A stretch of DNA of 64,000 bases from Tolypeutes matacus. Lineage: Eukaryota > Chordata > Mammalia > Cingulata > Chlamyphoridae. The notes under the pieces are model-generated. The model had not been told where the DNA came from, searched no databases, and saw nothing but the letters and a program-made list of their open reading frames with translations. This document shows, one piece after another, positions 1 through 64,000 of the stretch; position 1 is the stretch's first letter, and each line of letters starts with the position of its first letter. The stretch is taken from assembly GCA_026826555.1 (NCBI GenBank), contig JAKSZT010054569.1, forward strand, positions 466,852-530,851, read 5' to 3'. The position numbers were made by a program, and so were the translations under genes.

Positions 1-148
1 TCAGAACATATAATAACTGTTCTGTTTTTTTTTTTGTTTTTTTTTTTAAGTCATTTCAAAACTGAAGTAGACATTTTTTGGTCACTTGCACACCCTTCCT
101 AACATTACCCTGATTTTCATTCACTCCTTCTCAACGTAGCCCATAAAC

Positions 149-520
149 TGACTTAGATTGTAACTACTGACCCTGAGCTCAAGCTATGCTTCATTCTGGC
201 TCCCGCTCCTTTTCCACCCCTGCCGAGCCACAGAACATTTCTCTCCCCCAAATGATAAGGCAGTTTTCCCAACAAAAGTTCCCAGAATGTCACTCCCTAC
301 CTTGAGAGTAGAAAGCCCGGTACTTTTCCACCCTATATCTTCGTGCCACAGTTTCGCGCCCCTCTCCAACCCTTCCCAACTCCACCAGCTCAAAAAGCAC
401 GCCCCTGCTCAGGCAGAGGGGCTGAAGTCTCTCTTCAGACCCCCTCCATGCAGGCAACCTAATAAAACTCCTGCCTGAATCTTGGTCTGTCTCCCAGCCT
501 CATTGAACTGGAATGTAGCA
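149..520 (+). mobile_element. Solo LTR, same family as the ERV at 3,434-9,575
   Basis: About 372 bp closely resembling the two LTRs of the nearby minus-strand ERV, but in the opposite orientation. Shared blocks include ctgaccctgagctcaagcta near the start and aataaaactcctgcctgaat (poly(A) signal at 461-466) near the end. No internal retroviral sequence is attached, so it is a solo LTR from recombination or an independent insertion. Ends are approximate. Confidence 0.8.
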
Positions 521-744
521 CTGACCATACCTATTAATACATTGTCAGAGGTAGGCTATTCCATTTACCTAAGCTAGTCTGGTCAGAGTGAATCTCAGGA
601 ATCTTGCTTGGTTGACCAGGAAATATATAACCGAACTACATCACTTGGCTGTGGAAGGGAAACCAACTTGAGAAGGAAAGCCAACTCATAATAGAGGAAG
701 ATGGAGGAGCAATTTACAAAGTCCTTTTAAAACCATGTAGGACA

Positions 745-1043
745 TGCATGACATTGCAATGACTGATACAGGTCATTATGCATTTTGTTATAACCTATAA
801 AATTGTGCAGGGCAGAGTGTAAACTATAATATAAACTATAGTCCATGGTTAGTAGCAATGCTCCATTATGTGTTCATCAATTGTAACAAATGTACCACAC
901 TAATGAAAGATGTTGTTAATGTGGGAAAGTGTGGGAGCGGGGAGGGAGAAGGGCATGTGGGAATCCCCTATATTTTTAATGTAACATTTATGTAATCTAA
1001 AACTTCTTTGAAAAAAAAAACAAAACAAAAAAAAACAAACCAA
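745..1043 (+). mobile_element. 5'-truncated L1 3' end with target duplication
   Basis: About 300 bp ending in an A-rich tail, flanked by the 11-bp direct repeat catgtaggaca (734-744 and 1044-1054). The body matches copies at 53,560-53,960 and, inverted, 10,940-11,420. The G-rich polypurine stretch gtgggagcggggagggagaa is typical of mammalian L1 3' UTRs. I infer an L1 3'-UTR fragment. Confidence 0.75.
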
Positions 1044-1499
1044 CATGTAGGACAATCTGTCTTCCTTTTGGACTTTTCAGTTACGTGAGCCAGTAAATGT
1101 CCTCCATTTTTCAACCTAGTCTGTTAACTACAACCACAAATACACACTCAGTCGACCCTTGTTTTCTATGGTTCTTTTGGTCTTCCCTGGGCCAAATGAA
1201 TGGCTCTAAGGGGCAATGAAGTTCTCAAAAAGAGAGAGATAAAAGTCAGGGCAACGGGGAAAATCTTCAATTTAACAACTCCAGCCTTTATCCTGCAACA
1301 TATATGCTCATCTATACACAAATTTGTGGTTAGTTATGGAAGACATTAGCTATTTCTTTGGGGAAAGAGATCAGGCACTAGGATGAAAGACTCACTTTTT
1401 ACTGACTCTTCTCCTGTAGTGTTTGAATTTTTCTTAACCCTCTGCAATATTACTTTTATAAGTTAAAAATGACAAAAAATAAATAAAAATTTTAAAGAT

Positions 1500-2340
1500 A
1501 TCTCAAAAAGCAACTTTTTTGAGGGACTCGTAGTGGGTATAGTACACACTTATCTTATATCTTGCAAATTTACTGAACTCACTTATTAATAATAGTAGTA
1601 TTTTAGTAAATTTCCTGGGATTTTCTACATGGACTATCATATCATCTGCATATAGGAAGAGTTTTATTTTACCCTGTCTGATTTGTTTACATTTTATTTC
1701 TTTTATTTTATTTTAATTTCATTGGCTGGAACTTCCAGCACAGTGTTGAATAAAAGCTGTAAGAGCATACATCCATAACTTGTTCCCAATTACAGTAGGA
1801 AAGTCATCAGTCTTTGACAATTAAGTGTAATTTTGGCTATAGGATTTATGTAAATGTTCTTCTGAAGCTGAAGTTCCCTTCTATTCATATTTTTCTAAGA
1901 GTTTTATTATAAATGTGTTTCAAATTAGGTCAAATCTCTTTTCTGATATGATCATGTGTTTTATCTTCTTTAGCCTATTAATATGATGTATCACATTGAT
2001 TCATTTTTGAGTATTCACCCAAACTTGGATCCCTAGAATAAATTCTCCTGAGCTCTATCTGCTATTATTTTATTAGGGATTTTTGCATACATTTCCCAGA
2101 GGGATATTAGCCTTTGGTTTTGATTTCAAGGTATTACTAGCTTCATAAATAAATCTGGAAAACTTCCCTCTTTTTCTACACAACAGATTGTACAGAATTA
2201 GCTAATTATTCTTTAAATGCTTGGTAGTGTTCTCCAGTAAAACATTCTGGGCCTGGAGACTTTTTTTTGTGAGAGTTATTAATTATGAATTTCATTTCCT
2301 TATAGCTGTAGGGTTATCCAAAATTTTAATTTAATATTTG
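1500..2340 (-). mobile_element. Old L1 (L1M-type) ORF2 fragment
   Basis: Read on the minus strand this is decayed L1 reverse-transcriptase coding sequence. The blocks ttgcaaatttactgaactc, ctgggattttctacat and atcatatcatctgcatatag are recognisable antisense L1 ORF2 phrases. Many stops and indels indicate an ancient copy. Confidence 0.75.
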
Positions 2341-2364
2341 GTGAATTGCATAAGTTTGTGTCTC

Positions 2365-2975
2365 ATCTGTAAAATGAGGACAATGATTCTTACTTCGTAG
2401 GATTGTTTTGAAACTGTGAGCAGGCCAAAACCAGTCTGTGTGTGTGGGGGGGTGGCCTCTGTTTCTGTAAACTTTTCTTCTCAGCTTGTGTTACTGTAGG
2501 TCATATAACCTGGGTATGCACAGAAAACGCTGACTTTTGTCCTTTAGATGATCTTTGAAACACCAGGAACAGAGGTCACCTCAGTCGAAACCAAGATTAA
2601 GAGGAAGGGGAGACATCAGAAGCAAATCAAATATGAGAAGTCCTTCAATAAGGAAGACCTGGTCTAAAATCCACTCTACCACGTATGGACAGCTCTATAA
2701 TTAACTAAATGGACTCTACCAAGCCAAATCTCCCTGCTTCTATCCCCACCTCTCACCTCCCATTCCCAAAAAACCACCCTTAACACAGATTGGGGAGACA
2801 AATCTGAGCCGTGAATCCTGCCTCCATGCTGGTTGGCTTTGCATTAAAGCTTTTTCTTTTCTCAAAATCTCAATGTCATAATACTGGTCTCTGTATGCAT
2901 CAAGTAGCAGTTATAAGGATTAAATGAAATCACATATGCACAAATATATAAATCACAATGCACTCTACAAATGTA
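2365..2975 (+). repeat. MIR split by an LTR
   Basis: The MIR pieces 2,365-2,414 (tcatctgtaaaatgaggaca) and about 2,910-2,975 (aaggattaaatgaaatcaca) continue each other across the LTR at 2,415-2,909. MIRs are ancient tRNA-derived SINEs shared by mammals. Confidence 0.6.
2415..2909 (+). mobile_element. Probable solo LTR inside a MIR
   Basis: About 495 bp beginning TGTG and ending GCA, with an ATTAAA signal in ttgcattaaagctttttctt close to the 3' end, as in an LTR. It interrupts a MIR. No clear target duplication was seen and the family is not identified. Confidence 0.5.
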
Positions 2976-3433
2976 AACCTTTGTGGTTACCCTATGATAT
3001 CCTGATTTTATTTTCTAAGCATCATATTTGGAACTGGCTGGTATTTCATTAATTCTAATAGCTTGGTGAAGTAAGTGTTTGTTGGTTTCCCCAAAATATA
3101 AATTTAGGATCATTGAACATGGCAGTTTCAAATCCGGGACTGTTTTTAACTTTTTAACCCAGTTTTGTTTGAGATTAAGACTTAATGTTAAAGGAAGAAA
3201 TTTAATAGGAATATGGAGGCAAATTCTAAAAGCACCTCAGAGGAGAATAAAAGTTTTGAAGAAAAGTAGAGAGCAATGACATATGTACTGTAAATGACCT
3301 TGGGATAGGTCATTGACAATGCACATTATCTTCCTTTCTAAATCACGGGAATGTCTTTCTTTTTTCTTTTTCTATTTATACTTTCATACTGCATTTACAT
3401 ATTTCTTAGGAAACCCTCTTTGGAGAGTAGCAG

Positions 3434-3791
3434 TGTTAGGTTCCAGGTTAATGAGGCTCAGAGACAGACCAAGATTCAGGCAGGAGTTTATTAGGTTGCT
3501 GACATGGCAGGGGTCTGAAGAGAGACCTCAGCCCATCTGACTGAGCTGGGGAGTACCTTTTGAACTGGTGGAGTGGAGTGGGGTTGAAGAGGGGTGTGAC
3601 GATAGGGGGTGGAAAAGCACCAGGCTTGCTGTTCTCAGGGAAGGGAGCGACTTTCTGAGGACTGTCTTATTGCCGGGGAAGAGAATGTTCTATGGTTCGA
3701 TGGGGGGTGTGGAAAGAGCAGGGGCCAGCATGGAGCATTCTGCATTTGGACGCACAGCTGGAGCTCAGGGTCAGTAAGTTACAATCTAACA
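3434..3791 (-). repeat. 3' LTR of the ERV
   Basis: 358 bp with terminal TGTTAG/CTAACA. It is the partner of the LTR at 9,182-9,575 and lacks that copy's 37-bp duplication. Confidence 0.85.
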
Positions 3792-4103
3792 TTCCTAACT
3801 TTTAGTCGATAAGAAAAAACAACAAAGAGGATTGGGGAGTGGGGCGGCGATTTTGTCTGGCTGCTTCCTGATATCAAGGGTCGGTGTTTTGTTGTTTTTT
3901 CTTTGGACCTTTGGGTTAGCGGCTGGTATTGAATTTCATGCATTAGGAGGAGGTTGTGACCCCGGGTGATGTTCCAGATTGTTGTTTGGATGAACTGTGT
4001 TATAGCTGGGAAAATATATGGTCCTGCTGAGATTAAAAGAAGGAGAGTTATTAGTGGAGTGAGGATGGGAATTAACCATGAGATCCAGGGTGGGTTGTGA
4101 GAC
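3777..4103 (-). pseudogene. env C-terminal (transmembrane subunit-like) fragment
   Basis: An open frame of about 105 codons on the minus strand that runs into the 3' LTR before its stop, where env normally ends. It holds a leucine/isoleucine-rich membrane segment (WLIPILTPLITLLLLISAGP) followed by a short polar tail, as in gammaretroviral-type transmembrane subunits. A stop codon precedes it, so no functional protein is possible. Confidence 0.5.
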
Positions 4104-7100
4104 TATTGCCTCCAAGAGATTGAGGAGAAGGATTAATAAGATTAATATGAGAGGGGTTAGGAAGGATAAGAGAGTGGCAGTAATTTATATTCAGCATTGA
4201 ACATTAATGGTTGACAGTGAAATTACATAATTTTGTGGGTTTAACAGTATATAAGCAATTTTTCATTAGTAGATAACAAAGTACCAGGTGGGCAGGTTTA
4301 TGAGGAGGTTTTTAATACAATATATTTTTCTATTGCTTTGTAAATTTTCTCTGAGTTTTATTCAGTGACATTAAATATCAGTTCAGGCATAAGAAGAGTT
4401 TACATAGACACACCTAGAGTTTTAGCGGGAATAGGAGACTTTAGATTAACTGTGGTTTCATAACAAGGTTTTTGAGTGATTTTTATTTTTCATGGATTTA
4501 AGATTCCCAACCAGTAGGGCTGCATAGGCCTATGGTTAAAATGATTTGCTTTTACTCCAGTTTGCATAGTTTGAGGCATAGGCAACAACAAATTATTATT
4601 ATTTTTTATTTTGGGCTGTAGGGATGCTGACACTTTAACTTATAATTTCAGTGCCGGCACTTGTTTTGCTGTTAGCACCTTAACTGGAGTGCTGAATATA
4701 AACTTAGTTTATTGTTGTAAAGACTCTTTATTACCTTTTAGCTGTTTCATTAAAAGGTCACTCATTTTTTTTATATATAAAAAGGCCAATTAGTATCCTG
4801 ATTCATAGTTTAAGACTGCATGAGGTGACTGGTAAATAGAATTTTTTGGTAACTTAATTTGGGCTGGCATTATATAGGGCACTTACATTTTTTAGGCAGC
4901 AAATAGTAGCTGGCTGGCTCTAAGAGTTCCGTTGCAGTGTTTGCAGTAGTGAAAGTATACCTTGCCCCTTCCGAGAGCAGGAGGAGACTGATGTACAGTC
5001 GTTGGAGTGAGTACGATGAATATTCGTGGGTGATGACCATGAGTTGTTGGCAAGTAACAGGCAGCTGGAAGTACAGCTACAAGGTTCAGTAGCCACGATG
5101 TCTGTTTATCCTCTGGGGCCACTCTGCTGCTTCTTGGGTTTTGATGGTATGGTTCTGGATCTTCGCAAGGGCATCTGCTTTAACAGTTCTGAGGGGGGTG
5201 TTAGAGGAATGGGCAGGGATAGGATAGACAGATACTTGCTGCTGCTGGCAGGTGGTTCAGATGTCTTTCCACAGATTTCTTCTTCACAGAGGGTGGTTTA
5301 CAGGAGCATTGTTTCTGTCTTGTATCTGCAATCTACTCCTGGATAGGGATGGCGGTTTTCAGAGTGACCAGACAGTAAGAGGTTAAGCCTTTTATTTGCA
5401 ACAGGGCATGGTATGCTGCACACAGTTGATTTTTAATTAAGGGGCTATATTGTAATTTGGCCCCCTTTACAATTGTGATTACAACCCAAGGGTTACTTGA
5501 TTAGAATGTCGCCTCTGCCACAAACTTTATTTAAAGCTAATATTGGTGCAGGCTACATCTAATTTACAGGGTAAGTCAAGGTTTATCCCCCTACTGTTTG
5601 AGCCTGTGCTATTGTTTTAAAAGCAGCCTGCTGGGGGGTTTTCTTATTTCCATGCACATCCTTTTCTGATGAACACATACGATGATTTTAACATCTGAGT
5701 TAAATGAGGGATGAAGGGTTTTCAGTATCCCAACAACCCCAAAAAGGTCATTAATTGTCTTGGAGTTTGTGATGTGGGGAAACATTACATTTTAACAGAG
5801 TGTGATAGAGGAACAAGGATGTTGTAGCTTGTTTTAATTTTTTTCCAATTCCAGGTTCTTAAGATATTTCTGTAAAAAGAATTATCGGTTAACATAATAT
5901 TATTAATATAATGAAATAGGGTTATAGTCACAGGTTTTTCACGCAGCCAGATTTTTTGTCACCAGGCCAGGATAGACAACTGGGCTATGCACACAGCCTC
6001 GGGAAAGCACTGCAAAACCTGCCACCGGCCTTTTCACATGAAGGTGAAGGCAGGCTGGATTGACTTGCCTAAGGAGATACTAAAGAAAGCTTTAGCAAGT
6101 TTTAAAACAAAGTGATAGTAACATAACTCGATATTAATTTTTTGTAATAAGCCAACAATATTTATGGTTGCTGCAAACGGCAGTGGTATTATTTTAATTT
6201 ACGATAGTTTACTGTTATATATCACCCGCCGCAGCCTTCAGTGTGAATCAGATGAGTATGAGTTAGAGCATCTGCCTTTTGATTTCCAGGTGGAGAGGTT
6301 GTTTCTGTGACACATACAATTTTTTTTTTTTTGTCCCAAGATGAAAAAAATAAGTCTTTTATAATATTTTGAAATAAAAAGATACTGTTAGGATTTGATT
6401 TTGAGAAAGCAAAATGTTAAAAGTTGTCAGGATTGACCATTATGTTCTTTTAAAAGTGATAAGACTTGTTTTGTTTTGTTTTTTTAAACAGCCAAAGAAA
6501 CAATAAGGTTAAAGGTTAAGAAGCTATTTTGATAAAACAGACTTTCTTTCTTTTTTCTTTTTTTTTTTCTTTTTTTTTTTTTTTTTGGTACACTGAGTAA
6601 AACAAACCAATGATTTAAGAATTTTGAGAAAGAGCAAAATTTTAACTTTGCATCAGTAAACTATTTGGTAGACCCATCAAATATTACTCAACTTTAACCA
6701 CAAACATTCTTTTTCTGTGCACCTTCTGCACTTTCTGTATTCATTCAGGTTTTGTCCCACATTTTATTTTTTCCATTTTATCTTAGGCCAAAATTATTTT
6801 CTTTTTCCGTAATAATAAAAACACATTCTATACACCTTCCATACTAAAGTTACCAACATGACTTTGGAAACTGTTTCAAAGCAAACTTCTTACAACATAC
6901 AATTACCACCAAAATTAAACAAACTGGTCAGATTAATTATTTAATTTGGTTATGATTATTTTTATTATTTCAAATTAGTATCCATATTTATTTAAACACT
7001 TATTTAATTTTTGGCCATTTGAATAGAGCTCTTTTAATAATTTCCATTTGTCAATTTAATATTACCATCTGGAGGTATCAAAATATACACTGAACAAATG

Positions 7101-8285
7101 GACAAACACAAAAAGAGTTAAGACACACTAACAGAAACATAGAGCTCATCAACTTGATTCATAATTCTTACTTTTTTTGGTATGGCTGTTTTTCAGCTTT
7201 TCATTATTTCACATCTCTGATTTTACTGCTTTTAAGATTTTTTTCTGGAATCAGGGTCGCCTGTTATATGCAAGCTTGTTTTTGGAAACACTTTTATTAG
7301 TAACCAGCAACCAGTTAGGAATACTTGAGCAGTATAAATGCAGTTAAGCACTAATTCAGCAGTTCAGATAGACAGACATTTATTTTTATTTATTTATTTT
7401 TTTTAATTTTTTTTTTTATTGTGGGTAAAAATCAAAATTTTCACAATACATACCAACATTTGCAAAATGATATATAAATATATATGCATATATGTGCATT
7501 TGCTTACAAAAATGTTATTTATGTATATATATAAATATATTTTAAGAGGTGCTTAGATTACCCAAAATATTACACGGAAACCACTGGGATTCCCATGTTG
7601 CCCACCTCCCACACCTCCCACCACATCCCACACAAACATCTCCCACAAGTGTGGCCCACCACCCTCAATGGACTTACACATCCTGGGGCCTTGCCACCAA
7701 CCATAGACCACAGTTCACACCGTAGACAACACTCTCTCCCACACAGTTCCGAGTGGTGTAGACAGACATTTAATACATGTATTTTGGATTATTACTCTTT
7801 AGGATTACACTTAGACAGACTTAAAGTTCAAGAGTAAGCTAAAAGCTTACTTGTAAGAGGCGAGTAATTGTAGGTTTGATACTTTGCAGGGTATCAAAAG
7901 GGATAAGATACTGGGGTGTGAATGGGATGTGGGTAGGATTTTTTTAGTTGAACTGTGACTGGTTTGTGATGGGCAGCAATGAGAGGAATTTCAGTGTCTC
8001 AAATTTTTGGATTGACAGAGCTTGGCCAGAAAGGGAGAGAAGAGGATGGAGTGAGTGGGTGAACAGGTGGCTTTTTAGTGAGTACAGCAAAAGAGGGCTT
8101 GTGAGGGATTGTGAAACTATTTCATTGAAATTGAGGAGTGAGTTAAGGGTTTAGAATTCGGGAAGGGCAGAGTACGTGGTTTTCATATCAATAAGAAATG
8201 AAATTGGCTTACTTGCCACCATCAGAGTTACCTGAGGCTCTGCTTTGGAGATGGGCGTGGGGGCCTGCATGGTTCCTGGGAACCT
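4104..8285 (-). other. Degenerate ERV internal sequence
   Basis: Between the env-like and gag-like fragments I find no long frame and no clear protease, reverse-transcriptase or integrase motif. It is AT-rich, with a T-rich tract at 6,541-6,587. It includes the L1 3'-end insertion at 7,383-7,758. Confidence 0.5.
7383..7758 (-). mobile_element. L1 3' end inserted into the ERV
   Basis: 376 bp flanked by a perfect 14-bp duplication, tagacagacattta (7,369-7,382 and 7,759-7,772). The poly(T) side is at the left, so the element reads minus. Its body resembles the L1 3'-UTR copies elsewhere in the window (gggattcccatgttgcccac). It postdates the ERV. Confidence 0.8.
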
Positions 8286-8618
8286 TCAATCATCTGTTGC
8301 CAGTCCCAGAAGCTTTGGGAGGTTGAAGCCGGGGGTTGGGTCTGATTGAGTAACCGATGCCCTTTTGCCTTGAGAGGCCTGGGTACAAACGGACCTCCAG
8401 TGAATTTTCTGCTTGTGCAGCAGGCACAGCCCTGGAGGAGGCTGTGGATTTGGTTTGGAGGGTGCTGATGGGATGTATGGTGGTAGTGCAGGACTGGCAG
8501 AGGGAGGAACAGTTACAGAGAAAGAAGAAAGCCTTAATGTAAGGAATCTCAGACCACTTGCCATTGCATTGGATAAAGTTCTTGAGGTCCTGGAGAACTT
8601 GAATGTCAAAAGTGCCAT
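8286..8618 (-). pseudogene. gag-like fragment of the ERV
   Basis: A 110-codon open segment, about 560 nt inside the 5' LTR on the minus strand, where gag is expected. It has a proline-rich centre (PPSASPALPPYIPSAPSKP) containing PSAP, the TSG101-recruiting late-domain motif of retroviral Gag proteins, next to a PPY element. The frame is broken on both sides. Assignment rests on position, composition and motif only. Confidence 0.5.
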
Positions 8619-9160
8619 GTTGAGGCCACTGGCTTTTATTGTTTAATTTATATTGAGGCCAAATAGTGCTAGAGTAAAAAATGAGCTGCTTCAGTTTGAT
8701 TTTTCCTCCAGGGTAGGGAGTTCTAAGGTTTGGAGGCCCATGGTTGGTGAGGTGTGGGTGAGTTCAGAGATTTTCAGGTACAGGGGTGTGGAAGGAAAGA
8801 AGCAAATGTCCTTGAATCTTTCACTTCCAGATCAGTTAGGGGCCAGAGGGCTGGTGACCAAACCCAGAACCGGGTGTCCCCAGAGCAGGGAAGGTCAGGT
8901 GAAGGCCAGTAACGGCCAGTGGTTGAACTTGGGACCGGGCATCCCCAGAGCCGAGAAGGTCAGGCAATGGGGACAGTTCCCCAATGCCGGAGAGGACCAC
9001 TGACATAGTGCTAAGATTTCTGGGCAGAGGAAAAATGACCAGGATCCTCTGGAGAGGTTCCAAGACTCACCCAGAGATGAATCTGTGTCCAGTGTTGGAT
9101 GGAAAACCTGCATTAGCGAGGTGGAGGATCTCTATGGATTTGGCCTGCCTCAAAGAGGCT

Positions 9161-9178
9161 TCCCAGGTTTTGGCACCA
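9161..9178 (-). promoter_or_regulatory. ERV primer-binding site, tRNA-Phe type
   Basis: Two bases inside the 5' LTR the minus strand reads TGGTGCCAAAACCTGGGA. It differs from the complement of the tRNA-Phe 3' end (TGGTGCCGAAACCCGGGA) at two positions, both explained by CpG or C-to-T decay. This is the first-strand priming site and points to an ERV-F-like class I lineage. Confidence 0.7.
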
Positions 9179-9181
9179 AAA

Positions 9182-9575
9182 TGTTAGGTCCCAGGTTGAT
9201 AAGGCTCAGAGACAGACCAAGATTCAGGCAGGAGTTTATTAGACCGCCAGCATGGCAGGGGTTTGAAGAGAAACCTCAGCCCACCTGCATGGCAGGGGTC
9301 TGAAGAGAGACTTCAGCCCATCTGACTGAGCTGGGAAGTACCTTTTGAACTGGCAGAGTTGGGTGGGGATGGAGAGGGGTGTGAAGATATGAGGTGGAAA
9401 AGCACCATGCTTGCTGTTCTCAGGGAGGGAAGCGACTTTCTGAGGACTGCCTTATTGTTGGGGAAGAGAACGTTCTATGGTTCGGCAGGGGCATGAAAAG
9501 AGAAGGGGCTGGAATGGAGTATTCTGCATTTGGACACATAGCTTGAGCTCAGGGTCAGTAAATTACACTCTAACA
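9182..9575 (-). repeat. 5' LTR of the ERV, with internal tandem duplication
   Basis: 394 bp, TGTTAG...TAACA. It contains AATAAA followed by the shared 3' LTR sequence. A 37-bp block (9,251-9,287) is repeated at 9,288-9,324; this accounts for nearly all of its excess length over the 358-bp partner LTR. Confidence 0.85.
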
Positions 9576-9599
9576 GGCAGATTATGTTGTATGTTGTAT

Positions 9600-9760
9600 G
9601 TAAAATGTTAAAATTCCGTTTTACAAATGAGGAAATTAAAGGATTCCCCAATTTTTAAAATTATTTGCATATGGCTAAATAGATAGTTATTGGCAGAGGC
9701 AGGGCGATTGCCTGTTTTCATCTTTCATCCCTATGCATTATCTACCTTCCTGCACCATAA
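9600..9760 (-). repeat. MIR or L2 tail fragment
   Basis: ccgttttacaaatgaggaaa followed by tggctaaatagatagttatt and ggcagaggcagggcgattgc follows the antisense MIR/L2 pattern. Confidence 0.5.
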
Positions 9761-10939
9761 TTTTATTTTTTTTAATTCTTATTCTTTCCTCTATTTCCAC
9801 TACATTTTTACTTGACTTTCCCTTGCTCCCCATCTGAGATTTTAGCTTTCCATTTGCACTAAAGGAATCTCTGCCTCAAATCTCGAGCAGATTCCATTCC
9901 AATTAGAGCAACAACATTCCCCAAAGGACACACAAATCTCAGAAAGCTATTTCCCAGCACTAAAGAATTTATAAGGCAAAATTAATCACATACACTAACT
10001 TACAATGAAAAAGTGCTCGCTTCTGAGTCATAACACTTGGCTTGCATTTCTATGAGAAAATGCAAAAAAAAAAAAAACACTGCAGTTCAGTGGCTGAGAC
10101 CTTCTTCCTCAAAATTCATTGCAAAATCTGGAGGGACAGTTAGCTGCATTCATGCTATCATCACCTTGCTTTGCACTTAGATGGCTTTCTGAACTTCCTT
10201 AACTAATTATTCCCACAAGAGTTATACCCCTAGGATTTCAACATTGTACTGATCCAGATGTTTGGTAGTTCTAGGAAAGAACAATTGAACACAGTTCTCA
10301 CTAAGAAGAGATGACAATAACTCTGATTTCAAAACAGGATTCTATAATACTAGGAATAGAGTAAAATTGTCAATTAAAAAATATGTTTGCCTTCAAAGGA
10401 GTGCAAACTATGATAAAAAGTAAATAGCATTGCATTGGCTATAAAATCGGTTAGGATTAAAACAATGCTAATGTGAGTGTGGATGTGAAGCCTCAGAAAT
10501 TATCTCCAGCTGTTTTAAGCAGAAAATATATATAAGAAGGGGATATTAGGGAGCTGAAGGACTCAGCCTGAGGACTAGAGAACCAGGCCGAGTGGCTGTG
10601 CCATCAGGACTTCCAGCCCATATCTTAATGCAGCAGAACTGATGAATGCAAAACACTTGTCTCATTCCCATCCCTGTTCAGCTGAAACTGCTGACACCTT
10701 TGGGACTGGACCACCTTGAACCAGTAGCAGTTCCTACGATATGGCTTTCTGAGGAACTCAACCTTATTGCAATATCCTTTATCACCAAAGAGAATCTCCA
10801 TATTCCCTGCCTCTTTCTATTACAAACTCTTGATTTTAAGTTCCGGGAGGATGTAACTGAAAGACAGAGCCTTGGCCATGGCTCTGTCATAGCTGCAAAA
10901 GACGCTGGGAAGAGTATATCATATATATAAATCCTATTT
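9761..10939. other. Unassigned intergenic sequence
   Basis: No gene or clear repeat family was recognised. A 94-codon open frame at 10,646-10,930 has no recognisable domain and is not called as a gene. Confidence 0.5.
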
Positions 10940-11420
10940 AAAAATTTTTTTAAAAGATTCTTAGATTAAATAAATGTTACATAAAATGTAGGGGATTCCC
11001 ATATGCCCCATTCCCTATGCCTCCCACACTTTCCCACACGAACAACGTCCTTCATTGGTGTTGTACATTTGTTACAATTGATGAACACATATTGGAGCAT
11101 TGCCACTCAGTGTGGGCTTTAGTTTACATTATAGTTTAAATTCTCTCCCGCACAATTTTATAAGTTACGACAAGATATATAATGGCCTGTATCTTTCATT
11201 GCAACGTTATTCAGGACAATTCCAATTTTTCGAAAGTGCCCCCATAATACACCTATTTTTCTCTCTCCCTCCCCTCACAACCACCCTTGGTAACTGCCAG
11301 CACATCAATGCTAAAAGTTCTTCCCTTGCTAGAATAACAATAAGTCTATAGTAGAATAACAGTAAGTCTACCCTAGTCCATCGTTCATTCCCCAATATTT
11401 TTAGTTCCTCCAGTAATAAG
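10940..11420 (-). mobile_element. L1 3'-UTR fragment
   Basis: The reverse complement matches the copies at 745-1,043 and 53,560-53,960 (gtaacatttatttaatctaa, gtgttcatcaattgtaacaa). The T/A-rich tail is at the left end. A short local duplication of agtagaataacaataagtct lies near 11,330-11,370. Confidence 0.7.
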
Positions 11421-12019
11421 GGAGCTCTATCTCCATCACTACTTCCAATGTAGGAATCTTCATTCTCTAATGAAAATGAGAAATATCTACATAGGGACAC
11501 TTTCAGGCATTACTGATGGGAATTAAATTTCATATAAACTTTCTAGAGAAAAAATTGGCAATGTTTAGTAAAAAGCTTGAAAACTTTTTAAAGCAGCCAC
11601 ACAAAATATAAAATACTATCCAAAGGAAATAAGTAGATCTAGCGGCCCTGGAGATGGGCCACTGAGATCCCCATTCAGGTTAGAAGGTCTTATTCTCTTT
11701 TTTTTTTTCTTTTTCTTTTTTTTTTTTTTTTTTTGTTTGCTGGCAATGCTGCCGACAGAAAGCATCCAGTCTTCCTTGGAAAATGCTTCCACTGAGTAAT
11801 GTCCTTTTGCTCACAGTCATACCACACCCCTGTTCCGAGCAGCCTGCTTACCTGGGACTGGATGACATGAGCAAACAAAGTCTCAGCCCCTTGTCCCCAG
11901 CCTGATACCATCTGATGGCCCACACCAGGTTCAGAGCTGGAGTGGGGCCACCTAAGGCCTTTATTGTGCAGCATCCCAGACCAACTTCTCCCTCTGCCCA
12001 ATCCTGCTTCCATCCATTC
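11421..12019. other. Unassigned intergenic sequence with a T-rich tract
   Basis: A T-rich tract at 11,697-11,735 suggests the tail of a minus-strand retroposon. No gene was recognised. Confidence 0.4.
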
Positions 12020-12027
12020 CATCACAC

Positions 12028-12383
12028 CAGGGGTTCTTAGCCAGGGGCCTGCAGACACCCAAGGGGTCTGGGGAAAGATTCCAGGGGGTCCATGAGCTTG
12101 AATTGAAAAACATTAATTTATTATCTTTATTTTCTCTGACCTCTAACTGAAATCTAACACTTCCTTTACTTATGAATGCATGCATTAAATTACAGTAGTA
12201 TTCATTTCATATCACATTACAGTTGCATATCTTGAAAAATCGCTTATGCTCATTCATACTTTGTTAGACCCGACACTAGTTGAGTGTCATAAAACTATCT
12301 GCCGATACATTCTGAGATGGGGTCTGTGGTTTTCACCTGACTGCCAAAGGGGTCCATGGAACAAAAAAGGTTAAGGGCCCCTG
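12028..12383. mobile_element. hAT-type MITE (Charlie-like)
   Basis: 356 bp with terminal inverted repeats caggggttcttagcc and ggttaagggcccctg. An 8-bp target duplication flanks it, catcacac (12,020-12,027) and cattacac (12,384-12,391), with one mismatch. Eight-bp duplications and CAGGGG ends are diagnostic of hAT elements. It is non-coding. Confidence 0.85.
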
Positions 12384-12772
12384 CATTACACAGATATTGG
12401 TCCTGAAAGCTCTCCATAATAAACTTCCTATGCTGAAATCCATCTCAAAATCTACTTCCCCAGGAACCCAAACTGCAAAACAGAGAACAAAAATGACATG
12501 TACATGAGTATTCAATGTTGCTTTATTTTTAGTAATAAAATGTGAAAAAAGCTTACATGTCAAATGATAAAGTATGAATATATTCATAAGGTATTATATA
12601 CAGCCACTAAAATTACCTTCCAGATTTGTGACATTTTTCTAAATAAAATTTGGAGTAATAATAAAATAGTGTGAATACAAATTAATATTCAATTTATATA
12701 CCGAAAATAAAAAGACATAAAGAGAAAGAGTAAATACAAGAGAGCCATATTCCTAAATGTTAATATTAATTA

Positions 12773-12884
12773 GGGGAGCAGGTGTAGCTCAGTGGTTGCG
12801 CGCCTGCTTCGCATTTACAAGGTCCCGGGTTCAATCCCCAGTACCTCCTAAAATTAAATTAAATTAAATTAAAGTTAAAATTAA
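12773..12884 (+). mobile_element. DAS-SINE monomer
   Basis: A tRNA-derived SINE with an A box (tagctcagtgg) and a B box (ggttcaatccc), then cctcctaaa and a (ttaaa)n tail. It is flanked by a perfect 11-bp duplication, aatattaatta (12,762-12,772 and 12,885-12,895). The tRNA-like head lacks a mature 3' end, so it is not a tRNA gene. Confidence 0.9.
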
Positions 12885-13127
12885 AATATTAATTATATAT
12901 GCAGATGTGGGGTTATCTTAGCTTTCTAAATTTCCTGCAATGAGGTTACAATGTTTTATACAGAACATTAAATAAATGTTATATATTTGTTATTTGTCTA
13001 AACTTTAAAATAATAATTTTGAAAAATTATTTAAAGTAATTTAAATAATTTTTAAAGTAACAACTAGTTTTATCTTTATGTGAATTTTAAATTGAATTGA
13101 CATAATCATATAATATTAAAATAGCAT

Positions 13128-13263
13128 GGGAAGCGGCTGTGGCTCAATCAGTAGGGCTCCCGTTTACCATATGGGAGGCCCCGCCCACCCGGCGCGGTTA
13201 GCTGACCCAGCGAGCACAAGCAGCAAGGGGGGGATAAATGAATAAATTAAAAAAAAAAAAAAA
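13128..13263 (+). mobile_element. DAS-SINE, variant
   Basis: A head with tggctcaatcagtagggctc and ccatatgggaggccccgccc, a body with the gagcacaagcagcaaggggg block and a long A tail. It belongs to the same tRNA-derived family, a different subfamily from the copy 350 bp upstream. Confidence 0.85.
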
Positions 13264-13953
13264 GGCAGATGTATACCAAAGAGTTTGAAATCAACAAAAG
13301 TCCTGAGTGAGAAAGAGTTAAATTTTAACAATGAGATGCCTTCGCAATAAATTACACATAATAATTTTCACTTTCTTAAGGCTTTAGTTTTCATAACAAT
13401 ATTAATTACTTAGCATAATAGTAATAGAATCCTATTATTGTATTAATGCTTAGCATTGTAGCCGACCACCCAGAGACACTAAGGAGAATCTAAAGTTGTC
13501 ATTGGCAAGGAAGTTCTTCCTCTGGAAGAAGCAGAAAAGACTAGACTGAATTCGTCCAGTGGAAGAGACTAGACTGAATTGAAGAGCAGATGTACCAAGA
13601 TGTAGATTCTTTTGGTAGAGAGGCTTTCCCCAAAGAGTCTGACCTTCCCTGGTGAGATGGATCTCAGTGTAATCAACAACCCGTGCTCTCCTTTCTAGGC
13701 TCAGCCAGAACACTTTTGCCATAGAGAAAAAAAGAGTCTGAGCAGAGAAGAACATGCAAGATTTGCTTCTGGCCAAACTATTTCTCTATTATATTCAGAG
13801 TGCTAGTGTCCTAAAGCTTTTTTTTTTTTTTTTGGTACTGTGGGTTGAACCCCGGACCTCGTATGTGGGAAGCCGGCACTCAACCACTGAGCCACATCAG
13901 TTTCCCTGAGTTGACTTTATTATTTGTTTTGCTTGTTGTTAGTTGTTTTTTTT

Positions 13954-14910
13954 AATGGTATAAATTTATTTATTTTTTAATATATTTTTATTGAAGTATA
14001 TCATTCAAACATGACATGCATAAACAATAAGTGTATAGTAAAGATTGTGAACTTACAAAATAAACATACATAACATCATACGGGGGTCTCATACATCACC
14101 CCTCCACCAACACTTTGCACTGTTGTGAAACATTTGTTACAAACTATGCAAGAGCATCATCAAAATATTACTACCTAACTATAGTCCCTATCTTACATTT
14201 GGTGTATTTTTCCCCAAACCCACCCTAATTTTTAAAGGTATGTTTTATTATAGAGGTTGTTAGCTGGCAAAACAATCAAGCACATATGTAGAATTCCCAT
14301 ACAACACCCCTTCACCAACATAACCACACTGTGCTAGAATATTTGTTACAGATTATGGGATAATATCATCGGACTATTACCACCAACCATGGCCATAGCA
14401 TACATTTGCACACTTTTTCCACACACCTCCATTATCAACACAGTACATCTTTGGCATTGATGCAAGAATATTAGAGTATTGCTGTTAACCACAGTCTATA
14501 GGTCACACCAACTGTAGTTTCCCCATGCTTCTCCACATTCCCACCACCCTGCAATAGTGATGTACATCTGCTCTAGCTCACAGAAGAACACTCTTGCTTT
14601 TGTACCCTCAACCACAATTCTCATCCACCTCTGGGTTCACTGTGTTATTCAGTCCCTAGATTATTCTTTAGCTTTCTTTCAGTTGACATTTACGTCCTCA
14701 GACTACCCCTTTTCAGCCACATTCCATTTATAAACCAGTTGCTACTCACTATAAAGTGTGACCATTAACTCCATCCATTTCCACACTTTTACAGTCAAGT
14801 TAAAGTTTCTACATACATTAAGCATCAGTAGTTCTTCTCAACACCCCTCTTATCTCCTAATAACCTATACTCTGAGTTTTAGCTCCATGTGTTTATTCTT
14901 CATATTTGGT
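13954..14910 (-). repeat. L1 3' UTR with internal repeats
   Basis: About 950 bp after the ORF2 stop. Two blocks resemble each other: about 13,978-14,220 and 14,228-14,480. Both run from a tttattg-aagtat / ggtatgttttatta start through caccccttcaccaacat and atttgttaca to tttttccacacac-type ends. This suggests an old duplication inside the 3' UTR. Confidence 0.5.
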
Positions 14911-19365
<4,455 letters not shown>

Positions 19366-19531
19366 TAGGTCTTTGCATTTGTCATTTTATTTTTGTCACT
19401 TATAATTACTGTTATGGATACAGTCATCATTTCTAGACTCTCTTCCAAGCCTCTCTCTCCTGTCTTTTCTTTTCAGGCTGTAACACTTCCTTTAGTATTT
19501 CCTCCAAAACTGGTCTTTTTGTTATAGACTC

Positions 19532-20357
19532 TCACAGTTTCTGTTTATCTGTAAATATTCTATATGCACCCTGATTTTTGAAAGATAATCTTGCTATATA
19601 TAAAATTCTAGGCTGGCAGTTTTTCTTTTGCAGTATCTTAAATATATCATACCACTGCCTTCTTGCCTCCATGATTTCTAATGAGAAATCAGCACTTAAT
19701 CTTATTGGGTATCCCTTATAGGTTCTGCATTGCTTTTCTCTTGCTGCTTTCAGAATTCTCTCTTTGTCTGTGACATTTGACATTCTGATTAGTATGTGTC
19801 ACGGAGTTGGTCTATTCAGATTTATTTGGATGGGAGTACATTGTGCTTCTTGGACATGGATATCTATCTCCTTCAATGGGGTTGGGAAATTTTCTACCAT
19901 TATTTCTTCAAATATTCCTTCTGCCCCTTTTCCCTTCTCTTCTTCTGGGACACCCATGACATATATGTTTGCACGTCTCTTGCTGTCATTTAGTTCCCTG
20001 AGACTCTGTTCAATATTTTTTTATTCTTTTCTTCATCTGTTTTTTTGTATGTTCAATTTTGGAGGCCATGACTTCGAGTTCACCAATCCTTTCTTCTGCT
20101 TTCTCAAATCTGCTGTTATATGCCTCCATTGTATTTTTTATTTCATTTATTGTACCTTTCATTCCCATAAGGTCTGCTATTTTTCTATGTATGCTTTCAA
20201 ATTCTTCTTTGTGCTCAGCCAATGTCTTCTTAATATCCTTAATCTCTTTAGCCATCTCACTGAATTTATTAAGGAGATTTGTTTGAACATCTATGATTAG
20301 TTGTCTCAACTCCTTTATGTCATTTTCAGTCTTCTCTTGTTCCTTTAATTAGGCCAT
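19532..20357 (-). pseudogene. L1 ORF1 (broken)
   Basis: The frame begins at ATG GCC TAA near 20,357, so the second codon after ATG is a stop. It then stays open from 20,309 to 20,010 with a heptad-rich coiled coil (EIKDIKKTLAEHKEEFESIH). A frameshift follows, and the C-terminal RNA-binding part appears at 19,783-19,532 (KERILKAAREKQCRTYKGYP), the typical ORF1p C-terminal domain. It cannot make a full ORF1 protein. Confidence 0.8.
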
Positions 20358-20359
20358 AT

Positions 20360-22262
20360 CTTCCTGTCTCTTGGTATGGCTTGTAATTTTTTGTTGGTGT
20401 TTTTGCAACTGGCTTGCTAGATGTATTTATTCTGGGTGCAGTTTCTTCCTTTAGTTTAGGGCTTTCTTGTCTTTTCTCCCTTGCTGGTTGTGTAGTAGGA
20501 GCCAAGGATGTAGTTGGTGCTGTAAGCTATAGAGGATGAAGCTGCCCACATTGCCCCAAGAATTAATGAAGCTTCTCCCACCTTTCTCCTCTGTCAGGGG
20601 TAGGGACAGAGCTGCAGCTGTGTATAATAACCCAAGTTGGGTAGGACAAGACTGTCTGTAGTTGCCCAGAGTGACTGATAAAGCTTCACACCCCTTCCTA
20701 CCCTACCTTGGGCAGGGATGGAGCTATAGTTGTGGGGAGCAATCTATGCTATGTGTCCAAAATGACCACAGTTACTCAGGTGAACTGACAGTACCAGACC
20801 ACCTCCCTGCTGGAGTACCCAACAATCTAATTCGTGTGGGCTGAATATGCCTGCAGTTGCCCTGAGAAGCTAAGGGAGTACTGTCCCTTCTGCCCTTTAG
20901 GGGTGGAAATGGAACCACCGATGCCCAACAGTTCAGTCCCTGTAGGGTGAAAGTACCCACCATTGCCCAGAGAGACTGAGGAAGCACCAGGCCCCTCCTA
21001 TCTTATTGGGTTGTGGGGGTGATTCTACAGGCACCCAACAGTTCAGTCCCTTTAGGCCGAGAATACCTGCCATTGCCCGGAGAGGCTGAGGAAACACCAG
21101 CCCCCTCCTATCCTATGAAGGGACAGAGGTGGAGATGGACTCAAAGGCACTCAACAAACCAGTTTGTGTGGACTGAAAACTCCTGCCGTTGCCTGGAGAG
21201 GCCAAGGATACCCAGCTCCTCTTCTATCTTATTGGGGTGCGGGCATGCAGCTCCAGGTAACTATTTAGTCTGTGCTGGTGGAGAGCACTTGCAGTTGCCT
21301 GGAGGGCCTGGTGCAGGTCCCACAAGCTTCCTCCCTGCTGGAGGTGGGGCTGAAGCCTATGTTAGGGCTGCAGCCCAATCTTGGTGGAAAGAAGCCAGTC
21401 CCTAACTTCACTGGCTCTTCAGTCAGCCAGGCTTCCCCTCATGCCAGGTGCAGAGTCAAAATGGTGGCTACCAGACTCTTTCCAACTTGGACAGGCTCAA
21501 ACTCTAGCTGTTTCTAGGATTATACTTTAGCCTGTCGAGTCCACTAATCAGTAGCTGAGGTCAGTGGACAACTGTCTCTTCCTCCACTGTTTATGGGTGA
21601 CGGAGCTTCTAACTCCAGCCACAGAACAGCTCCTGAGGCAGCTTGCGCCACTAGAGTAGGATGGACACCGGCCTCTGCAGCGTCGCTTGCAGTTTCCCAA
21701 AGAGGTTGTGCAGGTCTCCCCGGCTTCCTTCCTGCCAGAGATGGTTTAGGCTACGGCTGCAATCTGACGTGGGAAGAAGCCAGTCCCTACCAGCACTGTG
21801 ATTTTCAATCAGTCCCGCTTCCCCTCAGGCCAGGGGTGGAGTCTAAATGGCGGCTTCCGGCCTCCCTCTGACCTGGACAGGCTCAAAGTTTAGCCGTTCC
21901 TAGGATTATACTTTAGTCTGCCGAATTCACCAATCAGTAGCTGAAATTGGTGCCACACCGTGTCTTCCTACCCCATTTTTTGGGAAATGGAGCTTCCTAC
22001 TCCAGCCACAGAATAGCTCCTGAAGTGGCTTGCACCACAGGCCCGGACCTCCGTGGCATGGAGGGTTCTACTCACGAATCCTCTCTGCAGGTGGTCAGTC
22101 TCCTCCTTCCATACTTTCAAGAAATATTGCAGGATACTATTCTGGTCTCCTGGGGTCCCCAAAGAGGTGCTCTAGATAGCTCTGGGTGATTACCAACTGC
22201 CCTGCAGCATGAGCAGACTCCAGGAGCTCCTCACTCTGCCGCCATCTTGGCTCCTCTATATC
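20360..22262 (-). promoter_or_regulatory. L1 5' UTR made of tandem units
   Basis: About 1.9 kb, unusually GC-rich for this window. A motif of the form ttgccc(a/g)gagag-ctgagg recurs near 20,552, 20,662, 20,772, 20,857, 20,963, 21,073, 21,189 and 21,295, a spacing of about 85-116 bp. Closer to the promoter end two ~386-bp units repeat (acaggctcaa at 21,491 and 21,877, with shared ccaatcagtagctga-type and ccagccacagaa blocks). This acts as the internal promoter of an L1. Confidence 0.7.
22238..22249 (-). promoter_or_regulatory. YY1-type site at the L1 5' end
   Basis: The minus strand reads CAAGATGGCGGC within 25 nt of the element's 5' end. In human L1 the CAAGATGGC element binds YY1 and fixes the transcription start; the same position here suggests the same role. 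Confidence 0.7.
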
Positions 22263-22385
22263 GTTAGTCGTTTTTTTTGCTGTTGTTGTTGTTTTTCAGG
22301 AGGCACCACGAACTGAACCCAGGCCTCCCATGTGGGAGGCAAGAGCTCAACAGCTTGAGTCACATTTTCTCCCCCAAAGCTTTTT

Positions 22386-23817
22386 ATGTAAGCTCAAAAG
22401 ATGGATTCTAACAGCAAAGATATAAAATGTAAGGATGCTATGGATCAGGGCAGAACTTCTATAACACTAGGGTGAGCCAACTGGAAAACAGCCAGGTAAC
22501 ACCTATGAAATAATGTGCTTGAGAAAGAGGGGGCACACAGTACCCAAGTGGCTGAGGAAGGCCAAACTTCTGAAAAGTAGTCCCTGTAGGAAGCAATTAT
22601 AATATTTGAACAGAATTTACTTTGATATTTTAATTTAACCAATGAAATTCTAGAAATAAACAACAAAACAGTCAAGAAGCAAGCCTTTATAAAATTAAAA
22701 TGAAATAAGAAAGAAGAATATGTTATTAAGAAAATATGAGAAATAATTAAGAAATGTCTTAAAATTAGTAAAAAGCAGAACACAAAATAAAGAATTTATA
22801 AGACAAACTTGAGAAATTTTCCAAAAATGCCAAGGAAAAGATAAAGAAATAAAAATGAGTGAGACCATGATGAGAAGACTGGCTATCATAGATCTTACAC
22901 AGATAATTAGTGCTCCTAAAGAAGAACAAATGAAGGAAAATATATTGGAGATGTATTGGAGAGGGGAGAAAAGTTTTGAGATGATTAAAGACCTATTAAA
23001 TATAGTGGTTAATTCTATCTAAAACTATTTGGAGTATTTGAAGTATGTGATCCTTCCCTCCTTGCGTGTCATCTATTACTACATAACATAGCAGCTTAAA
23101 AGAATACACAGATATTATCTCACATTTTGTGTGGGTGTGGAATCTCGGAAAATCTTATCTGGGGCCTCTGCTTTGGGGTCTCTTACTAGGCTGCAGTAAA
23201 GATTTATCTGGAATAGGATCTGCTTCCAAGCTCATTCAGAGATTGTTTCAGAATTCAGTTCCTCCGTGTTTGTCGGACTGAGGGCCTTGCTGGCTGTTGA
23301 CTAAAGGATGCCCTCAGTTTCTTACCATGTGGGTATCATTATTACCAACTTGAATAGACATAGAGTCACCCTTTGTATATTCTCTGATTGAAACTGACTA
23401 AAAATTGTTTTCTTTTACAAGCATGCTTCATTATTTTGTACAAATTTAAACATATCCCCAAAATTCAGGGAAAAAAAGTAACTTGGTGAGGTGCTAAGGA
23501 GTATTTAGGGAAACTCTACGGTATCTCTGTCATAGAGTACCTAGTTAACACCATCATTTAATCTGTTACAAAATGTAGAGAGAGTGAAAATAACTAATGA
23601 TAAAAATGGGCTCTGTACCATACCTAAAGTAGTTAAATATCAAATCAGTGAAATTTCCTTAAGGTTAGTGTGTCAGCCATTCTTCTCCAGAAATACAGAT
23701 ATACACACAGATATGCACAAACACACACGCAAAGAGATTCAATTTATGGAATTGGGTCATGTAATTGTAGGGGCTAACAAGCCATCTGAAATCTGTAGGG
23801 CAGGATTGATCCTAAAG
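22386..23817. other. Intergenic sequence, no gene seen
   Basis: AT-rich. Around 23,050-23,340 there is a block (tctattactacataacatag, agcagcttaaaagaatacac) resembling ancient MER/LTR-type repeats, but I cannot name the family. Confidence 0.4.
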
Positions 23818-23819
23818 AC

Positions 23820-23885
23820 TTTTTTTTTTTTTTTAAAGGAGGCACCAGGGCTTGAATCCAGGACCTTGTACATGGGAAGCATGGT
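23820..23885 (-). mobile_element. DAS-SINE fragment
   Basis: A T tract followed by aaaggaggcaccagggcttg and aatccaggaccttgtacatg, the antisense tRNA-like head of the same SINE family, truncated. Confidence 0.75.
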
Positions 23886-23925
23886 TTAAGATTTCCATCC
23901 TACAAATATTAAAAAGAATGAGTTG

Positions 23926-26072
23926 TATACATCACGACCAAGTTGGATTTATTCCTGGTATGCAAGGCTGGTTCAACATAAGAAAATCAATCAATGTAAT
24001 ACACCACATTAACAAGTTGAAGGAAAAAAACCACATGATCATCTCAATAGATGCAGAAAAGGCATTCGACAAAATCCAACATCCTTTTTTGATAAAAATA
24101 CTTCAAAAGATAGGAATAAAAGGAAAATTCCTCAATATGATAAAAGGCATATATTAAAAACCCACAGCCAACATCATACTCAATGGGGAAAGGTTGAAAG
24201 CTTTCCCCCTAAGATCAGGAACAAGACAAGGATGCCCACTGTCACCATTGTTATTCAACATTGTACTAGAAGTTCTAGCTAGGGCAATTAGACAAGACAA
24301 AAAAATTAAAGGCGTCCAAATAGGAAAAGAGGAAGTAAAACTCTCACTGTTTGCAGATGACATGATCCTGTATTTAGAAAATCCTGAAGTATCCACAACA
24401 AAGCTACTTGAACTAATAAATGAGTTCAGCAAAGTGGCAGGATATAAGATCAACACACAAAAATCAGTAATGTTTTTGTACACCAGTACTGAACAATCCA
24501 AGGAGGAAATCAGGAGGAAAATTCCATTTTCAATAGCAACAAAAAGACTCAAATACCTAGGAGTTAATTTAACCAAGGAAGTACAGGACCTATATGCAGA
24601 AAACTACAAAACAATGCTAAAAGAAATTTAAAAAGACCTAAACAAATGGAAAGACATTCCGTGTTCATGGATTAGAAGAATAAATATCATGAAGATGTCA
24701 ATCTTGCCCAAACTGATTTATAGATTCAATGCAATACCAATCAAAATCCCAACAGCTTACTTTACAGAATTAGAGAAGGCAATTACCAAATTCATCTGGA
24801 AGGGTAAGTGCACCCGAATAGCCAAAAGTATTCTAAAAAAGAAGAGCAATGTGGGAGGAATTTCGCTGCCTGACCTTGAAACATATTACAAAGCTACAGT
24901 GGTCAAAACAGCATGGTACTGGCATAAAGATAGAAACATCGATCAGTGGAATAGAATTGAGAATCCAGAAATAAACCCTCACCTATACAGTCAACTGGTT
25001 TTTGACAAACCTACCAAGCCGACGCTGATGGGAAAAAACAGTCTCTTCAACAAATGGTGTTGGAAGAACTGGATATCTATAACCAAAAGAATGAAAGAGG
25101 ACCCCTATCTCACCCCCTATACAAGAATCAACTCAAAATGGATCAAAGATCTAAATATAAAAGCCAGGACTATAAAACTACTGGAAGAAAATGTAGGGAA
25201 ACATCTTCAAGACCTTGTAGTAGGTGGTGGTTTCTTGGACCTCACACCCAAAGCACGTGCAACAAAAGAAAAATTAGATAAATGGGACCTCCTCAAAATT
25301 AAACACTTTTGCACCTCACAGGAATTTGTCAGAAGGGTGAAAAGGCAGCCGACTCAATGGGAAAAAACATTTGGAAATCACATATCTGATAAGGGTTTAA
25401 TATCCAGGATATATAAAGAGATGTTACAACTCAACAATAAAAAGACAAATGACCCAATTAAAAAATGGGCCAAAGACTTGAATAGACATTTCTCCGAAGA
25501 AGAAATACAAATGGCAAAAAAAACACATGAAGAAATGCTCAACATCACTCATGATTAGGGAAATGCAAATCAAAACTACAATGAGATATCATTTCACACC
25601 TATCAGAATGGCCACTATGAAAAAGACAGAGAAATACAAGTGTTGGAGAGGATGTGGAGAGATAGGTACACTTCTTCACTGTTGGTGGGAATGCAGGATG
25701 GTACAACCACTATGGAGGACTGTTTGGCAGTTCCTAAAGAAGATGAATATAGACTTGCCATGTGACCCTGCAATACCACTACTGGGTATATACCCAGAAG
25801 AACTGAGAGCAGTGACACTAACAGACATCTGCACACTGATGTTCATAGCAACATTATTCACCATTGCCAAAAGCTGGAAACAACCCAGGTGTCCATCAAC
25901 AGATGAATGGATAAACAAACTGTGGTCTATTCACACGATGGAATATTATGCAGCTGTAAGAAGAAATGAAGTCATAAAGCATATGGCAACATGGATGAAC
26001 CTGGAGGACATTATGTTGAGTGAAGCAAGCCAGACACAAAAGGACAAATACTGTATGAATGCATTACTATGA
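23926..26072 (+). pseudogene. L1 ORF2 C-terminal part, lightly damaged
   Basis: Reverse transcriptase from the [20 protein letters not shown] region, with [24 protein letters not shown] and the intact catalytic box FADDMILYL (24,350-24,380). The C-terminal segment follows, ending [10 protein letters not shown] at 26,072. Only two stops (near 24,155 and 24,629) and one frameshift (near 25,540) are evident, so the copy is younger than the L1 at 13,954. The endonuclease and ORF1 are absent through 5' truncation. Confidence 0.9.
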
Positions 26073-26372
26073 ACCAAATATATTGTGTAATATATTGTTT
26101 GATTCACACACAAAAAAAAACAAAAAAAAAAACAAAAAACAAAACAACAACAAAAAAATTTACATGTATCCATTACATTTAATTGAGAAATGTATATATT
26201 TATTCATCTGTATTTACTTTTCAGTTTTTAATTGCTTATGTTTTCAATTATTAAATGTACAAAATAAAGTTAAAAAACAAAAACAAAACAAAACAAACAA
26301 AAAAAAACGAACAAGCAAAATGAACGGAAAAAAAAACAAAAAAAAGTTAAAACAGAAAAAAAAAAAAAAAAA
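26073..26372 (+). other. L1 3' UTR and first A-rich tail
   Basis: AT-rich 3' UTR with AATAAA in tgtacaaaataaagttaaaa (about 26,260), then about 100 nt of interrupted A tract. This is the L1's own weak polyadenylation region, apparently read through in the parent element. The lysine-rich frame across it is a translated A tail. Confidence 0.7.
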
Positions 26373-27433
26373 GAAATCCACAAAATACTAAATTCAATTG
26401 GCTACAAAGGTAAAAAGCAAAAGTTTGCATTAGTAATGAAAGAAATGCATACTAGGCAATAATGAGTTATCATCTGTTGCCATCAAATTTATTATTTAAA
26501 AAGAAAAAAAAAGATTATAATACCCAGGACTGGTAAGAATACAGGCCCCTCATACACTGCCATGGGAGCAATGCCTCAACTAAAAATTTATCCAGGGAGA
26601 TGATTAAAGATGTGGGCAAAGACTTGTGTGCAAGTTGCCTCTTGAGGGGTTACCTGGAATTGGGAGAAGATGGGGACAAAGGACATTCTGGACAGAGAAA
26701 ATACAACCGAAAGCATGGCCAGCCCACCCAAGGCCACTGTGATGCCCTTTACACATTGTGGAAAAAGCTGCCAGCAACAGCACAGGGGTATTTATGGCTT
26801 CTGCTGCCCTTTCCTTGGCCTCTGACTCTGGTCTGGGATCAGATATAGGCTAAAATGTAAGACGTCAGTGCAGACCCTTGAGCACGGATGGATTTATAGA
26901 ACTATAGCTTAAAATTGCTGTGACATTCAGGACTTAGAAGATTGCTCTACCGACATGAAATAATTTCCACAAGAAAGAGAAGGGCTCTGCCCCCCTCCAC
27001 CCTCCCCTCTTCCTCTAATTTGTACTTCAATGATTTGATACCACTATTGGATGAACTAACACAACCCCCTCTTCCCCCAGCAGAGAAGGATGGCAAAGGC
27101 GTGAGTAGGGACCACAGCATAGACTTAGAGGATAACAGCCAAGGATTGCCTGGCTCCTACTCCCTTCCTTGTCCATCTCATGTCACCCACCAGGCCACAG
27201 ACTGAAGGTACACTCTGAGTGGCCCTCTGCCTACCCATGGCCTCCCTTATAGGGCACCCCTGGCCCCAGCATGCCAAGGGGAGCCCAACAGGAAGGTCAG
27301 GATGGTATCTCATAAAGGGACCTCAGAGGGTGCCAAGCAGGTACTACCTGCAGCAGTGAGATATGGGGTAAATTATTTAACTTCTCCCTGGCCAGTCTGC
27401 AAAACAAGGATAATAAAGAATCCTAGAAACTGC
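26373..27433 (+). other. Candidate transduced segment of unknown origin
   Basis: About 1,060 bp between the two A tracts. The first 170 bp resemble an old L1 3' end (gcatactaggcaataatgag). The rest, from about 26,590, is GC-richer and unfamiliar. Frames at 26,600-26,848 and 26,942-27,205 show no domain. It ends with a poly(A) signal. Its source would be the genomic flank of a parent L1 elsewhere. Confidence 0.55.
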
Positions 27434-28135
27434 AAAAAAAAAAAAAGAATGAGTTGAATCTATCACTGGGAATACAGCAATTAAAACAAACATACAAACA
27501 AACAAACACAGAAGAGGCTTATTGATTGGTCATAAATAGATTACGGTCTTATAGGAACTAGGAATGTATTTCTGGGTCAGGGCAGAGTTTTCTGGAACCT
27601 CACACTTCAGATTAAACTATAGTTTTGATGTGCTTTTGAGAAAACTCACACATGGAAAGAGAGTCTCCTACAATGGTGGAGGGTATGATTTGATAAGTGG
27701 ACTCTGGGTTGGAAGGGGCCTGAGCATCCTTTTCGAGGCCAGAGTGAGCTTATCTTGAACCTTACACTGCAAGGGCAGATGAACTTCTTATGGGAAAAAT
27801 CCCCCATGGAAGGAAAGGCCTGTAGGGGTCAGATAAGCGATGGAAATGTGTGAAGCACATTTAGCTGTGATGATAAAGTGGAAAACACGTGCCCTGATAA
27901 TGGGAGCAGCTTCTTTATCAGTTAGGACGACATCTGTGGCAAGTAAGAGAAAACTCAACTCAAAATGGCTTAAACAATATGGAAAATTTATTGATCACAT
28001 AACAAGAAACTTAAACAAAGTTTGGGGTGATTCCAGTGCTCATTAATCCAGCAATTCGCTGATGTTATAAAAGGACCATGTTTTAGTCTTTTCATCTTTC
28101 TGCTCTAATTAGTATATTCACCTTGCCTTCATAAT

Positions 28136-28196
28136 CACAATATGAGATGGGATATCTACACGCTGCCACAATATGAGATGGGATATCTATATGCCA
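28136..28196. repeat. 31-bp tandem duplication
   Basis: The block cacaatatgagatgggatat starts at 28,136 and again at 28,167, giving two copies of a 31-bp unit with minor changes. Confidence 0.8.
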
Positions 28197-28503
28197 ACAT
28201 CTAGAAGAAAGGATGAGGCAATCTTTCCCAGAAATTCCCAAACACACTTCCTCCCTCATGTCATTGGCAAAAGGGGGTTGACTGTTCATCTCCAAATGGA
28301 ACAAGGGAATTTAGATGATTAAGATTGATGTAGGGAGACAGTGATTTATCCCCGAGATGGGATTAGAATCACCTTTCCTAAATGGTGGATACCCAGATGA
28401 AATTGGGGTTCTGAATGCAAAAAAGAAGAGAGCTATGTGGCAGGCAACCAAGTGAATTTGCATCACCACTATTCAACTAAGCTGATTGTTGCTATTGGGC
28501 AAT

Positions 28504-28509
28504 TTATTT
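28504..28509 (-). promoter_or_regulatory. Possible ADAM28 polyadenylation signal
   Basis: Reading from the stop codon downstream on the minus strand, this is the first exact AATAAA that I found by eye, about 970 nt after TGA. A TG-richer stretch follows. A weaker ATTAAA lies near 28,811. Placement is a guess without transcript data. Confidence 0.25.
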
Positions 28510-29474
28510 CGTTGTTGAGTGACTATCTGATTACTTTTGGAAAGCTGGGTTTCCGGGTGCTTATGCAAGGTCTCCCATTTTAAAAATATTGGCAATAAAT
28601 TCAAAATTTTAAAAAATACTATGTGGCCAACCTCATTCAGGCCACATAAAATACACCTGCAGTCTAAACATGGCCTACAGACCACAAGTTTTCAACTTTG
28701 GGCTTATGCTATTAATTATTTAACTAAAACTTTCTCTACATGGAAACTGAATTTCACTTTAACCTTGTCAGTAATTAAATAATGCAAATACCAGTGATGA
28801 TAAAACATTTTTAATTAATAAGGTTTTACTCAATTGTAGAAAAACTTGAATGCCACAGCTAATAAGGATTTCCTTAATAAGATAATGTAAGGAGACATCT
28901 GATATAACACAGAGAGTGTTTACAATTTACATAATTTTCTTAATTGAGGGTTCTAATTTGACAAGCTAATGGTTAAAACAATCAAAAGGCTGCTACTCAT
29001 CTAAGGATGAATGTACAATTTTTCTCCCAACTCATCTGTATTCCTGTGATTTTTTTTTTTTTTTTTTTTGTATGCTTTTCTTTAGAGGGGGAATTAATTT
29101 CTACCAAAATGAGGAAATCAAGGTGTTCAAAATTTTTGGAAAAATATTTGTTAGTATCACGGTAAACAGAAGAGGGGAGGAGCTATAAAAGTTACTTAAT
29201 TAGTGATTTCATCTTCATAGCTGTTTCTTCAAAGTCATCTTCCCTCCCATAAGTATGGAGAATAGAAATTTTAAATTCATACAAAGATTCTCAAGGGTAT
29301 GTCTCTCTTGAAAGATTTTGTCTCATCTCTTCGAAATATTACATGAATCAAGAAATGTTAATTGTTTTGGGTATCAACAGTAAATGGTAGCATGAAGCAA
29401 GTATATTTCTCTTCAATCCAGAATGTATAGTCTTCAAAGTTGACTAACCCATCAATCTTTGCTAATCTGTTGCT

Positions 29475-29495
29475 TCAGACTTTCGGATTTGAGCC
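29475..29495 (-). CDS. ADAM28: ADAM28 last coding exon and stop codon
   Basis: 21 coding nt after the acceptor tctttttag: GSNPKV then TGA. The ending matches the human C-terminus SNPKA as remembered, in the phase needed after either preceding exon. The 3' untranslated region runs to lower coordinates; its end is not certain. Confidence 0.88.
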   Translation of the reverse strand, partial: GSNPKV

Positions 29496-30119
29496 CTAAA
29501 AAGACAAAACTCTTTAAGTGATCCACTTTTCTGAAAAACTTAGATTTCTATATTACATAAGTATGAAGTGTAAGAAACTGAAATAAATTCCCTGTAACCA
29601 CACTTCCTATTTATAGGTTAGTTGATATATCACCAGGGAAGGGGTGGAAGCAAGAAAGAGTAGGGAAGGAAGGTGAGAAAAATACCACAGAGGGATCCAA
29701 ACACCCAACCGGCTAATTTGCATAATATGGGAGCAATAGAAGAGTTATGGGATACTGGGTGATTATGCTGTGGGAGATTGACTCCATTCTCAATATTGCA
29801 CTGCACAGATTTCTGAGAAAATGAAGAATTTGGGAGTCATCAAATTTTCTAGCTAAGGCCTTCCCATCTCTCTACCCTTGGCTATTGACCAAACTCAGAA
29901 GCATTCATGCTAGCTCCTTCCCAGGATAATGCACTGGTCTTAGTAAACTTTTACCAAGGCATGGCTGGAACTTCTTTCCTTGTCACTAGGAGTGCTACAT
30001 GATTAGAATTTGGCTATGGGTCTCTTACCTTTGGTGTTGACACTGGCTTATCCTTGAAAAGAGTAGAAGGAAGTGCTTTTGTGTATTTATGCCATACTAG
30101 TCATAACAGTAAATTTAGG

Positions 30120-30420
30120 TATTAGATATGCTATGCCTTTCCAGCTTACTTCACTTTTATTTCCTTTTTGAAATCAGTCCTCATCTCTTCTTCACGCATT
30201 TAAATTCTACCCAACCATCAGAGTCCAGCTCAAATTTCAACTATTCAATCAATGGAATTTCCTCCCACTTTAGCCACTCCAATGCCATTCATTTTTACCT
30301 CACCATATTCTTATTGTTAATGTCACTCATTTTAATACAAATAATAGTTGACAATTTAAGTTCTTTGTGTATATGGTTCATTTTCCCACTGAAAATATAA
30401 AATTTCTTGAAAAAAAAAAA
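30120..30420 (+). repeat. Possible L2 fragment with A tract
   Basis: aaccatcagagtccagctca and nearby phrases resemble the L2 3' region. The A run at 30,411-30,426 may be the tail of a later insertion. It lies downstream of the ADAM28 exon at 30,982, in the last intron. Confidence 0.35.
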
Positions 30421-30981
30421 AAAAAACTTATATTTTAGCTCTTTCTCATTTACCCACATCAGAATATTAAGCAAAAAAACCCCAGTAACTCTTTGATGAG
30501 TGAATGAATTTTATTTTCTACTTCATTAGTGCCTGACTTTTATTCCAGGTTTGCCTCTCTGTGATCTATGGTCTCTATCCTGTCTCTTCTAGGAAACTGT
30601 GACTAATAATAGGCCTTGCTCTATGATAGATAAGAAAGTAAAATATCATTTATAATGAAAACTTAAATCTCCTAAAATAAGCATGAGAAATGAACCTTCA
30701 AAAGAGACAGTTTACTTCATAGAGCACAACTATTTTTCATTATTCAACAATTACATAACAGTAGTACTAATTTTCATAATAAAGGACTAATACCCACAAT
30801 AATTTATAAATAGTAAATAGGCTTTGTTTGCTCAGGTGTCCCTAGCACAAATGTGCTATGATATCTCAGATTAGCCACAGGAACCCATATTCTGATAAAG
30901 AACCCATAAATTTAGATATACTATTCTAATCGGGCACTAGATACATTTAAAAAAATCATCCAGTGACCATTTAATACTTAC

Positions 30982-31047
30982 AAGGAAAGAGGAAGATGAT
31001 ACAGATGTAGGAATCGGCGGTGGTGGAAAATCTGGTTTTGTAATTAG
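30982..31047 (-). CDS. ADAM28: ADAM28 coding exon, proline-rich tail
   Basis: 66 nt, 22 codons, phase 0 at both ends. It encodes LITKPDFPPPPIPTS then VSSSSFL. A four-proline core (PPPPIP) is a candidate SH3- or WW-domain ligand. It sits where the human tail, from memory, reads HKDTNALPPTVFKDNP, so it is strongly diverged or a different exon. Acceptor tattag, donor CTT|GTAAGT. Exon use is inferred from clean splice sites and phase. Confidence 0.75.
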
Positions 31048-31523
31048 CTAATAAAAAGACAAAGATTTTTTTAAGTTCAAGGATGGGGCCTTGAAAATGG
31101 GTGTGCTTAATGTGAAGGATTAAAACATCTTTCAAAGTAGAAAATTTATGACCTTACCCATTAGCATGTTCTAAACCTGGAATTTGGATTGTTGTTATTT
31201 AGGTGCACACATACAATTCAGAAATAAGTCCAATAGCAATTGACACATGATGGCAGCTATGAAGCAGATTGGTACTCTTCCTGTAATAAGTTTTCTGCTT
31301 CTCAACCTGGGCATTCAGGTTTAGGAGAAACATACGTCATCAGTGGAGAGCCATATATTCTCACATTCTATATTTTCAAAAAGTTTTGCAGCTGAATCTA
31401 TTTTTATATTACTATTCACAGAGATTTCAACATTCTTGTGAAGAATATTCAGGCACTGGGGGTTATATCTTTCACTAGTATTTCCTTGAGGGTGTGATAT
31501 TTAAGAGAAGTTGCTACACTCAC

Positions 31524-31589
31524 AAAAGAAGCTGGAGGTTCACTGCCTTCAACTGGTAGTTCAGACACATGGAGCTTTATCTGACTCAT
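31524..31589 (-). CDS. ADAM28: ADAM28 coding exon, cytoplasmic tail
   Basis: 66 nt, 22 codons, phase 0 at both ends. It encodes MSQIKLHVSELP then VEGSEPPASF, aligning with the human tail segment that starts MSQMKPHV and ends EPPASF. Acceptor tttttag, donor TTT|GTGAGT. Confidence 0.94.
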
Positions 31590-32092
31590 CTAAAAAGAAG
31601 AAATAATATTTTTAAATGAAATAATCAGTTTCCTAAGTACAGCGTCCAATACACAGTCCTTTAACGGCATGGGAGCTAAGGTAACACCAAGAGACAATAC
31701 TTCAAGGACCAACTTCAGCTAAAATCTCTAAGCTTACTGGACCCAACCCAGGAATCAATGGTTAACACACATTGTTGTCTCTATTGGGAACTTTGCATAC
31801 GGAATCAACCTAGAGTCAGAGAAAGAGAGATATCCAGCATTTGCCTCTCTGTTCTTTATTCTCTTTGCATTTTGTGAACTCCAACAAAGTAGTCTCTGCA
31901 TTTTAGGGAGACTCTTTCACACCTAACAAATGGTAAAGGCGAACTTCCTGAACACTGTAATTTCATAGCCCATAACCCTGATGAGGTGGACTTATAAAAC
32001 ATTTTTGGGTAGAAATGACAGGTGGCAGAATAAAAGAGTGACAGAATCACAAACCAGGGTTTATGACAAACAAAGTTCAAAACATGGTTCAC

Positions 32093-32171
32093 CTCTTGAG
32101 GTTGAACAGCTTTCACTGACTGCGGTTTCCTCTTATGTTTGTGGGGTTTGGTGACAGCAGAAGTCAGTGGC
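32093..32171 (-). CDS. ADAM28: ADAM28 coding exon, cytoplasmic tail
   Basis: 79 nt; completes the split arginine and ends at phase 0 after GAG. It encodes PLTSAVTKPHKHKRKPQSVK then AVQPQE, a basic, proline-containing stretch close to human KPQMVKAVQPQE. Acceptor cttacag, donor GAG|GTGAAC. Confidence 0.95.
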
Positions 32172-32594
32172 CTGTAAGTGTAAACATTTCATATAAACAG
32201 ACTTAGCAATTTCTTCAAAATGATGGAGAAATTCAGTTCTTTAACTTCCTTTGTCCATTGTATCATTTCTGGTCATGGAATGGGCTTTTATATGCTCCCT
32301 AGGAAATTCTTTAGCTTTGATTCCTTATTTTAGCTGCCTGCCTTGCCCTGTAATTCATAATCAAGGCCAGTGGTTTGATTTTTGATTCTCTACGGGGTCC
32401 AGATCCATAAGAATGATAGTGTTGAAATCCAGTTTTGCCTAAATTATGCCATTTCATTAATGAGTTCTTTTATTCATTTGATATTTATTAAAAACTTATT
32501 ATGAATAAATACATCAGTCTCAAAAAGTGCTAGAAAGATACTACAGTGTCAATACCATGTTGGTAAGACAACATGATCTAGGCACAACTCACTT

Positions 32595-32830
32595 TCTATC
32601 GCTTAAACTTTGTAAGATACTAAACAAGTTGTGAACTTTTGTGAGCTTCTGTTTCCATATGAGCAAAACATGATGTGCCTAACTTGCAGGACTGTTTTAA
32701 GGATTAACATATAACAGCTTTTGGATCTACAAAATGAAGTCATTGTGAAGATTAAATGAGATAATGATGTAAAAGGGCTTAGCTTAGTGTTTGGCATAAT
32801 CAACAATCAATGAATATTATATATTGCATT
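32595..32830 (+). repeat. MIR
   Basis: gagcttctgtttccatatga and gaagattaaatgagataatg with the gcttagtgtttggcataatc end match the MIR core and tail. It lies in an ADAM28 intron. Confidence 0.65.
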
Positions 32831-33105
32831 CTCATAATTAGTGTAAAAATCTTTAATGAGAGCTATTGTTGTTGTTATTATTAATCATAAATACAAAGAC
32901 CAACAGAGGAAAAATACAAACATCTTCCTGTAAAGGATTTCCTGGTAAAAGGGATCCCCAGCTTCTGGTTTCAAGAATAAAAGTAACTGCACTTATTTCT
33001 AAATATTTTAAGTGAATTGAAATTAAATTTGAGAATTTGGGTCATACTCTTGAAGATAAAATAAAATGGAAGTCAGAAAGTCCCCAAAGCAAGATAAAAG
33101 TTTAC

Positions 33106-33214
33106 CTCTGAACTTTCTTTTGCTTTCCCCTTGTGCTTTGGTGACGGATTACTATAGCAACCACCACAAATATGACTGCTAATGGGAACAGCACCCCAAC
33201 CACAATGGAGAAGT
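33106..33214 (-). CDS. ADAM28: ADAM28 coding exon, transmembrane helix
   Basis: 109 nt; completes the split histidine and ends two bases into an arginine codon (AG|G). The hydrophobic run [20 protein letters not shown] is one transmembrane segment. It is followed by a basic stop-transfer sequence, [13 protein letters not shown], placing the C-terminus in the cytoplasm. Membrane-bound and secreted ADAM28 forms are known in human; this exon marks the membrane form. Acceptor ttgcag, donor AG|GTAAAC. Confidence 0.97.
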
Positions 33215-34275
33215 CTGCAACAAAGACAAGAAGGGCTTAGTGAGGGATATGGGAAATTCACATCTGTACATCATACAAGTTCCTATTTCTTTATTCAGCA
33301 CAAATTGCATCTACCATTTCTCCAATGAAATGCATTCCCTGGAAAATCTCTCATAATCAGTGAGAGGAAAATGTATTTTAATCATATTTATTGCAACAAT
33401 ATTTAGATATTGAAGGGTTTATGGAGCAATAGATAAAGCATCATATTACTGAAAATTCTTAGAAGAGATGATGTCTGTGATAATCAGAAAATGAAGGTCT
33501 CGAGGTTGTGACAAGAGCATGGAGTAAGAAGGATGGCTGAGAAGGGAGAAACATTTTTGAAAGGCAGTTTTGGAAGGAAACAGAAAAATAAACTGAAGTC
33601 CTGAAAATATATTTTTGTTAGTAGAAGAAAAGGAGCTGGGAATGACTAAGAAAGACTTGACAGAGTCACAAGTGAGTGTTAATCCCATATTTGTTCAATA
33701 TAGGAAATATTATGGGCAGAAAAGAAGGTATGTGACCCTGAGAATTGAGGAATGATTTGAGCAAATATTACTGGGTCTATGCAATGTTTTCTCTTTTACT
33801 CACTAATCTAAGTAATGAATGTAACGTCAATCTTTTGCTCTCTCAAGTACTCATTTCTCTAAAAATCTGAAATAAAAATGAGAGTAGGAGGTATAACTTT
33901 GAAGAGCAATAAAAACAGTCACAGCTCTTTTATTACAGATATCAGCACATCAATACCTAGATTAAATTTTATATGACTATAAGATAAAATCACAAGTATG
34001 AACACACGTACATGCAGATAAATATAGATACACCAGAAAACAGAATTCTAGGTAAGACAATGACTTCAGCTCAAATATCTAATACTCTACACCCTCCATT
34101 AAAAACATCTTATCCATAAAGATCAGAGGAAAATAAAACTTTGTGGCATTTTTGTTAAATATAGTATAGATAGCCCCAGAATAAAAAAAATTGCACTGTA
34201 GTTGGAGCAACATTATAGAGGAAATAAAGAGGAACTTGGCAGTACTTCAAAAACACCCCTAATTTAAGGAGACAT

Positions 34276-34680
34276 GGTGTGGGGACACAGCACATAGCTG
34301 CCTGCATGACATAGACATAAGTTAAAGGTTAACAACCCTCCCCAGAGGGGAGAGAATGTATAGATGGTATCATAAACTATAATCTTCTGAAAGCATTAAA
34401 TGCCCTTGGTAAACATCCTTCCTATGAGCGTAGCGGAAATACCCCCAGAACCCACATGTATGCGTCCCGTGACCCTAACAGAAACTCTGTTCTCATACCC
34501 TATGGAATGTCCTTGTTCTGAAACCCTTATTTTCCTGTCTCTGAAGAGCGCTATCTTCATTCTCCTATCATATGCCATCGGAGACCTTTTCCTGTCCATA
34601 CGTCTCAATAAAGCTTATACCTGATTCAGTGCCAGGTGCACTCTTTGGTCTCGTGGCCACACCAACTTGTACCCTTCAGA
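34276..34680 (+). mobile_element. ERV LTR, probably solo
   Basis: Starts TGTGGGGACA. It carries AATAAA in gtctcaataaagcttatacc, followed by tgcactctttggtctcgtgg, a retroviral R-U5-type arrangement. It is unlike the LTR at 3,434. Boundaries are approximate and no target duplication was confirmed. Intronic in ADAM28. Confidence 0.55.
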
Positions 34681-35055
34681 AGTTGGGTAGGAACACATGG
34701 TCTGGAGGCCAGTCAGGTCATAGGACAGATGGGGAGTATTATAACTAGAAGCAGATTTGCAGTGAAGATGGAAAATTAAAGACTAAGTATAACCTCTTAT
34801 GTTTCTGATTATGACAATCTAGGAAATTTGGACCAACACTCTCATTTAAAACAAGTACAAAATTTTTGCCAAAATAAAAAATAACTACCAAAAAAATTAA
34901 AATGTAAATAAATAACTACCTAAAAGCCTGAAAGCACTACAAAAAAAAAAAAAAATTAGTGAGAAATTTCTTTGTAGAGATCAAGGCAGGGGCAGAAAAG
35001 ATTCGATATCCACATGACAAGAATTCCAGGAGGAGAGAAAAGAGGCAATGGGATC

Positions 35056-35708
35056 TATAACAGTTTGAGGCTATTTTATGAATCCCAAAAAGAAAAAGAC
35101 TTTATTCTTGATATAATCCATTCATGTGGGTGTGAGATCCTTTTGCTTGGACTACCTCAGTGAGGCGTGACTCAGGTTGAGTCTCTGCCCCCTTGTTAGG
35201 TTGTATGTAAACTCAGACACAGAGAGACACAGGAAAAGGGAGCTCTGCCATTTTTGATCCTGCCATGTGAGAGAGGATTCCAGGATCACTAGCATCCAAA
35301 GCTTAAGCATGAAGCCCCCAAGAGGCTAGACTCACGGAGCAACTCAAGGCTGAAGAGACAGGCCATATGCCTGATAGCCCACAGCTGAACCCTGGAAGAA
35401 AGCAGAGCAGTCAAGACCAGAGAGGAGGCCTATGCTTGGCTGCCCACAGCTGAGCTCTGAGAGACGGCAGGTTCTGGAGGGGAAGGCAGAGACCTCTGCA
35501 GAGATCAGCAGCCATCTTGCTTCACCACATGGCAGGACCCCAGGATCCCCAGTAGCTGACTTTGGTGAGAAAACATCTCTGCTTGAGGCCTTGGATATTT
35601 CACAGCCTCAGAACTATAAGCTTTTACCCCAAATAAAATTCCCATTATTAAAGCCAACCCATTTCTAGTACTTTGCTTTGGCAGCCCTGTGGCAAACTAA
35701 GAGAGAAT
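35056..35708 (+). mobile_element. LTR-type repeat
   Basis: About 650 bp from gtttgaggctattttatgaa through ccccaaataaaattcccatt (poly(A) signal) to ggcagccctgtggcaaacta. The layout is that of an ERVL/MaLR-like LTR. It lies only 72 bp from the EGF-encoding exon at 35,781-35,859. Confidence 0.55.
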
Positions 35709-35780
35709 CTTACATAATAGAAAATAAAAACTTGGAAGATGAGAAGGATTTTCTCAGGCTAGATGTGTAATGTTACCTAC

Positions 35781-35859
35781 GGAAGACCATTGTGGAGTCA
35801 TCGCAATCAGGAGGGGCCCATCCTTCTTTACACTGACACTGGAGCTCATGATCACAAAC
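35781..35859 (-). CDS. ADAM28: ADAM28 coding exon, EGF-like module
   Basis: 79 nt, phase 0 at the start, ending one base into a histidine codon (C|AC). It encodes VCDHELQCQCKEGWAPPDC then DDSTMVF, an EGF-like CxCxxGWxPPxC pattern next to the membrane. The working donor is C|GTAGGT. A second GT (GTAACA) lies four bases downstream but would break the frame. The 79-nt length and phases fit the next exon exactly. Confidence 0.96.
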
Positions 35860-36188
35860 CTAGGGGAGCAATCCTTCTGTTAGTTTCCCCACTAGAATCA
35901 CCACACACCCCAAGGGCTTACTCATCCATAATACTTGCCATTCTGGAAGAAGAATCATTCCTGCTCTGTGTGCAGCCTTTCATCTAGCTACATGATTCAT
36001 GAATCAGTAATACTAATTTCAGTAACGGGTTCTTGGAAGAAATTTCTCATTGACCACACTATTGTGGCGTGAGATGAATGTAATAATTCTAATCATTTAG
36101 TACTGAAAACATAACTTTAGCTTCATCACAACTGACCTAGTATTACATAAGAATCAGTAAGTTTAGGGAATCGTATTCTCAAACTTAC

Positions 36189-36269
36189 AGCGTGTCCTTT
36201 GCACTTAGCTGAGCAATTGGTTGACTTGTAGACTCTCTCTATATCCACACATTCTGCATTAATGCAAAC
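36189..36269 (-). CDS. ADAM28: ADAM28 coding exon, cysteine-rich to EGF-like
   Basis: 81 nt, 27 codons, phase 0 at both ends. It encodes [19 protein letters not shown] then SAKCKGHA, the end of the cysteine-rich domain and the first cysteines of the EGF-like module. Acceptor ctttcag, donor GCT|GTAAGT. Confidence 0.97.
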
Positions 36270-37216
36270 CTGAAAGTGATGTGAAAAACATGAAGTCGGC
36301 ATTAACAACCAGTGGCTTCATCTCTGCAAATTGTGGATCCTTTGGAATTGAGTTTTAATATTTAGTAGTCACCATTATTGTTTTCAATCTCACCTTTTCA
36401 TTAGGGAAATCAATCTTTTGGAAAAAGGAGATGGGATCTCGAAAAGTTTATAATAAGATATAAACTTAGGAAGTCTTCTTTAAATAAAGCCTTTTTCTAC
36501 TTCACTTCATTCTTCATTTGGTTGTTCCCTTAATTCATACCTTCAGTCCAATTGTTAAGACTGAAATATTTAGCACTTAGCACTAAACTAAGCATTGTAC
36601 CTGATACCCAGTGCCCGTTCCAAGGAAAAACTTATGGAAAATATATGCCAAAATCACCTCATACGCAATATTAAAATGCTTATTTATGTAAAATTAAATA
36701 GTATTGATATTGTTCTCTTTATTGTTATCAGACTATCATTTATTGAGCACCAACCAACTTTGGGGCACTAAAATTTACTACTTGTAACCACCTACTGCTA
36801 AAAAGATTTTAAGTACCTATTAAATATTATCAAGGAATGAATGCATGCCTGCATAAATGAATGGCACAATTATTGTTCCCCCACCCAGAGCTGTTCTGCT
36901 TTTATTTATTTTCTATATTTGGGCTTACTTATCTGATTTTGTTTGAATAAAATGTTTTACTGCTAAAAATAAGTTTGAGGCATCTGTTCCTAATTCAACT
37001 TGTTTTACACACATGGCAGACAGCACTATTTGCCACAGTCTCTGCTTTATTCAGATGTCGAACACTCATGTGCCTCAGGGGTGCCTGTGACCTTCCCTAA
37101 CTCTAGGGGTGAATTTCAATGAACCTACGCCATCCATGGTAATTCCCCTTCCCTTGACAGGTAATGGTTTAGGAATGAGTGGAGGATACAACTTTGGGCA
37201 ATGAAAAGCAATGCTA

Positions 37217-37599
37217 GGGAAGTGGATGTGGCTTAAGCAGTTGGGCGCCTGCCTACCATATGGAAGGTCCTGGGTTCTGTTCCTGGTGCCTCCTAAAGAA
37301 AACAAGCAAGACAGTGAGCTGACATGATGGGCTGGAGTGGCAAGCTGACACAACAAGATGATGCAACGAAGAGACACAACGAGAAAACACAGTGAGAAAT
37401 ACAACAAGCAGTAAGTGGAGGTGGCTCTAGCCAGTCGGTACCTCCCTCCCACATGGGAGGTCCCAGGTTTGGTTCCGGGTGCCTCCTAAAAAGAAAATGA
37501 GCACTCAAATAATGGACACAGAGAGCAGACAGCAAGAGCAAACAATGATGGGGCAGAAGGGAGAAATAAATAAAATAAATCTTAAAAAAAAAAAAAAAA
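37217..37599 (+). mobile_element. Dimeric DAS-SINE
   Basis: Two tRNA-like heads: 37,217 on (ggatgtggcttaagcagttg, B-box-like ggttctgttcc) and about 37,417 on (aggtggctctagccagtcgg, B-box-like ggtttggttcc), each followed by cctcctaaa. The linker has acacaacaagatgatgcaac-type repeats. It ends in an A tail. Antisense open frames across it are repeat-derived, not genes. Confidence 0.9.
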
Positions 37600-37674
37600 G
37601 TGATGTCAAAACTGTTGGGACGATGCTTCTGAGAAAGATTTCTTCACTTTAAGGAAAAGATGTGTGAAGAAAAC

Positions 37675-37705
<31 letters not shown>

Positions 37706-39686
37706 CTGTCATTATAATCTGTTTGTGTGGCTGGAAAAAAGAGGCAGCAAGCTTGGACCGTGAGCGAAGCAGCCCGAGTGGACATTCCAACACTGTGGAG
37801 ATGTAAGAAAGCAAAGATAACAAGGAAACTGGGTCCTTAATAATGACATTGTACCAATGAATTAACCATACTCTTGACTTACATGAGATGATGACTATCC
37901 TAACTCTTTTAAGTTAGTTTTAATTGGTTTTCTATCTCCCCACAGCGAAAAGTACCCTGACAGAGTGTGCAAACTGGTATTATAGCAGGGTAGGAGTCTT
38001 AAGAAAATAAATATTATACAATTAAAAATGAATTATATATCTTTCATAATGATTAAGAGGCAGAAAAAAAAGAATTTCGATTGAGAAGAAAAAAGGGAAA
38101 TTGAGTCATTGGCAGAAATAATGTTTTGCAACAAAGCCTTGAATAAAGGGGGAAAAATGCAGGCCTTAGGATTGCATCCTCTCTATTACAGGTGAGAAGA
38201 TTAAGATGTGTTAAGAGGTTAACAGATTCTGGTTAAAGTGTGCAATGGCATGTGTTATCATAGGAAGATTGAAAGATACATAATCCTCTTTATTGTTAAT
38301 CCTCTTTATTTTGTATGTGTGGAGGGGAACAGGGAACGGAATTGAAGATGGACTAGAGATCATGGTATTCTCTTGAGCTAAGGCAGCCCAAGAAGAATGA
38401 TGAAGGCCATCTAAGCATCTTCCTATAAGATATTCCCAAACCATTCTATACCCCAGAAGCAATGATGACACAGGAAGTTGAGATAAGCAATAGGAATAAG
38501 GATGATGTTCATGCCAAGGGACCCAGGAATACCTCAATTCTACCTTGATCCAAGTAACTCTCCTCAACTTAAAGAGCCAGAGAGATAAATGCCTAAGCAC
38601 TGCAGCACTTATGCCAGGTCATGAAGGACCTAGCTCCAGCAGAGAGAGAAAAGAGGGGGCATACACTTATGTGATGATGTTTTAATGTCTTTGAAAGCTT
38701 TGCCACTAGCAAACATGGAAGAATTAGTATCTGGAAGCTGGAAAATCCCTATAAGGGCTTCTCCTACTTAACATGAAATTTCTTGTCCTTGATCCTGACT
38801 TAAAACACAGCAGAAAGGAAGAAACTAAATTCAAATTCAGAAGCATTTATAGACATTAATAATTTTGTATGTGTAGTTGCCATGGGCACCATGCCAATCC
38901 CATTCACTTCTTTTGTACAACCTATCAAACTGCTTGATACACTCTGGGAAGTCAACAAATATTTATAGAATTAAATTACATTCTCTATAATTACTTTCCA
39001 AAATATTTTATAAGCATTTCCTATACTGAACTACAAAGTTCAAAATTTCATCAGCAAATAAATTTACATTTAAGTAGCCAAAATAGGTTAAATAAATACA
39101 GTAACATTTTCAGGGTTAGCTGTACCACAGTGAAAAATCAGAGCAGCTCTTGGGTGGTGTAGACATTTTAATGCAATAAATAGGATAATTCTAATCTCCT
39201 ATGGGAGATGGGACCCAATTATCAAAGCCAACATGTTGGCTCTAGTTGAGTAGTTTTAGTGCCTGAGACTGTGAGCTCATTATATTTTCAATGGATGCAC
39301 AAACCTATTAACTGAATCCCAGATATCCCATACTCTGGACTTCCAATAAGTTTCCAGGACTCATCTAGGAGAGCAAAACATATGCAAAACATGTGCCATC
39401 AGCATGGCACACAACCATACTCTTCTTGCAGTCATGTGTGTATGAGTCAATTATTTCTAAATTCTGCTATACTGTTCAAACTAGAATACTAATGAAGGTG
39501 CTTATTCTTGTTATTTACCATGAACTCCACAACTCATTTCTTAAACCTCTCATAGTGCTACTAATTCAAATTCCTACCTATTGTATCAAGGCATGCTGAA
39601 CTCAATAAATTAGGAAACAAGCAACTTAAGAATAAATGAGAACCACAAAAAGGAATAAAAATGCTTTAAGTAAGACTTCAGTTTAC
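37600..39686. other. ADAM28 intron, no recognised feature
   Basis: Apart from a T tract at 37,677-37,698, I see no recognisable repeat or coding sequence. Confidence 0.4.
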
Positions 39687-39846
39687 CTTCTTATTTCCAC
39701 ATTTGGTTCCGTTGGCCACCATGCCTATTTCTTGACTGGTGTCTTCAGAATCAAAAGTTTTACATGTCTGGAAAGTTATTATACGTCCTTTCCAGGGCAA
39801 ATTATCTGACCCACCTTGACAGAACAACTTCCCACACATGGCATCA
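39687..39846 (-). CDS. ADAM28: ADAM28 coding exon, cysteine-rich domain
   Basis: 160 nt; completes the split asparagine and ends at phase 0 after AAG. The peptide begins [20 protein letters not shown] and ends [15 protein letters not shown]. It keeps the NGT sequon. At the exon start it reads N-D-A where I recall N-D-T in human, so that potential glycosylation site would be lost here (comparison from memory). Acceptor tcctcag, donor AAG|GTAAAC. Confidence 0.97.
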
Positions 39847-40636
39847 CTGAGGAAAAGTAAAAAATTGTTGCAGTTGAATTTCCAGGATCCCCAATACAGT
39901 TGTATACAAATGCAAATCAACCCCACCACTATCAATGTTTAATTAATGTTAGTACTCCCTGTAACAGAGGCTTTTTATATCCATCTCCCCTTCTTCCTCA
40001 GTATTAGAACCACGAAATATTAGCAGGTACATGGTTGCTTAAAAAACACAGCCTGATTCCTAACATCATGAAGAAATAAAATTGTCTCTCTTGTTATAGG
40101 TTATTTGTTTTTGTGACTTGCAGCAGAATAATTTGAACAGACATAATCACTGAAAACTATAGTTTTGTCAATACAAACTGAGACTTTCTGATACTACAAG
40201 GCCTCATGTAGGGTTATTGAAAGAGCTGTCTCCTTATAGACACAGATGACACTGCTTAGCAGTCAATAAAGCCATTCAATTATCCTCAAGCCTTTATTTA
40301 TCTGAATAAAGTCAGAACCAATAAAATTGGAGTAAATTGCTTTATACACGGTTCAAAGCATGGCTGTGAAAAAGTGTTCTGAAAGTGACAGAATCCGATT
40401 CTTCTGATGTCATCTGGGCACTGTAGAAAATACAACTGAGGAGTAGAGAAAGGCCTGATTCTCCTGATCCTTGAATATATTTCTTGAATCATTTAGGTAG
40501 AGCCACACAAGGGATTCTGCAGGGCACAAGGAATTCCTGGCTCACACTCTGGTATGGCCAATGACTATTAAGCACTTGAGCTTCTAATTGCAGAAGTTAT
40601 CCAGTGTTCACACAAACAGCTGTAGAGGACAGAGTG

Positions 40637-40672
40637 TGTATGTGTGTGTGTATGTGTGTGCACACACTGAAG
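40637..40672. repeat. (TG)n microsatellite, interrupted
   Basis: Alternating tg with occasional ta (tgtgtatgtgtgtgtgtatg), ending in cacacac. Confidence 0.85.
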
Positions 40673-41618
40673 AGGAAGAATGGAACTAACCTATTCTCCT
40701 TGCTCATTCATCACCTCTCAAGCTTCATGTTGCCCTTTTCTTCACATATTGCCTTTTACATAAATTTTTTTGTCCCCCTTTTGAATCTGTCCTAATTTTC
40801 TATAAAGGAAAGACCCCTTAATATATGGTTGTCCTTTAGGTCCAGATTCCCCAAGATTTCATCCTATGTTCAAAATATAGTTTATTTGGTAATAACTGTC
40901 ATACAGCAAAATTAGTACTCAATAGAAAAATCTGGGGAAATATTAATCTTGTTGGACCTCTTATTATAAATTACTTTGTATATATAAAATTGGAGGCAGG
41001 TATAAAATATGTAATCTACTATAATTTGAATTTTAAAACTCATCTTAAAATTTCAGAACAACAAATATACCTATAGAAACACCTTAAGTTTATTTGGTGT
41101 TATATTCTATTCTTTCCAGAACATAAATATTCAAAATAAAGCAAACTCTTCAGGTAAGTTGTCAGACTCTTCTCTTTCTGTTTCTTTTCCTTACGTAATT
41201 TCACAGTAAGTTTAAAAACTATGCAAGCACTGCACTGAGAAGATAAATATTTCTAACCCTAGAATAATAATAAAAAACACTAGATTGAATAAGCACCTAA
41301 AGCATACTGGAAAATCAAGAGACAGATTTCCAGCCAAGCCCATCACTGTCTCATTTTCCATTGCAAACATTCATGCTACTTAACAGCGACTGTACCTCAT
41401 GCCATTTGAAGGACTTGAAGATCGGACAAAGACTTGTCTTTTCATACCAGCTTCTAGCCCAAAATGTGATAATAAGAGTCACTTGATGAATGTTTATCAA
41501 ACGAATGATATCCAAATTCAATTTCTCTTTGTATGGAATAAATCATAATTTGTGGCTGGAAATGTGCCTCTGCACATGGTATGTGGAGCAGAAAAATTCA
41601 AACAAGAAGGCTACTTAC

Positions 41619-41721
41619 TTTGCTTTGCAGGGAATGATCGTGTCATCCACTTTGCGGCAGTATCCATATTTTGACCCACCTTCATTCCTGCTGTAACATG
41701 ACTTATTTGCAACCTCAGTTC
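41619..41721 (-). CDS. ADAM28: ADAM28 coding exon, cysteine-rich domain
   Basis: 103 nt; completes the split glycine and ends two bases into an asparagine codon (AA|T). It encodes [20 protein letters not shown] then [13 protein letters not shown], the usual cysteine-rich-domain motif with CYSRN and KYGYC. Acceptor tcctag, donor AA|GTAAGT, a near-perfect donor. Confidence 0.97.
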
Positions 41722-42099
41722 CTAGGACCAGGCACGGTCAGTAAGACATATTTGAAAAGGAAAGAGATAAGAAATTCAATGCTGCAAAGGATTAAAAAAA
41801 TATAAAACCAGCATGAAATGTACTATTTCAGTATAATCCTATTGACTATTAACTGAAATATAGGCTGCAGTAATTTGATATCAAAAGGGTTGGCTGGGAT
41901 TCAAAATAATCTTTTAGATGTTATGGATACTGGCTATCTAAATATATGTAAACATCTGGATGAGTTACTGAAGGTTAAAAATTCATCTAAAAATAAAGAC
42001 TTATCCAGGACAGCTACAGACATTGTGTTAAGAGCCCACAGGTGGATATTTGAATACTATCCTCCTGGTTATCTATTACTGTGACAACTGCCAGCTGCG

Positions 42100-42560
42100 A
42101 TTAATCAAGCTCCTACTATGTGCCAGGTGCAGTGATAAGCATCACATAGTTATCTTCTTTCATTTCTCATGTAATCCTCTGCAGAGCCCTGTCAGATGGA
42201 CAATAGAACATAGTAGTTAAGAGCTCAAGCTTTAAGCAAGATTGCGCAGTTGTGAGATGTCAGGCAAGTCACTTCCTCTCTTTGTGTCTGCATTTGCTCA
42301 TCTGTAAAATGAGAATGAGTAGTAGCACCTATCTCATAAGTTTGTTGTCAAGATTAAATGAGCTAATATATGTGAACCACTGACTTCAGTGTCTGGTTAG
42401 TAGTGAGTGACAAATGCTTGTCATTTTTATTTCCATTCCCATTTTATCAATAAGAAAATTGATAATCATACTGATTAAGTCATAGAAAGAGATGAAAAAC
42501 CAGACTTCACACCTACTTGTATCTAAGCCCTATGCTACTTCCTCTGTGATAGACTAGACC
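42100..42560 (+). repeat. MIR-class repeats
   Basis: A complete-looking MIR at about 42,210-42,420 (tcaggcaagtcacttcctct, catctgtaaaatgagaatga, aagattaaatgagctaatat). It is preceded by a ctactatgtgccaggtgcag fragment and followed by an antisense-like piece. All are ancient and intronic. Confidence 0.75.
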
Positions 42561-43019
42561 CATTGAAGATCAGTAGATAACCCCTTCTTATTCACAGGGA
42601 AAATTTTGAATCCAGCCTTAAAAGACAACCCAGGTTAAAAACAAAAAACAAACAAAAAAAAAAAACTTGGAGATATAATGATTTGTAAACTCAAACCGAT
42701 CTGTATATTTAGAAATTGATTATAATGACTTGTAAGCTCTTAAACAACTTAAACCATTTTAAATGAATTTCATATTTGAATTCTCAAGATGTTATGATGT
42801 TTATTAACATGTTTTCTTGATTATTTTGTGTCTAAATAACATTTAGTGATCTCTTTTTATTATAGTAATAAAGTATCAACATTGAAAAAAGTATATTCTT
42901 AAGCCACAAATTCAAGAGTTATTACTGCTAACAATGCAGAAAATGTCATTCATGCACCAGGTGGCACTAACTCCTTAATATTTTACTTTTTCCCAGTTAG
43001 CAATATGCCATTTCCATTC

Positions 43020-43790
43020 CCCAAGCATTAAATAGTTTACAACATTAGAGCTACAGGAATTCCATTGGATGGATACACTACAATATTTGATTAATATCTA
43101 TTCTTGGGTTTTGGGCTATTTCCAATATTCCACCATCATTTAAAAATGCTGCCTAAAAAATCCTGGTAAATAAAATATTCCTGTATATCACAGATATCTC
43201 TTTTCTGTTCATCTCTAAGACAGAGAATATGAACAATTTTTTTATGTTGTACATTCATTTTTTCAAATTTCTCTGAAAAGATTGTGCTAATTGATATTCT
43301 TACTAGGAGTATATGAAAGCAGCCACTTTGTTACATCCTCATGAGCACTCAGCATTAACTTAATAATAAATCTGCAAATTTAAAAGAAGCATAGATGAGT
43401 AACTTGTTTTAATTTGTATTTCTCACATTGCTAGTGTGTTAAAAGGATTTTAATTTTCATTGAACATTTGCATTTCCTTTAATGAATAATGAATTGCCTG
43501 TTCATAATCTTAGCCACATTTTCAACGCTGGGAATTAAGAATTTCTAGCAATTTGTGGGCATGATTTGATGTTAACAAGAGCAATTTTTTTCTTCCTTAT
43601 ATGTGTTATTAGACTTTTCAAACTTTGCAAATTAACTGCAAATACACTGTGATGCTTTTTGAAAGAAGTGGAATTTTACTTATGCAAATGTAGTTCTTTG
43701 GTCTTTTATAAGAGTTGCCTTTAAATGTATGATTTAAAAGGCCTTTCCCATTCCAATAAATGTGTTCAACATTAATTTAATAGACAATTT
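43020..43790 (-). mobile_element. Old L1M 3' end
   Basis: The plus-strand text follows the antisense L1M 3' pattern: gagtatatgaaagcagccac, ttttaatttgtatttctcac, gaattgcctgttcataatct. Heavily decayed. Confidence 0.7.
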
Positions 43791-45194
43791 TGAACATTTA
43801 CTAAATTCCAAGCCCCGTGCTAGAAGGCACTGGAGATACCACTGTGAAGTGAGCAAGAAAATGTCCCTGTTCTAGGACATTTATAGACTTGCAGGGAAGA
43901 CAGATACTAACAGAGCCTGACAAAAATAGAATGTAATAGTTAAATTTATTGCAGTGATTTATTAATACATACAATAATATTTATTATATCAATATTATAG
44001 AGCAATAAACACATTATTACAAATAAAACACATTTATGTTTATAAAACAATATATATTAATATTATAAATAATAATAATGATATAATAAAGGGAATGCTC
44101 ACAGTGATAGCCCAGAGTTTCATGTCTTTGCTAAGTATTTTCTTTCTCCAGGTTTCTGCTATAGACTGAAGTTAGCCAGAAATCACAGGGTCTCTAACTG
44201 GCAAAGACACTTTGTTTCCAACTTTAACTTAACATGTCTCTGCACGAAGTACAAGCAGGAGGATTGGCGAGGCCACATTTTAGCACATCAGTGCACCTCC
44301 TGATGCACTAATGGTATCAAGCTCGCTCCTCAAATTTTGTCTCAGTCCACTCTCACCCAACCCAGAGGGTTTCACTGAAAGACTTTTTCAGGGTCTTGTC
44401 CATTTATTTTCCAGGTGATGTTTTATCGGGGTGCATTGGGATTCAGTATTGCTTGTTGCTTTTCTCAATCTTGTTTTATGTATAATTCCAGGAATTATTT
44501 GAAGTTTCTGGCATGTGATGACCCTTTTAAAATATTTTTAGGGCTAATGCAGATTGTCCCCTATTTTAATAAAATATCCTCTTAGCCATTTCAGTGGGAA
44601 TCTGAAAGTGTAGCAGGAAAAGATAAGTAAATTTACAATATGTGCATAATACATATCACATCCAGGAAGTCCAAATAAGTAAATTTTAAAATTGCCTTTT
44701 TAATCAAGTTATTTCACACAGCTTAAATTTTTGTTTAAAGTGTTTGGAGATTTTTAAATTATACTTTTATTATTAATTTTATGTGTATGTTGTAATCAGA
44801 GAATAAGGTCTCTTATAATTTTGGTATTAGGGACAAAATGACCAATTAAGAGCTTTTACTTTACCTCATTTCTCTTTCTTCATTCTGAGAGTCCTCCTTT
44901 TCTCATTCTACCTCTTTCCTTCCTCCCTTTCAGTCCCCCAGAACTCCTGCCCCCAGCCACACACTCCACCCACACACATACATACAACTTCCAAGGGTTT
45001 GCTTATCAAAAAGGGATATTGGTTAGAGTTGCCTGATAAATTTGAATTTCAGATAAACAAAAATTTTTTATTTTTTTAAAATATAAGTATGCCCCAAATA
45101 TTGCATGGGACATACTTAAATTAAATATATATAGATAGATAGATATTATATATCTATATATATTATATATATAGATATAGTTCATCTGAAATTC
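43791..45194. other. ADAM28 intron, mostly unassigned
   Basis: 43,795-43,920 resembles an L2/MIR-class fragment (gccccgtgctagaaggcact). 43,960-44,080 is AT-rich simple sequence. 45,121-45,180 is an AT/GATA-rich tract. Nothing else is recognised. Confidence 0.4.
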
Positions 45195-45207
45195 AAAATT
45201 AATTGGG

Positions 45208-45590
45208 GTAAGCAAATATGGCTCAAGCAGTTGGGTGCCCACCTACCACATGGGAGGTTTTGGGTTCGGTTCCTGGTGCCTCCTAAAGAAGACGAGCAAG
45301 ACAACAAGCTAATGTTATGGGCTGGTGCAGTGAGCTGACACAACACGATGATGCAACAAGATGACACAATGAGGAAACACAACAAGAGACACAACAAAAG
45401 GGACCAGATGTGGCTTAAAGGATTAGGCACCTCCCTCCCACGTGGGATGTCCCGGGTTCGGTTCCCAGTGCCTTCTTAAAAAAAACAGGATGAGCAGACA
45501 CAGAGAGCATATAACGAATAGACACAGAGAACAGACAGCAAGTGCAAACAAGAGGTGGGGGAGAAATAAAGAAATTAATCTTTTAATAAA
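45208..45590 (+). mobile_element. Dimeric DAS-SINE with perfect target duplication
   Basis: Two tRNA-like heads (gctcaagcagttgggtgccc; and about 45,410 on with gggttcggttcccagtgcct), the same linker repeats as the 37,217 copy, and an A-rich end. It is flanked by a perfect 13-bp duplication, aaaattaattggg (45,195-45,207 and 45,591-45,603), showing that the dimer moves as one unit. Confidence 0.92.
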
Positions 45591-45746
45591 AAAATTAATT
45601 GGGCCATCTTGTAGTTTTATTTGCTAAATCCAGCAACCCTAAAACTAACCTTAAGTCCTAAAATGCACTGATTCATGATTTTTAGGAGTAGCACAATTTC
45701 GAATAATTGGACAGAATGTTCCTTTGGCCATGATTAAACTCTGTCA

Positions 45747-46067
<321 letters not shown>

Positions 46068-46974
46068 CTAATGCCTCAGTTTAGCATGAGTAACATTTTC
46101 CATTTGGCAATTACTTACAGGCATCACACTAATCCAGTTTACATTCCCCTTATATAAAATTAAAGCCATCTCCTATTATAACACATGTTCATTTTGGCCA
46201 ATATCCTAAGCCTTTAAGCAATCAATATTATTGAATTTGTAGTACAAACATTTTATAAATATAAACTAGAAAAATACAGAAAGAAACCAAGAAGGAAGAT
46301 CCAGAGAAGGAAGTTATTTCACCCTTTGATGAACGCATCTTTGTCAGGATTTTCAAGGAGACTTAAATCTACCACGTCAGAGATTTATTGGTGAAGAGCA
46401 TCTTGGGTATTAAGAACCTGACACTTTCCCAGGCTTCAAGTTTCCTGATCTTTAATTCTTTGTATTTTCAGATATTTATTTTCAAGTCACTTCTTCCTAT
46501 GCAATGAATTTTCATGAGGGAGAAATAACCACATATTCATTTTATATATTAACTCCATTGCTACCTATTACTGCAAGTCTTGCTCTTATTTCCTCAGAGA
46601 AAGTTTAGTGAAACAAGTGTTGCCATTAATACAAATTTGAGGAGGGCTTTGTGGACTTTGGAAGCATACCTTTCCACAGCTGAAGTAAGCAAGCACGTAC
46701 TCACTGCATCAAAAAACTTTTAATACCTTTACCCCAAAATTTCTATTGGAGCATACTCCAATATCAACCCCCACCACTCCAGTCAGCTTTCTTACCTGCA
46801 GTCACACAAACCTTCTGCAATATCTTTATTTTCTCTCTACCTCTTCATTTGGAAATTCTTCCTCTTTCTGTCTGCTTATTTAAAAACTATTCATATTTTC
46901 CAGGCTAATTGAAAGTCTCATTTTCATGAAAATTCTTCAGTATAAATTTATGTTCCGATTTTTTACATATGGTG

Positions 46975-47170
46975 GTAGAAAGACCTCTGAATTTGGTTTT
47001 AGAAGATATGGATTTGAATCTTGCTTCTGCTCGTGACTACATGTGTAACCTTAGAAAATATGACTCATAACTCAATCATGGTAAAAATCCATTTCCTTAA
47101 GAGCTACTTTATATCATTGTGAAAATGAAGTGAGAATATAGGTGGAAAGTCTTATACAAATTGAATGTAT
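46975..47170 (+). repeat. MIR
   Basis: gatatggatttgaatcttgc and the following text fit the MIR core; decayed. Intronic. Confidence 0.55.
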
Positions 47171-47854
47171 CATTGTAGTATTTTTCTGAGCACCTGGCCA
47201 CACAAGGAATTTTCATCTGTTTCATGGGTATATATATATATAGATATATCATTGCCTTAGGCATGAACTAAATTATTTGGTGCAAGAGATTTTTTTTTTT
47301 TAATTTCCCATAATCTCTACTAAATAGCACTTAATAAACACTTAAGTTCCTAAATTTGCTTCCTCTTGACCTTCTTCATTTCTTTCCTCTCCCGTTGACA
47401 TAAAAAAAAGAAAATCTACCCCCAAATTTCCTATAAACTGGTATGCCATCTACACATTCATGCTGCAATGAATTATTGAGCATTTAAAATATAACAAATT
47501 CTGTACCAAACAAAGATGAATCAGACAGTCTCCTGTCCTCAGGGGTCAGTCTAACTAAGGAGATAAATATATAAATGGATTATGACCATATAGAGGAGTT
47601 ATAGGCAATAATATGATATAAAATGCTACTTTGAAGGGAAAGTTAAAAAAAGGTCCACAAAGTGACATATCCACATGATATGTCTTATTTTTAAGAATTT
47701 CATCCTGAAATGACTTCAAAAGTTGAAGATGATGTTACCCCCATACTATTAAAAATTAAATCTCTTCTATGAAGCACCCTGTTAAAAGCATTCATAATAA
47801 GTTTTATGTGGTTTGGGCCAAGAAGTCCATGTGGTCCCAGAGGAAACAACATGT

Positions 47855-48060
47855 AGCAGTAATGAGCAGTGGTTTTGGAGTGGGTCAGATTTGGGGGTTG
47901 CCATATAGAGGCCATATTAATTTTAACATTCTCTGATTTGAGCCTCTGTTTCCTCAGAAGCAAAATGAGATGATAATACCTACCTCAAATGATTGTTGGG
48001 AGATTAAATAGATTGTGTTATGTAATGCACTTAGTTGAGTGCTTCATAAATGCAAGGTGT
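47855..48060 (+). repeat. MIR
   Basis: ctctgtttcctcagaagcaa, aatgagatgataatacctac and gggagattaaatagattgtg match the MIR 3' half. It ends about 130 bp from the ADAM28 exon at 48,188. Confidence 0.7.
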
Positions 48061-48064
48061 ATTA

Positions 48065-48277
<213 letters not shown>

Positions 48278-49414
48278 CTAAGAAATATCAGACACAAATG
48301 AAAAGGACAGATTATTTTTGGTTCCATTTCAGCACAGTTCACAATATAATGTATTCATCACACTGGCTTACTTTGGTAGAGACTGAAAATCATTTTTAAT
48401 AAAATAAGAGATAAAGCAAACCTTTATACTAGAAAAATTGTGATTTTGGAACAATTGATGCTTTGTTTATCTAAGTCCTACTTACATCTTTAAAAATAAA
48501 ATAAAATTTGTATATCTTTCCTACTTCCTCCAGGATCCCATAGTAATACTGAAAATGGCCTATTGGTTTTGTTAAAAGTTGAGGAAAAACAAAAGAAAAA
48601 GGATGATTGTTTTATAAAATTCATCTAAATAACTACAGCACATCATTAGTTCAACTCATCAGCTATTCATCTATCCAGCAGAAAATTCAATCTCTAAGAG
48701 CGTGTGCCAAAAATCTGTAGATGCAGTTCTTTAATCAGCTTTGATGTTTAATTCAACTCTAAGTAAAGCAATATACTTTTTTATCTTTTTTTGAGAAAAA
48801 GTCAAAAAAGTTTCCCCTTGATCTGCCTGTACAAGGCATTGGGGAAACTCCCATCTCAGAGACTTTCTAAATTCCCAGGGACAAGGAATATGTGTAGAGT
48901 TACAAGTTTTGGGGGTTAAAACTTTTTCCCTTAGTCCAAATATAAACATCATCTAGGAAAGATCATTCTTTCTCATAGAGTGAATAAATTTGTAATTGGC
49001 ATTTTCTCAAATTACTGAAAGCCCAGCTCCCTAAGGCCTTGGAGTGTTACCCATGGTAAGTGTTAAGATGGGTATAGCGGTCCCAGTTAGGACCCTGGCT
49101 GCCATGTGAACAGGAGCAGCCAGGACAGGCCCTTCTAACATGAACAACTCTTAAGCTCAGAGGCAGTGAGACATGCACTAGATCCCTATGCAGGTTGATG
49201 TAGGTATTCTAGAAAGAGACACCTGAAACCAGATCTTGACTCCTCCATTTACCAGCTATGTGATGGCACCTTATTTGCACTATCTGAACACTATCTCAGT
49301 GCTGCACCCAAATTAACTTCTCAAGAAGTGGTAGTCATAGAAGAAACTTGAAGTATTTCAGCCAGAAGTGGAGGGTAGAGGACACAAAGTACAAGTTGCA
49401 AGTGGTACTTAAAA

Positions 49415-49435
49415 AAGGGGGGGGGGGGAGGGTGG
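49415..49435. repeat. Polypurine A/G run
   Basis: A run of about six A then twelve G, 210 bp downstream of the ADAM28 exon at 49,648 (gene sense). Prone to length change. Confidence 0.85.
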
Positions 49436-49647
49436 GCAGGGGTGATGGTGATAGGGAAGGAATGCTGAGAAGGATATCAGGTTTATAAAGCAATGCATGA
49501 TTTATTGTCAGAATGGATGGCCTGACAAATATTAGTAAATGAAAGTACCCAGAATTACAAGAAACATGTAATTTTATTCTTTCTTTCATAGTTGACCTTC
49601 ACAATTGAAAAACAAATTAGATCATTTTATAAAGTGCTTGGTAGTAC

Positions 49648-49825
49648 CTCGGGAGTTCCACAATCACAGTCTTCTCCCATTTCTACCAACTGGTTCCCAC
49701 AGGTTGGGGTTGATATGATATCTGTAGGCAAGGGAGCATTAAAGAGGCAATTTGATAATTTATCTTCAAAGAACTTTTTGTAGCTGACCCGGCTGCAGGA
49801 ACTGAAGTCTGTGGGTATATAGAAG
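49648..49825 (-). CDS. ADAM28: ADAM28 coding exon, end of protease and start of disintegrin
   Basis: 178 nt; completes the split serine and ends at phase 0 after GAG. The peptide begins [19 protein letters not shown], includes [17 protein letters not shown], and enters the disintegrin domain at [20 protein letters not shown]. The paired cysteines at CDCG mark the start of the disintegrin disulfide network. Acceptor tccacag, donor GAG|GTACTA. Confidence 0.98.
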
Positions 49826-50826
49826 CTGTGGAGATAAGGAAAGTGAAAAAAGAATACAGTCATACCTAGAAAGTAGGGAGTCATATCTCGCATATTCAAT
49901 ATGATTACACCCCCAATCTACCCCCCAAAGTCCAAATCCAATCCACTGACCAACTGCTAAATCATGAGCTCCTTTGTGTGACTGAATTAACCCAGCTGGG
50001 TGGATACAAACACCTCCAGCTCAATGAGCAAATATGGTCATATCTCAAAAGGTAGTACCTAGTCTGTTGTTTAGTCAAACAAAAATGCTTCTGCCTTATC
50101 TTATTCAGCCTCAGGTCATCCTGAAAATGCAGTATAATCTAATTTTTAAAAATCTGCCTAAGAATTCATTTTATTCCAGAGGAACTCTTTATAGACAGAA
50201 TCTCTTCATTTCACAAATAAAGATGAGGTTTAAAAATGCAGTAACAGCTGAGAGAGATAACATAAGATATGCAACTGGTCATGTCCTGTTTTGGTGAGGG
50301 GCATGGCAGAATAACCCTAGCTTAAGAGGGTTGCAGGAAGGAGCTAGAAAAGAGGAAATGAATACATAAAAGGGATCATGAGATTTTTAAAGATAAAATT
50401 CCAGGGCAATTTTGCCTAAGGCAAGCCAGGAATGTGTAATCTCCTTTCGCACGCTCTCTTCATCTTCCTATGAGAAGTTTCTCCTTTAATTAGATTTTTC
50501 TCATAGAACCCTCTCCCTACCACTATCCCTTCTGAATTCTTTGAAAACTTGATAAATACTGGTGGTTTTCTGAAACCAGAGCTTGTATGGATAAGATGAG
50601 AATAAAATGACAAATTTCTTCAACACCAGAGAGACAATATATTTCAACTGCATTTTAGTTAATGAAAAATGTTTCCTGTAGATGAGGGAGACTGCGGTTG
50701 AGCACAGGTACACATTCTTACCCCAGTCCTGATACTGCTATTTAATCATTCAAACACTTGAACACGTTGCTGAAGATGACACAAAGCATAGTCCAGTCCA
50801 GAGTGGAGCAAACATAACAAGCCTCA

Positions 50827-50958
<132 letters not shown>

Positions 50959-53559
50959 CTAAGGGTGGAAATGGAGAAACAGAGTCTCTGGTTTGCAAAC
51001 TAAGCTATCCAAGTATAAGTGTTTTTCATAATTAAATAATTTTTCTGTTGCCAAGTGGAATAGACAGACCTTCTCACCCTACCCACAATCACACACAAAA
51101 CTCATACCCCACACAAATCCTTGGTAGGGAATACCTATCACAACCTATAGAGCCTGTCCTATGCTTTGGTGTGTGGGTCCCTATTATGAGGAAGTTGTCC
51201 TGATTTCTTGCCTTGAGAGATAATAGTGAACTTTCTTCAACAGTGGTAAGGAATAAGATCCACCTTCCTCCTCCATCCCTTGCCTTTTAATATCTTCTGA
51301 ATTTTTTGGAGGTCTTTGATGAGATTGGCTAATAGGGATCTAAAATTGTTTGCTAATCTAGCACTTAAACATCATTGGTATCTTTCTCAAATTTACTACT
51401 GCCTCAATGCCAAAACAACAGTCAATGCCAATAGCCAACTTCATCTCCAGATTGTTTCTGATTAGAGGTGCTTGGATAAGCAAATGAGTCATTCTCAGCT
51501 CCAAGTTATCAAGGAACAATAACAATAAATCAGTGCTAGGGTATCATTGCTGGTTGTACTTCCTTAGTTGGGAGACAGAAGCCCATCAGTAATTCTTACT
51601 CCCAGAGACCTGATTCCCTTATCTAGTTGCATTTCAAAGAATCAAATATAGAGAGAGGGAGGCAAAAGGGGGCATGTTAACAAGGCAGGAAGTTAATGCC
51701 TACCATTTATGATATCGTTTTATTCTATCGAGATGAATCTGGTGAATCCTGCTACAAAGCATATGGAGTTTACCGAACAAGGGTAAAAATCAAGTCACAA
51801 TGTTTAAAAAGAGTAGGAAAATGTTTATAGACCTCCTTCAGGAACTCATGACAGATTCTGGGGTCAGAGTAGGTAGATCAGAAATAGACTTCCTTGGCGA
51901 GGCAGGCCTGGAGGGACAAAGTGACGGCTGCTGTTGCTGTAAAAAAGCATGAAGCCATATCCAGACTGTCCTCCCCTAAGGAACAAAACCTTTCCACTTT
52001 AAGCCTGAAGCCACTGGAGGAGGAGCAGCAATCCTTGACAGCTAGGTCTTAGCTGAAGACCCATTGTGGATCGAAAATATGTTAAAAACAAAATAAAACA
52101 CAACTACCTTCTCCTACCTGTCAGTGGAGAGGCAGACAACAGTCCTGAGCCCAGGAATCTATACTAATATCAAATGAGGTCTCACTTCACTGGGGGAAGG
52201 GTAGGAAGCTCCTTCCCACAAAAGACCCGCCAAAGATAGCAGATTTTGGCTGCCATGGGAAGGAGGGGCAGGGTCACTAAGAAAGGCTCACTCTTTAGAC
52301 CCAGGCACATAGGATCTGCCCAAGACTAAAACTGGACAAAGTAAAAAGAGAAACAACCCCCCACCATTCCACAACAGAATGCAGGAAGTTGGAAAGAGCA
52401 TAACTCCCAAATTTGCAATAAATAAAACACTAGACAACAGATGAATTCACTGTCTTCTTGAAGCCATCTTAGAACTGAAGTTTCAGGACAAGAAACAACC
52501 TAAAATCTAAGGAAAGACAGGCTGGAGATGTAAATATTTGCTTACCTGGTACAGACTCCAACTGATGCCAGTATGAACTTAGCTATATTTTTTAATTGCT
52601 AAAGGTGGTCTAGCAAGAGAATATACAAATCTGGGGACCGCAGTCAAAAGAAGTCCCTCCTCTCCAGAGGTTCTTCTCCACTGACATTACCAAGTGAAAG
52701 TCCCCACAAAGCCTCCCTCGCAGTGTAGGGCTGGGGGAGGGGAACAGCCCAGAAGAGGCACCAATCCTTCAGGATCCTTCTCCACTACCTCTCCTATGGA
52801 ACAATAGCAGGGCCAGGACTTACCTCAAGTGCAACATTTAAGGAGGCACCAAAATCCTCAGTAATTCCAATAAATATTTTCATGCAATATGTTAAAAAAA
52901 ATAACACAAAAATCTATGATAACTAAAATATCAAAGTGTTAAGGCCTTAGTCATTCTAGTTCTGGCCCTTAACTGCTGGGAGAAGAACTACAAGTCCTGT
53001 CAACCTTAGGGCACTGGCAAAAACCCAATGCAGCCATGAGGGAGGAAAAGGAAAAACAAAAAACCATCTTCTCATGGGACAGGAACAGGGTCTGGCAATA
53101 ACAGGTCTCCTCTAGCTGGTAGTGAGGCAAGAACACTAAAAGGACCCCTACAGAAACTAAGGGACATGGGATTTTCCAAAGACTAAAGCTTAATGAGAAG
53201 AGAATGTCTACCTCCTTCTCTCACAAAAGGGCTAACATGCATCCAGTAACAAGTGATGACAGCCTACTACTGTGAGGGGTGGCAATTAAGTCCTGAATCT
53301 CAGCAGAGTTGCAACATCTCCTCACCAGTTCATTGGACTCACCCAGGACAACTAACAAAAGGGGGATGATGGATAATGCCCATCCCAGAAAGGAGAGAGT
53401 GTCTGCAACTGCAAACAATACAGTTCCATCCATCTGCCCCATGGGATCTAAGCCCTATCTCAATCGGAGACACGGTGGTGGGCATCACTATCCTCAAATC
53501 CTCAAGATTGAGGAATGAAGAAACTAAGGGGAAAAAGCAACTATGACTAAAGTAGACTT

Positions 53560-53960
53560 ATGGTTTCTCTAGCAATGGAAGAACTTTTATCACTGATATA
53601 AAGGCAGTGGTTACTAGAGGTTCTGAGGGAAGGGAGAGGGAAGAATAGATACAACATGGGGGCATTTTTGTGACACTGGAATTTTCCTGCATGACACTGC
53701 AATAACGGATACATTATACATTTTGTCAAAACCTATTAAATTGTGTGGGGCAAAGTGTAAACTATAATGTAAACTATAGTACTTGGTTAGTACAATGCTT
53801 CAATATGAGTTCATCAATTGTAACAAATATACCACACTAATGAAAGATGTTGTTTATGTGGGAAAGTGTGGGCAGGGGGAGGGAGAGGGGTATATGGAAA
53901 TCCCCTGTATTTTTTTATATAACATTTATGTAATCTAACGTTTCTTTAAAAAAATTTTTT
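53560..53960 (+). mobile_element. L1 3'-UTR insertion
   Basis: Matches the copies at 745 and 10,940: tgtaaactatagtacttggt, catcaattgtaacaaatata, then the G-rich gtgggcagggggagggagag and an A-rich end. Left end approximate. Confidence 0.7.
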
Positions 53961-54776
53961 TTTAAAGAGAAAAAATAACCAAGGTGAAAGTATTTAAATA
54001 AAAGCACATTATTTAAAAAAATACTCAATAAGGTACAGTTCAAAGGTAGGACCTAAAGCTGCGTGAGACTTTGAAAAACACTCTCTGGCAAACTGGTATA
54101 TACCCTAAACTCAGAGCAATTCTAGAGGAATTTGAAGTCTTGGGTGTGCTGAAGGTAACCAAAGCAACAAAAAAATCACAAGCTCAGATTAATTCCTTCT
54201 AGATTGTCTCAAATCCTCACACTAAAAGCCTAGTAGAAAGAAAAGTTATTTCCATGCATAAAAATTATTTACCTCAGTATACTGTAATATATAAGATGCC
54301 TGGCTTTCAACAAAAATATAATAAGAGCAAGGAGCAAACAATACCATTCCAAGACACAAAACAAACAACAGTATGACTCATATATGACACAGGGGTTAGA
54401 ACTAACAGACAGGGTGTTTAAAATAACTATGATTAAAATGTTCAAAGTTCTAGCTAAAAAACTGACAACATGCAAGACCAGATGGGAAATTTCAGCAGAG
54501 AAATGGACACTGAGAAAGAATCTAACGGAAATGCCAAAAGTGAAAAATACAGTAATAAAGATGAATAATGTTTTGAACAGGCTTAACAGTAGACTTGACA
54601 AAACTGAAGAAAGAATCAGTGGATTTGATAATAGATCAAAATAATTACCCAAACTGAAACACAAAAAGAAAAAAGGATGGAAAGAAAAGAAGAAAAAGAA
54701 GAGAGCATAAAAGGATTAAAGGACAATATTAATGACCACATATATGTGTAACTGGAATCTCAGAAAAGAGAAATGA

Positions 54777-54797
54777 GAAAGAGAGAGAGAGAGAGAA
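54777..54797. repeat. (GA)n microsatellite
   Basis: A short uninterrupted gagaga run within the LINE. Confidence 0.85.
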
Positions 54798-55129
54798 CAG
54801 GAGAGAGATTGAGAATGGAACAGAAAGATATTTGAAAAATAGTGACCAAAAATTTCCCAAAATTAATCACAGACAACCAGCCCAAGGCCCAAAAAACTCA
54901 AGGAATACCCAGCAGGATAAATAGCACATACCCCCATCATGTAGGCATACCATAATCATAATAAACTAAAGCAATTTAAAGACAAAGAAAATCTTGACCT
55001 AGTCAGAAAAAAAAGAGACATATTTCAAACAGAGGAACAAAGACAAAGATCAAAACAAACATCTCATCAGAAACTCTTCAAGCCAGAAAACAATGGAGAA
55101 AAACACTGTAAAACCAGAATCATAGTTGT

Positions 55130-55372
55130 GTTCTTCTCCTGTGTGTCTGCTTCTCTGTGAGAGTCTGTTTTATCAGCCCACTGAGGGGGAAAGGACTCAA
55201 AGCTGAGTCACACTCATGATGTGGTTGAATCAAAGCCCTAATCTTAACATAATTTTATCAGACATCTCAGCTGAATCTAATATAATCAAAAGATTATCAT
55301 GCCCAGAGGAACAGACCAGTTTATAAACATAATCTCTCTTTCTGGAATTCATAAATAATCATAAACTGCTAC
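55130..55372 (-). mobile_element. Fragment of the 638-bp LTR family
   Basis: atcatgcccagaggaacaga, ccagtttataaacataatct and ataaactgctaca match the right-hand end of the LTR at 16,075-16,712. Confidence 0.6.
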
Positions 55373-56635
55373 ATAGACCTAGACAAAATATCAAATATGA
55401 AGGAGAGTCTTTCTCAGAAAAACAAAAACTAAGAGAATTCATTATGAGCAGTCTTGCATTACAAGAAAGGTCTAGAAAAAATTTCTTCTTGAAAAAAAAA
55501 TGATACTTGGTAGAAACTTGGATCTACACAAAGAAATGAAGATTGTTAGGAATGTACAAATTGAAGGTAAATGTAAAACTCATTTTTTCTTATTTTAAAT
55601 TATATAAAAGTAACTGATGATCTAAAGCAAATGTAATCGCAATATATTGTATATTTATAGCATATGTAACTTTTAAATACATCATAACAGTAGCACAAAG
55701 CATAGGTGAGAAGAATTAGGGCTATGACTCTTACAGGACACATGAAGGAAAGTTACATTATTTCAGAGTAAACTGAGTATTGAAGATATATGTGGCAAAC
55801 TCTAGGGAGACCACCAAAAAATAATAAATAAAAAGAGGTACCAATAAAAAGCTAGTGGTGGAGGTAAATGAAATTATATGTAAAAATATTCAAATCATCC
55901 AAAAGCAGACAGTAAAAAATAAAACAAAGAATAGATGGAACAAAGGGAACACCACCAGCAACATGGAATATTGTTGTCCAACAACATCAATAATTATATT
56001 AAGTAAAAATGATCTAAATAACCAAACAGAGGATAGTTGTCAGGATTAAAAAGGGACTTGACTTCATGATAACGGGGTCAATTCTCCAAGAAGCTATTAC
56101 ATGGTCAGTTCCCCACATATCCTGGAAGTGAGATAATGGAGCCATATTTTGATCCTCCTGATACACCAAAGAGCAGCATTCAAAAATATTCCTTGATGTG
56201 TTTGCCATAGTCCAATTGTAAGAGGCAGTGTAATCATCATATCAAATAATTGAAGGGAGAGTTTTTACCTACACTCTAAGACAAGCCAGGCTCTCTATGT
56301 ACATACCCACCTTCACATTTTTGCTCAGACATTCTCCCCATCTAATATGCCCAGAAGCCTATATAAGCCATGTCCTTTCTTCAAAGGCCAGGTAAGATCT
56401 ACAGTGCCCAATCATCTCTACCAACTCCTCAGACTTATATCAAATTTTCCCCTCTCCAAACTCTTTGTACAATCATAATACATTATGGTAGTGGTTAAAA
56501 CATATTAGCTTAGTTTGGTCTCTAAATCTTGGATGTTGAGAAACCTTTACATTTAGTCATGATTATAGAGGTTTCTTATTTTAAGGAAAGTAATCATGAT
56601 AAACTGTAGCACCAACAGTGAGTCTTCACACAAAC

Positions 56636-56720
56636 CTGAACAATGCCAACAGAATGATAAGGAGAACACATTGTAGACATGAAAGCAAGGCCAACAGTTG
56701 TACCAGAAAGTTCTGTTGCC
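56636..56720 (-). CDS. ADAM28: ADAM28 coding exon, metalloprotease domain
   Basis: 85 nt; completes the split threonine and ends at phase 0 after CAG. The peptide reads [13 protein letters not shown] then [15 protein letters not shown], the segment just before the catalytic helix. Acceptor cttgcag, donor CAG|GTTTGT. A length of 85 nt is usual for this ADAM exon. The intron on its 3' side (50,959-56,635) is enlarged by an old LINE with later insertions. Confidence 0.97.
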
Positions 56721-57042
56721 CTGCAAGAAAAGAAGAAGTTGATATAATAACTTACGATTCTAAGCTAAATTTTATAGAGAGAATTCATCCAGAACTCTAC
56801 ATTTTTAGCCTAGAAACTCACATTGTGAATTATCACTCTTAAATTTTCCCTTCAGCTTTTGAATTTGCATGAGACTTTTTCCCCTATAGAATGGTTCTCA
56901 GATCACCTGAAATCCAAGTATTCAGGTATAATCACTTTAATATTTGATATCTCTCACTCATGACTATTATATTTTCATTGTAAAATGAATCCCTTTCAAG
57001 AAAAAAAAAGAGTGTGTTTTATTTGGTTCTAAAAATCCCAAA

Positions 57043-57063
57043 CACTCTCTCTCTCTCTCTCTC
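57043..57063. repeat. (CT)n microsatellite
   Basis: About ten uninterrupted ct units. Confidence 0.9.
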
Positions 57064-58270
57064 AAATACCTTATTTTGATAAAAAGGTTGCCACACATGC
57101 TTTGTTTTTATATTTTTGTTATATATTTTTTACATCCATTTACTTCTGTTTTCCTTTGGTATAATTTTAGTCACAGTAGGATTTGGGGGATTGGTCCATT
57201 CTGAAAGTATTTGTGTTATTTGAAACATTTACACATTTACATTACTGAAATATTAGTCCTGCTAAAGAAAAGTTTGAATCATTCACACTTATTTACATAA
57301 ATGATATGCTTGATCTTATGTAATTTTAATTTTTGGTTTTGTTCCTTTTTGTTTTTCTTTCATTTGTAATGATTTCATGATATTTCTTTGTGTTTTGTTC
57401 TGCTTTCTGTGCAAGATTCCGGCCTTTGTTTTTCTCAAGAACTTTGCAAAGTATGCACATTTTGATTCTTCGAGTTAATGCATTTATATTTTAAAAATGA
57501 ACCTACAGTTTGCCACTTATCAACATCAAGGATGGAAAGTACCGAGTCCCCTATGCAAGATGAAGACCTTAGACAACATCCTCCATTTTCCATACCCTCC
57601 CAAAGAGATTTATCTCTTTATTTAATCTGATATTTCATATTTGTTATTTTGAAATTGTATTTCATATTACACATCATATTTTAAAGACATGATATTTCTG
57701 TTCTTTTTTGAAACTATATTATAAACTTATTTTTACTTAATTCTACATTTGTGTGATTTCAGTTCTCACCACTAGCTCATTTATAGAAAATAAAACCTTC
57801 CCCTATCTATTATTTATTTTGGTTCCTCTTCTTAGTGGGTAGAGTATATTTATAGTCTAGGATTCTAACCTGGTTATGCCCAGGTATAAGTATCTTTCAT
57901 TAACTTTTCTAATAAATGGTAAGACTCTTAATTTACAAATAGAAGAACAAAATTTTCCTTCCATCATATCTTTGGTTAGTGCTTTCATCTTGTTTTCTTT
58001 CTGTTATCTTCAAGAAATAAACTCCTGGTATTGGATTGCCATTTTTTGCCTATAGATCTGTCATCTTGTCTATGCCTTTTCTTTTTCTACCCTTTTCCTC
58101 TATAATATGGGAGTACATGGACCTTTGCAATTTGAGCATTAGCCTCTGGGGACTGTGATAGGAGTTCAATTTCCTTACTACTTCCTAGCTATGAGACCTT
58201 GAAAAATCACTAAATCTCTCCATAAAGAATGAGCTCTGTCACTTTGTGTGCCCTTGAGTCTAGAACTCAC
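57064..58270. other. ADAM28 intron, unassigned
   Basis: AT- and T-rich sequence. No repeat family or coding sequence is recognised with confidence. Confidence 0.4.
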
Positions 58271-58284
58271 CTTTCCAAATTAAT

Positions 58285-58697
58285 GACCTATGGCAGATAG
58301 TCTCCAAAGATGGCTCTCCAATGAGCCAATCTTGCAGCACTCACATCCTTCTGTAGTGCCTTCCCCTTGAATCCAGGTTGGCCCTATGACTTGATCTTGA
58401 CCACAAGACTGCACCAGCAGTAACACTATGTGACTTTTGAGGTTAGGTTTAAGTTTTATCCTGGGCCTCTTGGAATACTTATTCTGGGGGAGCTAAGCAC
58501 CATGTGAGAAGTCCAGCTACCCTGAGACTGCTATGTTGGAGGGAGTTCAAGTCAGCCACATGCAGAGAGAGATGACAAACCAGACGCAGCTATTCCAGCC
58601 ATAATAGCCCAGGCACTAAACCTATAAGTGAAGAAGCCTTAGTTTAAGCCAGTAAGTTTTAAGCTGATTTGTTGTATAGCAATAGGTAACTGCCACA
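58285..58697 (+). mobile_element. MLT1-type MaLR LTR
   Basis: The tail taagccagtaagttttaagc followed by tgatttgttgtatagcaata and ggtaactgccaca is the hallmark end of MLT1/MST-type LTRs. The cttgaccacaagactgcacc and cacatgcagagagagatgac parts fit upstream. An old mammalian element, antisense in an ADAM28 intron. Confidence 0.8.
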
Positions 58698-59363
58698 GAA
58701 ATATTAACTAATTCTGAAAGGACTTAGTCCAATGATTTCCTATAACATCTACTGTTTTCTCAGGAAGAATTTTCTTAGGAAGAGTTCTTAGAAACTCCAA
58801 TTACTTTATCATTCCTTCCTGCAGCCTTCTGATTCCAACTGCAAACTACGCCACAGGCTTTTATTGATTTTTTGAGGCACGGTACTCTTGTGGAATTTAC
58901 AGTCATTAAATTTAGTTCCCCTGAATTTTTAAATTGATCATTTCAGCAGGATGGTACAGGTAATGGATTAGAAGATAATACTCAATATTCTTTCTATCAT
59001 AAAAGTTTCTCCTTACTGGAGCTTAACACTAGTAGTTCTTTTTAAACATTGACTATAAATCCCTCTTCCCATTATCTAAACCTGTCTTCCTTTTTGTATA
59101 CCTAATAAAACAGACAAACTTTTTATGATCATTGCTGTCATTGGCTTATCTATTTAAAAAATGAAATTCCTTGGGTCAAACATAAAGGCATATTTAAAGA
59201 TCTAAATGAGTGCTTTTTAACCTTTTAATGCTGTATGTATAAAACCAACTATGAAGTACATTCCTCTCACCTATACCTTCAGATATCACTTGCTCTGCCA
59301 AGGCTTTGAAAAGTTTCTATGCTGAATACCATGTAGTGTGTAAAGGAGAAAATCTATACATAC

Positions 59364-59533
59364 GTGATTAACTGAGCAATATCATGATGCTTTCTTCTTG
59401 GGAGGACATTTCCCCTCCATTTAGAAAAATTTTCCAAGGTGAAGCTTGCATTTGGGGTTATCTCTATCTTATCCTTGTCTGTCCAAATTTCCATACCAAC
59501 CAAGGCCACATGAGTATTGAGCTTTTTATAAAG
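59364..59533 (-). CDS. ADAM28: ADAM28 coding exon, metalloprotease domain
   Basis: 170 nt, starting at phase 0 and ending two bases into a threonine codon (AC|G). The peptide runs from [17 protein letters not shown] through [14 protein letters not shown] to HDIAQLI. It contains the VALVGMEIW strand found in ADAM proteases and an N-glycosylation sequon, NAS. Acceptor ggcag, donor AC|GTATGT. The frame is fully open. Confidence 0.97.
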
Positions 59534-60239
59534 CTGCCAACGAGAATAAATGGCAAAACAATGACTTATAATAGTGATACTATCTTAATATTTCCAACGT
59601 ACATTATATTTCCCAAGTTATAATAGCAGGATAAAAATCTTTCCAAACATACTTGTGAGATAGAAGTTACCATCCCTTTCTAATGCAGGGCAGATGCCCT
59701 TAGATGCTTCAGGTCTACAAACTCCTTTTTAAAGTCAAAAGCCCCATAGAAACAAACTGTTTCTATGTTGAAACTCAAGAAATTATAATTTTTTGTTAGT
59801 AATTCATTATTGTCTTCATTTTAAGTATATTTACTGATATACTTCTCAAAGCCTGTGTTCTCTGAATGTTCTCAAAGTCAGTGATGATTTGGGCATTAAA
59901 GAAGGACCACACTACATGAAAAAGTACTGCATCTGTGAGTCACAATAAGATAAGTACTCCTCTAATTCTTAAACTAGGACTGAAACAGATAAACCACAAT
60001 GCATGTGGAACAAAACCTTAGAAATCAAGAGTTAAGTTTATGAGACAATAAAAGATTAAAGCTTAATTGGCTAGTAGCATTTGTAAACCTGTGCATTGAC
60101 AGGCCTCTTCATGGGGCAACTTTCTGCTGAGAAAACTGAAGACAATTTTTTTAAGTAGTTGGTAAAACAATTAAAATACTGAGGATTGCAATGATCACAA
60201 AAGAGAAATACAAATCCAATCAGATTATAATCCTTACTT

Positions 60240-62290
60240 TGATTATTCCCTCAACTTCTTTGTTCCTATCTTGTTTTATTTTAGTCACCTGAAAAAAACC
60301 CAACTCTGGTTAAAACCAACTCTCTCACAGCTTCTCTCCCTCAATATGTCCCTGAAGATAGATGGGAAAACACATTTTCTCATACTTTCTCCTCTCTCTT
60401 AGAAATTCTAATTCTTCTTTTCATGTTCTCACTTAAAACAGATGGCTCTGCTTCCAAATTCACTGAGAATATAGAAATGCTCAGAAGAGAAATTCCTCAA
60501 GCTCCCAACACCATATCTGCACTTAACCTACACTTGCTCAAACACTGACCATCTCTTTAATGTCTCCTCTTCTCCAATACTATCAAGAATAGTATTCCAA
60601 CAATTCTCCCATCATTCCTCATTAACAATGTTTAGCCTTCCATCAAATCATTCCCATCAGCATAAAAAGGAACTTTTATTTGATCTATTTTAGGGAGAAA
60701 AAAAATAAAAATAAAACCTCTCTTACTATCACTTCCCCCTCTAACCCATGCCCCATTTCTCTTCTCCCCTTTATAAAAAAATTCTTGGATGTTCTTTAAC
60801 CATGTTTTTGCACTTACACCCCAGAGGAACCGGGTTTGTCCATGTAACCAATATATCCAATGACCAATCCTCAGCCCTCAGAAGCATATCATTGGTCATC
60901 CCCAACACTTGATACATTTTTGTTTGAAGTAGCTTTCAGAACAACACTATCTCCTGGTTTTCCTCCTACCTGATGGTCTATTTCTTCTTGGTGTCTGTCA
61001 GTTTCTCCCCTACTCTGATCTCTAATCAAAGAAGTTTTCCAGAGCTCATTCCTTGGGTCTCTTTTCTACTGATCTACACCTACTCCCTTGACGATCTTAT
61101 ACAAGGGGTCAGCAAACATTTTCTGTTAAGGGCCAGATAATAAATATTTTAGGTTTTGTGGGCCAGACCATCTCTGTGGCAACTACTCACCCCTGCCACT
61201 GTAATAGGAAAGCAGCCATAGATAATATGTAAACAAATGGGCATGGTTGTGTTCCAATAAAACTTTATTTAAAAACAAAAACAGGATTTGGCCCACAGTC
61301 TGTAATTTGCTGACCTCTGTCTTATGCCATCAATAATATCAGAAGACTGTGAGATTTCTGTCTCTACCCAGAATTCACTCTTAAACCAACTATTCAGCAG
61401 GTTCCCTTAGCTCTCTCTAATATAACGTGCCCAAAATAGAAGCCTCAACCTTTCTCCCCAGTCATGCTCCTCTACCATTCTTCTATACTCTTGAAGTTGC
61501 TCAGGCCAGAATCTCAATGTTACTCTGACTCCTTTATTCTTATACCTCCTATCCCTGCCTCCACCCATAAACCCTGTTAACTCTATCCGGGTCTCAGCTA
61601 TTCTCATCAAACCTACTATTAACACTTTTGTGCAAGCCACCATAGCTTCTTGCCCTGAATTATGGCACAATTCTCTTAACTGGACTTCTTGCTTCTCCCC
61701 TCGCTTTTCTTCAGGTTATTTTCAGCGTAATGGTTAAGGTAATCTTTAGAGAACATCTTTACAAGTATTTCTTTATGATAATCTAATCATGTCACCTCTC
61801 AGCTCAGGCTCTTCTTGTTTCAAGGCCTCACACTGGTCCACAAAGGCCTTACTGGGTCTTCACCATGGCTACTGCTACTTCTCAGATGTCATCTCCTCCC
61901 ATCCTTACCTGGCTCCCTCCAGTGCAGTCACACAGGCCTCCTTGCTGCTGTTCAAACATGAGGAACAAGGCACTGCCCTTAGGGCTCTTGCTCTGCCTCT
62001 GCCTGAGTCCTCTTCCCTCCAGATCCGACACTCTTCTCTCTTATCACATGACGTAGCACCCGGGAGGCATCATCTCTCTCTTTTCTTTAATCCTGCTTTA
62101 GTTTTCCCTGTAGCATTTATCACCATCTGATATGCTTATATGTTTTATTTTCTATATTTTCAGTTTGTTTCCCTGAACAAGAATGTAAACTCCTTGAAGG
62201 AAGGGATATTTGTCTGTTTTGTTCTCCACTTTATCCTGTAACCTAGGAAAGTACTTGGCATAAAGTAAGGGCTCAATAAATATGACCAGT
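60240..62290 (+). mobile_element. Long L2 LINE fragment
   Basis: L2 phrases run in order: tcattcccatcagcataaaa, tatctcctggttttcctcct, tgactcctttattcttatac, aatctaatcatgtcacctct, tagcatttatcaccatctga, ttgaaggaagggatatttgt and gtaagggctcaataaatatg. It covers the L2 ORF2 C-terminal coding part and 3' end. It is about 2 kb long for so old a family, antisense to ADAM28, and split by the MITE at 61,103-61,319. Confidence 0.85.
61103..61319 (+). mobile_element. hAT-type MITE (MER3-like) inside the L2
   Basis: 217 bp with inverted ends aaggggtcagcaaacat and aatttgctgacctctg and the typical inside (gttaagggccagataataaa, ggatttggcccacagtctgt). The 8-bp duplication tcttatac (61,095-61,102) and tcttatgc (61,320-61,327) proves insertion into the L2. 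The family name is from memory. Confidence 0.85.
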
Positions 62291-62709
62291 ACTCGGAATT
62301 TCTTAAAAAGTCAGTGTGATCATTGTGGTGAGAGGAAGAGATATGACTTTTCTCATTGAATCCACCCTTACTTTCTTCACATCCTTAGAAAATTTACAGG
62401 ATTCCACAAAATGACTCATTCATGTCAACTATGTATTCAACTAATAAGAAACTAATTAAGATTTAATTACAAGGTATGTAAAAAATCCTTTAAAAAATAT
62501 TTTGAAAACTAAGAGGACAAAATCATGTTGAAAGAACAAAGAATCAACAGTTTTATGACTGAAGTGGGCTTTGGAATGTAACAGATCTAAGAGGAGCCAC
62601 TCAGCAGCATCAGACTCAGATCTTGACTTTCCACATTTCATGAGCATTCATAGAAAACATTCAATGACAACTCCCAGCAAATTGGTTAAAATTAATAAAT
62701 ATATCATAC

Positions 62710-62781
62710 CATGTTGACGTAATTGGCCATCTCAAAAACTCTCTTTCTTATTTCCTCTGGATTTTTATTATATTTTTTAAA
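62710..62781 (-). CDS. ADAM28: ADAM28 coding exon, metalloprotease domain
   Basis: 72 nt, 24 codons, phase 0 at both ends. It begins FKKYNKNPEEIRKRVF and ends MANYVNM, a helix of the metalloprotease domain. The acceptor follows a T-rich tract ending in tag, and the donor is ATG|GTATGA. Two consecutive 72-nt exons are typical of this part of ADAM genes. Confidence 0.96.
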
Positions 62782-63673
62782 CTAAAAAAAAATCAAGAAA
62801 AATAGGGACATTAATAGAAATCAATATAATTGGAAGGTTTAAAAGACAACCTCAACTTATATCTCATTATCATTTACAATTAAGAACCGATTAGAAAAGT
62901 TAACATTTGTAAGTTACAAACAAATTGCTTCATTATTTCTCCAACTAAACCAAAGCACTTTGGGAGAAAATATGATTATCACTTGAAGTACTTGTTCAGT
63001 TTAAGGCTTTAAGCAATCCCTCCAAACAAATTTTCAGTTAAATATCATAGTTTCTACATGTACAGAATCAGGGCAAGGAATAGCTTACTCATTTAAAAAA
63101 TGTGAACAAAAGATGAATTCAATATAATGAGAGATCAAAGCTTTAAGGCCTAAACTAATTAATTTACTGAGTTTTGTGGAATGAGATTTTTCTTTTTGAG
63201 GGCATACATGTGGACCTCATTTTTAGAAAACCCAAAATATGAAAATACATTCTTATAGAACAGTGAAATTACCAAAGATTTGCCTCTCTCAGAAGAGTCC
63301 ATTCAACAGAATTTTTATATTTTATGACTCCTTGATGAGCATAATATCTAATTTACAAATGACTTAAATACTTGACAAAAGATAAAAGAAGAAAGGAATT
63401 TAATTGGAAGCTATGTTACAGCTCTTAAAACACTAAGAAAAGTGCATTATAGTACAAAAATTACATTTATACAAAACATATCAGGTCCACATTTTTGAAA
63501 AGGAGAAATCATATCAGCTTAATTACAAATGTCAAATTTCATAGGTTCAAAGAAATTTGTAACTGTAGCTCCTATTCATGATTTTTCAAAACTGATTCAA
63601 ATCATTTAATATCACACATAACAAATAAATTTATGTAGAGGAATATTTATCTACATTTATCTGACATAATTAC

Positions 63674-63745
63674 CTCACCATTATCCAAGACCAAATAATA
63701 TTCTATGTATTTCTTATGTTCCTGATCTTTCCGGTCTTTCAGTTT
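63674..63745 (-). CDS. ADAM28: ADAM28 coding exon, start of metalloprotease domain
   Basis: 72 nt, 24 codons, phase 0 at both ends. The peptide begins [16 protein letters not shown] and ends LVLDNGE. This is the linker after the prodomain and the first beta strand of the reprolysin-type metalloprotease fold (the [11 protein letters not shown] signature). The acceptor is tttcag. The donor is GAG|GTAATT. An overlapping GTGAGG lies four bases upstream but would shift the frame into the next exon. This is the most 5' exon in the window. Confidence 0.95.
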
Positions 63746-64000
63746 CTGAAACATAAGGGGACAATTACTAAGACATTATCTTTCTTGCAGGAGTCATTAT
63801 TTTATTTGCAATATGTCATTTTATAAGAGTTTAACTGATACCTGAGATTAAAGAAATACAATATTACCATTTTAACTCCAGCTCAACAGCCAAAATTATC
63901 TATAGACTGGACTCAGAATGTCAGAGTTAGAAGAGACATCAGTAAGATTCGGCTGACCACTTCACTTCACCAGAGATTAAATGACTACACAAATAATTGG

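Follow-up and report, generated by a model that had tools for sequence, protein, structure and literature searches.

Introduction

L1 3' transductions relocate non-L1 DNA within genomes and mark the element from which an L1 copy descends. The closest described systems are the partnered transductions of human L1HS and dog L1_Cf, which consist of an L1 3' end, an inner tail, a stretch of flank, an AATAAA signal and an outer tail, with one duplication around all of these parts (PMC4862182, PMC13009371, PMC12458276). In a human nanopore set, a poly(A) signal was found 10-30 nt upstream at 274 of 349 transduction ends, and two tails were present in 72% of partnered transductions, a figure for which the paper's own counts, 217 and 215/297, disagree (PMC13009371). 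In human short-read data whose maximum was limited, the transduced length in high-confidence L1 events had a median of 63 and a range of 8-997 (PMC9311842). In the dog, about 1.8% of L1 insertions carried a mappable transduction, and the hallmarks given in that study were an endonuclease site, a poly(A), a duplication and, for some copies, a 3' transduction (PMC12458276). L1 chimeric insertions (U6/L1, Alu/L1 and mRNA/L1; Law and Burns 2026, PMC13174262) are a further related class, in which two sequences share one L1-type insertion and one duplication. Among the papers listed by literature searches, none reported L1 3' transduction in xenarthrans by its title or the start of its abstract, which is no proof of absence.

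Here we describe a locus in a 64-kb stretch of DNA (the window, by which we mean the whole stretch that was analysed) that is probably, and in our view with good confidence, a single-event partnered L1 3' transduction, as judged from its sequence. It has the arrangement of parts seen in L1HS and L1_Cf transductions. Unlike those cases, it involves a decayed copy of another L1, and there are several A-rich tracts in the 3' end of that copy.

Results

Anatomy of the insertion

The anatomy of the locus is demonstrated (Table 1). Read from 5' to 3', it consists of a 15-nt word, a truncated L1, an A-rich tail, 1,061 nt of other DNA, AATAAA, A13 and the 15-nt word again. Without the right repeat, the insertion runs from 23926 to at most 27446, a length of 3,521 nt. 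The 3' part of an L1 is followed by its own A-tail and then by sequence foreign to that L1.

Table 1. Parts of the insertion (23911-27456), with positions in the window
Feature	Position	Strand	Remarks
Left 15-nt direct repeat (target-site duplication)	23911-23925	+	Starts at an L1-endonuclease-like site, TT/AAAAAG
5'-truncated L1, ORF2 extending from IHHDQV (reverse transcriptase) as far as its C terminus	23926-26072	+	ORF2p PDB matches, Pfam RVT_1, ORFs, stops, identity to older copy
L1 3' end: short AT-rich stretch, A-rich tract 26108-26158, 117-nt AT-rich piece 26159-26275	26073-26275	+	Putative 3' UTR
Inner A-rich tail, 97 nt, impure, last part A17	26276-26372	+	
Candidate transduced segment, 1,061 nt	26373-27433	+	Single copy in window; composition
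Ancient-L1-like stretch, sense	26375-26514	+	Starts right behind inner tail; weaker pieces to about 26678; mixed support
MIR-like stretch, weak	27352-27400	+	Alignment to a MIR consensus
AATAAA poly(A) signal	27412-27417	+	16 nt before outer tail
Outer poly(A) tail, A13	27434-27446	+	Last 5 A common to repeat
Right copy of the 15-nt direct repeat	27442-27456	+	

The direct repeat and the target site

The 15-nt repeat, AAAAAGAATGAGTTG, occurs exactly twice in the 64 kb with both strands counted, and it brackets the L1 and the segment together, standing at the L1 5' truncation point and again after the second poly(A), as the original prediction had placed it. When the real right end was set against other windows of 50 nt, taken from both strands at a step of 7 (18,238 in all, overlapping), none of these controls reached 15 nt and the longest match was 13 nt. 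For the 10-nt core of the repeat without its A's, GAATGAGTTG, a match of at least 10 nt was found in 24 of the 18,238 windows, or about 1 in 760. The duplication of 15 nt lies around L1 and flank, and the inner tail has no repeat comparable to it: where that tail ends, the left junction finds no match better than the 8-nt AAAAAGAA. Since the five A's of the repeat overlap the outer A13, the length of the tail is A8 to A13. This second poly(A) has its signal within the range of 10-30 nt upstream, since the AATAAA lies, just as had been predicted, 16 nt before it. The left junction is a typical L1 endonuclease site of the TT/AAAA type, ATT/AAAAAG; in its longer form, AATATT/AAAAAG, it is TTTTT/AATA on the other strand, in agreement with the junction originally proposed. 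That joining the two outer flanks gives continuous text had also been claimed, and this we did not confirm, as the joined flanks matched no relative spanning the join within the window.

Beyond the 15 nt there is an imperfect similarity that extends to 22 of 25 letters: 23926-23935 and 27457-27466 agree at 7 of 10 letters, with ATCAC ending both sides. Agreement with 23926-23935 at 7 or more letters was seen in 339 of the 63,991 plus-strand 10-mers. To judge from these letters, ATCAC is possibly a microhomology at the 5' junction. We rejected a duplication of 25 nt with three changes and kept the length of 15 nt, because IHH, which human ORF2p has too, is encoded by the additional 10 nt. We also rejected the idea that the left repeat is itself L1 sequence: ORF2p aligns there only with a two-residue gap, and the match of GAATGAGTTG at the far end would be left unexplained. 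The older L1 in the window reads ATTAAAAGAATTATTCATCATGATC where the young copy reads ATTAAAAAGAATGAGTTGTATACATCACGACC, and AAAAGAAT so resembles L1.

The L1 copy

Protein alignment, which makes no use of the repeat, places the start of L1 homology at 23926/23927. The frame entering at 23927 joins human ORF2p (PDB 8c8j, E 5e-35), and further on two pieces align with chain 8uw3_A (human ORF2p, 1,275 residues), one with its residues 795-1091 and the other with 1088-1269. The piece at 24158-24628, which was compared with Pfam only, matches RVT_1 (E 9.6e-21). ORF2 is interrupted by two in-frame stops (24155 and 24629), and its frame changes at about 25515-25525, the point at which the 8uw3_A matches meet; the copy is therefore dead. 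It is 78-80% identical to the older L1 copy within 14902-17672.

Because 26073-26275 has no relative in the window, we infer, rather than observe, that it belongs to the L1 3' UTR. When the L1 3' end past 26081 was sought elsewhere in the window, a low-complexity match was the only result, and a 21-nt word of this end had no occurrence in viral contigs, a collection unlikely to hold such DNA. Inside the 117-nt piece is an AATAAA at 26263, which has about 100 nt of A-rich DNA behind it, without a GT-rich stretch. From 26108 to 26372, the L1 3' end is made up of several A-rich tracts parted by non-A words (the 117-nt piece with its AATAAA; CGAACAAGCAAAATGAACGG; GTTAAAACAG), a pattern that looks as if short flanks had been joined stepwise.

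The 1,061-nt segment

At 0.458, the GC content of the segment is higher than that of the L1 (0.370) and of either outer flank (0.366 and 0.402). No second copy of it was found in the 64-kb window, and a 30-nt word from its start was absent from prokaryote contigs, a collection unlikely to hold such DNA. Three of its ORFs matched no Pfam family up to E 0.1; scans of the window gave no Rfam match at the gathering threshold and no tRNA. Overall, the segment is more like unremarkable old genomic sequence than like a coding exon.

Alignments of the segment to L1 and MIR with lax gaps were dropped, sense-strand L1 scores being no better there than those of shuffles, and stricter alignments were used. 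The first 140 nt of the segment align with the 3' part of ORF2 of the older L1 in the window. With the older L1 as query, the score of 26375-26514 was equalled by 1 of 1000 local dinucleotide shuffles and by 0 of 1000 in a wider region (328 nt). With the younger L1 as query, 26384-26514 lacked significance (its score was reached in 89 of 1000 shuffles), and the best match of the younger L1 to the segment lay in another, non-colinear part of the L1 (2/300 and 14/1000 shuffles). The adjoining stretch at 26521-26700 was equalled by 16/1000 shuffles for the older L1 and by 5/1000 for the younger, the younger match again not being colinear. A comparison of L1 with the segment by nhmmer returned non-significant pieces only (E 0.62 to 1.1), and, with the older L1 as query and its LTR-like insert still in place, 5 of 640 other window tiles reached at least the same score. 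The start of the segment is likely, but not securely, a remnant of an ancient L1.

At the other end of the segment, 27352-27400 was aligned to a MIR consensus; 0 of 2000 local shuffles and 1 of 500 whole-segment shuffles scored as high. The MIR score of 99 was exceeded by 17 of 252 one-kb window tiles, some of them possibly true MIRs. A laxer MIR alignment runs over the AATAAA to 27425 and the strict one does not, the AATAAA lying 12 nt past the strict match. Our guess would be that this signal derives from the GGATAATAA of MIR.

Discussion

We suggest the following origin for the locus. A source L1 elsewhere would have been transcribed past its own poly(A) signal, copied here as the AATAAA at 26263, into about 1.06 kb of its 3' flank, and the longer RNA would have been terminated at the AATAAA at 27412. 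An L1 endonuclease nick at TTTTT/AATA on the bottom strand would have been followed by reverse transcription primed on the second poly(A), which would have proceeded through the flank and then backwards through the L1 before halting inside ORF2, leaving the 5' truncation at 23926. Joining of the second strand would then have produced the 15-nt duplication. What we infer from the anatomy is that read-through took place, that the L1 and the segment share their origin, and that there was a source locus. It fits this origin that the signal at 26263, given the DNA behind it, may be a weak terminator that was read through, and that the position of the signal before the outer tail agrees with the end of the longer RNA. 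The weak ancient-L1-like start and the weak MIR-like end of the segment are features that plain genomic flank may have. Its length counts against the transduction, as 1,061 nt is long for one, compared with the human short-read range of 8-997 (PMC9311842), and so does the low share of dog L1 insertions, about 1.8%, with a mappable transduction (PMC12458276).

The original prediction had read the locus as a 3' transduction on the strength of four points, and those hallmarks that can be checked in the window are present. The points are nevertheless not independent proof, since the outer repeat, the second tail and the AATAAA would equally be expected if a separate retrocopy were nested within the tail of the L1. 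Such a history comprises two events. In the first, a truncated L1 would have inserted with its 15-nt repeat directly behind its tail. In the second, L1 proteins would have retrocopied some unrelated, polyadenylated RNA into that tail, in the orientation of the L1; this would have duplicated A(n)GAA and shifted the right repeat of the L1 by 1 kb. An L1 that first ended in A(n)GAATGAGTTG would give an identical outer anatomy, and the foreign sequence, with an AATAAA and a tail of its own, is like that of a processed retrocopy. Moreover, A13GAA (16 nt) stands at both edges of the segment, at 26360-26375 and 27434-27449, so the two histories look alike from the sequence of the window. A separate retrocopy with its own target duplication was what the original prediction had named as evidence against itself, and A13GAA at both edges is the duplication expected of one; 13 of the 16 letters, however, are A-tail, and the word recurs three more times in the window, each time on the minus strand. 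GAA follows 6 of the 34 A9+ runs in the window, both segment-edge runs included, and at least three following letters are common to 34 of 561 pairs of such runs (about 6%, with runs inside one A-rich tract not independent of each other), which makes the edge match weak evidence. It still counts against the transduction, being unlikely by chance but not rare.

Should the window be xenarthran, it speaks for this history that 10,360-15,898 retrocopies are reported for the xenarthran genomes of five species (PMC13251070). Even so, this history needs a second insertion in the same orientation into a target of a few dozen bases. Its nick would fall at a T/T step, and the L1 endonuclease prefers T/A over T/T. 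A segment in which no gene-like content was found, with no Pfam match in three of its ORFs and a weakly ancient-L1-like start, is also unlike most mRNA copies, although a 3' UTR or a lncRNA could look so. We consider the nested retrocopy unlikely, and our confidence in it and in the transduction is a matter of judgement and not a computed posterior. A single event could also have joined the L1 RNA to some other RNA, by a template switch from that RNA to the L1 poly(A) tail or by RNA ligation, which would leave one repeat and two tails but no genomic source arrangement. Chimeras with one outer repeat do exist; however, in the class described for them, the foreign RNA lies 5' of the L1 (PMC13174262), whereas the segment here is 3' of it and the L1 retains its own A-tail at the junction, making this origin very improbable. 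Scarcely credible, and the least probable of all, is the notion that the segment is native DNA of the locus and the repeat a chance match. We found nothing in support of it, none of the 18,238 controls had a match as long, and a pure A13 with an AATAAA 16 nt before it would require a separate explanation.

The preferred transduction could also have been serial, the source L1 having itself arisen by a transduction. L1 proper would then end at the first A-rich tract (26108-26158); the 117-nt piece at 26159-26275 would stem from an earlier jump and the 1,061-nt segment from the latest, and the locus, if that is true, would be a record of at least two source sites used in succession. We regard this as unlikely. 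When the 117-nt piece was compared with the 3' UTR of the older L1, 967 of 1000 shuffles scored as high or higher; against the rest of the window its best tile scored 119, and ten shuffled copies scored 102-132. The simpler reading is that the piece is the subfamily's own 3' UTR.

As a partnered transduction, the locus would be one more 1-kb case beyond the human and dog sets. If the source were located, the copy would name one formerly active L1 locus. The process itself is well known in human and dog, and the locus is probably one ordinary further case, which changes no general idea.

Neighbouring repeats

Other repeats lie in the same window. The older L1 copy (14902-17672, minus strand) is split by a 638-nt TG...CA insert at 16075-16712, which is directly flanked on both sides by CCTAG and is solo-LTR-like; a partial relative of this insert is present at 55283-55354 (80.5% over 77 nt). 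Just to the left of the insertion, at 23804-23908, is a short SINE-like element in reverse orientation, in which 23820-23834 is a run of T15. By eye, GATT..ATCCTA is seen on both sides of it and may be its own imperfect duplication. Related pieces occur at 12805-12849, 13809-13873 and 37250-37305. The element presumably resembles the DAS-SINEs of armadillos, which we take as a lead only. A third and much older L1 fragment, at 1552-2043 on the minus strand, is 67% identical to the young L1, and a two-copy tandem repeat of 37 nt with 89% matches is located at 9250-9324.
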